Below the pieces are notes generated by a model. It saw nothing but the letters and a program-made list of their open reading frames with translations, was not told the origin of the DNA and searched no databases. DNA of 64,000 bases from NCBI RefSeq assembly GCF_000799735.1, contig NZ_JUHH01000001.1, positions 434,001-498,000 on the forward strand, written 5' to 3'. This document shows positions 1 to 64,000 of this stretch, one piece after another. Origin of the DNA: Methylotenera sp. G11. GTDB taxonomy: Bacteria > Pseudomonadota > Gammaproteobacteria > Burkholderiales > Methylophilaceae. Positions within the stretch are counted from its first letter, which is position 1, and each line of letters opens with the position of its first letter. A program made the translations under genes and the position numbers.

Positions 1-770
1 TGCGGCGCTTTGTGTTCTTCATGACATTCTGCGCAGCGTGTGGTGCCGATAAAGCGGTGTGCCGCGTTGAAGGTGTTTTTCTGCAATGCGGAATCCGCAA
101 TATGCGGTCCGATGTCGCGGTGACAGGTCATGCAGGCTTTGTCTGAAACTTTTTGCAGCGGTACCTGGTGGCAATTGAAACACTGGGAACCGAAATGCAT
201 GTGTGAAGCCGATATGCGCCCGGGGCTCCATATGCGGTCGAAGCCGAACGGTAATTCCGCCATGGCTTTATGTACCGGAGGCATCAGGTTCTGCATCAGC
301 GGCAACACCAGCCCCAGCATGGTGATCATGATGGCAAGGAAGATCGATAAACGCCTTTTAAAGGAAGATGCGCCAGCAAGTGGCTTGTGGGTGCGTGCCT
401 TGAGATCCTGGAAATCATCCGGCATGCGATGCGCCAGTACCAGTGAAATCGCCAGGTCAACGTCTGGCGGGGCAGGTTCAACTTTCAATTCATATGGCCC
501 CACCATTAACCTGGTGCCATAAGCGAGTTCCGTGCCCGGTATCAGCGCGCCATCCATTTCGAGTTCACCGTTTAATGCCTGCACGACAAAATGGCCTTCT
601 ACGTTTTGCTTGATCACCGCGTGATGCATGGACAGGCGAGGATCCGGCAGATGCACGTTGCATTCAGCGCCGCGGCCAAGCATCAGCTCATGGGCGGCGA
701 TGGTGCGGTAGCTCCTGACCGGCAAGCCGCGGGAGTTGTAGGTGATTTTTATTAAAAGGCAATTAAACAT
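1..770 (-). CDS. FHA domain / membrane anchor / multihaem cytochrome c (partial at left edge)
   Basis: Open reading frame on the minus strand from an ATG at 770 to the window edge (256 codons seen, no stop, so the protein is longer). An in-frame TGA lies four codons upstream of the ATG, which fixes the start. Residues about 25-95 form an FHA (phosphothreonine-binding) domain with the hallmark GR at 32-33 and S47-x-HH49-50. Residues about 141-160 are a membrane segment preceded by basic KRR. Beyond it are three c-type haem motifs, CFNCH (197-201), CMTCH (213-217) and CAECH (246-250); more may follow outside the window. The predicted topology is a cytoplasmic FHA sensor with periplasmic haems. 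It is the third gene of a minus-strand set with a cytochrome b (860-1690) and a flavo/cNMP/Fe-S protein (1703-4159). Domains are clear; the role in electron transfer is inferred. Confidence 0.85.
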   Translation of the reverse strand, partial: MFNCLLIKITYNSRGLPVRSYRTIAAHELMLGRGAECNVHLPDPRLSMHHAVIKQNVEGHFVVQALNGELEMDGALIPGTELAYGTRLMVGPYELKVEPAPPDVDLAISLVLAHRMPDDFQDLKARTHKPLAGASSFKRRLSIFLAIMITMLGLVLPLMQNLMPPVHKAMAELPFGFDRIWSPGRISASHMHFGSQCFNCHQVPLQKVSDKACMTCHRDIGPHIADSALQKNTFNAAHRFIGTTRCAECHEEHKAP

Positions 771-859
771 AGGGTAGTTTCAATCAATTCATCGTTTGAG
801 CGCATTGCCGTGCTGGCTGCCGCTCATATCACGCATTGCCGGATGTCCTTTTCATTTTT

Positions 860-1690
860 TTACCAGTAAACAAATACGGCAATGATGTGCGCCGTCATTG
901 CCACCAGCAGGGCGATAGTAAAGGGAACATGCAGATACAGCCAGATGCCTAGCCGTGCACGGTACATCAGATCCTGGCGGGCGCGTTTCACCAGCGACAG
1001 GCGGCGTACCATGATGGTGTATAGCTCACGGTACAGCTTGCGCTGATCAGGCGTGAGTTCATTCGCCATCGCTGTCAGGTCATCCACGGCCTGTGCGGAA
1101 GGGCAGTTGGGCTGGTAGCCTCGCAGCTGGTCAATGAGCCCCAGGCCTATTGATGTCTCCCGGCAGGCGCGCGACACCGTGTTGTTGATGGCGTCAGGCA
1201 TGACGAGTGCGATCTGGCGCGCAAGCTTGTCGGCCTCCGCAATGCGCAGCAATAAGCTATCCAGGCTATCTTCGCCCATATTCTCGCTCATCTGGCGCGG
1301 GTAAATCATGTAGGTATAGTTGCCGAAAAAACCGCTGGCGACCACAACCAGCAGCAAGGCATAAGCCAGCGTATGGATGTTGATGCCATAATGAAAACCG
1401 CTATGCAGGGTAACCAGAACCGTCATGGCCGTGCCCAGGTAAATGTGTGCGGACAGCCACCCCTGTGTCGAACCGCTGCTGCGGTAACGTCTTTTGCGGA
1501 TGCCGTACCATGCCATCCATAACACCATCAGTGCGGAAACCGTACCCAAGCCATAACCGAGCACGCTGCCGCCATAATGGCCTACCGCCGGCTCAAAGAT
1601 CAGGTAAGCGGCGAAGGCAACCAGGATAACAAGGACTGCAATCTTGAAATAGCGATAGTTTTTGTAATCGAAAATATTGCCGCGCTGCAT
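860..1690 (-). CDS. Dihaem cytochrome b-like integral membrane protein
   Basis: A 276-residue polytopic membrane protein. Membrane segments are visible near residues 14-34, 42-62, 77-95, 103-128 and 248-275, with a soluble, mostly helical stretch at about 130-240. Two histidine pairs have the spacing H-x13-H: one in the segment that starts SAHIYLG and ends TLHSGFH, the other in the last segment between YLHVPF and TAHIIAV. This spacing is typical of bis-histidine b haems in cytochrome b and ferric-reductase-type proteins, so two b haems are inferred. The ATG at 1690 lies 12 bases after the stop of the flavo/Fe-S gene, so the two are surely co-transcribed. It is the likely membrane link between a cytoplasmic electron donor and the periplasmic haems of the next gene. 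No named family was recognised with confidence. Confidence 0.8.
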   Translation of the reverse strand: MQRGNIFDYKNYRYFKIAVLVILVAFAAYLIFEPAVGHYGGSVLGYGLGTVSALMVLWMAWYGIRKRRYRSSGSTQGWLSAHIYLGTAMTVLVTLHSGFHYGINIHTLAYALLLVVVASGFFGNYTYMIYPRQMSENMGEDSLDSLLLRIAEADKLARQIALVMPDAINNTVSRACRETSIGLGLIDQLRGYQPNCPSAQAVDDLTAMANELTPDQRKLYRELYTIMVRRLSLVKRARQDLMYRARLGIWLYLHVPFTIALLVAMTAHIIAVFVYW

Positions 1691-1702
1691 CAGCTGTTCT
1701 TT

Positions 1703-4159
1703 CTATTCATCATCGGAACCCAATAAACTGACTTCACCCGATGTTCCGCTTGCATAGCCCAGCAGGCCTTCCGGGTTTACGCGCAGTGCAGCGCCGACCG
1801 GGCAGGCACGCACACAGACCGGGCCTTCCTTGATGTCTTTGCACATATCGCATTTAACGGCCACTTTTGTGCCTTCAGTATCATCATGCACCTTGGGGGT
1901 AATGCCCAGCATCATCTGCCACAGGCTGCGCTCAGGCTGTTCGCGGATGACTGCCATCTGAATCACATCATATGGGCAGTTCTGCTGGCAGTTACCGCAG
2001 CCTATGCAGCTGTCATCGATATAAACCTCGCCATGCGGAGCGCGATGGATTGCATCGGGCGGGCAATCTTTCATGCAGTGAGGGTGTTCGCAATGGCGGC
2101 AAGAGGTAGGAACGCGGATGTTGGCGAAAATCGGCCCTGTCTCGCGGTCCAGGCGCGATGCACCGCCATGGGTGGCGGCACAGGCGTCTTCACAGTAGTT
2201 GCAGCGCACACATAGGGACTCATCGATGAGCAGCACATCGGTGGCTTCGCCGACACCTTGCTGTATCAGGAATGAAATCAGGTTCGACTGGGTGGACTGG
2301 CTGGTAAAAGAGCCGCCGCCACTGGGCGCGCTTTCCAGCTGTTCGCGTTTTTCCTGGTCCTGCAGGTGCTGAAGGTAACGTGCGTCCAGCGAGCTGCGTA
2401 TTTCCGGGTTGCGCGCGATGATTTCACGCATACGGTCAGCCTTGATCATGACCGCATCTGTCGCGACCGCGGCACGCACTGTAGCGTAGCGCGGCTCACC
2501 GGATACCAATGACATTTCGCCGACATAGTTGCCTGCGGCCACATAGAACAGCACGACTTCTCTGCCGGCGATCATGCGTGAAACCGTGACCGAGCCGCTT
2601 TGGATCAGATACAGGCCATCGGCTTCGTCACCTTCGTGGAAAAGCTCTTCTCCAGCCTCGAAGCTTTTTAATATGGCATGGCTGGCAACATCGTTGAGTT
2701 CTTCTTCATCCAGTGAAAGACCGATGCAGATCTGCACAACGGTCTTGATTGCAACCTCATTCAGTACGCGGCGCATAGATTGCACCGAGTTGATGAGTTT
2801 CTGCATCAGGCGTCGCGGGGTTTCGATCAGTACGCACTTGGTGCGTGCCTGTACGGTGCCTGGTCTGCGTCGGCCTGATACCAGTGCCATTTCACCGAAA
2901 AATTCCCCCGTTTTAAGATGACCATCCGGATGTTCGTCATCGTCGATCAATACATCGAGTTCACCTTCCACGATAAAAAAGAACGTGGTGCTGTAATCGT
3001 TGCGCTTGAAAATATAATCACCGGGCTCAGGCAGCAGTATATTGCTTTCCAGTACAAGCTCCCGCAATTGCAGTGTGCTGAGCATTGCCAGCAACGGTAC
3101 GTTTTTCTGGATTTTCAGAATGACGTCATCAACGCCGCGGTCATTGCAGAAGGTCGAGAATTTCTCGCGCAGCATTTCTGTATCGGCCGATTCCACGGGA
3201 TTGCCAAGAATGTGCTCGATGACTTCATAGCCCTGGTTGATGCCCTGTTTGATCAGCGGGTAGCCGGCCAAAGCGCCGATGATGTAAAGGCCGGGTACAT
3301 TGGATTCATAACTTGCGGAAAGCAGGGGCAGAGCGCCGGCATCGGCAGTCGGGAAAGCGACGCCGAAGTTTTCCAGTACCGGACGGGAGGGCAGTGCGCC
3401 AAGGCGCGCGATTATCCTATGGCAGGGGATGCGTTCAATGCCATTGGGTGTGCTTGCAAACAGCGTGATAGGAAAATCGCCGCTGTGGTTTATTTCTATG
3501 GATTGCGGTTTTGTCTGCAGCAGCCAGTCTACAGTGCCTTTCTGCCTGGCTTCGGTCAAGTGGTTGAGGTTGCTGTCTTTCAGGTTGCTGAAATCTTCAG
3601 CCCGGTTAAGGATGATGACCTGATTGCGGCCGGTAAGTGCCAGCGCGTTCTCTACACCGGTGTCACCGCCGCCGACTACCACAATGGTTTCGTTCTGGTA
3701 AGCATCCGGATCGTCCAGGTGATATTGGACCTCAGGTACGTCACCGCCCGGAATTTCAAGTTTACGCAGATTGCCTTGTACGCCGATTGCCAGGATCACA
3801 TGATCCGCAGTGATTTTTTCACCGCTTTCCAGCTGAACTGCCAGATGTTTCGTGGTGCGCGAAATGCCGGCAACCTTGGCGTTATAGCGGATGTTGATTT
3901 TTTTGTCCGCGATGGTCTTTTCCCAGGTTTCGAGGACATTTTCGCGCAGCGATGCACTGAAAGGCAGCGGGCTGCGCAGTGGCAGGGCGCGCGGTTCGGC
4001 CATCACCAGTTTGCGGCGCTGGTAATGACGAATGGTATTGGCAGGCGCTGACGTTGCTTCAAGCAGCAAGTAGTCCGCATTTTGTTCAGCAGCGCGTGTG
4101 GCAGCCGACAGTCCGCTGGGACCCGCGCCGATAATGATAATGTTGAAATGTTTAGCCAT
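1703..4159 (-). CDS. Flavoprotein oxidoreductase fused to two cNMP-binding domains and a four-cluster ferredoxin
   Basis: 818 residues from the ATG at 4159; an upstream in-frame TTG at 4168 would add three residues. Domains in order: a thioredoxin-reductase/YpdA-like FAD and NAD(P) module (about 1-320; GAGPSG near 11-16, VVVGGGDTG near 160); cyclic-nucleotide-binding domain 1 with phosphate cassette FGEMAL...RRRPGTV near 415-427; cyclic-nucleotide-binding domain 2 with GEMSL...PRYATV near 540-555; and a DmsB/HybA-like ferredoxin with four cysteine sets (CVRCNYCEDAC near 648, CRHCEHPHCMKDCP, CIGCGNCQQNCP near 718, CDMC...CVRACP near 769), enough for four [4Fe-4S] clusters. There is no signal peptide, so it is cytoplasmic. 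It is inferred to pass electrons from NAD(P)H to the downstream cytochrome b under cyclic-nucleotide control. The domain calls are strong; substrate and partner are unknown. Confidence 0.88.
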   Translation of the reverse strand: MAKHFNIIIIGAGPSGLSAATRAAEQNADYLLLEATSAPANTIRHYQRRKLVMAEPRALPLRSPLPFSASLRENVLETWEKTIADKKINIRYNAKVAGISRTTKHLAVQLESGEKITADHVILAIGVQGNLRKLEIPGGDVPEVQYHLDDPDAYQNETIVVVGGGDTGVENALALTGRNQVIILNRAEDFSNLKDSNLNHLTEARQKGTVDWLLQTKPQSIEINHSGDFPITLFASTPNGIERIPCHRIIARLGALPSRPVLENFGVAFPTADAGALPLLSASYESNVPGLYIIGALAGYPLIKQGINQGYEVIEHILGNPVESADTEMLREKFSTFCNDRGVDDVILKIQKNVPLLAMLSTLQLRELVLESNILLPEPGDYIFKRNDYSTTFFFIVEGELDVLIDDDEHPDGHLKTGEFFGEMALVSGRRRPGTVQARTKCVLIETPRRLMQKLINSVQSMRRVLNEVAIKTVVQICIGLSLDEEELNDVASHAILKSFEAGEELFHEGDEADGLYLIQSGSVTVSRMIAGREVVLFYVAAGNYVGEMSLVSGEPRYATVRAAVATDAVMIKADRMREIIARNPEIRSSLDARYLQHLQDQEKREQLESAPSGGGSFTSQSTQSNLISFLIQQGVGEATDVLLIDESLCVRCNYCEDACAATHGGASRLDRETGPIFANIRVPTSCRHCEHPHCMKDCPPDAIHRAPHGEVYIDDSCIGCGNCQQNCPYDVIQMAVIREQPERSLWQMMLGITPKVHDDTEGTKVAVKCDMCKDIKEGPVCVRACPVGAALRVNPEGLLGYASGTSGEVSLLGSDDE

Positions 4160-4335
4160 GTAGCCCAATTATACTTTTATACTGTGTTTAAGTGGTGCCA
4201 TATCCGTATATTATGGCGTCAAATATGACTGAATATGCAGGCCGAGATTTACATGAACGGTGTTTTTACTGACTGTATGCCATGGAGCGGCAGGTTCTGC
4301 CATTCAATCAATGCCTGACGGGGGTGAGGGAAAAT

Positions 4336-4776
4336 ATGGATAAATTTATGCAGGCAGCCATCGACGAAGCGCGAATCGGTCTGGCTGAAGGCGGGATACC
4401 GATAGGTTCGGTTATTGTCCATCAGGGTGGCATTATTGGTAGGGGGCATAACCAGCGCGTTCAGTGCGGCAGCGCGATTCTGCACGGGGAAATGGCGGCT
4501 TTTGAAAATGCCGGCCGCCAGCCGGCCAGCGTGTATAAGGAATCTGTGCTGTATACCACATTGTCTCCCTGTTCCATGTGTGCCGGTGCCATTCTGCTTT
4601 ATGGCATTCCCAAGGTCATCATTGGTGAAAACCGGACATTTATGGGCGAAGAAGACCTGCTGAGATCGAGAGGCGTGGAAGTTGTCGTGATCCAGGATGC
4701 GGCCTGCATAGCATTGATGCAGGCTTTCATCGCTGCAAAGCCGCGGCTATGGAATGAAGATATCGGCGTCGTGTGA
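4336..4776 (+). CDS. Cytosine deaminase, yeast FCY1 type
   Basis: 146 residues from the ATG at 4336 (GAGG-type ribosome site just upstream; the longer reading from 4282 lacks support). A zinc-dependent deaminase with HGE (catalytic zinc ligand and proton shuttle) and PCSMC. It resembles yeast cytosine deaminase much more than TadA: the segments GGIPIG, GRGHN, LYTTLSPC, YGIP and the C-terminal NEDIG, which carries the Asp that contacts the cytosine amino group in the yeast enzyme, are all kept. The usual bacterial cytosine deaminase, CodA, belongs to an unrelated amidohydrolase family. The expected reaction is cytosine to uracil plus ammonia in pyrimidine salvage. It stands alone, divergent from the redox genes at 1-4159. 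A guanine or other base deaminase activity cannot be ruled out. Confidence 0.8.
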   Translation: MDKFMQAAIDEARIGLAEGGIPIGSVIVHQGGIIGRGHNQRVQCGSAILHGEMAAFENAGRQPASVYKESVLYTTLSPCSMCAGAILLYGIPKVIIGENRTFMGEEDLLRSRGVEVVVIQDAACIALMQAFIAAKPRLWNEDIGVV

Positions 4777-4820
4777 ATGCAGCCACGGCAGGTTTCCGGC
4801 AGGCAAGGCCATGCCTGAAG

Positions 4821-7800
4821 CTAATCCAGCAATATCTCGCCTTTGCGCAATAGCAGCTCAAAATCCCTGGCGGGTAATGGTTTGCTGAACAGGTAACCCT
4901 GGATCTGATCGCACTGCTGACTCTGTAAAAACTCCAGCTGCTGTCTTGTTTCCACGCCTTCGGCAATCACCTTGAACCCAAGCCCTTTCGCCATGCCGAT
5001 GATGGCGGTGATGATTGCCGCATCTTCAGGAAACAGCCCCATATCCCGTACAAATGACTGATCTATCTTGAGTTTATCGATCTTGAACTGTTTCAGGTAA
5101 TTGAGTGAAGAATAACCGGTGCCAAAATCATCAATCGAGAGATTGATGCCGAGCACCTTGAGCTGGTTCAGCACGCGGATGGTGCGTTCAGAATCTTCCA
5201 TGGCGATACTCTCGGTCATTTCCAGTTCAAGCATGGCAGCGTCAAGCTTCGTTTCGCGCAGCGCGTCGCAGATGGATTCGTACAGAGAATCCTGGCGGAA
5301 CTGCACGATGGAAAGATTGACGGCAACCGGCACGATGGCGATGCCTGCAGACTGCCACCCGGCTAATTGCTGCAAGGCAGTATTCAATACCCAGTTTCCG
5401 ATTTCATTGATGAGGCTGCTTTCTTCGGCAATCGGTATGAAACTCGCGGGCGATACCATGCCTTTTTTCGGGTGCCGCCAACGTATGAGGGCTTCAGCGC
5501 CGATAATTTTTGATGTGACGATATCCACCTGGGGTTGGTAATACAATTCAAATTCACGCTGTTCCAGTGCCTGCCTGAGTTCATTTTCGATCTGCAGCAC
5601 TTCATAGGCCTGCTCGTGCATCTGCTGGGTAAAGAACTGGAAATTATTGCGGCCGGCTTGCTTGGCGCGATACAGCGCTGCATCCGCAGATTGTGCGAGC
5701 TGTTCAAAACTGTCACCATCCTGCGGAAACTCGGCAATACCTATACTGGATGTCAGCGTGATGCGCTGTGAACCGAAAGTGAATGGCTGGGATACGATTT
5801 CCAACAGTTTTTTTGCTACGTGGGCAGCGCCTTCTGCATCCGTGCCGGGCAGCAGCATGATGAATTCATCCCCGCCTTGTCGGCTTAAAGTATCTTCGGG
5901 GCGTAAAGTGTTCAGCAGGCGTTTTGCAAGCTCTTGCAGCAAGGCGTCGCCAGTGCTGGGACCCAGGGATTCATTGACGAACTTGAATCGGTCAAGATCA
6001 AGGTAAATCAGCGCCAGAGGCTCGTTGCTGCGATTAGCGGCAGCCAATGCCAGCTTTGCCCGGTCACTAAGCAGGCTGCGGTTCGGCAGTTGTGTGAGCG
6101 CGTCAAAATTACTCAAAAATTCTATGCGCTGTTCTGCCAGTTTATGCTCTGACAGGTCGCTGATGATGCCGATATGCTGTGTGATCTTTCCATCCTGATT
6201 GCGGATGGTGCTGATAGACAGGCGTTCGGAGAAAAACTCACCGTCTTTACGACGGTTGAGAACTTCACCTTGCCAGTATCCTTTGTGGGCGATCTGCTGC
6301 CACATTGCTTTGTAGAAGGCTTTGTTGGTAATGCCGGATGCCAGTACGCGTGGATTCTTGCCGATAATTTCCTCGGCTTTATAACCGGTGATCTCAGTAA
6401 AGGCTTTGTTGACGGTCAGGATGTTATTGCAGGCATCCGTGGTGATAATGCCTTCGCGGCTGAATTCAAACACTTGTGCGTTGACGCGTAACCGTTCTTC
6501 GGCAGCTTTACTATCGGTAATGTCCAGCCATGCACCTACCACCTCAACCGGTTTTCCTTCGCCGTCCCGGATCAGCATCAGCTGGTCATCTATCCATATC
6601 ACGCTGCCATCGGCATGCATAAAGCGGTACTGGTGGTTCAAATAGCCTTGTGACAGCAATTCCTGCTGAGCTTTCATGACGGTAGCCCTGTCCTCAGGGT
6701 GCACGTGGTTGAGCCAGAATCGTGGACTATGCCAGTCTTTAACCGCGTAGCCTGTCAGTTTCTGGATGTTGTCACCGATGAAATCAACGACAAAATCCTT
6801 ATGCCCGGGGTGAACTTTGAGTGAGTAAATAATAGCCGGGTTTACATTCAGTATATGATTGATACGGTTGTAAGCGCCTTCCAGATCCTGTACCAGTTTC
6901 AGACGCTGCGCTTCGTGATCGAAATTGTTAAGTGCAAAACTGATGTCGGTCGTCAGTTCTTTCAGCAAATTGGTGATTTCTTCATCAAAACCATTGGGCT
7001 TGGTCTGATACACGTTCAGGGCTGCAAACGGTTTGCCGTTGCGCTGGATAGGGAAGGTTGCCGCGGACTCCCAGCCGAATTGTCTTGCCAAGTCATGCCA
7101 ATGCTCGGTGATTTTGTTGGTCAGGTAGTCATTCAGGATCATGATCCTGTTTTCTCTTAAGCAAATACCGGTTGGCCCCTGTCCGCCAGGCAAGTCTTCC
7201 AGTATCGAGAGTGACAGGTTTTCAGTATATTCAACGCCGCTGCCATAGACCGCTACCGGTAATATTGCTGAGCTTGCTTCGTCAAGCTGGCCTATCCATG
7301 CCATTTTCATCCCACCGAAATCAACGGCGCACCTGCACACCAGTGGGAACAGGTCGTCTTCATTCTCCATGCGCACAATGGCCTGGTTGATCTGGCTTAG
7401 CGCCTGATAGAGCTGGGTCAGCTGTTTGATCCGGTCTTCGGTTTTTTTTCTTTCGGATAAATCGCGCACGTTGAGGAAGTAAGTCTCAGCGTCAAGTTTC
7501 TGGCAGCTGACTTCCACCATAAACTCTTCGTTATTACTGCGGATGAATGTACATTCTTCATACAAGACTTTGCCGGACATGACTTTTTTGACGCTGGGTT
7601 CCAGCCGCGCAAGCTCACGCGCTGCCAGGATGTCATGCATACGCATTTTTAAAAGCTCATCACGTTCATGATGCAGCATCTGCAATGCTGCATTGTTGGC
7701 TTCCAGTATAGCGTGCTCACGACTCAAGACCAGAACGCCATCGCCCGTCTGATCAAACAATTGCTGATAACGGGCATCTGCGCTCTGGCGGCTCCTGATC

Positions 7801-8834
7801 AGGAACCATATTGACAGCCCCAGCAGCATTGTCAGCGCAACACCTGTCAGAGCGACCAATGTTGATTTTTTGTTGGTGATGATCCGTTCCGTAAAAGCGG
7901 GAGTCGTATTTAATAATATCGTCCAGTGGCTACCGGCGATATCCAGTATCCGTGTTGTCTGCAGGTCGCCTTGTGCGCGTCTCTGGGCATGACCAGTTTT
8001 ATCGGAATGATATAAAAGGGTGGAGTTGGATACTGTATCGCTGTCATAGATTTCTATATCGATATCCGGGTCGATTTCGCCGCTGAGCCCTGCCATTAAA
8101 TCATTCAGGCGAAAGGGAATATCTACCCAGGCCGTGATCGCATCACGTCTTTCAGCTACTGTATTGAGCTGGGCGCCTTTTTTGTAGATAGGCAGGTACA
8201 TGACGAATGCATGGACTTTATCTTTGTTTATATCCTGTATCAATGTGAAACGGGAGGTGATCCTGATGTCATTGTCATCTCTTGAACGCGCCATTGCGAT
8301 ACGTGCTGCAGATGCTGTGGAGGTGTCAAAGCCCAGGGCTTTGGCGTTTTCTTCATCGAATGGTTCAATGGTCGTAATCGGGGTATAGAAATCACGTTGC
8401 CCTTCCGGGTAGATTTTGTAATCCGGGAATCCATGCTGACGTTTGTCTTTGATATGACTTGCTTTGTCGGCATCTTTCACCAGCTGGACTAAAGCGATCC
8501 CTTTCAGGCCGGTGTAAGTATTGAGCCGCAGTGATTGAACGTACTGGTGGAACTCTTCGGTGGTGACTTCATTAGAGCCATCAATATAGCCTTTTACGCC
8601 ACGCATCACGACTTGAAAAGCGTTGATGCGGTTGAAAATGTTGGTAGCGGTCACATCCGCGGAATATTCGAGGCTTGCGCGTAGTTTTTTACTGTCATCC
8701 CGCTGCGCTGTCACCCACAGGCTGTAGGTGATGAGTGATCCGGCGAGCATGACCAGCCCTGATAAAAGCCAAGGCGTTAGCTTCATGCTGATCAATCTGG
8801 CAACATGTTTTTTAAGTGTCGATAACAGGCTCAT
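4821..8834 (-). CDS. CHASE-PAS-GAF-PAS-PAS-GGDEF-EAL c-di-GMP turnover protein
   Basis: 1337 residues. Membrane segment near 17-40, a periplasmic CHASE ligand-binding domain (about 70-300), a second membrane segment (about 323-345), then cytoplasmic PAS (about 355-470), GAF (about 480-640), PAS/PAC (about 660-775), PAS/PAC (about 785-900), GGDEF (about 905-1070) and EAL (about 1080-1330). The diguanylate cyclase signature is an intact GGDEF, with an RPED inhibitory-site motif five residues before it (RxxD I-site). The phosphodiesterase signature EALIRW and later metal-binding motifs (DDFGTGYSSL) look intact, so the protein may both make and break c-di-GMP. The ATG at 8834 gives MSLLSTLKK. It is monocistronic, convergent with the deaminase gene. 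The CHASE ligand is unknown. Confidence 0.95.
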   Translation of the reverse strand: MSLLSTLKKHVARLISMKLTPWLLSGLVMLAGSLITYSLWVTAQRDDSKKLRASLEYSADVTATNIFNRINAFQVVMRGVKGYIDGSNEVTTEEFHQYVQSLRLNTYTGLKGIALVQLVKDADKASHIKDKRQHGFPDYKIYPEGQRDFYTPITTIEPFDEENAKALGFDTSTASAARIAMARSRDDNDIRITSRFTLIQDINKDKVHAFVMYLPIYKKGAQLNTVAERRDAITAWVDIPFRLNDLMAGLSGEIDPDIDIEIYDSDTVSNSTLLYHSDKTGHAQRRAQGDLQTTRILDIAGSHWTILLNTTPAFTERIITNKKSTLVALTGVALTMLLGLSIWFLIRSRQSADARYQQLFDQTGDGVLVLSREHAILEANNAALQMLHHERDELLKMRMHDILAARELARLEPSVKKVMSGKVLYEECTFIRSNNEEFMVEVSCQKLDAETYFLNVRDLSERKKTEDRIKQLTQLYQALSQINQAIVRMENEDDLFPLVCRCAVDFGGMKMAWIGQLDEASSAILPVAVYGSGVEYTENLSLSILEDLPGGQGPTGICLRENRIMILNDYLTNKITEHWHDLARQFGWESAATFPIQRNGKPFAALNVYQTKPNGFDEEITNLLKELTTDISFALNNFDHEAQRLKLVQDLEGAYNRINHILNVNPAIIYSLKVHPGHKDFVVDFIGDNIQKLTGYAVKDWHSPRFWLNHVHPEDRATVMKAQQELLSQGYLNHQYRFMHADGSVIWIDDQLMLIRDGEGKPVEVVGAWLDITDSKAAEERLRVNAQVFEFSREGIITTDACNNILTVNKAFTEITGYKAEEIIGKNPRVLASGITNKAFYKAMWQQIAHKGYWQGEVLNRRKDGEFFSERLSISTIRNQDGKITQHIGIISDLSEHKLAEQRIEFLSNFDALTQLPNRSLLSDRAKLALAAANRSNEPLALIYLDLDRFKFVNESLGPSTGDALLQELAKRLLNTLRPEDTLSRQGGDEFIMLLPGTDAEGAAHVAKKLLEIVSQPFTFGSQRITLTSSIGIAEFPQDGDSFEQLAQSADAALYRAKQAGRNNFQFFTQQMHEQAYEVLQIENELRQALEQREFELYYQPQVDIVTSKIIGAEALIRWRHPKKGMVSPASFIPIAEESSLINEIGNWVLNTALQQLAGWQSAGIAIVPVAVNLSIVQFRQDSLYESICDALRETKLDAAMLELEMTESIAMEDSERTIRVLNQLKVLGINLSIDDFGTGYSSLNYLKQFKIDKLKIDQSFVRDMGLFPEDAAIITAIIGMAKGLGFKVIAEGVETRQQLEFLQSQQCDQIQGYLFSKPLPARDFELLLRKGEILLD

Positions 8835-9142
8835 CTGGTATCCGTTTTATTATTGCTATTATTAGCATCGGAGTTTACACCTAATTAAATTTGAGTTGGG
8901 ATAAAATCTAATGTATCTCATAGCGTATCAGTGCAGGGTGCATGGAAGCAGGCGCGCAGGTACAGCATATGTGTCATTGGAACGTATGCCGCCTGCCTGA
9001 TGATTGCTGGCAGATGTAAGCGGAATAAATGGGTATACCTGTATTAATTAGCTGCCGATCGTGTTCTCATGATTGCGTTTGTGCGTTATTCATGTCGTGA
9101 CCGGATGTGTTTTGAAGTCATTAAATCAATGGAGTGCAGTTT
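8835..9142. other. Intergenic region, divergent, no gene seen
   Basis: About 300 bases between the divergent GGDEF/EAL gene and the small membrane-protein gene. It must hold both promoters, but I could not pick out a convincing -35/-10 pair or a strong inverted repeat. No coding potential was seen on either strand. Confidence 0.4.
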
Positions 9143-9490
9143 ATGAAAAAGAATTTTGCCTTTGTTTTTGCTGTACTGATGCTTGCCCTGATTTTATGGG
9201 GCTTGTTCTTTGAAAACAGCGCTACGACCATTATGATTAATGGTCAGGAGATTGCCGGACCGCTGAAAGGTGTGCTGGGAGCGGGCGGCCTGGTAGTTGC
9301 GCTGGTTGCCATGATTTGCCTTGCTATCCTGCTAATGCTGGCTTTTGCCGGAACCGGTGTGATCATTCTTGGCTGTTTTATTGTCGGTGCCGGAATCGTT
9401 ACAGCGTTCATGTTTCCTTTTTTATTCCCGGTGCTGATTCCATTAGCCCTGATCTGGGCTTTTGTTACCCTGGTGCGTAAAAAAAGCTGA
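9143..9490 (+). CDS. Small hydrophobic membrane protein of unknown function
   Basis: 115 residues from the ATG at 9143, which has a GGAG ribosome site seven bases upstream; a GTG at 9134 lies inside that site and is not the start. The protein begins MKKNFAFVFAVLML, a membrane segment, followed by a short polar stretch and then two or three closely packed hydrophobic segments rich in Gly, Ala, Ile and Leu, ending VRKKS (positive-inside). No catalytic motif was recognised. It is monocistronic and convergent with the next gene. I do not recognise the family. Confidence 0.6.
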   Translation: MKKNFAFVFAVLMLALILWGLFFENSATTIMINGQEIAGPLKGVLGAGGLVVALVAMICLAILLMLAFAGTGVIILGCFIVGAGIVTAFMFPFLFPVLIPLALIWAFVTLVRKKS

Positions 9491-9702
9491 TGCCGGCGAT
9501 TTGCCTTAGCCGGTCATGGCAATGCCCTTAAGTGTTCGCACGCATTTACCCTGGGCACGGATTTCATTACATTGCCAATAACGGTGGCACGCTATGCGGA
9601 GTTATTTTAATCAGATCAATGCTTCGCGATTTCCCCCTTTGGTGCCACCGTTTTTTGCTGGCGTCCGTGATGTGGCACTGTTTAGGGAGAAACTGCGGCC
9701 GG

Positions 9703-11256
9703 TTATCGCGCATATTTTGCAATAATGTCGGCATAGCGTGGCACGTTCCGTACCAATACTGAGTGATGGCTGTCTGCATAAACCAGCCGGAAGTCGCCGC
9801 GTACCCGCAGCAACTGCGACAGCGGCTCGTTGAGGCCGGTAATCACGTAATCAATATCGTACTTGTCGAATGCCTGTTCCCAGCCAGGCTGCACTTTGGC
9901 AATTTTCACGTATTCATTCACAAAGTCATCGCCATACATATCGGCACGTCCGTCGATGAAGACTTTCTGTTCCGGGCACAGGCGGTAGATGAGGTAGCCC
10001 CCGAAGTTATAGCTATTGAACATGTGCCCGCTGATGCCGGTACTTTTGATAAAGTCGGTAGCTTTCACCGGCAGTATTGCATTGATCTGGTTTTCAATCC
10101 TGGCGTTATAAACCGGATAGTATGCGGTCAGTCCAAGTGCTATGACTAATAATGACAGCCAGTTCAGCCAGTGTTCCCTATGGTTTATCTGTTTGCCGCT
10201 GCCTATCCACTTTTTATAGCACTGCAATAGCCTTGACTGATGCCAGGCCGCACAGGCGCCTTCCGGATTGATTCGTGCCGATGCGATGGCAATGAAAGGC
10301 ATGAGCGTCAATGTGGCCAGCGGTACATGCCGGATGGCGATAAACCCGAGCAGCATGAAGAATGTGGGAATAGCCAGCTCGGTCAGGTCGGGTTTGCGCG
10401 GCATGTAGGTGTATGAAATAAAGAATGCCAGCACGATAAGCAGGTAAGACCTTGTCCCCCAGTCCTGGAACCCGGGGCTTTTCCATTCGGATATCTGCCT
10501 GGTCACATCCATGCCTGCAACCTGAAAAGGATATAGCCAGTGACTTATAAACTCAGGATTGATCGCACTTGCTGCGATTGTAGCCGCCGCTGCAATGGTG
10601 AGTTGGCACAGCTGATGTTGCCTTTTTAAATCGTGAGTGTAAAAAATAAGGTAATTTGCCCATTCGCATACGGCAAACAGGCCAAAAAGCAGGATGCCTG
10701 CCAGGTAGCCGCCATGCGCATTGACCCAGATCACCATGAGCAGGGGCAGAATGAACAAATGACGGCTTGCCTGGGAGTATTTGTAATGCAGCAGGGCATA
10801 AAGAAAACTTGCAAAGAGTACGTAAGTCACCAGCTGCGGCCTGGGCGCAATGCCAAGGCCAAATGGTATGCAGGCAGCAAGCAACAGGCCGAACGCGATT
10901 GAAGGTGTTGCGCTAAAGCGTTTGAGTGTCAGGTAGGTGATGGCCAGTGCGGCCATGGCGAGTGAGGCTGTCAGCAGTTTGACTCCGAATGGCCCCAGCC
11001 AAACAAACATGCCGTAAAGCGCCACTTCAAATAACCATTCGTGCAGTACCCATGGCTGATTAAAGTGAGTAAACGAAAATATGTCACCCTGGGGCAGGGC
11101 GCCTAGCTTGACGATATATTCACCGGTTTTCAGGTGCCAGAAATAATCGAAGTCGGTCAGCGGGAGCAGTGTCACCAGCAACATGTACATCGAGATAAAA
11201 ACCAGCCCTCTCAGATTAAGAAGCTTGATTACATATTGCATGTATTGGTATCCCAT
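9703..11256 (-). CDS. Large polytopic membrane protein, GT-C glycosyltransferase-like
   Basis: 517 residues with about ten or more membrane segments and a C-terminal soluble domain (about 400-517). The first loop, after membrane segment 1, carries DFDYFWHLKTGEYI and then HEWLFEV: acidic residues in the first periplasmic loop of this kind are typical of GT-C-fold membrane glycosyltransferases, and I have seen this organisation in unnamed bacterial membrane proteins. The C-terminal part has FIDGRADMYG, which also recurs in that group. Start is the ATG at 11256 or the second at 11241; neither has a strong ribosome site. It stands alone. A glycolipid- or protein-glycosylation role is inference only. 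Confidence 0.6.
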   Translation of the reverse strand: MGYQYMQYVIKLLNLRGLVFISMYMLLVTLLPLTDFDYFWHLKTGEYIVKLGALPQGDIFSFTHFNQPWVLHEWLFEVALYGMFVWLGPFGVKLLTASLAMAALAITYLTLKRFSATPSIAFGLLLAACIPFGLGIAPRPQLVTYVLFASFLYALLHYKYSQASRHLFILPLLMVIWVNAHGGYLAGILLFGLFAVCEWANYLIFYTHDLKRQHQLCQLTIAAAATIAASAINPEFISHWLYPFQVAGMDVTRQISEWKSPGFQDWGTRSYLLIVLAFFISYTYMPRKPDLTELAIPTFFMLLGFIAIRHVPLATLTLMPFIAIASARINPEGACAAWHQSRLLQCYKKWIGSGKQINHREHWLNWLSLLVIALGLTAYYPVYNARIENQINAILPVKATDFIKSTGISGHMFNSYNFGGYLIYRLCPEQKVFIDGRADMYGDDFVNEYVKIAKVQPGWEQAFDKYDIDYVITGLNEPLSQLLRVRGDFRLVYADSHHSVLVRNVPRYADIIAKYAR

Positions 11257-11429
11257 TAAGCCATCGGTAATGGCGCGCTGCTATGCGCATCGATTCATTT
11301 AATCATAATCTTGCCGGTGCGTCTATTTGCGCTGGAGGCTGTGCTTGATGGCAGAGTGCGTTGTGCAGGGCGGTTAATGCGCCCGGTGCCGGTATGCTAA
11401 GTATGCTGTGGGATATTGGGCAGGTGATA

Positions 11430-11470
11430 AAAACAAAAAAACCAGTACATCACGCAAAGATGTGCTGGTT
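11430..11470 (-). terminator. Rho-independent terminator of the tRNA operon
   Basis: On the minus strand a 12-base stem (AACCAGCACATC paired with GATGTACTGGTT, one G-U pair) closes a 7-base loop and runs into a stretch of seven Ts. It lies 74 bases beyond the last tRNA-Glu, in the right orientation to end the tRNA transcript. Confidence 0.85.
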
Positions 11471-11543
11471 ATGTTTAGTTTAAACATGTTTGATACTGCG
11501 ACTTTCAAAATGACCGGAAACTGATAGTCATCACCGATGAAAG

Positions 11544-11619
11544 TGGCGTCCCCACGGGGATTCGAACCCCGGTCGCCTCCGTGAAAGGGAGGTGTCCTAG
11601 GCCTCTAGACGATGGGGAC
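11544..11619 (-). tRNA. tRNA-Glu (anticodon TTC), copy 2
   Basis: A 76-base cloverleaf on the minus strand, 5' end GTCCCCA at 11619, acceptor 3' strand TGGGGAC, discriminator G and encoded CCA at 11544-11546. The anticodon loop CTTTCAC gives TTC, and the T-loop is GTTCGAATC. It is identical to the copy at 11715-11790, including the CCA end. Last gene of the Ala-Glu-Glu operon. Confidence 0.96.
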
Positions 11620-11714
11620 CTTGAACATTTCTTTAAACCGTAACACACTTTTTTAGGCCAATATCACTGCTGTGATACAACGACTTCAAATCAAGTGCGC
11701 GTATTACTATATGA

Positions 11715-11790
11715 TGGCGTCCCCACGGGGATTCGAACCCCGGTCGCCTCCGTGAAAGGGAGGTGTCCTAGGCCTCTAGACGATGGGGAC
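11715..11790 (-). tRNA. tRNA-Glu (anticodon TTC), copy 1
   Basis: A 76-base cloverleaf, base-for-base the same as the copy at 11544-11619, with encoded CCA at 11715-11717. The 95-base spacer between the two copies is unlike the 99-base spacer before this one, so the duplication does not visibly extend beyond the tRNA. Confidence 0.96.
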
Positions 11791-11889
11791 CTAAGAATTT
11801 ACCGCTTAACCAAACATTACTGCTCAGTAACTGCAAGTGCAGCATTTTACTACAATCTACTGACAAATCGAAGCGATTTTTAACAATTT

Positions 11890-11965
<76 letters not shown>

Positions 11966-12015
11966 AAATCTACATCGTTTCCGCTTTGAATCTATCGCGG
12001 TGTCAGCGAGGCGCC

Positions 12016-12044
12016 ATATTAAAGATGGGCGCGGCGCTTGTCAA
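12016..12044 (-). promoter_or_regulatory. Sigma-70 promoter of the tRNA operon
   Basis: On the minus strand -35 TTGACA (12039-12044), a 17-base spacer and -10 TAATAT (12016-12021), followed by a GC-rich stretch (GGCGCC) between the -10 box and the start site. A GC-rich discriminator is typical of stable-RNA promoters under stringent control. It lies about 50 bases before tRNA-Ala. Confidence 0.8.
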
Positions 12045-12137
12045 TCACTTTCATTCTATATTTGCTTAAATTTCCCAAGCTGGAATTATCAAGCCGTTAC
12101 ATCAGCCGGTTTAGTCCTGCTGGCTTGGGTTACGGGT

Positions 12138-12584
12138 TTAACCGCGAATGTTGGATTGGCTTTCAAACTGCGTTAACTCTACGCGAGGTTGCGGCTGCCA
12201 TCCGGCTTTGCGGTGCTCGGCAATTACGTTGGTGAATACACCGCCACGCACGAAGAATTTCGCTGTTACGCGCATGAATTTTGGCTGCGTGACCGCTACC
12301 AGGTCATCAAGAATGCGGTTGGTTACAGCTTCGTGGAAGCAGCCTTCATCGCGGAATGACCACATATACAGCTTCAGGCTCTTCAGTTCTACGCAGGTCT
12401 GGTCTGGAATGTAATCCAGGTAGATCACGGCGAAGTCAGGCTGGCCTGTTTTCGGGCACAGGCAGGTAAATTCCGGGATTTCCATATGAATATGAAAGTC
12501 GCGGTTTGGGTTCGGATTCTCAAAAGTTTCCAGGGTTTTAGTGGGTTGCGCGGTGGGCTTCGCGCCTAATGATTGATCGCTCAT
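12138..12584 (-). CDS. queF: NADPH-dependent 7-cyano-7-deazaguanine reductase (preQ0 reductase)
   Basis: 148 residues, the length of the short (YkvM-type, unimodular) QueF. It carries [14 protein letters not shown], whose cysteine forms the thioimide with preQ0, the QueF motif [16 protein letters not shown] for NADPH, and [13 protein letters not shown]. It reduces preQ0 to preQ1 in the cytoplasm for queuosine modification of tRNA. It is transcribed divergently from smc. A promoter with TATAAT is seen at 12618-12646. No preQ1 riboswitch was found in the leader. Confidence 0.95.
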
Positions 12585-12617
12585 GATGGATGTGCTGCTT
12601 TTTGCTTAAAAAACGTT

Positions 12618-12646
12618 ATTATAACGCTTAAGGGCGCTTCTATAAA
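12618..12646 (-). promoter_or_regulatory. Probable queF promoter within a palindrome
   Basis: On the minus strand -10 TATAAT (12618-12623) and a weak -35 TTTATA (12641-12646), spacer 17. The -10 box sits inside the perfect 13-base palindrome CGTTAT-A-ATAACG (12614-12626), so a repressor site is possible. Confidence 0.45.
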
Positions 12647-12785
12647 TGCAGAGTTTTGGGATGTATTGCTTACCTTAACCGCATAAAGCCGCCGTGTGCC
12701 CAGGATATCGGGTTATAGAAGCATGTTTGATAATTCAAACAAAATAATTCAAATAAAAAACTCTACTGGCCTTTATATCTTAACT

Positions 12786-15700
12786 TTGCGTTTAACTCAT
12801 TTAAAATTAGCCGGATTCAAATCATTTGTTGATCCAACAACGCTGCATATTCATGGGCAGCGCGTCGGCATCGTCGGGCCAAATGGCTGCGGTAAATCCA
12901 ACGTGATGGAGTCGGTGCGCTGGGTACTTGGTGAATCTTCCGCCAGGGAGATGCGTGCTGATGCGATGGATGCGGTCATCTTTAACGGTTCCGGCAACCG
13001 TAAATCCATTTCTCGGGCCAGTGTCGAACTCGTGTTTGATAACAGCATGGGCAGTGCCGGCGGGGAGTGGTCGCAATATGCCGAGATTTCGGTCAAGCGC
13101 GTCATCGAACGTGATAAAGGCTCTACTTACTATATCAATAATACCGTCGTGCGCCGCCGGGATGTAGCTGACCTGTTTCTGGGTACAGGGCTGGGCGGGC
13201 GCGCTTATGCCATCATTGGCCAAAATACCATTAGCCGTATCGTTGAGGCCAGGCCGGAAGAAATGCGCGTGTTTTTGGAAGAAGCCGCCGGCATCACCAA
13301 ATATAAAGAGCGCAGACGCGAGACAGAACTGCGTTTGCGTGATACCCGGGATAATCTGACGCGGGTAGAGGACGTGCTGCGTGAGCTTGATAAACAGATT
13401 CTGCGCTTGCAGTCCCAGGCAGTTGTTGCGGCTGAATACCATCGTTTGCAAGCGGCCTTAAGCCTTACCCAAGGCCAGATATGGCTGTTGAAGAAGCGTG
13501 AAGCCAGTGCCGGCTGGGAAAAAGCCGGGCGCATTGTTGAAAAACTGGTAAATGAGCTGGAAGCGAAAACTGCCAATTTGCGCAGTAGCGAGAATGCGCT
13601 GGAAACGGCCAGGCAGCAGCATATTGCTGCCACTGAAGCCGTCAATGCCGCACAAGCCTCATATTATGAGGCGAATGCAACAGTTTCAACACTCGAAAAC
13701 CAGGTCAGGAGTACTGCGGATGCGCGAGATCGCATGCAGCAGCAGTTACAGCAGCTGCTTAGCCAGCTGGAGAGAAATGCTGCACAGCATGCAAATGTTG
13801 AAAGCAGCTTGCTGGAGGCAGGCAATAAATTGCTGGCAGCAAATGCTGATTTGGATTCGGCTGAATCGCTCACATTGGCCGCACGAGATGCTTTGACTGC
13901 TCACACAAAGCAATACCATGCCGCCCTCGCGGACTTTAACGCCAGCCAGTCAAGCTGGCTGGAATCAGAGCAAAGGCTGCGACTGGAGCAGGCCAATATC
14001 GGTCACGTTACCCGTGCAATCAACGACATGACAGAGCAGTTGAAGCGATTGCGGCAGAATTTATCTGCGCTGGAAATTCCCGCTAATGAATCGCTTGTTG
14101 AAAAGCAAGCGCAACTGGAAGTGCTGGAAGCCGAGGTTAAAGCCGCAGAAGCCAGGATTTCGGATATGCTTGAAAATGAAGCCGCAATCCGGGAAGCCAT
14201 CAAAACCGCACGTGAGTATGTACATGAGCAGCAGCGTAGCCAGCATGTGCTGGAAGCTGAAATCAACTCCTTGTCAAAAATTCAGCAAGCGATGCATGAT
14301 GCGAACAATGAAGCTGCTTTAGCTTCATGGCTGAAACAATCCGGGCTGAATAACAACGCGCGCATCTGGCAGCTGATTGGTATTCAATCCGGCTGGGAGA
14401 CAGCGCTGGAATCGGTTTTAGGTAGCCGGCTCAATGCTTTGGTGCATAAGGCGCAGCCTGAAACCAGGCCGCCAACTGCGCTTAGTGTCGCTTTCAGCCG
14501 CGGCGAGATTCATCATGCGGCAGTAAATGCCCATGGATATTCGCCGATACACTCCGTGATTGAGCGGATAGATGCTACCTGCCAGGCCGTGTTGCATGAC
14601 TGGCTCGCAGGTGTATATCTGTTGACGGACGATATGAGCCCGGCTGCTGCCAGCCAACAGCTTAACCAGGGGGAGTGCCTGGTCAACCGGCATGGTGATA
14701 TTTACACACGCAACAGCGTTGATTATTTTGGAGCGCAGTCGTTGCTGCATGGCGTGCTCGAACGTCAGGCAAGGCTGGAGCTGTTGCAGCGACAGTTGCC
14801 TGAGCATCAGCAACGGTTAGCCGCCGCAGCCAGCCAGTTGACGCAGCTGGAGGCAGAGTTGCAGGAGTCCCGTACGAGCCAGCATACCGGGCAGCAGCAC
14901 CTGAAAAGTATCACTCAGCAGGCGCATCAGCTGAATTTAAACCTGCAGCAATTAAAACAGCAGCAGCTAAGTGCGCTTCAGCGTAAAGACATGCTGGAAA
15001 CAGACAGTGTTCATGCCAGCAAAAAACTTGAAAGCCTGCAAACTGAAAAGTCGCTTAAAGAAGCACAGGTTGCCGGGATCAATGCGGATTTATCACAGAT
15101 GCAGACGCTGAAATCTGCCAATGAACTTAATAAGAAACAGGCTGAAAAACAGCTTAATGCAACGCGCAGTGAGTTGCAGGCGCTGGAGCGTGCTCACCAG
15201 GAAAAAGCATTCAATATAAAACTTATTCAAAATAATATCAAAGAGTTGGAATCAAAAATTCAATTCTTACATGAAGAAAAATCCAGCCTCAGGATTCGTG
15301 GTGATGAGCTGGAAACTGCACTGACTGTGACACCGATGGAAACGCTGAAAGCAAACCTGGAAGCTGCGTTAAACGTGAAGCATGCCTGCGAGGATGGGCT
15401 TGCTGCAGCGCGCAATGCATTGGCTGAATGCCAGGAAGCTTTAATGCAGCAGGAGCGCACACGCCTGCAGAATGAGCAGATGCTGCACCCGGTCAGGGAT
15501 AAGCTTGAAGCCGGCCGGCTCAATGAGCAGGAAGCGCGGCTGCATTTCGAGCAGTGTCAGGCCGGGCTTGCATCCTGCGGAATGGATGAAGCTGTGCTGG
15601 CAGATAGCTTGCAGCAGCACCAGAACCAGCCGAAAACCGGCGACCTGGAAAGCATGAAAGGTAAACTGGAGGCTGACATCGAGGCATTAGGGGCGGTGAA

Positions 15701-16301
15701 CCTGGCTGCCATTGATGAGCTGGCGTCTGAGCAGACCCGTAAACAGTACCTTGATAGCCAGTGTCTTGATTTAACCGATGCAAGCCAGACATTGGAAGAT
15801 GCAATCCGCAAAATAGACCGGGAAACAAGGAGCCGTCTGCAGGCGACTTTCGATGAAGCCAATCTGCATTTCAATGAGCTGTTCACGACCTTGTTCGGGG
15901 GCGGCCAGGCCAGGCTGGTGCTGCTTGGGGATGAAATCCTGGATACGGGCATGCAGGTGTTTGCACAGCCGCCCGGCAAGAAAAACAGCACCATTCAGCT
16001 GTTATCGGGCGGTGAGAAAGCGTTAACGGCGCTTGCCCTGGTGTTTGCCTTCTTCAGGCTTAATCCAGCCCCATTCTGCCTCATGGATGAAGTCGATGCG
16101 CCGCTGGATGACAGCAATACCGAGCGCTTTTGTGCCATGGTGAAAAAAATGTCGGAAAGAACGCAGTTTTTATATGTAAGTCATAATAAAATTACGATGG
16201 AAATGGCGCAGCAATTGATAGGTGTTACTATGCAGGAGTCTGGAGTTTCGCGTATCGTTGATGTAGATATGGATGCCGCAGTGCTAATGGCTGAGGCGTG
16301 A
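12786..16301 (+). CDS. smc: Chromosome segregation ATPase SMC
   Basis: 1171 residues from a TTG at 12786, which gives the usual SMC start RLTHLKLAGFKSFV. The longer reading from 12696 or from ATG 12723 adds a tail unlike the family, though a TTG start without a clear ribosome site leaves this open. Head domain with Walker A GPNGCGKSN near residues 31-39 and the R-loop; long coiled coils (about 170-490 and 660-1000); a hinge (about 500-650); C-terminal head with the signature LSGGEKALTALAL and Walker B CLMDEVDAPLDD, then a D-loop and switch His. The ATPase folds and segregates the chromosome, normally with ScpA and ScpB, which are not in this window. It is followed by zipA and ligA, a common betaproteobacterial order. 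Confidence 0.96.
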   Translation: MRLTHLKLAGFKSFVDPTTLHIHGQRVGIVGPNGCGKSNVMESVRWVLGESSAREMRADAMDAVIFNGSGNRKSISRASVELVFDNSMGSAGGEWSQYAEISVKRVIERDKGSTYYINNTVVRRRDVADLFLGTGLGGRAYAIIGQNTISRIVEARPEEMRVFLEEAAGITKYKERRRETELRLRDTRDNLTRVEDVLRELDKQILRLQSQAVVAAEYHRLQAALSLTQGQIWLLKKREASAGWEKAGRIVEKLVNELEAKTANLRSSENALETARQQHIAATEAVNAAQASYYEANATVSTLENQVRSTADARDRMQQQLQQLLSQLERNAAQHANVESSLLEAGNKLLAANADLDSAESLTLAARDALTAHTKQYHAALADFNASQSSWLESEQRLRLEQANIGHVTRAINDMTEQLKRLRQNLSALEIPANESLVEKQAQLEVLEAEVKAAEARISDMLENEAAIREAIKTAREYVHEQQRSQHVLEAEINSLSKIQQAMHDANNEAALASWLKQSGLNNNARIWQLIGIQSGWETALESVLGSRLNALVHKAQPETRPPTALSVAFSRGEIHHAAVNAHGYSPIHSVIERIDATCQAVLHDWLAGVYLLTDDMSPAAASQQLNQGECLVNRHGDIYTRNSVDYFGAQSLLHGVLERQARLELLQRQLPEHQQRLAAAASQLTQLEAELQESRTSQHTGQQHLKSITQQAHQLNLNLQQLKQQQLSALQRKDMLETDSVHASKKLESLQTEKSLKEAQVAGINADLSQMQTLKSANELNKKQAEKQLNATRSELQALERAHQEKAFNIKLIQNNIKELESKIQFLHEEKSSLRIRGDELETALTVTPMETLKANLEAALNVKHACEDGLAAARNALAECQEALMQQERTRLQNEQMLHPVRDKLEAGRLNEQEARLHFEQCQAGLASCGMDEAVLADSLQQHQNQPKTGDLESMKGKLEADIEALGAVNLAAIDELASEQTRKQYLDSQCLDLTDASQTLEDAIRKIDRETRSRLQATFDEANLHFNELFTTLFGGGQARLVLLGDEILDTGMQVFAQPPGKKNSTIQLLSGGEKALTALALVFAFFRLNPAPFCLMDEVDAPLDDSNTERFCAMVKKMSERTQFLYVSHNKITMEMAQQLIGVTMQESGVSRIVDVDMDAAVLMAEA

Positions 16302-16344
16302 ATCCTCGGTATATAAATCCTCGGTAGTTGAAATATAGTTGAAA
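16301..16344. repeat. Two short direct repeats between smc and zipA
   Basis: AATCCTCGGTA occurs at 16301-16311 and 16316-16326, and AGTTGAAA at 16326-16333 and 16337-16344. They fill most of the smc-zipA spacer and look like small slippage duplications. No function is apparent. Confidence 0.7.
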
Positions 16345-16355
16345 GTTTAATGTAA

Positions 16356-19852
<3,497 letters not shown>

Positions 19853-19855
19853 ACA

Positions 19856-20671
19856 ATGGAAAATAATCACTATCATCAATATTTGGACGCCGTCATTGAA
19901 ATTGCCAAAAATGCAGGCGAAGCGATTATGAAGGTGTATGAAACAGATTTTGATGTAGAAAATAAATCTGATAATTCACCTTTGACACAGGCTGACCTGG
20001 CGGCACATAATCTGATCGTGAGCTCATTGAAACGGCTGACGCCTGACATCCCTATCCTGTCCGAAGAATCGGAAACGATAGATGCTGATGTGCGCAATTC
20101 CTGGCAGCTATATTGGCTGATCGATCCGCTGGATGGCACGCGCGAGTTCGTAAAACGTAACGGGGAGTTTACGGTCAACATTGCCTTGATCGACAGGCAT
20201 TCTCCGGTCATAGGCGTGGTGTATGCGCCGGCGACAGATTTGCTGTATTTTGCATCTTTGGGGCATGGCGCTTTCAAGCAGGCTAAAAATTATGCGGCTT
20301 TTCAGATCCATACCAGGCCGTTTAATATCGAGAAACTTATCGTGGCCGGCAGCCGCTCCCACAGCGACCATCAGGTCCAGCGCTTTCTCAATAATATCCA
20401 TGTTGAAACCGGTGCTGTCCCTGAACTTATCAGCATGGGAAGTTCTCTAAAAATCTGCCTGGTTGCGCAAGGCTCGGCGGATGTATACCCAAGGCTTGGA
20501 CCAACCTCGGAGTGGGATACGGCTGCAGCGCATTGCATACTGAAGGAAGCCGGTGGGGATATCGTTGATGAGGCAGGGCGCCAGCTGCGTTATAACACCA
20601 AGCAATCATTATTGAATCCCCATTTCTTTGCGACCGTTCAGAAGTCATTCAACTGGTCTGAGTTTTTATAA
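19856..20671 (+). CDS. cysQ: 3'(2'),5'-bisphosphate nucleotidase CysQ
   Basis: 271 residues of the inositol-monophosphatase superfamily. Metal-binding motifs: EESE (near 60), WLIDPLDGTREF (near 84-95, the DPLDGT signature) and the C-terminal TSEWDTAAAHCI. The pattern FVKRNGEFTVNIALI is typical of CysQ rather than SuhB. It removes the 3'-phosphate from PAP, the by-product of sulfate activation. The gene begins three bases after the ligA stop, so the two are probably co-transcribed. Confidence 0.9.
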   Translation: MENNHYHQYLDAVIEIAKNAGEAIMKVYETDFDVENKSDNSPLTQADLAAHNLIVSSLKRLTPDIPILSEESETIDADVRNSWQLYWLIDPLDGTREFVKRNGEFTVNIALIDRHSPVIGVVYAPATDLLYFASLGHGAFKQAKNYAAFQIHTRPFNIEKLIVAGSRSHSDHQVQRFLNNIHVETGAVPELISMGSSLKICLVAQGSADVYPRLGPTSEWDTAAAHCILKEAGGDIVDEAGRQLRYNTKQSLLNPHFFATVQKSFNWSEFL

Positions 20672-20710
20672 ACACGCATGCAGCTGCTGCATTTAACTTA
20701 AAGAATATTG

Positions 20711-21622
20711 ATGAACATGAAACTGCAATTAACGCTAACGACTTTAATTACTGCATTGTATTTTAATAATGTTTATGCAATTTCTGATGATGCGTATGCC
20801 TGCAATAAGGCCTATGAGCAGGGGGATTTTTCTACTGCATCTACATTGGCAGGCAAAGCATTGAGCGTCAATAGCCGGGATCGTGATGCCTTGCTTTGCC
20901 AGGGGCGTACCTATAGTGCACAAGGTGATTTGAAGTCTGCGTTAAGCGCTTTCAAATCCGCCGAAAAGTTTTCTTCCGATGCATTCGAAAAGACGATTGT
21001 TGCACTGGTCACTGGCCATGCCTATAAAAATGCCGGCCAATACGAACAGGCCATTGCCAGTTACCAGGAAAGCCTGAAACAGGCAGGGCTTGCAAAAAGC
21101 AAAGCGTTTGAGCGTGTGTCACATATCGGTATCGGTAATGCACACTTTGAAACCAAGCAGTATCCTTTAGCGCTGGAATCTTATTTAACCGCAACAAAAC
21201 TGGATGCTAATGATAATGAGCGCGGTGAAAGTTTTGAAGATATTGCGGAGACTTATCACCTGATGAATCAGCATGACCTTGCACTTGAGTACCAGATCAA
21301 AGCTTACTTTATGCACCAGAAATCGGGCACTCCGGACCAGTTTGCACATTCCAGCATTGAACTTGGCCGTTATTATGCGGCTGCCAGGAACTATGCCAGT
21401 GCAGAAAACACCCTGAATAAAATCATCAAGTTTGCCAATGAGCAGGGTGGTGCTTACTATGAAGCTCAGGGCAGCTATGTGCTGGCACAGGTCAAGGCCG
21501 CCCGCGGAGACATGCAGTCGGCAAAAGCGCTGGTCGAAAAAGCCAGGCTGATCGCTAAAAATACCAATGATCCGGCATTGGATGAAGAAATCACAAAAGA
21601 AACCCAGAATTTAATTCAATAA
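20711..21622 (+). CDS. Periplasmic TPR-repeat protein
   Basis: 303 residues from the ATG at 20711 (a TTG at 20708 adds one residue). A signal peptide (MKLQLTLTTLITALYF...VYA, cleavage after about residue 23) is followed by six or so tetratricopeptide repeats over the rest of the protein; good units are seen around YEQGDFSTASTLAGKAL, AYKNAGQYEQAIASYQESL and YYAAARNYASAENTLNKI. Presumably a periplasmic scaffold. No enzymatic motif. The partner is unknown; it lies between cysQ and msrPQ without clear coupling to either. Confidence 0.75.
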   Translation: MNMKLQLTLTTLITALYFNNVYAISDDAYACNKAYEQGDFSTASTLAGKALSVNSRDRDALLCQGRTYSAQGDLKSALSAFKSAEKFSSDAFEKTIVALVTGHAYKNAGQYEQAIASYQESLKQAGLAKSKAFERVSHIGIGNAHFETKQYPLALESYLTATKLDANDNERGESFEDIAETYHLMNQHDLALEYQIKAYFMHQKSGTPDQFAHSSIELGRYYAAARNYASAENTLNKIIKFANEQGGAYYEAQGSYVLAQVKAARGDMQSAKALVEKARLIAKNTNDPALDEEITKETQNLIQ

Positions 21623-21696
21623 AATTTTATTAAATCACCCTGTAATTTTGTAAGGAACTGACTGGCTGTTTGACTAACTAACGTTATCAATGAGCT

Positions 21697-21727
21697 TGAT
21701 GGGTAATGGCCTGACGGCTATCCATCA
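21697..21727 (+). other. Hairpin in the msrP leader
   Basis: A 9-base imperfect stem (TGATGGGTA with TATCCATCA, one G-U pair) encloses a small inner GCC/GGC stem. It ends four bases before the AAGG ribosome site and 15 bases before the msrP start, so it could affect translation or mark transcript processing. Confidence 0.35.
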
Positions 21728-21741
21728 TTTAAGGTTACGCC

Positions 21742-22734
21742 ATGATTATCCAGACAAAATCCGACATTCTTTCATCAGAGATTACGCCTAAGGAGGTCTT
21801 TGACGGCAGGCGCCAGTTCCTGCAGCAGGCCGGTTTCGGGCTTTTGGCCAGCGCGACAGGTTTGCTGGCCAGCCCGTCATTCGCCACTTCCGGCAACCTG
21901 CCTACGCAGTACAAGGCCGGCAGGCCTTTGTTAAAGCTCCCCGATTTCACTAAGTCAAAATATGGAACCGGAGAAAAGCTGACTTCTTTTGAAGATATTA
22001 CTACCTACAATAACTATTACGAGTTCGGCACCGGCAAGGATGAGCCTGCCGTGCATTCAAAACTATTCAAGCCAGTGCCCTGGACTGTCAGCATTGAAGG
22101 GCAGGTCAAGAAGAATAAAACCATCAGTATCGAGGATATTTTAAAGCTCGCGCCGCTGGAAGAGCGGATATACCGCATGCGCTGTGTTGAAGGGTGGTCT
22201 ATGGTGATTCCCTGGATCGGATTCCCGCTTGCACAGTTGATTAAATGGGCGGAACCCAATTCGAATGCCAAGTATGTTGAGTTTGTATCTTTGGCGGATA
22301 CACAGCAGATGCCGGGTGTAAACCTGCCGATACTGGACTGGCCTTATATCGAAGGCCTGCGTATGGATGAAGCGATGAACCCGCTTACGATCATGGCTGT
22401 CGGATTATACGGCGAGGCTTTGCCTAATCAGAACGGGGCACCGATGCGCCTCGTGGTGCCCTGGAAGTATGGTTTCAAAGGGGCAAAAGCAATTGTCAAA
22501 ATCCGCTTTACCGACAAAATGCCGATGACTACATGGATGAAGGCCGGCCCGAAGGAGTATGGTTTTTATGCCAACGTCAACCCACAGGTTGACCACCCGC
22601 GCTGGACGCAATCTTCAGAGAAACGTATTGGTGCAGGCCTTTTTGCCGGGCGCATCAAAACGCAGATGTTTAACGGTTACACAGAACAGGTAGGGCAGAT
22701 GTATGCCGGCATGGATTTACGAAAAAACTATTAG
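21742..22734 (+). CDS. msrP: Protein-methionine-sulfoxide reductase, catalytic subunit MsrP
   Basis: 330 residues of the sulfite-oxidase fold. The N-terminus carries a Tat signal ([16 protein letters not shown], near 24-40) for folded export to the periplasm. The molybdopterin cysteine lies in [15 protein letters not shown], near residue 153. Other YedY signatures: [28 protein letters not shown] and YGFYANVNP. It reduces methionine sulfoxide in oxidised periplasmic proteins, taking electrons from MsrQ, whose gene overlaps its 3' end. Length equals E. coli MsrP (334). Confidence 0.96.
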
Positions 22735-23359
22735 GCTGCAATGGCTAGCTTTTATCAGCAAGGTGCCGGATAGAAAACTGGTCGCCAGGTTAAAGTTTGC
22801 CATTTTCCTGCTGTGCCTGATTCCTTTGTTGCGCCTGTTCTGGCTGGCTTTTCATGATAATTTGACTGCCAACCCGGTAGAGTTTGTTGAAAGATCAACG
22901 GGTTACTGGTCATTATTCATGTTGTTAGCCACCTTGAGTTTGAGCCCGATCAGGTTAATGACAGGGCGCTCATGGCAATTGCAGTACCGGCGTATGCTGG
23001 GGCTTTTTATGTTCTTTTATGCCTGCCTGCATGTGACGGCCTATTTATGGCTGGATTATGCTTTTGACTGGGCAGACATTGCCAGGGATATCGTTAAGCA
23101 CCCGTACGTGCTGGTAGGCGCTTCAGCTTTCATGTTGACTTTGCCGCTGGCCATTACTTCTAACAATGCCATGATCAGGCTATTGCGTGAGCGCTGGAAA
23201 CAGTTGCACAAGTTGGTTTATGTGATTGCTATTTTAGCTGTGGTGCATTTCTTGTGGCTGGTGAAAAAAGACCTGCGTGAACCCATGCTGTATGCAGTGA
23301 TATTGGCTTTGCTGCTGGCTATCAGGATTTACTACAGAATATCGAAGCGCAAAGCTTAA
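22703..23359 (+). CDS. msrQ: Haem-binding membrane subunit MsrQ
   Basis: 218 residues with six membrane segments, of the ferric-reductase-like family. Haem-ligand histidines are seen in [11 protein letters not shown] and in [21 protein letters not shown]. The first ATG (22703) gives a 32-base overlap with msrP; a shorter start cannot be excluded because no clear ribosome site is present. It passes electrons from the quinone pool or a flavin reductase to MsrP. Confidence 0.93.
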
Positions 23360-23429
23360 GATAGTGTAAGTAGTGCTCCTTGATTACGACTAATGCTTAT
23401 CGTTAATCTTAAATTAGGGAGAAATTCTG

Positions 23430-23969
23430 ATGAAGGCAGGTTCTGTATTGAATATGGGCGTAGGGCTTTATTGCAAGGCGATAGCGCAGGTCAATGTTTT
23501 TGCCGATTATATTCCGCCATTATTTTTACGCTTGGTTCTGGCAATAGAGTTTGGTGAATCAGGTCTTCAGAAGTTTCATGGCACCAATTGGTTTCAGGAA
23601 GTCGCATTCCCTTTCCCGTTCAACCTGCTGCCACCGGATATCAGCTGGCACATTGCTACTTATTTTGAAATATTAGGTGCAATTGCCCTGGTGTTAGGTT
23701 TTGCAACACGGTTCTTTTCGGTATCGCTGGTGGTTTTAACGATTGTCGCGATTGTTTCAGTACATTGGCCAGCCCAGCTAACCAGTATCAGTGACCTGAT
23801 AACCGGTTACAGGATCGTGGATGAAGAGGGTGATGGTTTGGGTAACTATAAGCTGCCATTGCTCTATATTGTGATGTTCTTCCCTTTGATATTCAAAGGT
23901 GCCGGAAAGGTCAGTGTTGATTATTTGTTGATTGCTTATGTAAAGCCGATAAAAACAGTTATGTCATAG
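23430..23969 (+). CDS. DoxX-family membrane protein
   Basis: 179 residues, four membrane segments, with the DoxX features FGESGLQKFHG and EILGAIALVLGFATRF. The ATG at 23430 has a GGGAGA ribosome site. DoxX-family proteins occur with quinone-linked oxidoreductases and in oxidative stress operons, but the exact activity is unsettled. The 3' end overlaps the convergent DUF202 gene by 11 bases. Confidence 0.8.
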   Translation: MKAGSVLNMGVGLYCKAIAQVNVFADYIPPLFLRLVLAIEFGESGLQKFHGTNWFQEVAFPFPFNLLPPDISWHIATYFEILGAIALVLGFATRFFSVSLVVLTIVAIVSVHWPAQLTSISDLITGYRIVDEEGDGLGNYKLPLLYIVMFFPLIFKGAGKVSVDYLLIAYVKPIKTVMS

Positions 23970-24330
23970 CAAGATAAACTGTAAGCAGCCCGCCAACCAG
24001 TGCTACTGATAACGTTAATAAAGAACCCAGGCAGGTGATCGCTAATTCAGGGACATCTGCCGGCGGTAATGTTTTCACATAGCGATGATGGTTATACTGC
24101 GCCCCTAATGTGATTGCAACGCCAATCATTACAAGTGCCATGCCAAAGAAGTTGGAGAAGTCGCTTCCTTGGTGGATATGGTGATCGCCAGCACCTGCGG
24201 TAGTCAGCAAGGTCAGGAATAAACCGAATTTAGCCACTACAAAACCAAGCGCCATTACGGTAATGCCTGACCTGACCCAAGCCAGTAGCGTGCGTTCAGC
24301 TGCGAAAAAGACTCTAGGATCTGAGTTCAA
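23959..24330 (-). CDS. DUF202 / YidH-family membrane protein
   Basis: 123 residues from a TTG at 24330 that has AGGAAA seven bases upstream; the extended reading from TTG 24360 runs through that ribosome site. It begins NSDPRVFFAAERTLLAWVRSG, the standard DUF202 opening, followed by three membrane segments. Function unknown in the family. Convergent and overlapping with doxX at its 3' end. Confidence 0.8.
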   Translation of the reverse strand: MNSDPRVFFAAERTLLAWVRSGITVMALGFVVAKFGLFLTLLTTAGAGDHHIHQGSDFSNFFGMALVMIGVAITLGAQYNHHRYVKTLPPADVPELAITCLGSLLTLSVALVGGLLTVYLAMT

Positions 24331-24360
24331 AATATTTCCTATATTAAAATGTACATGCAA

Positions 24361-24413
24361 GCAGGTGAGGGCAAGGAGGCTGTAAGTCCTGCTCGGTTCC
24401 AGCCTTTACCTGC
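24361..24413 (-). other. Nested inverted repeats upstream of the DUF202 gene
   Basis: Outer arms GCAGGT (24361-24366) and ACCTGC (24408-24413), inner arms AGGCTG (24377-24382) and CAGCCT (24400-24405). On the minus strand they lie about 30 to 85 bases before the DUF202 start, with no T run, so a structured leader RNA or a processing site is more likely than a terminator. Confidence 0.4.
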
Positions 24414-24444
24414 TCATGAATGGTTGTATTTAACTATTGAAACA

Positions 24445-24957
24445 TTACTCTACAGCAATCAGTGAATACAAGCTGAACATGATAAGAACGACGATAGGCG
24501 CAAATATATATTTTCTGACTCTATTGATAGAGCTAGATTTGGCCTTATCATGGGATTCATAACCAATTGATTCTTCAAGTAACTTTTCTGTCAATTTTGA
24601 ATTGAACGAATTTTTGTCAACTGTGTAATCCTTGAATCTCAGCTTTTCTACTTTTTCAAATGGCCTGTTTATGTAAAATAGCTCCGGGTTCCATTCAGAG
24701 TGCTTTTTGCTCAATAGCATTTTAGTGACTGTCACATGATCCAGCACCGCATTGACCGTGTCGGTAGAGGAGGCATGCCAGATGTGTTTAGGCGACCAGG
24801 TCATTGCATCGGCCATATAAACCTTGCAAAAAGTAATATATTTATCTTTCTCATCGGCACTGAATGTCGTAAATACATTAAATGTTTCATCATCAACGAT
24901 CACTTCAGTCAAAATGGATTTATCTGTTAAATGTGTAGTGATAATTTTAGTAATCAA
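24445..24957 (-). CDS. Unknown tail-anchored protein
   Basis: 170 residues, mostly soluble and charged (Lys, Asp, Glu, Thr rich), ending in one membrane segment (about 149-168, YIFAPIVVLIMFSLYSLIAV) and three residues after it. That is the layout of a tail-anchored protein facing the cytoplasm. A central segment ELFYINRPFEKVEKLRFKDYTVDK shows no family I know. The coding sequence is AT-richer than the housekeeping genes around it. No operon partner is evident. Confidence 0.6.
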   Translation of the reverse strand: MITKIITTHLTDKSILTEVIVDDETFNVFTTFSADEKDKYITFCKVYMADAMTWSPKHIWHASSTDTVNAVLDHVTVTKMLLSKKHSEWNPELFYINRPFEKVEKLRFKDYTVDKNSFNSKLTEKLLEESIGYESHDKAKSSSINRVRKYIFAPIVVLIMFSLYSLIAVE

Positions 24958-25049
24958 AGTTAATATCCTGTATAAATAGTCATGTAAATTAATTGGTTAC
25001 TGGTTTTCTCTTCAGTAACCTGTGAGGAAGGCGCGGGCAGGTGCCCGGC

Positions 25050-25418
25050 TTACACATTCATGACTTTGATCACTTTCAATCGCCTGGATTGCTTCTGCGG
25101 GAAAGGCCAATCAATCACCTGGCCTTCTTTCAGCCCGAGTAAAGCAGAGCCCACAGGCGATAATACGGAGATTTTTCCATACTTCATATTGGCACCCTCC
25201 GGGAATACTAATTCCACCTCCCGGCTTAATCCCACGCTTTCGTCTGTGTAAATTACACGTGAATTAATTCTCACCACATTGTGCGGCATTTGATCCTCTG
25301 GAACTACAATCGCCAGGCTCAACTCATCGCTAAGCACGTCATCATTCGCCAGCATAGATAGTCGCGCGTAGTCTAAATCCGAAATAATTATCTTTTCAAG
25401 TTCCATGATGATATCCAT
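25050..25418 (-). CDS. Rnk-like GreA/GreB-family factor
   Basis: 122 residues from the ATG at 25418 (118 if the ATG at 25406, MELEKIII, is used). A short N-terminal helix, then a GreA/GreB C-terminal domain: NVVRINSRVIYTD, REVELVFP and the signature ISVLSPVGSALLGLKEGQVIDWPFP. It resembles Rnk (regulator of nucleoside diphosphate kinase), which binds RNA polymerase in the secondary channel and competes with Gre factors. A terminator-like hairpin lies 18 bases before the start. Confidence 0.8.
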   Translation of the reverse strand: MDIIMELEKIIISDLDYARLSMLANDDVLSDELSLAIVVPEDQMPHNVVRINSRVIYTDESVGLSREVELVFPEGANMKYGKISVLSPVGSALLGLKEGQVIDWPFPQKQSRRLKVIKVMNV

Positions 25419-25426
25419 AACATACA

Positions 25427-25458
25427 ATAAATAAATGCCCAGACAATCAGCCTGGGCA
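25427..25458 (-). terminator. Terminator-like hairpin just before the rnk-like gene
   Basis: On the minus strand TGCCCAG - nine-base loop - CTGGGCA, followed by TTTATTTATT. It could end transcripts arriving from upstream, or attenuate the rnk-like gene, whose start lies within 18 bases of the stem. Confidence 0.5.
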
Positions 25459-25923
25459 GCACTGAATCATAATGGCTATGGACATATTAAATAAGATAGA
25501 CCGGTCGAACATGACTGTTTCCTTATTGGATACAATTAATGTGAATAATGTCATCATTTGCATGTTAGTTACCTGGCTAATGCATCTGCAAGTTTTATAT
25601 ATTTATTGGCTTTAATATCGGCTGTGCAATAAGTGTTGACGGATTTGTCTATGTTGGATTTGAATTTGCAAGATTGAGATTCTACGAGTAGCAAAGATAA
25701 GTAATCATATTTGTTTAATCGTGGTAGCTTAAATTTTCCAGGCTTGGTTGATTACTTAAAATCAAGGTGGCAAGACGAGTGAGTATTGGTTCGCGGCATC
25801 AAACGGTGAATTATGCTTGGAGTATAAAAGCCTGGCTGCTATTTTGATGTATGTTGAATTTTACATAATATACATTATACGAAATTAAATAACCGAAGAA
25901 ATCGACCCTTGCATGCAACTAAT
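25428..25923. other. Gap of about 500 bases, AT-rich
   Basis: It holds the terminator-like hairpin at 25436-25458, the weak 41-codon reading at 25569-25694 and a TATAAT box at 25874-25879, all on the minus strand. No other gene was seen. The 10-base palindrome TTGCATGCAA lies at 25909-25918. Confidence 0.5.
25569..25694 (-). CDS. Possible 41-residue small protein
   Basis: A reading from a TTG at 25694 gives LLLVESQSCKFK...KLADALAR with two cysteines; the frame stays open 15 codons further upstream but has no ATG. It lies in the 496-base gap between the MoaD-like and rnk-like genes, with a TATAAT box on the same strand at 25874-25879 and a terminator-like hairpin at 25436-25458. It may be a small gene, a remnant of a larger one, or chance. 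Confidence 0.25.
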   Translation of the reverse strand: MLLVESQSCKFKSNIDKSVNTYCTADIKANKYIKLADALAR

Positions 25924-26202
25924 TCAACCACCACTCAGGGATTGGAAAATATAAACGGTTTGATTTTCCGTTACATGATCAGAGAGTTTAATTTTATCAA
26001 TCACCATGGTGTTGTTGATGCATAGATTCACATGCCTGCGCAGCGCACCATGTTCGTCGAGCACGTAATCGCTAAAACCTGGGGCGATCTCGTTGACTGC
26101 GGATATGATTTCCGCAACTGTGCCGGCCGGCACGGTGATGGTCCGGTTTTTTAATTGCGGAAAAAACCGGTATAGCTGCTGCGTCATTTCAACACCAGGC
26201 AT
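25924..26202 (-). CDS. MoaD/ThiS-like ubiquitin-fold protein
   Basis: 92 residues from the ATG at 26202, five bases after the stop of the BNR-repeat gene; a second ATG at 26187 (MTQQLYRFF) is also possible. A beta-grasp domain with the MoaD/ThiS order FFPQLKNRTITVPAGTVAEII, GFSDYVLDEHGALRRHVNLCINN, and the C-terminal GG (FQSLSGG) that is adenylated and thiocarboxylated, or conjugated, in this family. No moaE, moeB or thi genes are near, so a sulfur-carrier or conjugation partner outside the molybdopterin and thiamine pathways is likely. The tight spacing implies work with the BNR protein. Confidence 0.85.
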   Translation of the reverse strand: MPGVEMTQQLYRFFPQLKNRTITVPAGTVAEIISAVNEIAPGFSDYVLDEHGALRRHVNLCINNTMVIDKIKLSDHVTENQTVYIFQSLSGG

Positions 26203-26207
26203 GGTTT

Positions 26208-27392
26208 TCAGCCAAACCGCACTGAATAAATCGGCGGGAAATTGTTGCCTAGGCACCGCCATGTTTCACCGCGGTCTTCTGACAGATATACATTGCCGGT
26301 CGAGCTTCCAAAACATACGCTATTGCCTGCTGCATCCAGGCTATGCCGCAGGACAATATCGTAGGCGTTATCCTGTGGCAGTCCGCTTTGAAAACGCTGC
26401 CATGTCTGACCGCCATCGGTCGTGCGTGCGACGAACAGGCCGCCATCAATCGCCATTCGTTCTGAATCAGCACGCGCCGGGACGACCCATGCAGTGCGTC
26501 CATCATGTGCATCAGCAACAATCGGGAAGCCGAAATTCACGCCAAGGTCGGGCATGCTCACTTTTTCCCAGCGTTTTGCCCCGTCATTACTGTAAAAAAC
26601 ACCGCAGTGGTTTTGCTGCCATAGGTGATCTGGCTGGCCAGGGCAGCATGTCACGAAGTGTGGATCGTGACCCCATTCGGATTCAGGGTCAGGTAGATAG
26701 TCCATCAGCATGCCTTGATTGCGCCCTGTCCAGCTTTTGCCGCCATCCACTGTCTCGATGACCCCCGCTGTTGATACCGCAACATAAAGATGAAGCTGAT
26801 CCCGCGGATCTACGATGATTGAATGAATGCCAGGTTCAAACACACCGTAATCAATACTTGCAGGTGTGCCGTTCCAGTGATTTTCAGTCGTTGTATCGCC
26901 ATCGAACAGGTCACCACCGCGGCTGTGGTGGTTCCATAGCGGTCGGTTGAGTTCCCAGTTGTCGCCGCCATCGTCACTGACGAACAAGCCGCCGGGGATC
27001 GTGCCTGCATATAGCCTGCCCGGTTGATTGGCATTGCCAAATGCAATGTTCCAGATTTTAAGTATGCTTGCATCGGCATACTCCGGTAGCGCGGTCGGCG
27101 ATTTCGGGTTGAAATCCGGGGTGGGCAGGTATTTGACGATATAGCGTGCGCCTTTAGGGTACTTCAGCGATGAAATGTCGGTCCAACTGGCACCCCTGTC
27201 ACGGGAACAGGACAATTTAGGGCCCCAGTGCCCATGATCCAGTGAGGCCCACAAGGTGCCGTCACGAGGGTCAGATGCTGCGTAACATACCGGAATGCCT
27301 GCATGTGCGATTGGGCGCGGCCGCCAGCCAGCATGTGTATGATCGAATATTATGGTGCCTTTGCGAGTGCCCAGCAAAATCATATCAGACAT
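26208..27392 (-). CDS. BNR/Asp-box beta-propeller protein (sialidase-like fold)
   Basis: 394 residues from the ATG at 27392, which follows a perfect GGAGGTGG ribosome site. At least six Asp-boxes (S/T-x-D-x-G-x-x-W) are visible: SRDRGASW, SDDGGDNW, TVDGGKSW, SNDGAKRW, TTDGGQTW and SEDRGETW, spread over the chain as in a six- or seven-bladed propeller. It starts MILLGTRKGT without a signal peptide, so it is probably cytoplasmic, unlike secreted sialidases; the sialidase Arg triad was not identified. It is coupled to the MoaD/ThiS-like gene downstream. Function unknown; a scaffold or target for the ubiquitin-like protein is one possibility. Confidence 0.85.
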   Translation of the reverse strand: MSDMILLGTRKGTIIFDHTHAGWRPRPIAHAGIPVCYAASDPRDGTLWASLDHGHWGPKLSCSRDRGASWTDISSLKYPKGARYIVKYLPTPDFNPKSPTALPEYADASILKIWNIAFGNANQPGRLYAGTIPGGLFVSDDGGDNWELNRPLWNHHSRGGDLFDGDTTTENHWNGTPASIDYGVFEPGIHSIIVDPRDQLHLYVAVSTAGVIETVDGGKSWTGRNQGMLMDYLPDPESEWGHDPHFVTCCPGQPDHLWQQNHCGVFYSNDGAKRWEKVSMPDLGVNFGFPIVADAHDGRTAWVVPARADSERMAIDGGLFVARTTDGGQTWQRFQSGLPQDNAYDIVLRHSLDAAGNSVCFGSSTGNVYLSEDRGETWRCLGNNFPPIYSVRFG

Positions 27393-27574
27393 CAACCACC
27401 TCCAATGCTTACGCTACTGCATCTCTTTGTAAAGAAACAAGGTTTGGATTTATCTGATTGTAATTGAATACTGTATTGGCAGGGAAATTAACAATTGGAG
27501 CGAATGATGCCTGCGATTGCAGTGGGTTGGCAATATTCCCTACCCGTTTTAAATGTTTGATTCATGTTTGCGCA

Positions 27575-28120
27575 TTATTTTGTAAGGATATTCGTTGGAA
27601 TATCATCAATGCTGAATTTGTTTTTTTCTTCCCAGTACAGTTTTAAACCATCGTCACCTTTTTTCTCGGCCCAATCCGAAAGCATGTCTCTGTCACCGGT
27701 ATAAGCATAGTTAGGTACAGCCATTCCGCAGGATGTGAGCACAAGGTTAATTGAAAGATCGAATATCTGGCGTGCGCCCGGCAAGGGCTTAAAGTATCCG
27801 AAAAGTTTCTGCCATTCCTCGTCATCTTTATGGATCACTCTTGCGGTTCCGAAAAGCCGAAGTATCATCGGCGGCCCTTCGAACGCACAAAACATGATGG
27901 TCATGCGGGGATGGTTCTGAACGTGTGCGGATGATTCATTTCCGCTGCCGGTGAGGTTAAGCCAGAGTAAGCGGTTGTTGTCTAGAATTCTTAGTGAATC
28001 CAGACCCTTGGGTGAGATGTTGACACGACTATCCGCGGTAGCCGTCCCGACGAAAAAGATTTTCTGTTCCGAGATGAATTCAATCAGGCGATCGGTAAGT
28101 GCCGGGTAATGTTTAGCCAT
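27575..28120 (-). CDS. Pyridoxamine 5'-phosphate oxidase-like FMN-binding protein
   Basis: 181 residues. Starts MAKHYPALTDRLIEFI, followed by the split-barrel motifs FVGTATADSRVNISPKG and NHPRMTIMFCAFEGPP typical of PNPOx-like flavin reductases and FMN/F420-binding proteins. The residues for PLP synthesis are not evident, so a general flavin- or haem-linked role is more likely than vitamin B6 synthesis. Monocistronic, or with the gene at 28151. Confidence 0.75.
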   Translation of the reverse strand: MAKHYPALTDRLIEFISEQKIFFVGTATADSRVNISPKGLDSLRILDNNRLLWLNLTGSGNESSAHVQNHPRMTIMFCAFEGPPMILRLFGTARVIHKDDEEWQKLFGYFKPLPGARQIFDLSINLVLTSCGMAVPNYAYTGDRDMLSDWAEKKGDDGLKLYWEEKNKFSIDDIPTNILTK

Positions 28121-28150
28121 ACAACTCTATTTAGTCATTAATTTCAGTAT

Positions 28151-29326
28151 TTAAATTTTGGCTAGTGCCTGCATCAAATCATGCTCCAGATCTTCAGGTG
28201 TTTCAAGCCCGATGGATAGCCTTATGGAATTGTCAGTAATGCCGCGAGATTCCCGCATCTCTGCGCTGAGGTCACGATGCGAAGTTAGCGCCGGTTGCGA
28301 AATCAGGCTCTCAACCCCGCCCAGGCTTGCTGCTATGGAGAATAATTGCAGGCTATCGATCATTCTGGTGGCGGCACCTGCCTCGCCGTCTATGGTTAAT
28401 GAGATCATTCCGCCAAATCCACGCATCTGGCGCTTGGCGATCTCATGACCGCAGTGACTCTCTAAACCAGGATAATAAACCTGTTTGACTAACGGGTGTT
28501 TTTGCAATGCGGTTGCCAAGTGCAATGCGGTTGCATTCTGCCGCTGTACCCGTACCTCCAGCGTTGCCAAGCTGCGCGCCAGCAGGTGCGCCGAATCCGG
28601 CGCCAGAATCTGCCCAAGGTTTTTTCTCCAGATGCGCATCGGTTCAAGCATGTTGTCTGCAGCAGCCACTACGCCTCCTGTCAGGTCGCTATGCCCGCCG
28701 AGATATTTGGTTGCGCTATGAATCACAATGTCGGCACCCAGTGATAATGGCTGCTGGTTGACCGGGGTGGCGAATGTGCTGTCAATGGCGACTTTTGCGC
28801 CATAGCGATGTGCCAGAGAACAGATCTGTGAGATGTCGGCAATTTCAAGCAAAGGATTGGATGGTGTTTCCAGGTAGATCAGGCTGCTTTGTTTGGCTAA
28901 TAAACGCTCGAGCCCGTGCAGGTCATTGACAGCCATAAAACTCGTATGCCGGTTTAAAGCCGGTAATTGCCGGGACATTAACTCCCATGTGCCGCCATAA
29001 ACTTCCCCAAGGCAAATGACGCCGTGCTCGCCATGGGCGAGCAGCGTTGCAGAGATTGCAGCCATCCCGGAGGCGAACGCCAAAGCGCCCTCCGCACGTT
29101 CAAGGCTTGCCAGCTTGGCTTCAACACTCATCACGCTCGGGTTTGTCCCGTATCGGGTATAAAAATAACCAGAGTTGCGGCCTTCAATCACGTTTAGCAT
29201 GTCTGCCGTTGAGCTGAACCTGAAGGTGGTGGTGTCGTATAGCGGGGTGTGCGGAGCTCCGAATTGGTCAGTAATTTCACCTGCATGAATGCAGTTGGTA
29301 GCAAAGCCATTATTTTTGGTAGCCAT
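28151..29326 (-). CDS. Cystathionine gamma-synthase / beta-lyase family PLP enzyme
   Basis: 391 residues, the normal length of the Cys/Met-metabolism PLP family. Motifs: YTRYGTNPSVMSVEAKLASLE, the pyridine-stacking FASGMAAISA region, the PLP-binding D in VAIDSTFATP, and the Schiff-base lysine in HSATKYLGGHSD. It probably acts on O-activated homoserine or cystathionine in methionine synthesis; gamma-synthase, beta-lyase and methionine gamma-lyase cannot be separated by eye. An 18-base in-frame tandem duplication (28503-28534) encodes the repeated ATALHLATALQ. Confidence 0.88.
   Translation of the reverse strand: MATKNNGFATNCIHAGEITDQFGAPHTPLYDTTTFRFSSTADMLNVIEGRNSGYFYTRYGTNPSVMSVEAKLASLERAEGALAFASGMAAISATLLAHGEHGVICLGEVYGGTWELMSRQLPALNRHTSFMAVNDLHGLERLLAKQSSLIYLETPSNPLLEIADISQICSLAHRYGAKVAIDSTFATPVNQQPLSLGADIVIHSATKYLGGHSDLTGGVVAAADNMLEPMRIWRKNLGQILAPDSAHLLARSLATLEVRVQRQNATALHLATALQKHPLVKQVYYPGLESHCGHEIAKRQMRGFGGMISLTIDGEAGAATRMIDSLQLFSIAASLGGVESLISQPALTSHRDLSAEMRESRGITDNSIRLSIGLETPEDLEHDLMQALAKI
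28503..28534 (-). repeat. In-frame 18-base tandem duplication
   Basis: TGCAATGCGGTTGC occurs at 28503-28516 and 28521-28534, an 18-base offset. In the coding frame of the cystathionine-type enzyme it gives ATALHLATALQ. A slippage product that keeps the frame. Confidence 0.75.
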
Positions 29327-29395
29327 TTAAATTATCCTATCCAATCATCAGTACGTTCAATCGGCAGTATGTTGCATTTTAAATATCATGATGCG

Positions 29396-29869
29396 CTATA
29401 TCGCATGTGCGTCTTCCATCTCTGCTATATTAACTCGTGACGCGTTGTTTAGCTCGCCCTCTTCCATCACAAGCGCCTGGGTGAATAATGCAAAGGCTTC
29501 GGCCCATGCTGCCAGTAAATGCGTGGTTGCAGCGTAACCTAAGGTTTCCTTGATCGCATCCAGAAAATGGCTGCCGATAATCGGGTAATCTATGGCTGTT
29601 ATCCCCCAGGAAGCTGATTTCCGCACAAGGCGGCGCATAACAGGCCGGAATCTATCGGCACGGTCAATATTGGCCGCATATGCAAACACAACGGATACCA
29701 GCGGCTGCTGCGGTACTGTTGAGGCCTTGCATTCCATATTAAAAGCATGCTTGAGTTCAGGATAGGTTTTAAAGCAATTGCGGTTAAATATATGCGTTAT
29801 TGCTACACACCGCTCACGTAAAACCGGAACACTGGCATTGATATAGGTTCTTGCAAAATCAGATAGCAT
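29396..29869 (-). CDS. Globin-domain protein lacking haem ligands
   Basis: 157 residues that align without gaps to about residue 140 of the Hmp globin domain encoded at 37807 (shared FAYAANID, YPIIG/YPIVG, FNM, DAIKETLG/GAIKGVLG). Yet the three residues that make flavohaemoglobin work are changed: Tyr29 (B10) is Asn, Gln53 (E7) is Pro, and the proximal haem ligand His85 (F8) is Ser (codon TCA). Tyr95 and Glu137 of the proximal network are kept. It has extra cysteines at 21, 32 and 47 and no reductase domain. The reading is uninterrupted, with a GGGA ribosome site, so it is probably expressed. It lies 147 bases downstream of an orphan ccoN. Haem binding by the normal mode seems impossible; a sensor, carrier or adaptor role is inference. 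Confidence 0.85.
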   Translation of the reverse strand: MLSDFARTYINASVPVLRERCVAITHIFNRNCFKTYPELKHAFNMECKASTVPQQPLVSVVFAYAANIDRADRFRPVMRRLVRKSASWGITAIDYPIIGSHFLDAIKETLGYAATTHLLAAWAEAFALFTQALVMEEGELNNASRVNIAEMEDAHAI

Positions 29870-30015
29870 AATTTTCCCTTTTATTTGTGTATAAAAATTA
29901 ATAACATGCGCAATATTTACTTAATAGCCAATTGCTGATGCGTATTGACCAGCTTTTTCTGCAACCTGAGGCGGCTGGCATCACTGATTCGTTTTAATCT
30001 ATTCGGTTGGTCAAC

Positions 30016-31512
30016 TCACACATAAGCCGATGCTGAGGGGATTCTGGCACGGGCAACCTGCCCCATCTGCACTGTTTTGATGGTGTTCCATAGCATCAGT
30101 ATCATGCCGGATGAATACATCAGGCCGCCGGTCATACGGATCACGTAGAATGGATGCATCGCTTTTACAGATTCAACAAAGGTATAGGTCAGGGTGCCGT
30201 CATCGTTCATCGCACGCCACATCAGGCCAGCCGTCACGCCGGATATCCACATTGCGGAGATGTACAGCACTACGCCGATTGTCGCCATCCAGAAGTGCAC
30301 TTCAATGGCCTTCTTGCTGTACATCTGTTTCAGGCCCCACAGGCGTGGTGTCAGGAAGTACAGTGAACCCATGGATACGAAACCAACCCAGCCTAAAGCG
30401 CCTGAGTGCACGTGGCCGATGGTCCAGTCTGTAAAGTGTGAAAGCGAGTTAACGGTTTTAATCGCCATCATCGGGCCTTCAAACGTGCTCATGCCGTAGA
30501 AAGACAGGGAAACGATCATGAAGCGCAGGATCGGGTCATCGCGCAGTTTGTGCCATGCGCCGGACAAGGTCATCAAGCCGTTGATCATGCCGCCCCAGCT
30601 TGGTGCCAGCAGGATCAGTGACAGCACCATGCCGACTGATTGTGTCCAGTCAGGCAGTGCGGTGTAGTGCAGGTGGTGTGAACCCGCCCACATGTAAGTG
30701 AAGATCAGGCCCCAGAAGTGCACGATAGACAAACGGTATGAGTACACCGGGCGCTCTGCCTGTTTAGGTACGAAGTAGTACATCATGCCCAGGAAACCTG
30801 CCGTCAGCATAAAGCCAATCACGTTGTGGCCATACCACCATTGAATCATGGCATCCTGAACACCGGCATACGCTGAGTAGGATTTAAGCCACCCAGCCGG
30901 GATCTCCATGCTGTTGATGAAATGCAGAATTGCCAGGACAATGATATAAGCACCATAAAACCAGTTTGCAACATAGATGTGCTTTACTTTTCTGGCTTTG
31001 ATGGTGCCGAAAAACACCTTGGCGTATAAAACCCAGACCAGAAACAGCAATATGTCGATGGGCCACTCAAGCTCGGCGTACTCTTTTCCGGATGTATAGC
31101 CAAGAGGCAGCGTAATGATTGCAGCGGCAATCACGGCCTGGTAGCCCCAGAACGTGTAGCGAGCCAGCAGCGGGAAGGCCAGCCTGGTTTGGCTGGTGCG
31201 CTGCACGACATAGTAAGACGTTGCAAACAGTGTGCAGCCGCCAAAAGCGAATACCACCAGGTTGACATGTAATGGCCTTAATCTGCCAAAGCTAGTCCAC
31301 GGCAAGCCAAGGTTTAATTCAGGATTGACAAGCTGGGCAGCAACAATGACCCCCATCAGGGTGCCGACCACGCCCCAGATGATCGCCATGATTGTGAATC
31401 GACGGACTACATAGTCATCGTAGAATCCTGAAGACTGTGCGTTAGGTCTTGAGCTTGGAGGTTCAGTATTGGCGGGAAAAGCCGGGGGTGATTTTAAATC
31501 GCTAGTGTTCAT
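30016..31512 (-). CDS. ccoN: cbb3-type cytochrome c oxidase subunit I (orphan CcoN)
   Basis: 498 residues, 12 or so membrane segments, after a polar N-terminal tail of about 35. Haem-copper oxidase ligands are in place: the low-spin haem His in [16 protein letters not shown], the CuB His in WYGHNVIGF and [12 protein letters not shown], and the active-site Tyr of cbb3 enzymes in [13 protein letters not shown]; the last haem His pair is in [14 protein letters not shown]. These features separate it from NorB. The usual ccoO, ccoQ and ccoP partners are absent: the neighbours are the haemless globin gene and a divergent lysR. Orphan CcoN subunits are known in Pseudomonas aeruginosa, where they exchange into the oxidase and alter its tolerance to nitrite and cyanide. 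A similar role is inferred here. Confidence 0.9.
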
Positions 31513-31985
31513 TGCATTTATCTCTATCTAAAACTTAGAATTTTCAGAAGCTGATACTAGAGAGAGTAATAAATGTTTTTGTATAATTCGAATCTGAAAC
31601 TACACAACAAGCTGATGCAGCAAATGGACGCTGCCGGACTTACCTTCATCGGCCTTAATACTTAAGCCGTACCATTGGCGTTAGAACACTATCGCTACTC
31701 ACTAAATCAAGCATCAGTATGAGATTAAAGCCGGATCATGACTAATGAAATTTAATAGTTTTTAAATTCATAAATTTTGATATAAATAATTATTGATCTT
31801 CAATACGGAGCATGTGCTCAAGAAGGATAATGCATTTATCCTGAAGGCATAAAACCGTTGCAGGTAAATATAATTAAACCCGTCAGGTAATTTGTCCATT
31901 CTTTTAAACAATTGAGATCCAGAAAAAAACAAATCATTCACAATGCAATACAATATGCATTCAATGCATAAAAATTGATACCAAT
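31513..31985. promoter_or_regulatory. Divergent ccoN/lysR control region with inverted repeats
   Basis: 473 bases without a gene. It contains three perfect inverted repeats: GAGCA-TG-TGCTC (31808-31819), AGGATAA-N5-TTATCCT (31824-31842) and ATGCATT-C-AATGCAT (31955-31969); the last ends 17 bases before the lysR start. ATGCA also occurs at 31943, so three copies lie within 26 bases. These are good candidate sites for the LysR protein and for regulators of ccoN. No FNR box (TTGAT-N4-ATCAA) was found. Confidence 0.5.
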
Positions 31986-32834
31986 ATGGATATAAATTTA
32001 ATCCGCACTTTTATAGAAATAACGAAAACCGGCAGTTTTATCAGCGCTGCGGAACGTTTGCATGTTACGCAGACTACGGTAACGGCCAGGATTCATATTT
32101 TAGAAGAGCAGCTTAAATGCCGGCTGTTTGTCCGTAACCGCAGCGGCGCAAATCTTACTGAAAACGGCAAGCATTTTATTTCGCACGCCACCCAGCTGAT
32201 ACAGGTATGGGAAGCCGCGAGAAGAGACTTGCCTTTGCCTGAAGGTAATAAAGTATCGATTACCATAGGCGGTGAGTTTAGCTTATGGAACCCATTAATG
32301 CTTGCCTGGCTCAACAAACTCAGGAAGATTCAATCTGACGTAGCCATTCATGTTGAGATTGGCGAGTCGCATACGCTGCATCAAAAGCTTGAAAGCGGTT
32401 TGATCGATATTATTCTGGTTCATCGTCCGGAATATTGGGCCGGTATGCAGGTTGAACAGGTTTTAGAAGAAAAGCTGGTGATGGTGCGCTGCCCTTCCAA
32501 ACCTGAACCCTACGTGTACATAGACTGGGGGAAGGAATTCCGCCAGCAGCATGATGCGGCATTGCCACATCTCGCCAAAACCAATCTGGTCATTAATTTT
32601 GGCCCTCTGGCATTGTTCTATTTGCAGAATAATGGCGGCAGCGGTTATTTCAGGACGCGAGTGGTCCAGGCGCCGCTGCAGGAAGGAACGCTGGAGCTGG
32701 TACCTCAGGCGCCGGAGTTTTCGTATCCGGTGTATCTCATATACCCTCGTGACAAACACAACCTGGCAACATCCGGCGCCCTGGAAATTTTAAAAGAGAC
32801 GCTCAGCGATGAGATCAGCTGGTCCCAGTACTGA
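31986..32834 (+). CDS. LysR-family transcriptional regulator
   Basis: 282 residues. N-terminal winged helix-turn-helix (MDINLIRTFIEITKTGSFISAAERLHVTQTTVTARI, LEEQLKCRLFVR) followed by a periplasmic-binding-like effector domain (about 90-280). It is divergent from ccoN and 159 bases upstream of the efflux operon in the same direction, so it most likely controls the efflux genes, its own promoter, or ccoN. A perfect palindrome directly upstream may be its autoregulatory site. The inducer is unknown. Confidence 0.9.
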   Translation: MDINLIRTFIEITKTGSFISAAERLHVTQTTVTARIHILEEQLKCRLFVRNRSGANLTENGKHFISHATQLIQVWEAARRDLPLPEGNKVSITIGGEFSLWNPLMLAWLNKLRKIQSDVAIHVEIGESHTLHQKLESGLIDIILVHRPEYWAGMQVEQVLEEKLVMVRCPSKPEPYVYIDWGKEFRQQHDAALPHLAKTNLVINFGPLALFYLQNNGGSGYFRTRVVQAPLQEGTLELVPQAPEFSYPVYLIYPRDKHNLATSGALEILKETLSDEISWSQY

Positions 32835-32898
32835 ACATCACACTTGGTTGATGGGTTAAATAATTTATATATTAAAAATTCTGATATAAAAACCTTAA

Positions 32899-32917
32899 AT
32901 TATTCATTATAAATAAT
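32899..32917 (+). promoter_or_regulatory. Inverted repeat upstream of the efflux operon
   Basis: ATTATT-N7-AATAAT within the AT-rich 159-base gap between lysR and the MFS gene, 77 bases before the start. A possible LysR-type site; no clear -35/-10 pair was fixed. Confidence 0.3.
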
Positions 32918-32993
32918 CATCGATTCTTTCTATACTTGCGGCCGATATAGCCAAGTGCAGCCCGGCTGACTTAAACACCAGAAGATTGTAACG

Positions 32994-34580
32994 ATGATTA
33001 AATGGGAACGCTGTTCCACTGAACTCCCAACCACTCAATTTTTAATATTAAATATTGCTCTAGGTTTTGGACATTTCATAACGATACTGAATGCGGGCGC
33101 ATACCTGCCTATGCTTCCGTACGTTGCAGGCAGTATTGGCGAAGGCTTGCCTTACGTTGTCTGGGGGCAAAGCAATTACTTTGCGGCGATGGGGGCGGCA
33201 TTCCTGATTGCCCGCCCGTTAATGCGCAGGTTCGGCGCAGTCAATACAGCTTTGATCGCATATATATTATTCGCCTTGTCTTGCCTGTTCGTTTTATTAA
33301 CGACCTCAATGTACCCGCTGATGACGGCAGCCAGAACATTACAGGGCTTTTCCGCCGGTTTAAGCCTGTCGCCCTCGCTATCGATTCTATTGATGCATTA
33401 TAAGAAGCCCAAGCAGCATATCGCCGTAGCATTATGGGGCATCGCGGCATTTACGCCATTCTCCATCGGCCCTGCCCTTGGCGGTTTCTTTGCGTATGTC
33501 CTTGGTGACTGGCGCTTGCTTTTTGCCATATCAGCATGTCTGATCACGATGGTTGCAGCGGTCATCTGGCTATTGCACAGGAAAAGCGTTGATGGGCTGG
33601 ATAGCGCCTACCCTATCCAGTCTCATTTATTTCTATTTTCATTATTTGCGATAGCCTGTATCGCACTGCAGGAGTTCTTCAATATAGGGCTGATTTCGGC
33701 CCTTACCAGTCGCGAAGATGAGTTGTGGCTGGCAGCGGCAATATTCTGTTTATTTTCTGCATTATTCTGGTTCAAGAACAACAGTGTCGAATATCCGCTG
33801 TTGAATTTCAAGGTTTTCAAATACCCCAATTACGCTTTTGGCCTGATGGTGCTGTGCCTTGCTTTCATGGCGCTGCAGAGCTCTATCGTCCAGTACCTGA
33901 TCAGGCTGCAATTGGTTGAAGGCTATACCGCCTGGCATGCCGGCCTGCTGTTTTTGCCTATTTTTGTTTTTTCAAAACCCCTCAATATTCTGGCGCAGTA
34001 TTTCATACACCACGGCTATGACCCCAGGGTTCTGGCATGTATTTCATGCTTTGGTTTTGCATTGAGTTTTTGGTGGATGAGTACCTATACCCGCCCTGCG
34101 CCCTGGGAAAGCCTGCTGTTGCCTCAGTTTTTAGAAGGTGCTGCAATGGGGCTGCTTTTAATTTCGATGACTACGATTGCATTAGGCAACGTACCGCCAG
34201 AGGAGCAGTTACATGCTGTAGACATACTGAATACTTTCAGGAATTTATCAGCCGGACTTGCAATCACTTTGTCTGACATAGGCTGGGATCATTACCTGGC
34301 GTATGTGAAAAACCACATGACTTTCCAGGGCAGCATTGCTAAAGAAGCCCTCAGCGCACATTTTTATGAATTGGGGTTTGCAGAACCTGCGGTGCAGCAT
34401 CTGTTGCGCCTGAAAGTGAACTCCGTGAGTGGGCTGCTTACGCTTAATGCCATGTTTTATACGCTGGCACTCATCTTTATTGTATTGGGCGCTGCTGTCT
34501 GGTGGGCCAGCCCCAGACACATCGTACATAAATCCACGGTGCAGGATAGTGTTGTCGAGAGTTTAGGAGAAGAGCCTTGA
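32994..34580 (+). CDS. MFS drug efflux transporter, DHA2 (EmrB/QacA) type
   Basis: 528 residues with about 14 membrane segments, the DHA2 topology. The motif-A region after segment 2 reads ARPLMRRFGAVNT, and segment 5 holds the antiporter-like ALWGIAAFTPFSIGPALGGFF. It pumps substrates across the inner membrane by proton antiport. Downstream are an outer-membrane channel gene (TTGA overlap) and a HlyD-type adaptor gene, giving a complete tripartite pump. The substrate is unknown. Confidence 0.9.
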   Translation: MIKWERCSTELPTTQFLILNIALGFGHFITILNAGAYLPMLPYVAGSIGEGLPYVVWGQSNYFAAMGAAFLIARPLMRRFGAVNTALIAYILFALSCLFVLLTTSMYPLMTAARTLQGFSAGLSLSPSLSILLMHYKKPKQHIAVALWGIAAFTPFSIGPALGGFFAYVLGDWRLLFAISACLITMVAAVIWLLHRKSVDGLDSAYPIQSHLFLFSLFAIACIALQEFFNIGLISALTSREDELWLAAAIFCLFSALFWFKNNSVEYPLLNFKVFKYPNYAFGLMVLCLAFMALQSSIVQYLIRLQLVEGYTAWHAGLLFLPIFVFSKPLNILAQYFIHHGYDPRVLACISCFGFALSFWWMSTYTRPAPWESLLLPQFLEGAAMGLLLISMTTIALGNVPPEEQLHAVDILNTFRNLSAGLAITLSDIGWDHYLAYVKNHMTFQGSIAKEALSAHFYELGFAEPAVQHLLRLKVNSVSGLLTLNAMFYTLALIFIVLGAAVWWASPRHIVHKSTVQDSVVESLGEEP

Positions 34581-36016
34581 GTTACCGGCGCAGTACTTTG
34601 GCGGTTTTGCTGCTGACATTGGTTTCCGGATGCGTGCCGGCTATCAAAGACCATGCTGAAAGAATCAAGGAGGTGAAAATTCCTGCGCATCTCATCACTT
34701 CCAACAGCGCAGTAAGCAATGATGAAGCTGAAATAAACACGAATGAATGGTGGAAGGTTTTTAACAACGATGAATTAGAAGGCTTGATAAAATTAGCGCA
34801 AAAAGGCAACCCATCCATCGCGGAAGCTAACAGCCGGCTTGAGATTGCCCAGGCAGAATTAAGGCAATCAAGATCCGTTCAATTACCCAGGGTAGATGCT
34901 GCCGCAGCCGTGACAAGTCTGCATTATTCGAATAACGGTGATCATGGGATTTATAACGGGCAAACCAATATTATCGGCGTGGCAAACCCGTTGATTGTTA
35001 ATTATCGCCCTGACTTTTTCGGAAAAGATAAAGAAATCATTGCCAGTGCTGCTGCACATGCGGAAGTACATAAAGCGCTATTGAAAGGCAGCTTAATTAC
35101 GCTTCGGCAGTCAGTGATCAAGACTTATTTTGCCCTGGTCACGGCGAATGAGCTGGTCAAGGCCCAATTGGATATCATCGAAGCAGCAAAAGAGGTCGAA
35201 GCTGTCAGGATCAATGCGGTACAGGCCGGGTTGCAACCGGCTTCTGCTGTTCTGCCGTCACGGTTATATCTTGGTCAGACCAATGCAGGCCTATCACTTA
35301 TCAAGCAGCGTAAAGGCGCTCTGCAATATGCATTGCTGCACCTGTTAGGCAGGAGCCCTGACCAGGCCATTGAATTGCGGCAGAATGAATTGTCCATACC
35401 GCAGCGTTTGCCGGTCCCGGCAACGATTAATCTTGATTCCATTTCAAGGCGGCCGGAAATACAGGCTGCATTATGGCGCATCCGCTATAGCTCACATATG
35501 GAGAAAGCAGCTCAAAAAGACTTTTATCCCAACATCAATTTACGGGCGTTGCTGGGATTCAACAGCTTGGGCTTGGCCAATCTTTTCGATTCACAAAGCC
35601 TGTCTTATGCAGCCGGGCCTGCACTGAGTTTGCCCATATTCAATCATCATGAGCTTGAGAGCAGGTTTGATGCGGCAGCGGCGGCTTATGATGCCGCAGT
35701 GTTTGCCTACAACCAATCGGTACTGAATGCCGCTAAAGAAGTTGCCACTCATCTTGAAAACCTTGAAAACACTAAAAGTATATTGGCGTCGCAAGTACTG
35801 ATCCTTGAAAGCCGCACGGCTTATGCGGAATCCATGCACGCAGAATTTAATAGCGGAGTTAACGATAAATTAGCTTACCTGGAAGCATTGATTAACAAGC
35901 AGCGAGCATACGCAGATTACCTGCAGGCGCGATTGGATTGGTTATGTGCAATTACAGATATGGCAACTGCATTAGATGGCGAATTACAGGAAACAGGAAA
36001 TGACCTCCAAAACTAA
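34577..36016 (+). CDS. Outer-membrane efflux lipoprotein, NodT/TolC-like
   Basis: 479 residues. TTG start at 34577 that overlaps the MFS stop (TTGA), with AGGAG upstream, a case of translational coupling. Signal peptide with lipobox LVSGC (Cys at about 19). The rest is the repeated OEP helical fold: WWKVFNNDELEGLI, GNPSIAEANSRLEIAQAEL and the C-terminal half starting near SISRRPEIQAALWRIR. It forms the outer-membrane tunnel of the tripartite pump. Confidence 0.92.
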   Translation: MSYRRSTLAVLLLTLVSGCVPAIKDHAERIKEVKIPAHLITSNSAVSNDEAEINTNEWWKVFNNDELEGLIKLAQKGNPSIAEANSRLEIAQAELRQSRSVQLPRVDAAAAVTSLHYSNNGDHGIYNGQTNIIGVANPLIVNYRPDFFGKDKEIIASAAAHAEVHKALLKGSLITLRQSVIKTYFALVTANELVKAQLDIIEAAKEVEAVRINAVQAGLQPASAVLPSRLYLGQTNAGLSLIKQRKGALQYALLHLLGRSPDQAIELRQNELSIPQRLPVPATINLDSISRRPEIQAALWRIRYSSHMEKAAQKDFYPNINLRALLGFNSLGLANLFDSQSLSYAAGPALSLPIFNHHELESRFDAAAAAYDAAVFAYNQSVLNAAKEVATHLENLENTKSILASQVLILESRTAYAESMHAEFNSGVNDKLAYLEALINKQRAYADYLQARLDWLCAITDMATALDGELQETGNDLQN

Positions 36017-37136
36017 AGACAGATACCGCAGGACACATTTATTACTGGCACTGATTATATTGGGATCGCTGGCAGGAATCTCTTATTGGCAATTATTCTG
36101 GGGTGGCAATATCGATTGTGACGATGCTTATGTTGCTGGGAACATTATCCCGGTGCATGCCTTGGTTCCTGGTGTTGTGACCGATATTTATGCAGATAAC
36201 TCCATGTATGTGAATGCCAATCAGGTGCTGATCAGGCAAGAGCGTCATCTGGCAAAGCAGCGCATGGATAAATCTGCATCCGCATTGGCTGAAACCATAC
36301 GTTTCACACGCAGCCAGTATGTACAGGTACGGCAAGCAGACGCTGCAATCGCAAGCCTTTATGCGCAGCGTGAAAAAATAGAAGATAATTTGTCACGTTA
36401 CATCAAAGCTGAATCCGGTGGTGCAGCCTCTGCCCAGAAAGTGGCCGACACAACGGCCGACATTGCCATTATCAACAAAGATATAGAAGCCGCACGCGCC
36501 AATCGCCAGAAATACCTGGCGCTTACCGGCAAATCGCAAGTGCTTGACCACCCTTCAGTGCAGAAGCTTAAAGCAGAATTCATCGAAAACTATATTCTGT
36601 ATAAGCGTTCGGATATTGCCTCACCTGTTGCCGGCTATGTCGCTAACCGTCGCGTTCAGGTAGGGCAGTCTCTGGCAAGCGGGCAACTGCTTATGAATAT
36701 CATCCCGCTCGACGGACTGTGGATTACGGCAAATATTAAAGAAACTGATATGCATCGGGTGCAGGCCGGGCAGGATGTGATTGTAAATGCAGGCATGTAC
36801 GGCAATAGCGTAACCTACCATGGCAAGGTGCTGGGTATAGAGCCTGCCGGTGGCAGCACATTCAGCCTTTTTCCGCCGGAAAATACCACGGGCAATTACA
36901 TACACATTGTAGAACGCGTTCCGGTACGTATCAGCTTGTCTCAGCAAGACCTTGTGAAACATCCTTTGCGGCCGGGGCTCTCGGTACGGGTCAAGATTAC
37001 CGGAAAAACAAACTCAGGTGCCGAGAGTTTAATTTCGCAGGTAACGGTTGATAACCCGAGTTTCTCAACCACGATTTTCGAAAACGAGATGAAAGGCGCT
37101 TTATCTGCAGCACAAGCGATTATGAATAAAAACTAA
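36000..37136 (+). CDS. HlyD/EmrA-family periplasmic adaptor
   Basis: 378 residues from the ATG at 36000, preceded by AGGAAA; it overlaps the end of the previous gene by 17 bases. One N-terminal membrane segment (about 15-35), then the lipoyl-like half-motif DDAYVAGNIIPVHALVPGVVTDIY, a helical hairpin (about 80-195) and the second half SPVAGYVANRRVQVGQ, followed by the beta barrel with WITANIKETDM. This is the EmrA layout. It links the MFS pump to the outer-membrane channel. Confidence 0.93.
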   Translation: MTSKTKDRYRRTHLLLALIILGSLAGISYWQLFWGGNIDCDDAYVAGNIIPVHALVPGVVTDIYADNSMYVNANQVLIRQERHLAKQRMDKSASALAETIRFTRSQYVQVRQADAAIASLYAQREKIEDNLSRYIKAESGGAASAQKVADTTADIAIINKDIEAARANRQKYLALTGKSQVLDHPSVQKLKAEFIENYILYKRSDIASPVAGYVANRRVQVGQSLASGQLLMNIIPLDGLWITANIKETDMHRVQAGQDVIVNAGMYGNSVTYHGKVLGIEPAGGSTFSLFPPENTTGNYIHIVERVPVRISLSQQDLVKHPLRPGLSVRVKITGKTNSGAESLISQVTVDNPSFSTTIFENEMKGALSAAQAIMNKN

Positions 37137-37219
37137 TGGTTCTGCATTTTTAACGCTATTTAATTTCAACCGGATATAAAACATTTTGTTATCACCAGAG
37201 ACCCAATTGTGAGCATAAT

Positions 37220-37242
37220 ATGTTGCATATAATATACAACAT
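37220..37242 (+). promoter_or_regulatory. NsrR-type operator at nsrR
   Basis: An 11-1-11 inverted repeat, half sites ATGTTGCATAT and ATGTTGTATAT (second on the other strand), one mismatch between halves. The 11-1-11 layout and the core TGCAT match the known NsrR operator form. It ends 16 bases before the nsrR start, which implies autoregulation. Confidence 0.75.
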
Positions 37243-37258
37243 ATATAAAATACTTTTT

Positions 37259-37702
37259 ATGCAGATCACAAAATTTACTGACCTTGGGTTAAGGGTTCTG
37301 ATGTACCTCTCGCATGAGGTGGATGGTTCCGTTGTTACTATCCAGGAGATTGCGCAGCAATTTAATGTGCCTAAAAATCACCTTGTAAAAGTGGTTACCA
37401 GGCTGAATAAATTAAACTGGATTTCTACTACCCGCGGCAGAACCGGTGGGCTAAAGCTTGGTGCCAATGCCAATCAGCTGAAATTAGGCAACATCCTGAA
37501 AGAGCTGGAAAACAAAACAACTCTGATTAATTGTAATGAGCCGCCATGCGCTTTGACTGGCCGCTGCAATTTAAAAGAGATTCTGGATCACGGACTGAAC
37601 AATTTTTATGAGGAAATGAATAAATACACCTTAAAGAGCATTGTAGATAAGAAAACTCAATTAGCGGTAATTGAATTACACCAGCGTTACGCTATTGGGT
37701 AA
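37259..37702 (+). CDS. nsrR: Nitric-oxide-responsive Rrf2 repressor NsrR
   Basis: 147 residues from the ATG at 37259 (MQITKFTDLGLRVLMYLS, the usual Rrf2 opening). The longer reading from 37220 starts inside the operator and is rejected. Winged helix (about 1-65) with the recognition region IQEIAQQFNVPKNHLVKVVTRL, and the Fe-S ligands C-x4-C-x5-C in NCNEPPCALTGRCNL, the spacing of NsrR. NO breaks the cluster and releases DNA. Divided from hmp by a terminator, each with its own operator. Confidence 0.94.
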   Translation: MQITKFTDLGLRVLMYLSHEVDGSVVTIQEIAQQFNVPKNHLVKVVTRLNKLNWISTTRGRTGGLKLGANANQLKLGNILKELENKTTLINCNEPPCALTGRCNLKEILDHGLNNFYEEMNKYTLKSIVDKKTQLAVIELHQRYAIG

Positions 37703-37741
37703 CCGCATTTACTTTTAACCAGCAGCAGGAAGTTTTAGCAG

Positions 37742-37764
37742 ACACTCACCCGAGTGTTTTTTTT
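37742..37764 (+). terminator. Rho-independent terminator after nsrR
   Basis: ACACTC - ACCC - GAGTGT followed by eight Ts. It separates nsrR from hmp, so hmp needs its own promoter in the 40 bases that follow. Confidence 0.9.
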
Positions 37765-37772
37765 GAAGTTAT

Positions 37773-37795
37773 ATGTTGCATTTTATATGCAACTT
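37773..37795 (+). promoter_or_regulatory. NsrR-type operator at hmp
   Basis: An 11-1-11 inverted repeat, halves ATGTTGCATTT and AAGTTGCATAT (other strand). It ends one base before the AGGAG ribosome site of hmp, so it must cover the promoter or transcription start; TTATAT at 37783-37788 inside it could be the -10 box. Confidence 0.78.
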
Positions 37796-37806
37796 TAGGA
37801 GATTTT

Positions 37807-39006
37807 ATGCTATCAATATCAGCAAAGCCATACATAGATGCCAGCGTGCCCGTACTCAGGCAGCATGGACTCGCAATTACGACATTGTTTTATAAAAACA
37901 TGTTCGAAGCCCACCCCGAACTCATGAACCTATTCAATATGGGAAACCAGGCTAATGGTTCTCAACAGCAGTCGCTGGCAGCCGCAGTATTCGCTTATGC
38001 GGCCAATATCGATAATACGGAAGCATTAAAACCGGTGGTGGAAAGGATCGTGCATAAGCATGTTTCTGTCGGCATCAAACCTGAGCATTACCCTATCGTT
38101 GGACATCATTTAATTGGCGCGATTAAAGGCGTGCTTGGTGATGCGGCAACACCTGAGCTGATCGAGGCCTGGGAGGAAGCGTATGGCCTATTAGCGGATG
38201 CATTGATTACCACTGAAGCCTTACTCTACAAGCAGAATAACCAGCAGCCGGATGAATGGATCAAGCTTAAAGTAACAGAGAAACTGCATCAGACGGACAA
38301 TGTGGTTTCATTTACCTTGCGCGCAGATGATCAGACCAAATTACCTGCTTTTAAGCCTGGCCAGTATATAAGTGTGGCTGTGCATATTGAAGAATTGAAC
38401 TTGAGGCAGATCAGGCAATATAGTTTGTCTGATTCACCGCAAAAAAATACACTCAGGATCACGGTGAAACGGGAAGGCGGAGATGAATATAAACCTCAGG
38501 GTAATGTATCAAACTGGCTGCATCAGCACACAAGGGTTGGCAGCACCATTAACGTCAGCTTCCCATGTGGAAACTTTACGCCTGATATTCAGGATCCGCG
38601 CCCTATCGCTTTGGTTTCCGCAGGTGTAGGCATTACACCGATGATTTCAATATTGAATGATATTGCAGTTACCAATCCGGGCAGGAAAGTGATGTTTGCA
38701 CACGCAGCCCGCAATATCGCCAGCGTTGCACACATTGATGAGATACAGAGCGCAAAAGGTAAACTGGAGAATCTGGAAACGGTTTTCTTTCTGAATGAGT
38801 CAAAAAAACAGCATATTGACGAAAGGGAAGGACGCATGGATTTAAGCAGCCATATCACGCCGGAGTTCAGGGATGGCATCTATTACATATGTGGACCACA
38901 GTCGTTTATGGATGATCAGCGTGATGCCTTGATCGAATTGGGCATTCATCAAAACAATATTCATAGGGAAGTATTTGGCCCAGAAAGTCTTAATCACTTA
39001 ATTTAA
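37807..39006 (+). CDS. hmp: Flavohaemoglobin, nitric oxide dioxygenase
   Basis: 399 residues, the usual Hmp length. Globin domain (1-140) with Tyr29 (B10), Gln53 (E7), proximal His85 (F8), Tyr95 and Glu137, all intact. FAD domain (about 150-255) with RQYSLSD, and NAD domain (about 265-395) with SAGVGITPM, ICGPQSFM and EVFGPE. It oxidises NO to nitrate with O2 and NAD(P)H in the cytoplasm. Under an NsrR-type operator. Its globin domain is the close paralogue of the haemless globin at 29396. Confidence 0.97.
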   Translation: MLSISAKPYIDASVPVLRQHGLAITTLFYKNMFEAHPELMNLFNMGNQANGSQQQSLAAAVFAYAANIDNTEALKPVVERIVHKHVSVGIKPEHYPIVGHHLIGAIKGVLGDAATPELIEAWEEAYGLLADALITTEALLYKQNNQQPDEWIKLKVTEKLHQTDNVVSFTLRADDQTKLPAFKPGQYISVAVHIEELNLRQIRQYSLSDSPQKNTLRITVKREGGDEYKPQGNVSNWLHQHTRVGSTINVSFPCGNFTPDIQDPRPIALVSAGVGITPMISILNDIAVTNPGRKVMFAHAARNIASVAHIDEIQSAKGKLENLETVFFLNESKKQHIDEREGRMDLSSHITPEFRDGIYYICGPQSFMDDQRDALIELGIHQNNIHREVFGPESLNHLI

Positions 39007-39012
39007 ACGCTG

Positions 39013-39044
39013 CTGGCGGACATCCAATATCGAATGTCCGCCAG
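39013..39044 (+). other. Strong hairpin after hmp
   Basis: An 11-base perfect stem (CTGGCGGACAT / ATGTCCGCCAG) with a 10-base loop starts seven bases after the hmp stop. There is no T run after it, so it is either a poor terminator or a 3'-end stabiliser. Confidence 0.6.
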
Positions 39045-39375
39045 TAACACTTCCCTGATCAAACATCCTTCATTTGGCAACACTTGCTGCTACCTACCTT
39101 ATTGTCTAAATTAAGTTATAATTGTACAAATAACTTACGCATTTAAATTTAAAACTGTATAAGTTGTTTTTGAGCAGTTTATTTAACCAGTTAAATTAGT
39201 AAGCTGCACAATTAATACCTCTTTATTTTTGCAGCCATTCCTGCTTTCTTTTTGCTAAAAAGATTACTAATCTAGCGATATATTATTTAAATATAAACAA
39301 TTTAATTTGTACACTTGACATTGCTTGCTACATCTGTATATTTGTAACTGTCTAAATAAAAGGTGGTAGTAGATC
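39045..39375 (+). promoter_or_regulatory. AT-rich leader of the MerR-cyclase gene
   Basis: No gene seen. It holds an inverted repeat AAGTTAT-N10-ATAACTT (39113-39136) about 240 bases before the start, a shorter AACT-N5-AGTT downstream of it, and the promoter at 39315-39342. A long leader of this kind suits a self-regulating MerR-type protein. Confidence 0.5.
39315..39342 (+). promoter_or_regulatory. Sigma-70 promoter of the MerR-cyclase gene
   Basis: -35 TTGACA (39315-39320), 16-base spacer, -10 TATATT (39337-39342), 33 bases before the ATG at 39376. A spacer shorter than the 19 bases of MerR-activated promoters. Confidence 0.65.
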
Positions 39376-40899
39376 ATGATTACAAGCAAATATTTACTTG
39401 AGCAGACCGGTTTATCCAGGGCTACTTTAAATAATTATATTGGCTTGGGATTATTACCGAGGCCTGTAGTCAGGCGCATCGCTACTGATCCGGGCGCCAG
39501 GCTCACCACGCTGGGTTATTTTCCGGACTGGGCTGTGGATCGGGTTCAGCAGGTAAAATTACTTAAAAAACAGGGCTTGTCCATAAACAGTATATGCCGG
39601 CAAATTGCATCGGGAGATAAAACCGATAATGCTGACAACAGTGAAGATACCGTACAAATGCATCACCAGACGGCAGCCAGTGAAGATCGGGTGCAAAACA
39701 ATCACGCTTCGCAGAAAATGAATGCGCGTGAATCTATCAACCTGTCGATAGACAGCATACCCTACCCTGCATATATGATTAATTATGAGTGCGGGCTGGT
39801 GTGGCTGAATGCTGCGGCGCAGCACAGTCTTTTTATGGATTCAGCCATACCGGACAGGGCTGAAGACAGGTCGGTCATTCCGAAATTGCTTGAGTGGTCC
39901 AAAGGTTTTAGCGATTCGGATAAAGAGTCATTATTCAAATCGCACTTTAATGTCGTTAAGCATCGGCTATCCAAAGATACGCTATCCAGAACGATACTGT
40001 CTTTGCCGCAGGATGACAGGCTTTGGCTTGAAAACTGTTACGCACAGTCAGAGGCGCCTAAAAATACATTGATACAGGATACGGTACTGCATCATTCGAT
40101 TGATGTTAACAAACGCATCATCGCGATCAGTTTCAGGGAGGGCGTGCTGTTTACCTATGTGCCGGATGATGCCGACGCCAACCAGTTGCTTGAGTGGCTA
40201 TCGCACAGGGATTCGGTCATTCGCACCCTTCTCAGCCAAAGATTGCCGGTGCTGACACCCGTAACCGTAATGGTTGCCGACTTACAGAACTCAGTGCGTA
40301 TTTGTTCTGAGTTGCCGCCAGATGAGTATTTTCAGTTAATCAATGAAATCTGGTCGGCGCTGGATCCTGTCTTCAGGAAATATTACGGTGCTTATGGCAA
40401 ACACACCGGTGATGGCATGGTGTATTACTTTTTCCCGCAGCCTGATAACAATTACATCATGAATGCCATTTTATGTGCATGTGAGATTCGTGAGTGCATG
40501 AAGGTCATCAGCCACAAATGGGCGCTTAAAAAAGGCTGGACGAATCAACTGTTCATGAATATCGGCCTTAATGAAGGCGAAGAGTGGCTGGGAACATTCA
40601 AAACCAATACAAGTTATGAATTGGTTATCCTGGGTGAAACCATTAACATTTGCGGCAGGCTTTCTGATTTTTCCAGGTATGGGGAAATCTGGGCAACTAA
40701 GAATTTAGTGAGTAAACTCACGCATGCAGAACGGAATTCAATAGACTATGGCGTGATACGCAGGACGCCTGAGCAAGAAATATTCGTTTCAAACAGCTAT
40801 GCTCAGATTTCAACCCTGGTGGATAAAGATGATGTGAGGTACATGAAACTGATTGATATCTCGAGTACGGCAGTAACCCAGATACGTGCAATAAAATAG
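39376..40899 (+). CDS. MerR-type DNA-binding domain fused to a class III adenylate/guanylate cyclase
   Basis: 507 residues. N-terminal MerR-like helix-turn-helix (about 1-75: LLEQTGLSRATLNNYIGLGLLPRP, LKKQGLSINSICRQI), a linker rich in polar residues (about 75-115), a PAS-like region (about 120-270), and a C-terminal class III cyclase domain (about 295-480). Cyclase residues appear to be kept: metal-binding Asp in VMVADLQNS, Lys and Asp in GKHTGDGMVYYF, and Asn/Arg in LGETINICGRL. The last motif differs from the usual G-D-x-V-N by an E, so whether it makes cAMP or cGMP is open. AGGTGG lies upstream of the ATG. It may join second-messenger output to DNA binding in one chain. Confidence 0.8.
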   Translation: MITSKYLLEQTGLSRATLNNYIGLGLLPRPVVRRIATDPGARLTTLGYFPDWAVDRVQQVKLLKKQGLSINSICRQIASGDKTDNADNSEDTVQMHHQTAASEDRVQNNHASQKMNARESINLSIDSIPYPAYMINYECGLVWLNAAAQHSLFMDSAIPDRAEDRSVIPKLLEWSKGFSDSDKESLFKSHFNVVKHRLSKDTLSRTILSLPQDDRLWLENCYAQSEAPKNTLIQDTVLHHSIDVNKRIIAISFREGVLFTYVPDDADANQLLEWLSHRDSVIRTLLSQRLPVLTPVTVMVADLQNSVRICSELPPDEYFQLINEIWSALDPVFRKYYGAYGKHTGDGMVYYFFPQPDNNYIMNAILCACEIRECMKVISHKWALKKGWTNQLFMNIGLNEGEEWLGTFKTNTSYELVILGETINICGRLSDFSRYGEIWATKNLVSKLTHAERNSIDYGVIRRTPEQEIFVSNSYAQISTLVDKDDVRYMKLIDISSTAVTQIRAIK

Positions 40900-40925
40900 C
40901 CGGGATTTATTGAGGTGTTGAAATA

Positions 40926-40953
40926 AAAACAGCCCGTAACGGGCTGTTTTATT
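40926..40953. terminator. Bidirectional terminator
   Basis: AAACAGCCCG - TAA - CGGGCTGTTT, with As before and Ts after, between the convergent MerR-cyclase gene and the gene at 40983. Confidence 0.9.
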
Positions 40954-40982
40954 TGGGTTTACTTATGAAATACCGGATGTGA

Positions 40983-41363
40983 TTAGCGATTATTAAAAAA
41001 TGCGATATTCATTACCCGGTCATTCACTAAAGTCACTTCAGTTTCTTTATATGTGCGTTTTGGATCATACTTGACGATATTCTTGTAATACCACATCTCT
41101 ACTTTAACAGGCTTGGATTTCGATTCATCAGCTCCTGCTTTGAGCAACATCGTGTTAGCGCCGGATGGTTTCACGGAAAGTTCTTTTTTGAAGGGTTCGC
41201 CAAGTTTTTCGGTAATGACTTTCTTGGTTTTTCCGCTGAATGTATTTAAAAACTCATCTTCAGTATAGGTTTTTTTAGGGGGCGCTGCGTTTGCGATTGA
41301 AACCGTAGCAAATATACAAACTGCCATTGCAAAGCTGAATAATTTTTTTATAGTAAATTGCAT
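40983..41363 (-). CDS. Small exported protein of unknown function
   Basis: 126 residues from the ATG at 41363, with GGAG seven bases upstream. Signal peptide (MQFTIKKLFSFAMAVCIFATVSIANA, cleavage near 26), then a small, lysine-rich domain with GKTKKVITEKLGEPFKK and a C-terminal EVTLVNDRVMNIAFF, reminiscent of the BLIP/SmpA-type fold but not convincingly so. Monocistronic. Function not known. Confidence 0.65.
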   Translation of the reverse strand: MQFTIKKLFSFAMAVCIFATVSIANAAPPKKTYTEDEFLNTFSGKTKKVITEKLGEPFKKELSVKPSGANTMLLKAGADESKSKPVKVEMWYYKNIVKYDPKRTYKETEVTLVNDRVMNIAFFNNR

Positions 41364-41439
41364 TCTTATCTCCAAAATTTAGCCTTTCATTATCTCACTT
41401 ATTGCGCCTTTAGCATAACGCCCGGCTTATTCAAGTCGT

Positions 41440-42207
41440 TTACAGAGGTAATTTCAACTTAAGCCCGTCATAACCCACAAATACATTGTCAGGTAATTGG
41501 GCGCTTAATGCGCTATATTCCATCTCATGCGTCATGTGAATCAGATAGGTTGCATTGGCTCCAATCAGACTGGCGTACTTCAAGCTTTGTTCCAGGTGAA
41601 CATGACTATAATGCGTTGCATATCGCAAACAATCCAGCAGCAGGATATCCAGCCCTTTCAACAGGTCAAACGAACTCTCTGGAATCGTTGAAACATCTGT
41701 GATGTAGGCCAGATTGCCGATCCTGTAACCATAAATGTCGCTGTTGCCATGCTTGATTGGTATCGGGATGATCAGTTCACCAAACAGCTGGAATGGGTCG
41801 GCAACGGGATTAGTTTTTAAAATGGGCAGGTCCCAGAAATTGCCGACTTCGCGCAATGTATACCCGAACTTGTCTGCAATGTGGTTCATGGCTTCCGGGC
41901 TGCCGTATAGCGGAATCTGACAGCGCTGAATCTGGCAGAATGCCCTTAGGTCATCAATCCCGTGCAAATGGTCTGCGTGCGTGTGTGTGTACAATACGGC
42001 ATCAACGCGGGAAAGCCCTTCCCTTAGCGCCTGCTGGCGTATATCCGGCCCGGTATCAATCAATATCACTTTGCCGTTATCCAGTTCGATTACGCTGGAA
42101 CAGCGTGTCCGCTTGTTTCTGCTGTCGGACGATGTGCATGTGCCGCACTGGCAGCCGATCATCGGCGTGCCTGCGCTGGAGCCAACCCCAAGCATGGTCA
42201 GTTGCAT
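41440..42207 (-). CDS. MBL-fold metallohydrolase, PhnP/RNase Z-like
   Basis: 255 residues. Metallo-beta-lactamase fold with THTHADHLHG, further His/Asp ligands (KHGNS, ITDVS, HSHVHLEQ) and the N-terminal cysteines CQCGTC that bind structural zinc in PhnP. Possible substrates are cyclic phosphodiesters (2',3'-cNMP or 1,2-cyclic ribose phosphate). It ends the tatD-holB-tmk operon, 24 bases after tatD. Confidence 0.85.
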   Translation of the reverse strand: MQLTMLGVGSSAGTPMIGCQCGTCTSSDSRNKRTRCSSVIELDNGKVILIDTGPDIRQQALREGLSRVDAVLYTHTHADHLHGIDDLRAFCQIQRCQIPLYGSPEAMNHIADKFGYTLREVGNFWDLPILKTNPVADPFQLFGELIIPIPIKHGNSDIYGYRIGNLAYITDVSTIPESSFDLLKGLDILLLDCLRYATHYSHVHLEQSLKYASLIGANATYLIHMTHEMEYSALSAQLPDNVFVGYDGLKLKLPL

Positions 42208-42231
42208 GGTCAGCTGCCTTGTGATTGAGCG

Positions 42232-43002
42232 TTAAGGGTTGGCATGCTTGAACAGGCGAAAGAAATTCTGCGTGCTGGCGGTGCTGATTTCTTCAAGGGA
42301 AACACCCCGCAGCCTGGCAATTTCTTCTGCGACGTATTTAACATAGCTGGGCTGATTCGTTTTCCCGCGATATGGAATCGGCGCGAGATATGGGGAATCT
42401 GTTTCAACCAGAATCCGGTCCAGCGGCACTTGTCTGGCAACCTCTTTGATTGCGGCTGCATTCTTGAACGTAACAATGCCTGAAAAGGAGATATAGAATC
42501 CAAGCGCTATGGCTTGCATCGCCACCTCCAGGCTCTCCGTGAAGCAGTGCATGACGCCGCCAACCTGCTGGGCGTTTTCTTCACGCATGATTCTCAGCGT
42601 ATCTTCTGCAGCATTCCGCGTATGGATGACTAGCGGCTTGCCGCAAGCGATCGCGGCACGTATGTGGTTGCGGAAGCGTTCGCGTTGCCACTCCAGGTCT
42701 CCAGTCAGCCTGAAGTAATCAAGACCGGTTTCACCGATGGCGATGACCTTGGGATGATCTGCCAGCTTTATCAACTCTTCAACACTAGGCTCATCAATGT
42801 CTTCATAATCCGGATGCACCCCTACTGAAGCAAAAAAATTCCGGTTATTTTCTGCAAGTGACAGGACTTGCGGGAAATCAGGCAAGGTCACTGAAATGCA
42901 AAGCGCATGCCCTACCCCGTTATCTTGCATGGATTGCCTGATAGCGGGTAAGTTGGCGGCAAGTTCAGGGAAATTCAAATGGCAGTGCGAATCAACGAGC
43001 AT
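42232..43002 (-). CDS. TatD-family DNase/metal-dependent hydrolase
   Basis: 256 residues, TIM barrel. DSHCHLNF (metal His pair), GETGLDYF, VIHTRNA, HCFTES and ETDSPYLAP all match TatD signatures. A YcfH-like 3'-5' exonuclease is the likely role. Follows the pilZ gene after 16 bases. Confidence 0.92.
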   Translation of the reverse strand: MLVDSHCHLNFPELAANLPAIRQSMQDNGVGHALCISVTLPDFPQVLSLAENNRNFFASVGVHPDYEDIDEPSVEELIKLADHPKVIAIGETGLDYFRLTGDLEWQRERFRNHIRAAIACGKPLVIHTRNAAEDTLRIMREENAQQVGGVMHCFTESLEVAMQAIALGFYISFSGIVTFKNAAAIKEVARQVPLDRILVETDSPYLAPIPYRGKTNQPSYVKYVAEEIARLRGVSLEEISTASTQNFFRLFKHANP

Positions 43003-43018
43003 AAGTGGCTTTTGGGGA

Positions 43019-43396
43019 TTACATTGTGTGTGTGGGACGTGATGACCTGAGTACGTTCCCTAGTAGGGCTTCAATTTTATTGCGGGCTTCCTGGCCGCCA
43101 TTCTTGTCGTGGAACTGAACTCCGATGCCCTGGGGTTTGTTGCCTTGCGTGCTAGGCGTAATCCATACGACATGCCCAACGACTTTCAGCTTCATCGGGT
43201 CATCGAGCAAGCTTAGCAACATGAAAACTTCTTCACCCATTTTGAAGGATTTGTTGGTGGGAATAAACAAGCCACCGCCAGCTAAGAATGGCATATAGGC
43301 CGAATATAGCGCGACTTTTTCCTTGATTGCAAGCGAAAGCACCCCTGGCTTCAGGTTGCCTATGGTTTTGTTATCGTCTTGTATGTCTTCAGCCAT
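43019..43396 (-). CDS. PilZ-domain protein of the type IV pilus class
   Basis: 125 residues. A PilZ fold with AGGGLFIPT and VVGHVVWITP, but without the RxxxR and (D/N)xSxxG motifs that bind c-di-GMP. That is typical of the pilus-assembly PilZ proteins, which work without binding the nucleotide. Between holB and tatD, the usual place in beta- and gammaproteobacteria. Confidence 0.88.
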   Translation of the reverse strand: MAEDIQDDNKTIGNLKPGVLSLAIKEKVALYSAYMPFLAGGGLFIPTNKSFKMGEEVFMLLSLLDDPMKLKVVGHVVWITPSTQGNKPQGIGVQFHDKNGGQEARNKIEALLGNVLRSSRPTHTM

Positions 43397-43442
43397 AATG
43401 TAGCTACTTTTTAGTGGTATAAGTTAAACAAATCAATGAATA

Positions 43443-44453
43443 TCAAGCTTGAAACGCTTTCGTATACTCGACCAGCAGGCTTTCCATCTGTAACTCATGG
43501 TTCAGCGGATGTGCTGCGAGCTTGCGAAGCTCGTTGGCTTTTTTCTGTAAATCAAACACTCGCCCCAAGTTTACCTTGTCTGCCAGCGCTTGCAAAGCGC
43601 GAGCGTGCTGCAAGTGATATCGCGCCTGCTGCCCGAGCTTAACGGTAACAATATCATACAACCATTTCTGCACGGCAATCACGCCGGTTTCCACCGAACT
43701 GGCAATCAGGATGGGTGCGGCTGTCTGGGGTTCCATTTTGCGGCCTAGCGCCAGATGCTTCCACACTTCGGATAACTGCTCGAATTGCGCTTGTTCGGAT
43801 AGTACTTTAATCGGTGAACCTTCAAGGTAAGCCAACTGCTGCTCCGGGTTTCTAACGCCTTTCATGCCAAGCCAGGCCAGCGCTTGCTGCATATCCGGCA
43901 CCGGCATGCTGACTTTTCGGCAGCGGCTGGTAATCGTAGGCAATAAACGCTGCAGCTGATGTGCGATTAAAATAAAAATCACGCCAGGCGCCGGCTCTTC
44001 CAGCATTTTTAACAATGCATTCGCTGAAGCCTGATTCAGCGCTTCGGCGGGGTTAATCAGCACGATTTTCAGCCCGCTGGTCTGATGGCTGGATAAATTC
44101 AGAAAGTCACCCAAGTCCCGAATCTGTGCAACAGAGATCTGGGTTTTCTTTTTGGTCTTTTTTGCCGGGGACGCATCTTCTTCCGCGCCGGTTTCCTGTT
44201 CAGGACTGATCAAGCGGAAATCAGGGTGGCTTTCATCGTTAAACCAGCGGCAGCTGGGGCATTCATTACATGCATACCCACGGTCATCGCGATTGCGGCA
44301 TAGCAAGGCTTGGCTGAAACTGAGTGCAAAATCGTATTTACCGATACCTGCGCGTCCATGCATTAAAAATGCATGGTGCATCTTCTGGCGACCCTGGTTC
44401 AGGTTCTGCCAGAGCTTGTCTTGCCACGGATATATCTCGTAATCTTTATTCAT
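43443..44453 (-). CDS. holB: DNA polymerase III subunit delta'
   Basis: 336 residues of the AAA+ clamp-loader family: HGRAGIGKYDF (P-loop, degenerate as usual), zinc-binding CRNRDD...CNECPSC and the SRC motif in ITSRCRKV. Part of the clamp loader with HolA and DnaX. It follows tmk by five bases. Confidence 0.94.
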   Translation of the reverse strand: MNKDYEIYPWQDKLWQNLNQGRQKMHHAFLMHGRAGIGKYDFALSFSQALLCRNRDDRGYACNECPSCRWFNDESHPDFRLISPEQETGAEEDASPAKKTKKKTQISVAQIRDLGDFLNLSSHQTSGLKIVLINPAEALNQASANALLKMLEEPAPGVIFILIAHQLQRLLPTITSRCRKVSMPVPDMQQALAWLGMKGVRNPEQQLAYLEGSPIKVLSEQAQFEQLSEVWKHLALGRKMEPQTAAPILIASSVETGVIAVQKWLYDIVTVKLGQQARYHLQHARALQALADKVNLGRVFDLQKKANELRKLAAHPLNHELQMESLLVEYTKAFQA

Positions 44454-44458
44454 ATGAA

Positions 44459-45064
44459 TTATATGGTTGCAATAATATCTTCAACCGCCTTGGCAACTTC
44501 TCCCAGCGACTTGCTGGCGTCGACGATCCTGAATCTTTGTGGATTCTGGCGGGCTCGCTCCAGGTATGCATCGCGGATTTTTGTAAAGAAGTCTGCTGAT
44601 TCGCGCTCAAATTTGTCAGGGCTGCGCGCGCCGGCAAGCCTTGCGATACTGATTTCAACCGGCACATCGAATAAAAGCGTCATGTCCGGCTGTAAATCCT
44701 CTTGCACCCATTGCTCAAGTATTTCCACTTTGTCGGCAGGAACGCCCTTTGCGCCGCTCTGATAGGCAAAAGTGGCATCTGTGAAACGGTCTGAAAGCAC
44801 ATAGGCACCTCGTGCCAGCGCGGGGGCGATGATTTGGGCGATATGCTCACGCCTTGCTGCAAACATGAGCAAGGTTTCAGTCTCCGCATGCATTGCCTCA
44901 TGCAGCAGCAGTTCGCGCAGGCGCTCTCCCAAAGGCGTGCCGCCCGGTTCGCGGGTTGATACGACCTCACGTCCGCGGGTTTTGAGTATTTCTATGATTC
45001 TGGGGATGTGCGTGCTTTTACCCGCACCATCCATTCCTTCTAAAGTGATAAATTTTGCTGTCAT
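44459..45064 (-). CDS. tmk: Thymidylate kinase
   Basis: 201 residues. P-loop [11 protein letters not shown] motif [13 protein letters not shown] and the TREPGGT region. Phosphorylates dTMP to dTDP. Next to mltG, four bases apart. Confidence 0.96.
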
Positions 45065-45068
45065 GGCG

Positions 45069-46064
45069 TTATTTTTTTAACTGATATTTGACGACTGCAC
45101 GGTTATGTTCGTCTAAGTTGTTGGAAAACGCGTGGCTGCCATCACCCTTGCCTACGAAATACAGTGCTTTAGTGTCAGCTGGATGCAAAGCTGCTTCGAT
45201 TGCCGCCATCCCCGGCATGGCAATCGGTGTGGGAGGCAAGCCGCTACGGGTATAGGTATTGTAAGGCGTATCAATAGACAGGTCTTTTTTGCGGATGTTG
45301 CCATCAAACCTGATCCCCATGCCGTAAATGACCGTAGGATCGGTCTGCAAACGCATGCCCAGGCGCAGCCTGTTAACAAAAACCCCGGCAATCATTGGTC
45401 GCTCATCGGCTTTTCCGGTCTCTTTTTCAATAATAGAGGCCATGATTAAAGCCTGGTAGCTGTCCTTATACGGCAAGTTCTGGTCTCTGCCCTGCCATGC
45501 TTTTTCCAGTTTCGTCTGCATTGCGTTATAACTGATCCTGAGCAGTTCAATATCCGGGCTGTTGCGGTCAAAATAAAAAGTATCCGGAAAAAATAGGCCT
45601 TCTGCCACAGTATACGGTGAACCGATTAATTTCAGGATATCTGCCTCAGATAAGCCTTTTATGCTTTGCCTGACGGCATCATTAACCGCCAATTTCTGGC
45701 GCATCTGTTCGAAAGTACGACCTTCAATAAACGTGATGCTGCCTTGGGTGGTCTTGCCATGGTTTAATGACAGCAGCAGCTGGTAAGGAGAAATGTTTTT
45801 GTTAAGCGTGTAGGTGCCGGCTTGCAGGTATTGCTCTTTGTTCAATAACCTGGCCAGAAACATAAATCGCCAGGGTTCTTTTAACACGCCCTGTGCAACC
45901 AGTTGATTGGCAATGCTTTTAAGCCCGCTCTTGGGTTGGATCAGGATTTCCTGGCTGCTGGGCTGAAGTTTCAAAGGCGAGATCGCATAATGCACCAGCC
46001 AGGCACTGAATAATATGGCGCTAATGATGGATAGCAGCAACCATCTTTTTATTTTTTTAATCAT
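45069..46064 (-). CDS. mltG: Endolytic murein transglycosylase MltG
   Basis: 331 residues with one N-terminal membrane segment (about 7-27), a LysM-like region and the YceG domain with the catalytic Glu in [21 protein letters not shown] and [14 protein letters not shown]. It cleaves nascent glycan strands at the periplasmic face. Its start overlaps the pabC stop by eight bases. Confidence 0.96.
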
Positions 46065-46893
46065 GTGACACTACAGCTCTTATTTTGGCAGCCAGAGCTT
46101 GCTCCGGCCAACGGGTATTATTGATTCCAGTCACCTGGAATGCGCCGAACAGGCTATTGCAGATAATCACTTCGTCAGCTTGCAGTAGCTGATCCAATGT
46201 GAAGGATTTCTCCGCAACGTTCAATCCCAGTACGTTGCCTAATCCGAATATGCGCTGCCTGGTGATGCCGGAAACGCCGCACAGGCTTAAATCCGGCGTA
46301 AACAGATCAGTGCCGAAGCGCGCAAATACATTGCTCATGGTGCATTCTATTACGTTACCTGACTGGTCTAACAGCAAGCCGTCGAATATCGTATCCTCAC
46401 GCCATTCCATGCGCGCCAGCACATTCTCGAGGCGGTTTAAATGTTTGATGCCGGCAAGTTTTGGCTGCGCAGCCAGCCTGATGTTGCAGACATGCAGTTG
46501 CACGCCCTGCTGATAATTAGATTCGGCATAATGCGGTAAACCGGATTTTATTAGCACCCTGGTCGGCACCGTAATGACAGGCGGTGCATAACCTCTTTCA
46601 CCTTCACCGCGCGTGATAATGATTTTAGCTACCTGGGTCAGGTCTTCAGAGAAAAGCTCTTTTTCAAACAGTTTCTGCAGGTCGCTCATCAGCAATTCTG
46701 CACTTGGACAGACGATGCCGATCACCGCGCAGTCGGCCACTAATTTCTGGTAATGAAATGGCCAGCTTATGGGCAAGCCATTATGGATTTTCATGGTGCG
46801 GAAAACACCGTCGCCATATGAAAAGCCGCGATCAAAGACAGAAATCGCCTGATCAAGGCTGCCGTTAATGAGATATGAATGATTGCGTAGCAT
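46057..46893 (-). CDS. pabC: Aminodeoxychorismate lyase
   Basis: 278 residues of the class IV PLP aminotransferase fold: DRGFSYGDGVFRTM near the N-terminus, the Schiff-base lysine in GIKHLNRLENVL, and the phosphate-binding LCGVSGITRQ. It forms p-aminobenzoate for folate. First gene of the pabC-mltG-tmk-holB-pilZ-tatD operon, separated from fabF by a terminator. Confidence 0.93.
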   Translation of the reverse strand: MLRNHSYLINGSLDQAISVFDRGFSYGDGVFRTMKIHNGLPISWPFHYQKLVADCAVIGIVCPSAELLMSDLQKLFEKELFSEDLTQVAKIIITRGEGERGYAPPVITVPTRVLIKSGLPHYAESNYQQGVQLHVCNIRLAAQPKLAGIKHLNRLENVLARMEWREDTIFDGLLLDQSGNVIECTMSNVFARFGTDLFTPDLSLCGVSGITRQRIFGLGNVLGLNVAEKSFTLDQLLQADEVIICNSLFGAFQVTGINNTRWPEQALAAKIRAVVSHD

Positions 46894-46943
46894 AGCCGTA
46901 ATTAAACCATAGCATCTGTAAATTCACTACATAAGGCAGCAAC

Positions 46944-46978
46944 AAAAAAGCCCGCAATGGTGATTGTGCGGGCTTTTC
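46944..46978 (-). terminator. Terminator of the fab gene cluster
   Basis: On the minus strand AGCCCGCA / TGCGGGCT with a ten-base loop and six Ts. It ends fabF transcripts before pabC; symmetrical As make it work both ways. Confidence 0.88.
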
Positions 46979-47003
46979 TAATTGTCTAAAAGTAATGCTG
47001 GAT

Positions 47004-48236
47004 TTAGACTTTTTTAAACACCAGGCTACCGTTAGTGCCGCCGAAACCGAAATTGTTTTTCAACGCATAGTCGATTTTCATATCCCGTGCAGTATTTGCA
47101 CAGTAATCCAGGTCGCATTCAGGATCCTGGTTGAAAATATTGATGGTTGGCGGAGACACCTGGTGATGGATGGATAACACCGTAAACACAGACTCCAATC
47201 CACCAGCGCCGCCTAACAGGTGACCTGTCATTGATTTAGTTGAGTTAACCACCAGCTTATGCGCATGGTCACCGAATGCTGCCTTGATAGCATTGGTTTC
47301 GTTGGCATCACCTAATGGTGTAGACGTGCCGTGCGCATTCACGAACTGCACCTGATCCGCATTGATGCCTGCGTTGTTCATGGCGTTGCGCATTGAGCGG
47401 CGAGGACCGTCCATATTGGGTGCTGTCATGTGATACGCATCCGCACTCATGCCATAGCCGCTAAGCTCGGCATAGATCTTTGCGCCGCGCTTTTTAGCGT
47501 GTTCGTATTCTTCAAGTACCAGTACACCAGCACCCTCACCGATTACAAAGCCGTCGCGGTCTTTATCCCATGGACGGCTAGCTGTCGCCGGGTCGTCATT
47601 GCGGGTTGACAGTGCACGTGAAGCAGCGAAGCCCCCAACACTAAGGCGTGTGATTGCGGCTTCTGCGCCACCTGCAATCATCACGTCGGCATCGCCGTAT
47701 TCAATCATGCGTGACGCATCACCGATAGAGTGTGTACCTGTTGTACAGGCAGTCACAATCGCCACATTCGGACCTTTAAAGCCGAACATGATCGATAAAT
47801 TACCGGAAATCATGTTGATAATGGTGCCGGGAATGAAGAACGGTGAAATCTTGCGCGGGCCGGATGCCTGATAAAGCAGGTCAGTGTCCTCGATCAGCTG
47901 CATACCGCCAATGCCGGAGCCGATTGAAACGCCGATGCGCTCGGCATTTTCTTCAGTTGCAACGATACCGGAATCTTTAACAGCCTCGATAGCCGCTGCC
48001 AGACCATATTGAATGAAAGTGTCCATCCGTCTGGCATCTTTGGCAGGTATGAAGTCTTCAGCATTGAAGTCTTTTACTTCGCCGGCAATCGTTGATGAAA
48101 ATGCGCTTGCATCGAATTTGGTGATTTGCGCGATGCCGGATTTGCCGGCAATAAGATTATCCCAGGCAGTTTTTACACCGATACCTACAGGTGAAACAAC
48201 GCCAAGGCCCGTAACGACAACTCTACGTTTAGACAT
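47004..48236 (-). CDS. fabF: Beta-ketoacyl-ACP synthase II
   Basis: 410 residues from the ATG at 48236 ([12 protein letters not shown], the usual opening; an upstream reading to 48278 runs into the terminator region). Catalytic Cys in [11 protein letters not shown], His in [11 protein letters not shown] and in [11 protein letters not shown]. Elongates acyl chains, including C16:1 to C18:1. Confidence 0.97.
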
Positions 48237-48272
48237 ATGAAAAGTCTCGAAGACAAGAATTAAGAAACAAAA

Positions 48273-48312
48273 AGGCAAAAAGCAGTAAACCCCGAGCAGG
48301 GTTTACTGCTTA
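48273..48312 (-). terminator. Strong hairpin between acpP and fabF
   Basis: A perfect 13-base stem (AAGCAGTAAACCC / GGGTTTACTGCTT) with a six-base loop, followed on the minus strand by TTTTTGCCTTTTTG. It should stop most acpP transcripts and limit fabF expression. Confidence 0.85.
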
Positions 48313-48321
48313 AATGTGGAT

Positions 48322-48558
48322 TTATTTGAGGTTAGTATTGATGTAATCAATCGCTAATTGAACTGTAGTGATTTTTTCTGCTTCTTCATCAGGAATTTCG
48401 CAGTCAAACTCTTCTTCTAGCGCCATCACCAACTCTACTGTATCCAGTGAGTCAGCTCCCAAATCATCTACAAATGATGATGAGTTTTTAACATCAGCTT
48501 CATTTGCACCTAGTTGTTCAGCAACAATTTTTTTAACGCGTTGTTCGATGTCAGACAT
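48322..48558 (-). CDS. acpP: Acyl carrier protein
   Basis: 78 residues, acidic. The phosphopantetheine serine is in [16 protein letters not shown] ribosome site precedes the start. Carries acyl chains in fatty-acid synthesis. Upstream is a likely own promoter; downstream a terminator. Confidence 0.98.
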
Positions 48559-48604
48559 CTAATTACCCCTTTTATAAAAAATAGCTTGATTCAGCTAAGT
48601 CAGT

Positions 48605-48632
48605 ATTCTACCAAAACTAAACAATAATACAA
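48605..48632 (-). promoter_or_regulatory. Possible acpP promoter
   Basis: On the minus strand -35 TTGTAT (48627-48632), 16-base spacer, -10 TAGAAT (48605-48610), about 45 bases before acpP. Confidence 0.4.
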
Positions 48633-48686
48633 AAAACTTAATCACTACTTTAACCCATATTCAGCCTATTTTAAAGCTGAATAGCG

Positions 48687-49427
48687 CTATACCATTAACA
48701 TTCCGCCATTGACGTGTATGGTTTCCCCTGTGATATAGGCAGCGCTCGGAGACGCCAGGAACGCAACGGTCGCAGCTATTTCCTTGACTGAACCCAGGCG
48801 GCCTACCGGGATACGTGACAGCATTTTTGTGGTGATATCTTCAGGCAGTTCCGCCGTCATGTCGGTTTCGATGAAGCCAGGTGCGACACAGTTCACGGTA
48901 ATGCCCCGGCTGCCCACTTCTGCCGCCAATGACTTGGTAAAACCTGTCATGCCGGCTTTGGCAGCAGCGTAATTGGTTTGACCGGCATTGCCCATATGGC
49001 CCACTACTGATGAAATGCTGATGATGCGCCCGGTTCTGGCTTTCATCATTGGGCGCAATACTGCCTGGCTCATGCGGTAAACTGAAGTCAGGTTGGTGCT
49101 TAATACTGCATCCCAGTCATCATCCTTCATGCGCATCAGCAAGGTGTCACGTGTAATGCCGGCGTTATTTACCAGCACACTGACCTCACCGTATTTCTCG
49201 CTGATGGCTTTTAATGTAGCTTCAATCTGCGCCGCATCGTTGACATCTAAAGCCATGCCTTCACCTTTGATGCCGGCGGCAGCCAGGGTGCCCGAGATTG
49301 ATGATGCGCCATTTTCTGAAGTGGCGGTACCGATCACGGTCGCGCCTTGTTTGCCCAGCTCGATGGCGATGGCAGCGCCAATGCCGCGGCTGGCGCCGGT
49401 AACTAAAGCGATTTGTCCAGTTAACAT
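48687..49427 (-). CDS. fabG: 3-oxoacyl-ACP reductase
   Basis: 246 residues, short-chain dehydrogenase fold. TGASRGIG, NNAGIT, the catalytic Ser in SISSVVG and YAAAK (Tyr and Lys). NADPH-dependent reduction step of fatty-acid synthesis. Between fabD and acpP. Confidence 0.97.
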   Translation of the reverse strand: MLTGQIALVTGASRGIGAAIAIELGKQGATVIGTATSENGASSISGTLAAAGIKGEGMALDVNDAAQIEATLKAISEKYGEVSVLVNNAGITRDTLLMRMKDDDWDAVLSTNLTSVYRMSQAVLRPMMKARTGRIISISSVVGHMGNAGQTNYAAAKAGMTGFTKSLAAEVGSRGITVNCVAPGFIETDMTAELPEDITTKMLSRIPVGRLGSVKEIAATVAFLASPSAAYITGETIHVNGGMLMV

Positions 49428-49454
49428 AGAGAACCCCTGAATATAGATAAATAA

Positions 49455-50381
49455 TTAAATTGAGTTTTTCAACTCAAGCAAAGCGTCATTGCTGGTTAAT
49501 GCTACGCACGGCAGTTCAGCTACGATGCGTTTAGTGAGCCCTGCCAGCACTTTTCCGGGGCCGCACTCGGCTGTTTGTGTAACGCCTTGTGCTGCAATGG
49601 CCTGTACAGTTTCAACCCAGCGTACTGGACTATATAGCTGGCGAACCAAGGCATCCCTGATTTTCTCGCCGTCGCTGTAGGAAGCTACATCCGCGTTATG
49701 CAGCACTGGAATCTGCGGTGTATTGACAGTTACGTTTTTGAGATACTCGGCAAGCTGCAATGCTGCCGGCTTCATCAGTGCGCAATGCGATGGAACGCTG
49801 ACCGGCAAAGGCAGTGCGCGTTTTGCACCCTTGGCTTTTGCCAGGTCCATGCCGCGGTCTACAGCTGCTTTGTTGCCGGCAATCACCACTTGGCCTGGGG
49901 AGTTTAGGTTAACTGCTTCCAGCACTTCATTCTGTGCAGCCTCGGCACATACTGCGCGTACGGTCTCATCATCGAGGCCAAGTATGGCCGCCATGGCGCC
50001 AACCCCTGCCGGTACTGCGTTCTGCATGACTTCTGCGCGGTAACGGACCAGCGGCAGGGCATCCTTGAATGATATGGCGCCGGACGCCACCAATGCGGTA
50101 TATTCGCCCAGGCTGTGGCCTGCAACAACAGTGGGCAGCCTGTCTGAAGCTGCCTGCCATGCGCGCCATGTAGCGATGCCTGCCGTCAGCATCATAGGCT
50201 GCGTGTTGGTAGTTTCATTGATGCTGTCATTGGCTTCTGTAGCCATAGCCCACAAATCAATACCTAAAACATCCGATGCTTCAGCAAATGTGTCGCGAAT
50301 GATGTTGAGATCAGCAAAGCCGCTCATCATGCCTACTGACTGAGAGCCCTGACCGGGAAATAAGAATGCAATATTTTTCAT
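49455..50381 (-). CDS. fabD: Malonyl-CoA:ACP transacylase
   Basis: 308 residues. FPGQGSQS at the N-terminus, active serine in GHSLGEYTAL, and His in PSHCALMKPAA. Loads malonyl units on ACP. Confidence 0.97.
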   Translation of the reverse strand: MKNIAFLFPGQGSQSVGMMSGFADLNIIRDTFAEASDVLGIDLWAMATEANDSINETTNTQPMMLTAGIATWRAWQAASDRLPTVVAGHSLGEYTALVASGAISFKDALPLVRYRAEVMQNAVPAGVGAMAAILGLDDETVRAVCAEAAQNEVLEAVNLNSPGQVVIAGNKAAVDRGMDLAKAKGAKRALPLPVSVPSHCALMKPAALQLAEYLKNVTVNTPQIPVLHNADVASYSDGEKIRDALVRQLYSPVRWVETVQAIAAQGVTQTAECGPGKVLAGLTKRIVAELPCVALTSNDALLELKNSI

Positions 50382-50418
50382 AAATTACTTTATATAAATT
50401 GGATAACTATTTGAATAA

Positions 50419-51375
50419 TTAATATTTAATTAGTGCAGAACCCCATGTGAAGCCGCCGCCAAACGCTTCCATCAGTATGGTGTCGCCACGTTTGATGCGG
50501 CCATCGCGCACGGCGGTATCGAGCGCCAGCGGTATTGATGCTGCCGAGGTGTTGCCGTGCTTATCTACGGTGACGACCACCTTGTCCAGGTCCATGTCCA
50601 GTTTTTTTGCGGTGGCTTGTAAAATCCGGATATTCGCCTGGTGGGGAACCAGCCAGTCTACATCGCTCTTCTGCATGCCGTTTGCCAGCAATGTTTCATC
50701 CACGATCTGGTCCAGCGTATTCACAGCCATTTTAAAAACGGCATTGCCTTCCATTTTAATGGTTTTATCACCATCCTGCTTTGAGACGCCGGCAGGTACA
50801 GTGAGTAATTTTTCATAACTGCCATTGGCATGCAGATGTGTAGTGATGATGCCTGCCTCGTCTGAAGCCTGCAGGATAACTGCACCTGCTCCATCGCCCC
50901 ATAGAATGCAGTTGCTGCGATCGGTCCAGTCAGTAATGCGAGACATGGTTTCTGCTCCGATCACTAAAGCGGTTTTAGCTGCCCCGGTCTTAATCATGCT
51001 GTCAGCAACACTTAATGCGTATACAAAGCCGCTGCATACGGCCTGTACATCAAAAGCCGGGGAGTTATTCCTGATGCCGAGCTGGTTCTGTATCAGGCAT
51101 GCAGTGCTGGGGAAAATCCGGTCTGGGGTCGTTGTTGCAACGACCAGTAAGTCGATATCCTGAATATCGATACCGGCAGCTTCAATCGCCATTTTAGCAG
51201 CTGCAATGCCCAGGTCGCTGGTGCATTCATTACTCGCGGCAATGTGACGCTCACGAATGCCCGTTCGTGCAAATATCCATTCATCGGTAGTGTCCACCAT
51301 GCGTTCCAGTTCGGCATTGGTAAGGATTTTAGCTGGTAGGTAGCTGCCTGTGCCGGCAATTCTGGAGAATATCAT
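50419..51375 (-). CDS. fabH: Beta-ketoacyl-ACP synthase III
   Basis: 318 residues. Cys in VQAVCSGF, His in VPHQANIRI, and Asn in KHGNTSAAS. Starts fatty-acid synthesis from acetyl-CoA and malonyl-ACP. Its start overlaps the plsX stop by four bases (ATGA). Confidence 0.97.
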
Positions 51376-52418
51376 TGTGTATCCTGTGAAGTTTGTACAA
51401 CGGGCGTTGTACTGATGTGTTCAATTTCGAGCTGTTCGCTGATGCGGCGCAACACGCCGCTGCGTGCTTCTTCAATGGCAACATGAATCGCAGAAATGTA
51501 TGCTAGCTGATCTGCCCCGCCATGGCTTTTGACGACAATGCCGCGCAGCCCCAGAAAACTGGCGCCATTGTAAAGGCGCGGATCCAGGCGCTTCTTGAAA
51601 GATTTCAGTACCGGCATTGCGCACAAGGCCATCATTTTTGTGAGCCAGTTGCGTTTAAACTCCTGCGTCAGGAACTTGCCCATCATGTGGGCAAGGCCTT
51701 CGGTTGTCTTTAGTGAAACATTGCCTACAAAACCGTCGCACACCACCAGATCGGTAGTGCCTTTGAAAATGTCATCGCCCTCAACATTGCCGTAAAAGTT
51801 GAGATGGCTGGTTTTCAATAGTTCGCCGGCCTGTTTTACAACTTCATTGCCTTTGATATCTTCTGAGCCGATATTAAGCAGGCCTACAGATGGTCGCTCT
51901 TTATGTTCGACGCAGCTCACCAGCATCGCACCCATGATTGCGAATTGGTAAAGATGCTCAGGCGTACAGTCTGCGTTGGCACCCAGGTCCATCATGTAAG
52001 TATTGCCCTTCTCGCTCGGCAATACCGAAGCAATCGCCGGGCGATCAATCCCAGGCAGGGTTTTTAATACGAATCGAGCGGTAGCCATGAGCGCACCAGT
52101 GTTGCCCGCACTGACGCAGGCGTTGGCTTCACCGTTTTTAACCAGATTAATGGCCACGCGCATGGAAGAATCTTTTTTGTTTTTAAGAGCGCTTTGCGGG
52201 GATTCATCCATGGTGACAACTTCACTTGCATGGTGAATGCGCAGGCGCGGACTGGTGGATGCTTTCCGATTTTTCAGTTCGGCTTCTATAGCGTCCTGCA
52301 AACCAACCAATACGATGTTGAGTTGATTGTCAGCTTCCAGTGCTTTGAGTGCAGCTGGCACGGTAACATGCGGACCATGATCCCCGCCCATTGCATCAAT
52401 TGCGATTGTAATATCCAT
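51372..52418 (-). CDS. plsX: Phosphate acyltransferase PlsX
   Basis: 348 residues. [28 protein letters not shown] and ICDGFVGN-like [13 protein letters not shown] are PlsX signatures. Makes acyl phosphate from acyl-ACP for phospholipid synthesis. Starts the plsX-fabHDG-acpP-fabF group. Confidence 0.96.
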
Positions 52419-52839
52419 GTAGCTCTATACTCACTGAATGGTAAGGTTTAGTCAAATTACTATAGGGTATTTCTATAAACATCTGGACGCATAAGCACCT
52501 AGACGCATTGCTGCGTTGCATGTTTGTTGTGTATGAATCATGCGCTTTCCCTACCAATCTTGTTGCCTTAGCAATTTTAGATTGCAGGTGGCGATTGTTA
52601 TGGGGTGGCGAATACTCAACGAACGCGTTTTATACTGAGGCGCATCCCGAGCCATGCATTTACTGAAATGCCCTGTAAGCCAAAAACTGGCAGTTTGACT
52701 GCAAAATAATAATACTTGCGCCGTTAAAACACTAACGCCGCTCCAAATATCTGGAGCGGCGCTAAATGATTTCTTAACTACCGAATGAATTCAATCTAAA
52801 TAATTGCTTAAAGTATTGAATTTATTTGGAAAAGTAAAG
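52419..52839. other. Gap between rpmF and plsX, no gene seen
   Basis: About 420 bases without a convincing reading on either strand. It holds the hairpin at 52736-52761 near rpmF and, close to plsX on the minus strand, a TTGACT box with no well-spaced -10. It presumably contains the plsX promoter. Confidence 0.4.
52736..52761 (-). terminator. Hairpin downstream of rpmF
   Basis: A perfect ten-base GC-rich stem (CGCCGCTCCA / TGGAGCGGCG) with a six-base loop, 79 bases after the rpmF stop. The T run after it is weak (TTAGTGTTTT), so the terminator call is moderate. Confidence 0.5.
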
Positions 52840-53019
52840 TTATTCGCCTTTTGATGGCAATACTTTACGACCACGGTAATAGCCATTTGGGCTAACGTGG
52901 TGACGCAAGTGTGTTTCGCCTGTCGTTGGCTCAACTGCTAATGGTGGATTTGTCAAAAAGTCATGTGAACGGTGCATGCCACGTTTCGAAGGTGTCTTTT
53001 TGTTTTGCTGAACTGCCAT
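52840..53019 (-). CDS. rpmF: Ribosomal protein L32
   Basis: 59 residues, basic: [20 protein letters not shown] at the N-terminus and [15 protein letters not shown] near the end, diagnostic of bL32. The zinc cysteines of some L32 proteins are absent, as is usual in betaproteobacteria. GGAG ribosome site upstream of the ATG. It lies downstream of yceD and upstream of plsX, the standard order. Confidence 0.97.
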
Positions 53020-53174
53020 AATAAAACTCCAATAAAATGATTAAAACATCATCTCAATTACTTACAAACCGATGCGGTTAAATGAATAGCGCATCACTAA
53101 TTTAAGATTACAAAAATAACTAATCCGCAATAATAATATAAAACAAAGCTTTTGTCAGCCTAAATTAAAGCTTT

Positions 53175-53717
53175 TTATGATTTGATCAAACCCTTGAGCG
53201 CCGCAAACGGGTTGGGTTTCTCACCGCTCTGCATAGCGCCGTGAGCACAGTTTCCTGCGTGCAATGGGGCAATTGGTGTCGCCATGATGACTTCATCCTC
53301 TATCAGTGCGAGCAGATCCATGTTCTGGCTAGCCTCCTGCAGGTCATAATCGTCACTATCCTCAAGCCCTGCCGCGTCGGCATTGTCGATATTTGCATTG
53401 CTTACCAGGTAATTGAAATCGAGGTCGAGTTTGAACGGCATTTGCTCCAGGCAGCGCTGGCAATAAGTAATAAGAGTGCCGCTTAGTGCAAGGTGTAAAA
53501 AATGCTGTCCGGCGGCGTTGGTTTCGCCATCCAGGGTGAAGTTGATGCTGCTGCCCTGCAGGTCATCTTTGTGGCCGGTTGCGCTGCTGTCCGCGGGCGC
53601 CTGCGACGCCAGAAGTTCGGCAAGCCTCGGGCAGTCTGCAAGCGATAAGGTGCCTGCGAGATGTTCACCTCTTTTGGCAAAAGCAATGTTGTCAATTAGC
53701 AATGGTTGGCTACTCAT
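53175..53717 (-). CDS. yceD: YceD / DUF177 protein (23S rRNA accumulation protein)
   Basis: 180 residues. The central CQRCLEQMPF with two cysteines and the C-terminal PIAPLHAGNC...NPFAALKGLI are DUF177 hallmarks. In E. coli YceD is linked with 23S rRNA accumulation, and it is nearly always cotranscribed with rpmF, as here. Confidence 0.92.
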   Translation of the reverse strand: MSSQPLLIDNIAFAKRGEHLAGTLSLADCPRLAELLASQAPADSSATGHKDDLQGSSINFTLDGETNAAGQHFLHLALSGTLITYCQRCLEQMPFKLDLDFNYLVSNANIDNADAAGLEDSDDYDLQEASQNMDLLALIEDEVIMATPIAPLHAGNCAHGAMQSGEKPNPFAALKGLIKS

Positions 53718-53790
53718 TTTAAATCTTCACTGTGTATTAAATTGTGTATTAAATAATGTAAATATTGGCACATAAATTAGCGCTGGGGTT

Positions 53791-53818
53791 TTAGCAATCG
53801 GCTTGCGCATGCTACAAT
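53791..53818 (+). promoter_or_regulatory. Possible promoter of the pyruvate carboxylase operon
   Basis: -35 TTAGCA (53791-53796), 16-base spacer, -10 TACAAT (53813-53818), 38 bases before the GTG at 53856. Confidence 0.45.
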
Positions 53819-53855
53819 TACGCGGTTTTTGTATTAAATTTTTAAGGTTTACTAC

Positions 53856-55274
53856 GTGTTCAAAAAAATTCTAGTTGCTAACCGCGGTGAAATCGCAGTG
53901 CGTATTGTACGCGCTTGCTCAGAAATGGGCATCAAATCCGTTGCAATTTATTCAGATGCAGATCGTCAGGCTTTGCATGTCAAAAAGGCTGATGAGGCTT
54001 ACCATATCGGTACAGATCCCGTATCTGGCTATCTTAATGCGCACAATATCGTAAACCTCGCCGTGGCGACAGGCTGTGATGCTTTGCATCCGGGTTATGG
54101 TTTCTTGTCCGAGAATCCTGAGCTGGCTGAAATCTGCGAGCGCCGCGGTATTAAATTCATCGGGCCTTGTGCCGATGTGATTCGCCAGATGGGCGATAAA
54201 ATCCAGGCACGCAATGCAATGACCAATGCAGGCATACCCTGCACGCCTGGCAGCAATGGCAATTTAGAGAATCTGGATGAGGCGATAGCGCTTGCCGCCC
54301 AGATTGGTTACCCGGTGATGCTTAAAGCGACCAACGGCGGCGGCGGCCGCGGTATTCGCCGCTGTGACAGCGAAAAAGAATTATTGAGCAATTATGACCG
54401 CGTCATCAGTGAAGCAAGCAAAGCTTTTGGCAAACCTGAGGTGTTCCTTGAGAAATGTGTCATATCCCCGCGCCATATTGAAGTGCAGGTGCTGGCTGAC
54501 TCACAAGGCAACGCAATCCATTTGTTTGAGCGAGATTGCTCTATTCAGCGCCGCAATCAGAAGCTGATTGAAATCGCGCCATCACCGCAACTGAGCCAGG
54601 CGCAGCGTGATTATATCGGTGGGCTGGCTGTTAAAGCGGCTAAAGCAGTTGGTTACGAGAACGCAGGCACTGTAGAGTTCCTGCTGGATGCGGACAACAC
54701 TTTCTATTTCATGGAAATGAATACCCGCCTGCAAGTTGAACATACAGTAACGGAAACGATTACCGGTATCGATATCGTGCAGGAGCAGATACGTGTTGCT
54801 TATGGTTTGCCATTGCAATACCAGCAGAGCGATGTACAGTTCCGCGGTTATGCGATGGAATTCCGCATCAATGCTGAAGACCCGAAAAACGGGTTTTTAC
54901 CGAGTTTTGGCAAGATTACGCGTTACTATGCCCCGGGCGGCCCCGGTGTGCGTATGGATGCGGCCATTTACAGTGGCTATGTGATCCCGCCCTACTATGA
55001 TTCCATGTGTGCAAAACTCACGGTATGGGCGCTGGATTGGGACAGCGTCATTGAACGCGGTCGCCGTGCGCTGGATGATATGCTGATTTATGGCGTGAAA
55101 ACAACGATTCCATATTACCAGCAGATTTTGAAGCATCAGGACTTCAAAAATGCAGAGTTCAACACCAGCTTTGTGGAGTCGCATCCTGAACTGGCGAATT
55201 ATGCTAACGAGCTTCCCCCGGAACTCATTGCGGCTGCAATTTCTGCAGCAATCGCAGCCCATGAAGGCATTTAG
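53856..55274 (+). CDS. pycA: Pyruvate carboxylase subunit A (biotin carboxylase)
   Basis: 472 residues from a GTG with AAGG upstream. ATP-grasp biotin carboxylase: ANRGEIAVRIVRA, GGGGRGIRRC, EVQVLAD, FMEMNTRLQVEH. It resembles AccC, but its neighbour is the carboxyltransferase/biotin-carrier subunit rather than accB, so pyruvate carboxylase is the better call. Charges biotin with bicarbonate and ATP for anaplerosis. Confidence 0.88.
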   Translation: MFKKILVANRGEIAVRIVRACSEMGIKSVAIYSDADRQALHVKKADEAYHIGTDPVSGYLNAHNIVNLAVATGCDALHPGYGFLSENPELAEICERRGIKFIGPCADVIRQMGDKIQARNAMTNAGIPCTPGSNGNLENLDEAIALAAQIGYPVMLKATNGGGGRGIRRCDSEKELLSNYDRVISEASKAFGKPEVFLEKCVISPRHIEVQVLADSQGNAIHLFERDCSIQRRNQKLIEIAPSPQLSQAQRDYIGGLAVKAAKAVGYENAGTVEFLLDADNTFYFMEMNTRLQVEHTVTETITGIDIVQEQIRVAYGLPLQYQQSDVQFRGYAMEFRINAEDPKNGFLPSFGKITRYYAPGGPGVRMDAAIYSGYVIPPYYDSMCAKLTVWALDWDSVIERGRRALDDMLIYGVKTTIPYYQQILKHQDFKNAEFNTSFVESHPELANYANELPPELIAAAISAAIAAHEGI

Positions 55275-55341
55275 TTGCCTTGGTAGCGATAGCAGGCAAC
55301 CCTTTAAAATTAACTCAAACCTTAAAGCGATAGATTAAAAA

Positions 55342-57189
55342 ATGGCAAAAGTACATGTTACCGAATTAGTTTTACGTGATGGACATCAATCACTCATTGC
55401 AACGCGCCTGCGCACCGATGATATGCTTCCCATCTGTTCAAAGCTTGATTCTATTGGCTTTTGGTCACTCGAAGCCTGGGGCGGCGCAACATTTGATGCC
55501 TGTGTGCGTTTCCTGAAAGAAGACCCATGGGAGCGTCTGGCAAGGTTGCGTAAAGCGCTGCCGAACAGCCGCATTCAAATGCTGCTGCGTGGCCAGAACC
55601 TGTTAGGTTACCGTCACTACTCCGACGACGTCGTGCGCGCATTCGTGCAGAAATCGGCAGATAACGGCGTTGATGTTTTCCGCATTTTTGATGCGATGAA
55701 TGACATGCGCAACCTGCAAACCTCGATTGAAGCCGTTAAAAAAGTAGGCAAGCATGCTGAAGGAACGCTCAGCTACACCACAAGCCCGGTACATGACGTT
55801 GCACATTTTGTTTCATTGGCGAAAGAACTTGAGGCATTTGGCTGCGATACGATCGCAATTAAAGATATGGCAGGATTGCTGACACCATCAGCCACCACTG
55901 ACCTGGTGACAGCATTGCGTGCGGCAGTGAGTTTGCCGATCCATCTGCACAGCCATGCAACATCCGGTTTATCTGCCATGTGCCTGTTAAAAGGCATTGA
56001 AGCAGGCGCCGCTATTGTTGATACCTGCAACTCATCTTTCGGTGAAGGCGCCAGCCATTCATCCACTGAAAGCATGGTTGCGGCTCTACAGGGCACAGAA
56101 TATGACACCGGCCTTGATTTACAGGCACTGCAGGAAGTCACCGCCTATTTCCGCGACGTGCGTAAAAAATACTGGCAATTTGAAAGCGAGTTTACCGGTG
56201 TAGATACACGCGTGCTGGTGAACCAGGTCCCAGGCGGTATGATTTCCAACCTATCCAACCAGCTGAAAGAGCAAGGTGCGCTTAATCGCATGGATGAAGT
56301 GCTGGCTGAGATCCCACGTGTACGTAAAGACCTGGGCTACCCTCCGCTGGTAACGCCAACTTCACAGATCGTTGGTACGCAGGCCGTGTTAAACGTAATG
56401 ACAGGTGACCGTTACAAATCCATCACCAATGAAGTAAAAAATTACTTCCGCGGCCATTACGGAAAATCACCAGCTGCGATTGATGACAGCATTAAGCAAA
56501 AAGCTGTGGGCAATGAGGAAATCATCAGCTGCCGCCCAGCCGACCTGCTTGAACCGGAGATGGAAAAACTGGCCGCAGAAGCTGAACTGTTTGCAAAAAC
56601 CCAGGAAGATGTTCTGACTTATGCAATGTTTCCGGATATCGGCAAAACTTACCTGCAAGAACGTAATGCAGGTTCAGCTACGCCAGAAGCGCTCCTGGAA
56701 AAATCAGCGGTACAATCCAGCGCTGCACGCTTTGCGCCAAATGAATTTAAAGTGACCTTGCATGGAGAGACGTTCCATATCAATTTAACCGGCAGTGGCC
56801 ATGCCGGCCAGGAACAGCGTCCATACTACGTCACCATCGATGGCATTGCCGAAGAAGTGATTGTTGAAACTTTAAGTGAAATCGAAGTTTCCGGCAGTGG
56901 CGCTACCTCAGGCGGCAGCAAGAAAAAAGCTGCCGGCAACACGGCAAGCGGCCGTCCTCGCGCTTCGCATGCAGGCCATGTAACCACATCCATGCCGGGA
57001 ACCATCGTTGCCGTTAAAGTGAACGTTGGCGACAAGGTCAAAGCGGGCGATGGCGTTCTGGTGATTGAAGCGATGAAAATGGAGAATGAAATCCAGGCGG
57101 CAACTACAGGTGTTGTGGTTGCGGTAAATGTAGGCAAAGGTGATACAGTAACGCCTGATGAAGCTTTGCTCGAAATTCAACCAGAATAA
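55342..57189 (+). CDS. pycB: Pyruvate carboxylase subunit B (carboxyltransferase-biotin carrier)
   Basis: 615 residues. LVLRDGHQSLIATR and the carbamylated metal-binding lysine region AIKDMAGLL form the carboxyltransferase TIM barrel (about 1-460); a Gly/Ser/Lys-rich linker precedes the biotin carrier domain (about 545-615) with EAMKMENEI. It is equally like the oxaloacetate decarboxylase alpha chain, but the beta and gamma membrane subunits are absent here, and pycA precedes it. Makes oxaloacetate from pyruvate. Confidence 0.87.
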   Translation: MAKVHVTELVLRDGHQSLIATRLRTDDMLPICSKLDSIGFWSLEAWGGATFDACVRFLKEDPWERLARLRKALPNSRIQMLLRGQNLLGYRHYSDDVVRAFVQKSADNGVDVFRIFDAMNDMRNLQTSIEAVKKVGKHAEGTLSYTTSPVHDVAHFVSLAKELEAFGCDTIAIKDMAGLLTPSATTDLVTALRAAVSLPIHLHSHATSGLSAMCLLKGIEAGAAIVDTCNSSFGEGASHSSTESMVAALQGTEYDTGLDLQALQEVTAYFRDVRKKYWQFESEFTGVDTRVLVNQVPGGMISNLSNQLKEQGALNRMDEVLAEIPRVRKDLGYPPLVTPTSQIVGTQAVLNVMTGDRYKSITNEVKNYFRGHYGKSPAAIDDSIKQKAVGNEEIISCRPADLLEPEMEKLAAEAELFAKTQEDVLTYAMFPDIGKTYLQERNAGSATPEALLEKSAVQSSAARFAPNEFKVTLHGETFHINLTGSGHAGQEQRPYYVTIDGIAEEVIVETLSEIEVSGSGATSGGSKKKAAGNTASGRPRASHAGHVTTSMPGTIVAVKVNVGDKVKAGDGVLVIEAMKMENEIQAATTGVVVAVNVGKGDTVTPDEALLEIQPE

Positions 57190-57208
57190 GCAATTTGTTT
57201 TTTAACGT

Positions 57209-57241
57209 AAAAGCCGACAGAATAGTACTGTCGGCTTTTTT
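57209..57241 (+). terminator. Rho-independent terminator after pycB
   Basis: AAAAGCCGACAG - seven-base loop - CTGTCGGCTTTT with a long T run. Ends the pycAB operon 20 bases past the stop. Confidence 0.95.
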
Positions 57242-57258
57242 ATTAGCAGCAGAAAATC

Positions 57259-57840
57259 ATGGATAAAAATCTCATACTTGCCTCATCCTCCCCTTACCGT
57301 CGTGAACTACTCACGCATTTACAGGTACCTTTTACATGCATATCGCCAGATGTGGATGAAACTCCCCTGCCGGGTGAGTTGCCGCAGCAAACGGCTCTGC
57401 GCCTGGCACAGGTAAAAGCAAGAAAGATCGGCAACACGCATACGGAAGCGCTGATCATAGGCTGTGACCAGGTAGCAACGCTGGATAATCAGCAGCTAGG
57501 CAAGCCATTGACGCATGATAATGCGACCAGGCAGCTGCGCTTGATGCGTGGCCGCGAAGTGACCTTTCATAGCGCGCTTTGCCTTTACAATGCAGCGAGC
57601 AACAGCATGCAGGCTGAGGTTGTGCCTTATGTTGTCAGGTTCAGAAACCTGACGGATGCACAGATTGAAAACTATTTGGTAAAAGAACAGCCTTACCATT
57701 GTGCCGGTAGTGCAAAATCCGAAGGCTTGGGTATTGCAATTATAGAAAAAATGACCGGTGACGACCCTAACGCATTAATCGGGCTGCCCTTGATTGCGCT
57801 GGTTAACATGTTGCAGAACGAAGGATTCGCAGTAATATAA
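57259..57840 (+). CDS. Maf-type nucleotide pyrophosphatase, YceF (m7GTP) class
   Basis: 193 residues. N-terminal [12 protein letters not shown] and the central CDQVA motif are those of Maf proteins; [13 protein letters not shown] matches the YceF class, which hydrolyses 7-methyl-GTP. Likely house-cleaning of modified nucleotides. Confidence 0.9.
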
Positions 57841-57904
57841 AAGCACTCGATGTGCATGATGTCCCCGGCAGGTACGGCAACCCACTCAAAAAAAGGAATA
57901 CGAC

Positions 57905-59350
57905 ATGTCAGTTCGATACACACTCATTACATCCGCTATTTTGTCAGCATTTTCTACTGTTGCGGTTTCTGCGGAATTGAATGAAATACGCAGTACGCTC
58001 AATGACCAGCAAAGTGTTGCCGTGACTATTTACAATAACAATCTGGCCCTGGTAAAAGACCAGCGCAAGGTCAGCCTTGTTAGCGGGTTAAACAGCCTTG
58101 CGCTGCGTGACGTGAGTGCGCAGATCAGGCCTGAGACTGCCCTGCTCCGCAGCCTGACCAATGCCGGAAGCTTGACCACGCTGGAACAGAATTTTGATTT
58201 TGACTTGCTGACCCCACAAAAGCTGCTTGAAAAGTATGTAGGTAAAAATGTAACGGTAGCCAGGATTAACCAGGCTACTGGCGTAGAAACGACGGAACAG
58301 GCAACGGTGCTGTCAGCAAACAACGGTGTGGTAATGCGTATCGGCAATCGTATTGAAAGCGGAGTTCCTGGCCGTATCATTTATGATGACGTGCCCGCCA
58401 ATCTGCGTGACCGCCCGACCCTGGTGACAAAACTTAACAGTAAAGCCGCTTCCGTGCAGACTGTAGAGCTCAGTTACTTAACCGGAGGCCTGGGCTGGAA
58501 AGCTGATTATGTTGCCGAATTAAACGCCAAGGAAGACAGTATAGATTTATCTGGCTGGGTCACGCTGAACAATACCAGTGGCACCAGCTACAACAATGCC
58601 AAGCTGCAACTCGTTGCCGGCGATGTCAATACCGTGAGGGAAAGCCATCCACGGGCGGCAGCGGCCATGCATAAGACCATGGCCATGGCAGAAGATAGTG
58701 CCGGCATGGCTGAAGAATCTTTACTTGAGTATCACCTGTACTCCCTGGATCGTCCTACGACCATAGCGGAAAACCAGACCAAGCAGGTAGCATTGCTTGC
58801 CGCATCTAATATTCCTGCGCGCAAAGAGCTGGTGCTGCGTGGTGCCGATTACTATTACGGCTCCAGTTATGGGGATTTAGGCCAGAAAATCAAAGTCGCT
58901 GCCTTTATGGAATTTGATAATAAAGACGCCGCCAAACTAGGCATGCCTTTACCTAAAGGAATCATGCGGGTTTATAAAAAAGACAGCCAGGGCAATGCGC
59001 AGTTTGTGGGTGAGGACCAGATCGACCATACGCCTAAAAATGAAACTGTGCGACTGAAGCTGGGTGATTCTTTTGATGTGACTGCAGATAAAAAACAGAC
59101 AGACTTCAAGGCCTTGCCTCGCCCTGCAAAAGGAAATAATTTATCCGAGAGCGCATATGAAATCGTGCTCAAGAACGCAAAGAAAGAACCCATTGTTGTG
59201 ACGGTTCAGGAGCCGATACCCGGAGACTGGAAAATCCTGAAAGAAAGCCATGCCAGCCAAAAGGCCGCGAGCAATACAGCGGTATGGAAAATAGAGATAC
59301 CTGCTGAAGGCAAAACCATTTTAAACTACCGTGTACAAGTAAAGTATTAA
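57905..59350 (+). CDS. DUF4139-domain exported protein
   Basis: 481 residues. AGGA upstream of the ATG. Signal peptide (LITSAILSAFSTVAVSA, cleaved near residue 22), then two beta-rich halves: VTIYNNNLALVKDQRKV and YLTGGLGWKADYVAEL, WVTLNNTSGTSYNNAKLQLVAGDV are DUF4139 features. Function of the family is not established. Next gene follows after three bases. Confidence 0.8.
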   Translation: MSVRYTLITSAILSAFSTVAVSAELNEIRSTLNDQQSVAVTIYNNNLALVKDQRKVSLVSGLNSLALRDVSAQIRPETALLRSLTNAGSLTTLEQNFDFDLLTPQKLLEKYVGKNVTVARINQATGVETTEQATVLSANNGVVMRIGNRIESGVPGRIIYDDVPANLRDRPTLVTKLNSKAASVQTVELSYLTGGLGWKADYVAELNAKEDSIDLSGWVTLNNTSGTSYNNAKLQLVAGDVNTVRESHPRAAAAMHKTMAMAEDSAGMAEESLLEYHLYSLDRPTTIAENQTKQVALLAASNIPARKELVLRGADYYYGSSYGDLGQKIKVAAFMEFDNKDAAKLGMPLPKGIMRVYKKDSQGNAQFVGEDQIDHTPKNETVRLKLGDSFDVTADKKQTDFKALPRPAKGNNLSESAYEIVLKNAKKEPIVVTVQEPIPGDWKILKESHASQKAASNTAVWKIEIPAEGKTILNYRVQVKY

Positions 59351-59353
59351 TTA

Positions 59354-60076
59354 ATGACAGCCCCTACTGCCTTCGGCACCCTGTTTTTCATTCCTGTTAC
59401 GCTGGGCGACGATAACCTGGCGCGGGCATTGCCGCCGGATGTGATTCGCATCGCACAGAACCTGGAAGTGTTTGTGGTGGAAAATGAAAAAACCGCACGG
59501 CATTTCCTGGGCCTGATGAAAACCCTGAAACCAGTGCGCGAGCTTACCTTGCTGACACTCAACGAGCATACCGAGGATAAAGCAATTCCTGCATTGCTTG
59601 CCCCGCTGCTGGCAGGTAAGAATGTAGGCGTTATGAGCGAAGCCGGATGCCCCGGCATTGCGGACCCAGGTGCAAAGCTGGCGGCACTGGCTCACCAGAA
59701 AGGCATACGCGTCACACCGCTGGTTGGCCCCAGTTCTATCCTGCTGAGCCTGATGGCTTCCGGCTTCAATGGCCAGCGCTTTACTTTTCTGGGATATTTG
59801 CCTGCCGACAAAGCGGCGCGCGTGCAACGCCTGAAAGAAATCGAAAAACTCTCGCAGAAATCTGCCGAGACACAGATCTTTATTGAAACGCCCTATCGCA
59901 ATCAGCATCTGCTGGCAGATATCCTGGCGCATTGCCATCCTGAAACCAAACTGTGTGTCGCATGCAATATCAGTTTGGATGATGAATTGATTATCAGCCG
60001 CAGCATTAAAGCCTGGAAGCAACAGCCATTGCCCGACCTGCATAAGAAACCGGCAGTGTTTCTGTTACTGGCCTAA
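59354..60076 (+). CDS. Tetrapyrrole-methylase-fold SAM-dependent methyltransferase, RsmI-like
   Basis: 240 residues. VMSEAGCPGIADPGA, VGPSSILLSLMASGFNG and the FIETPYRN segment are shared with RsmI (16S rRNA C1402 2'-O-methyltransferase) but the N-terminus (FFIPVTLGDD) is unlike it, so this is the RsmI-paralogue group; the true substrate is not known. Its start follows the DUF4139 gene closely. Confidence 0.82.
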   Translation: MTAPTAFGTLFFIPVTLGDDNLARALPPDVIRIAQNLEVFVVENEKTARHFLGLMKTLKPVRELTLLTLNEHTEDKAIPALLAPLLAGKNVGVMSEAGCPGIADPGAKLAALAHQKGIRVTPLVGPSSILLSLMASGFNGQRFTFLGYLPADKAARVQRLKEIEKLSQKSAETQIFIETPYRNQHLLADILAHCHPETKLCVACNISLDDELIISRSIKAWKQQPLPDLHKKPAVFLLLA

Positions 60077-60097
60077 GTGATTCCGGTCTAAGTGACT

Positions 60098-60682
60098 CTA
60101 GCTTAGGTTATTGGCCAGTAATGTTCTAACCGGTGCATAACTGCGCCTATGTACCGCTGATACCCCATGTGTACTGAGCATTTCCAGATGGTAAGGTGTC
60201 GGATATCCTTTGTGTTTTGCAAAGCCATATTGCGGATATTGCACATCGAGCGCATAAAGCTCTGCATCACGTGCAGTCTTGGCAAGGATGGATGCAGCAG
60301 AAATCGCCTGTACCTTGCTATCCCCTTTGACAATTGCTTCACATGGCAAGGCAATCTTCGGACATTTATTCCCGTCGACCTGTACCAGGTCGGGCAGCGT
60401 CTCCAGCATTTCTATGGCGCGCTTCATTGCCAGCAGACTTGCCTGCAGAATGTTGATCTCATCAATTTCTTCGGCGCTGCAGCTGGCAATTGCCCAAGCC
60501 AGCGATTTTCTTTTAATTTCGACAGCCAGAAAATCGCGCTTTTTCTCCGAAAGCTTCTTGGAATCCGCAAGGCCGACGATTGGCCGGCTGGGGTCAAGGA
60601 TGACCGCTGCTGCATATACGCTGCCAGCCAAGGGGCCACGACCTGCTTCGTCTACGCCGCAGATCAGCATGGTCGAGGTCAT
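60098..60682 (-). CDS. rnhB: Ribonuclease HII
   Basis: 194 residues. The catalytic pair in [14 protein letters not shown], further acids in [12 protein letters not shown] and [15 protein letters not shown]. Removes ribonucleotides from DNA-RNA hybrids. Overlaps the end of lpxB by four bases (ATGA), last gene of the lpx cluster here. Confidence 0.96.
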
Positions 60683-61812
60683 TTCAGGTAAGCCAAAACC
60701 GCTGCGGCGGCTTTTTCGGCAGTGTTCTGACGTAAGCTATGGTGAATCTGGGTAAACTCCTGCTGAATCTCCAGCAGCTTGTTTTTGTCGTTCACCAGAT
60801 TCAGGGCTGCTTCTGCCAGTTTTTCCGGAGTGGCATCGTCCTGCAATAACTCCGGTACAACAAACCTTTCCGCCAGCACATTCGGTAAGCCAACATAAGG
60901 CTGCAAGCGCATGCGCTTTAATAGCTGCCAGCTCAATTTAGGCATGCGGTAAGTGATCACCATAGGTTTTTTGAGTAATGCAGCTTCCAGGGTTGCGGTG
61001 CCCGAAGCAACAATCACGACGTCTGCAGCTTCCATTGCGTCATGCGCATGGCCAAATAAAAGTTCCAGCGGTAATTTTTCAGGTTCATTAAAAATTACCA
61101 GCTCAAAAATGCGGCGTGTTTCGCGTGTAATTAATGGCACAAGGAATTTGGCATCAGGGCGCACAGCATGGATGAGTTTTGCTGCCTGAACAAACAGATC
61201 CGCATGCTGCTGCACTTCACTCTGACGGCTGCCAGGCAGCATTGCTACAATAAGTACTGAGCTATCCAGCTTCAGTGTTTCGCGTGCCCCTGCAACATCA
61301 GGTACTAGCGGTAGCATGTCGGCCAGCGGATGGCCTACGTAACTCACGGAAATGCCGGCGCTCCGGTACAGTGCCGGCTCAAAAGGAAATAACGCCAGTA
61401 TTTCAGTTACTGCATGCTTGATTTTTTTGATGCGGTTTTTGCGCCATGCCCAAATTGATGGGCTGACATAATGTATGGTTTTAACACCTTTGTTTTTCAA
61501 TTTCCTTTCCAGCCAGAAATTAAAATCAGGCGCATCTATGCCAATAAATAAATCCAGGCGGTTCTCTATGAAATGATTCAATAACTGACGCCTGAGTTTA
61601 AGCAGTCCCCAAAGGTGTTTGAGCACTTCAAGGTAACCGCGTATGGATAGCCTCTCGATAGGAAACAGAGACTGCGCACCTTCGTTCATCATTTTAGGGC
61701 CGGCAATGCCGACAAACTCAATATCCGGGCGCTGTTGCTTCAAAGCACGGATAAGATGGCTGCCAAGCAGGTCGCCTGAAGCCTCACCAGCTACAATACC
61801 AATTCTGACCAT
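60679..61812 (-). CDS. lpxB: Lipid-A-disaccharide synthase
   Basis: 377 residues, GT-B fold. [35 protein letters not shown] and [11 protein letters not shown] are LpxB signatures. Joins UDP-diacylglucosamine and lipid X at the inner membrane. Nine bases after lpxA. Confidence 0.97.
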
Positions 61813-61821
61813 AGCAGCGCT

Positions 61822-62604
61822 CTAGCGAATGATGCCGCGCGTAGATGCGTTCAGAAAGTCCGTCAGCAAGGCTATTTCGGGTGTTTCAGAATGCATGGCC
61901 AGCAACTCAGTTTTTGCCTCATCCAGCGACAAGCCTTTACGATACAGCGTTTTATAGGCGCGCTTGATCTGCAGGATGCTTTCTGCTGAAAAACCGCGTC
62001 GTTTCAAGCCCTCAGCATTAATGCCATGCGGTTTTGCATCATAACCGGCAGCGGTCACGTAGGTTGGAATATCCTTAAAAACTACTGATCCGACTGCTGT
62101 AATGACGTGGGAGCCGATTTTGCAGAACTGGTGTATCAAGGTAAAGCCGCCCAGAATTGCGTAGTCGTAGACGTCCACATGACCAGCCAGTGAGGAGTTG
62201 TTTGCAAAGATGGTGTTATTGCCGACCTGGCAGTCATGCGCGATATGCACATAAGCCATGATCCAGTTGCCGTTGCCGATCTTGGTTGTGCCTTTGTCTT
62301 GAATCGTGCCGCGGTTGAATGTGCAGAATTCGCGAATGGTATTGTTATCGCCGATTTCCAGCAAGGTGGGTTCATCCTTGTATTTTTTATCCTGTGGCAC
62401 TTCGCCCAGTGATGAAAACTGGAAAATCTGGTTGTTCTTACCAATAGTGGTACAACCATTGATAGATACATGGCTGCTGATACGGGTTCCCGCATCAATC
62501 TTGACGTCGGGGCCAATAATAGAATAAGCGCCTACCTCCACACTTGAATCTAACTGTGCGGAAGGATCAATGATTGCGGTTGGATGGATTTTTGCAGTCT
62601 GCAT
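61822..62604 (-). CDS. lpxA: UDP-N-acetylglucosamine acyltransferase
   Basis: 260 residues. Left-handed parallel beta-helix of hexapeptide repeats ([20 protein letters not shown]) and C-terminal helices. Catalytic His in the [10 protein letters not shown] region. First step of lipid A synthesis. Confidence 0.97.
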
Positions 62605-62654
62605 TATTACGTCACTTGTTTTTCTATTAACTGTTGCTACTTAGCCGTACACGC

Positions 62655-63122
62655 TTATTTTTCAATGGCTTTCAATATACACATCATTTGCGCTTCGGCA
62701 ACGACAGTGCCATCAACGCTGGCTACGCCGGTATATTTCCAGATGCCTTTCAGGATACGGTCAATTTTGACATTCAGGATAATCTGGTCACCGGGTGAAA
62801 CTGGCTTTTTAAAGCGCGCGCTATCAATGCCTGCAAAATAATACACAGAATCATCACTTGGTTTTGTGTCCATGGTCTTGAAAGACAGAATGGCTGCGGC
62901 CTGTGCCATTGCCTCAACAATCAAAACACCAGGCATCACCGGGTGATATGGAAAATGACCAGGGAAATACGGTTCATTTACGCTGACATTCTTAATCGCA
63001 ACAATTTCTTTACCTAGTTCCAAAGACACGACACGGTCTACCAGCACAAATGGATAACGATGTGGTAAGTGTTCCAGAATTTCATGGATATCCATGCCGG
63101 TAGTGTCTACTGTATTTGTCAT
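62655..63122 (-). CDS. fabZ: 3-hydroxyacyl-ACP dehydratase
   Basis: 155 residues. [13 protein letters not shown] and the catalytic His/Glu in [20 protein letters not shown]. Located between lpxD and lpxA, the standard order. Confidence 0.97.
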
Positions 63123-63178
63123 GATGATTTCAGCCTGCTTTTAAGAGTGTGATTTTATTAATTATTTTTTACGAAAAG

Positions 63179-64000
63179 TTATTGTTGAGATTTTAATAAT
63201 GCAATCTCTTTTTCCAGCGACTTGATTTTATCTGCAAAATCGTCCAGATGGCGTATTTTAGCAGCGGTGTTAAGCCATGCGCGATGCGTCTGGAATGGCA
63301 TCAAGGCTGTATAAGTGTCAGCAGTGGCCAGGGAGCGTGTAATCATGCTGCCAGGAGAAATTGTAACGTTATCCGCTATTTCCAGATGCCCCAACACCAT
63401 CGCTGCGCCACCAATTTTGCAGTGTCTACCAATGCGGGCGCTACCGGCAATGCCTACACAGCCGGCAATAACACTATGTGCGCCTATCACGCAGTTGTGG
63501 CCGATCTGAATCAGGTTATCAAGCTTTACCCCTTCTTCGATGATGGTGTCATCCAGGGCGCCGCGGTCTATTGTGGTGTTCGCACCGACATCCACATTGT
63601 CTTGCAGAATTGCGCGGCCAACCTGCGGGATTTTAATCCAGCGGCCGCCTTCTTCCGCATAGCCAAAGCCATCAGAGCCGATAACTGCGCCAGAAAAGAT
63701 ATGGCAGTTTTTACCGATTTCACAATGGTGCTTGATCGTAACATTGGGTTCCAAGCGCGTATGGTCGGCAATAGCAACATCATTTTCTATCACACAGCCG
63801 CTGCCGACGATGACGTGTTCACCCAAAACGACATTTTCACCTATGACTACCAATGCTCCGATGCTGCATGAGCCAGGAATCTGGGCAGAAGCGGCAACAA
63901 CCGCCGTAGATGCAATGCCTGCCGGTGCAACAGTGACCGGGTTTAAAAATGCCGATACTTTAGCAAAATAGGCATACGGGTTGTCGGTGATGATTTTTGC
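63179..64000 (-). CDS. lpxD: UDP-3-O-acylglucosamine N-acyltransferase (5' end outside the window)
   Basis: 274 codons in frame to the right edge, no start seen in the window. ITDNPYAYFAKVSAFLNP is the uridine-binding N-terminal part; the rest is hexapeptide repeats (ASAQIPGSCSIGA, NVDVGANTTIDRG) with the catalytic His in KHHCEIGKN or the LIQIGHNCVIG segment. The apparent start near 63853 is only an internal TTG. C-terminal coil ends LKSQQ. Confidence 0.95.
   Translation of the reverse strand, partial: AKIITDNPYAYFAKVSAFLNPVTVAPAGIASTAVVAASAQIPGSCSIGALVVIGENVVLGEHVIVGSGCVIENDVAIADHTRLEPNVTIKHHCEIGKNCHIFSGAVIGSDGFGYAEEGGRWIKIPQVGRAILQDNVDVGANTTIDRGALDDTIIEEGVKLDNLIQIGHNCVIGAHSVIAGCVGIAGSARIGRHCKIGGAAMVLGHLEIADNVTISPGSMITRSLATADTYTALMPFQTHRAWLNTAAKIRHLDDFADKIKSLEKEIALLKSQQ

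Follow-up and report, generated by a model that had tools for sequence, protein, structure and literature searches.

The window analysed here is a stretch of 64,000 nucleotides (G000:C1:434001-498000) from the genome of Methylotenera sp. G11 (2,545,099 bases). It begins with three adjacent genes on the minus strand, transcribed in the order flavoprotein (P0003), membrane protein (P0002) and FHA/decahaem protein (P0001), with intergenic gaps of 12 and 89 bp, respectively (Table 1). An earlier note, made from the sequence alone, had described such a gene set and its domains, and this description was confirmed by the open reading frames, the domain matches and the conserved ligands. Extending the sequence to the left, which the note had proposed as a way of finding more haem motifs, yielded a complete P0001 of 547 amino acids with ten CXXCH motifs, three within the window and seven left of its edge. 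It is followed by the malate:quinone oxidoreductase gene mqo (P0004; Mqo 5.4e-225; L002:9619-11124, minus strand). Among the best 80 of 173 related loci, ten, all of the Methylotenera type, have this gene directly behind the set and in the same orientation. The right neighbour of the set is what we take to be a deaminase-like gene. A 1337-aa open reading frame (window 4821-8834, minus strand) presumably codes for a PAS/GGDEF/EAL signalling protein-like product. The nearest loci in the genome collection belong to Methylotenera MAGs, whose flavoproteins are 92-94% identical to P0003.

Table 1. Position of the three genes and of their parts in the window.
Feature	Position	Strand	Remarks
Flavoprotein: NAD(P)/FAD domain, two cNMP-binding domains, four predicted [4Fe-4S] sites	1703..4159	minus	818 aa, ATG at 4159
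YpdA/thioredoxin-reductase-like NAD(P)/FAD domain, residues about 5-310	3230..4147	minus	domain matches, alignment
cNMP-binding domain 1, residues about 372-460, pocket around FGEMALVSGRRR	2780..3046	minus	E423, R432 in 32/32
cNMP-binding domain 2, residues 498-584, pocket around GEMSLVSGEPR	2408..2668	minus	E548, R557 in 32/32
Ferredoxin-like part, residues about 644-795, 16 Cys = four predicted [4Fe-4S] sites	1775..2230	minus	domain scan, alignment
Membrane protein, PCC3/PCC4 'IMP'-type diheme cytochrome b (predicted), five hydrophobic segments	860..1690	minus	276 aa
FHA/decahaem protein, N-terminal 256 of 547 residues	1..770 (770 leftwards off window)	minus	full gene L002:11127-12770 minus
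FHA domain, residues about 1-112	435..770	minus	domain scan, alignment, structure comparison
Single membrane segment, residues 141-159, preceded by KRR	294..350	minus	sequence

The domain scan of P0003 gave matches to Pyr_redox_3 (1.2e-29) and Pyr_redox_2 (1.2e-26), two cNMP_binding stretches (7.2e-40) and Fer4 domains, together with PF13247 (8.8e-10) at residues 683-735. In an alignment of 32 rows, a less redundant set from 78 usable sequences, the 16 Fe-S cysteines were invariant in their four groups, and so were the Glu and Arg of both cNMP pockets. A CNB domain contains a phosphate-binding cassette with Glu and Arg. P0003 carries two CNB-type domains with these cassette residues and is predicted to bind cyclic nucleotides; domains of the CNB fold can also bind other ligands or none. 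The YpdA-like fold and the Rossmann motifs suggest that NAD(P)H is the substrate of the flavoprotein.

P0002 is of the type termed 'IMP' in PCC3 and PCC4, two candidate porin-cytochrome clusters (He et al., 2017; PMC5566968). It contains two W-x3-H-x13-H motifs, at 78 and 250 (H82/H96 and H254/H268), and an SG-x2-G motif at 119. The four histidines were invariant in all rows of a 46-row alignment (from 86 usable sequences, 5 of 51 representatives being left out), while both W-x3-H-x13-H motifs were present in 45 rows and SGXXG likewise in 45. None of 20000 shuffled P0002 sequences contained two W-x3-H-x13-H motifs. The Pfam match of P0002 to Ni_hydr_CYTB (PF01292, prokaryotic cytochrome b561) reached 17.4 bits vs. 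a cut-off of 30.1; 29 of the 46 family members match PF01292 at E <=0.01, and structure comparison of P0002 returned no clear fold match. Since the family match is below cut-off, it is the conserved histidine motifs that point to two b haems.

For P0001, the domain scan returned an FHA domain (6.1e-6) and c3/c7-type haem domains, and its AlphaFold model matched FHA structures (best 6.1e-6). Its ten CXXCH motifs and ten further histidines were conserved in 45-46 of 46 aligned rows (a less redundant set from 66 usable sequences). The most probable topology has the FHA domain inside and the haems outside.

Conservation of the set and its outer-membrane settings

Related loci were selected by the flavoprotein. 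Among the best 80 of 173 confirmed loci, 73 have the three genes in the same order on one strand. Contig ends interrupt three of the remaining seven (L026, L044 and L048); in L052, L056 and L072 the flavoprotein gene belongs to the cluster but lies at its far end; and for L083 the genes of the membrane and decahaem proteins are on a different contig. An even draw of 397 Pseudomonadota genomes contained 18 with the membrane protein and 17 with the flavoprotein (threshold E up to 1e-120); all 17 are within those 18, and in each the flavoprotein adjoins the membrane protein (Fisher 6e-29, relatedness not corrected). Both samples thus bore out the co-occurrence across genomes on which the earlier note had staked its reading beforehand.

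A draw of 349 genomes from the same order as the window's organism gave 28 membrane-protein matches, G474 and G619 being of a distant kind and G662 a fragment. In the remaining 25 genomes, which have a strong match, the flavoprotein adjoins the membrane protein in 6; another 15 have a cluster of seven genes with the flavoprotein at its far end (12 checked on wider stretches, plus G613, G464 and G019; the coordinates of G613 and G464 are those of the L052 and L056 genomes). In three more, G674, G457 and G496, contig ends prevent a call, and G021, listed as 100% complete, has the membrane and decahaem proteins and no flavoprotein. With 1.5-kb flanks, the flavoprotein (c0) had seemed to be absent beside the pair in 19 of the 25 genomes; this reading was rejected because, on wider stretches, all 12 genomes checked (12 of 12) proved to have the gene at the cluster's far end. 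Of 19 genomes of the genus, 13 encode a close membrane protein and two (G001 and G016) a distant one only; the other four lack it. Gallionella MAGs also hold the core. The G021 locus (L120), with its membrane protein, an FHA-less decahaem protein and no flavoprotein, is a natural stripped-down version of the set; a neighbouring gene there is, we presume, CcmI-like.

The lack of both FHA domain and flavoprotein in G021 first suggested that the FHA domain is a docking partner gained and lost together with the flavoprotein. As a rule this was rejected, because no FHA domain was found in the G019 genus (L119, L151-L153), although the flavoprotein gene is present in G019, where it is divided between two contigs. 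The domain is therefore dispensable in at least one lineage. This bears on the phosphothreonine control of electron flow proposed in the earlier note. The hallmark residues of phosphothreonine-binding FHA domains are GR, S-x-x-H and N, and P0001 itself has G32, R33, S47, H50 and N67. Gly and Arg are retained in all 46 rows, the Ser of S-x-x-H, which we take to be a phosphate-contacting residue, in 7, His in 36 and Asn in 21, and one genus does without the domain. Phosphothreonine control is accordingly weakly supported, and docking at the cytoplasmic face is a likelier role for the FHA domain than that of a phosphothreonine switch.

The core occurs in three outer-membrane settings. In setting A, which comprises the window, other Methylotenera-type loci and Gallionella-type loci, no recognised outer-membrane gene lies nearby. 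Beside the window's three genes there is no porin, 4-haem or 5-haem cytochrome gene, and profile searches of the window's genome for c5, c3 and porin4 gave no match to any of them. In setting B (L063, L122/L169, L188 and L163) the core is accompanied by a porin-like barrel and by 5-haem and 4-haem cytochromes. In L063 and L188 a single stretch encodes the flavoprotein, the IMP, cytochromes with 10, 5 and 4 haems and a porin candidate that resembles a barrel, and L163 has the same content minus the flavoprotein, which sits on another contig (L083); the porin candidate was found in the clusters of L063, L122, L163 and L188. A PCC4-like porin occurs in 6 of 42 genomes with the core and in none of 20 that lack it, a difference that falls short of significance (Fisher 0.085). 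Setting C adds to the core an HbpS-like protein (c4), a barrel-like protein without a Pfam match (c3), a protein of 1250-1360 aa with 10 CXXCH motifs and LVIVD repeats (c5) and a 4-haem c554-like protein (c6). We read c3 and porin4 as putative barrels. Either c3 or c4 is present in 28 of the 80 loci (best 80 of 173), and c5 in 12 of the 397 genomes, every one of which belongs to the 18 core-bearing ones; in some of them c5 is far from the core on the chromosome (e.g., in G323). Two examples of c5 (L052:2909-6667 and L093:22153-26142) are large, secreted-looking cytochromes with 10 CXXCH motifs and C-terminal LVIVD repeats. A search of the CC-licensed PMC literature found no description of the outer-membrane set of setting C. 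Putative PCC and Cyc2 genes have been reported for Methylotenera, and extracellular electron acceptors have been suggested for methylotrophs (PMC6344600).

Proposed route of electrons and alternatives

The linkage of the genes, their domains and the conservation of their ligands are direct observations. The continuous path from NAD(P)/FAD through Fe-S clusters and two b haems to c haems, proposed in the earlier note, was supported and is conserved as a unit in relatives. We consider it rather probable that the three proteins form one inner-membrane complex acting as an NAD(P)H:periplasmic-cytochrome oxidoreductase. Such a complex would form the inner-membrane end of PCC4-type conduits, and a cyclic nucleotide probably gates it; we infer complex formation, electron donor and acceptor, direction and gating. 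In this complex, cytoplasmic NAD(P)H would reduce the FAD of P0003, and the electrons would pass through four [4Fe-4S] clusters to the five-helix diheme cytochrome b, cross the membrane and reach the ten c haems of P0001 in the periplasm, with the FHA domain docking at the cytoplasmic face. In the window's organism, for which no porin partner was recognised, the acceptors would be soluble periplasmic ones or an unrecognised partner.

Since the cNMP-domain pair is set between the flavin and Fe-S parts, it is a natural place for a switch, and it may open or close the step from flavin to Fe-S upon cyclic-nucleotide binding. With Glu and Arg kept in both pockets, such gating of electron flow is plausible. 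The window's genome has one match to PF00211 (class III cyclase; 5.5e-9), at window 39376-40899 on the plus strand, a possible source of the cyclic nucleotide. The product of this gene combines a MerR-like N-terminus (below cut-off) with the cyclase domain, and the gene just upstream (window 37807-39006, plus strand) presumably encodes a flavohaemoglobin-like protein.

Alternatively, the IMP may exchange electrons with quinone instead. It has been likened to quinone-active cytochromes b, and a quinone model has been proposed (PMC5566968); G021 moreover has the IMP and decahaem pair without the flavoprotein. However, in most pair-holding genomes the flavoprotein adjoins the pair or shares its cluster, its redox ligands are invariant, and an NAD(P)/FAD/Fe-S protein also stands beside the PCC3-like IMP, which makes this alternative unlikely. 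We give considerably less credit to an inward flow, in which the module would make NAD(P)H from periplasmic donors, that is, from cytochrome electrons derived from Fe(II) or methanol. PCC4 was proposed from iron-oxidiser genomes (PMC5566968), and the core of the set is held by Gallionella MAGs. No pump or bifurcation part was recognised in the three proteins. Electron flow inward to NAD(P)+ would be uphill in potential and against the membrane voltage, and for this reason the outward direction is preferred. Equally improbable is a redox sensor that would report the redox state of the periplasm to signalling in the cytoplasm. The presumed cytoplasmic side does carry two cNMP domains and an FHA domain, but the ten haems and the linkage to porin-like and multihaem genes in relatives fit electron throughput, and the FHA residues are poorly conserved.

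In published descriptions of extracellular electron transfer systems, the electrons travel through quinone. For the PCC3 and PCC4 candidates, the conserved NAD(P)/flavin/Fe-S partner of the proposed oxidoreductase would be a concrete entry point from metabolism and suggests an outward direction of electrons, and its cNMP domains add a possible second-messenger gate on the electron path itself, not on transcription. In a bolder form, which we put forward only tentatively, the module would be a ligand-gated export channel in which a cyclic nucleotide directly switches the passage of electrons from NAD(P)H to acceptors in the periplasm or outside the cell, and PCC3/PCC4-type conduits would be NAD(P)H-driven exporters, not quinone-linked Fe(II)-oxidation devices.

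Comparison with described systems

The NAD(P)/FAD fold of P0003 resembles that of the bacillithiol disulfide reductase YpdA/Bdr (7a7b, 4.7e-14; TIGR04018, 4.9e-32), but its TIGR04018 score of 111 bits is below the cut-off of 339.9, and in P0003 this fold is fused to cNMP and Fe-S parts. Its two CNB domains in tandem recall those of PKA and PKG (PKG chains being the best PDB match, 5.1e-32); here they are joined to an oxidoreductase and not to a kinase.

The IMP was described as having five transmembrane helices, two W-x3-H-x13-H motifs and SG-x2-G, and PCC4 as containing the IMP, 10-haem, 5-haem and 4-haem cytochromes and a porin; in PCC4 subgroup II, a PF13247 Fe-S gene lies upstream of the IMP gene (PMC5566968). 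The window's P0002 has the five segments and all these motifs, P0001 is a 10-haem cytochrome, and the PF13247 gene, that of P0003, ends 12 bp before the IMP gene, a likeness of gene content to the published description and not to a named PCC4 sequence. The view of the earlier note that no system of this make-up was described is thus to be withdrawn for the membrane and decahaem proteins, which fit published PCC4 parts. In setting B, as far as the predicted products tell, the gene content is that reported for PCC4. In contrast, the window's cluster has no adjoining porin, 4-haem or 5-haem genes. Porin-less IMP-multihaem pairs have also been described, usually with 'another redox protein' (PMC5566968). 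The electron route proposed in that paper is quinone-linked, and its main text makes no mention of cyclic nucleotide, cNMP, FHA, FAD, flavo or pyridine nucleotide.

PCC3 comprises a periplasmic cytochrome of about 21 or more haems and an extracellular multihaem protein (PMC5566968; PMC10734462). P0002 shares the IMP motifs, and G012 and G001, of the same genus, encode a PCC3-like set that includes an NAD(P)/FAD/Fe-S protein, whereas P0001 has 10 haems and no extracellular multihaem neighbour. In distant PCC3-like clusters (L159-L161), the IMP occurs with a divergent NAD(P)/FAD/Fe-S protein and with a 24-27-haem protein that replaces the window's FHA-decahaem protein; the flavoproteins scanned (L159 and L160) have two clusters and no cNMP domain. 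L160 also has a 1673-aa open reading frame with 62 CXXCH motifs. To PCC3 and PCC4 as described, the present analysis adds a subunit with NAD(P)/flavin and cNMP domains, an FHA domain, a setting without a porin, and the gene set of setting C.
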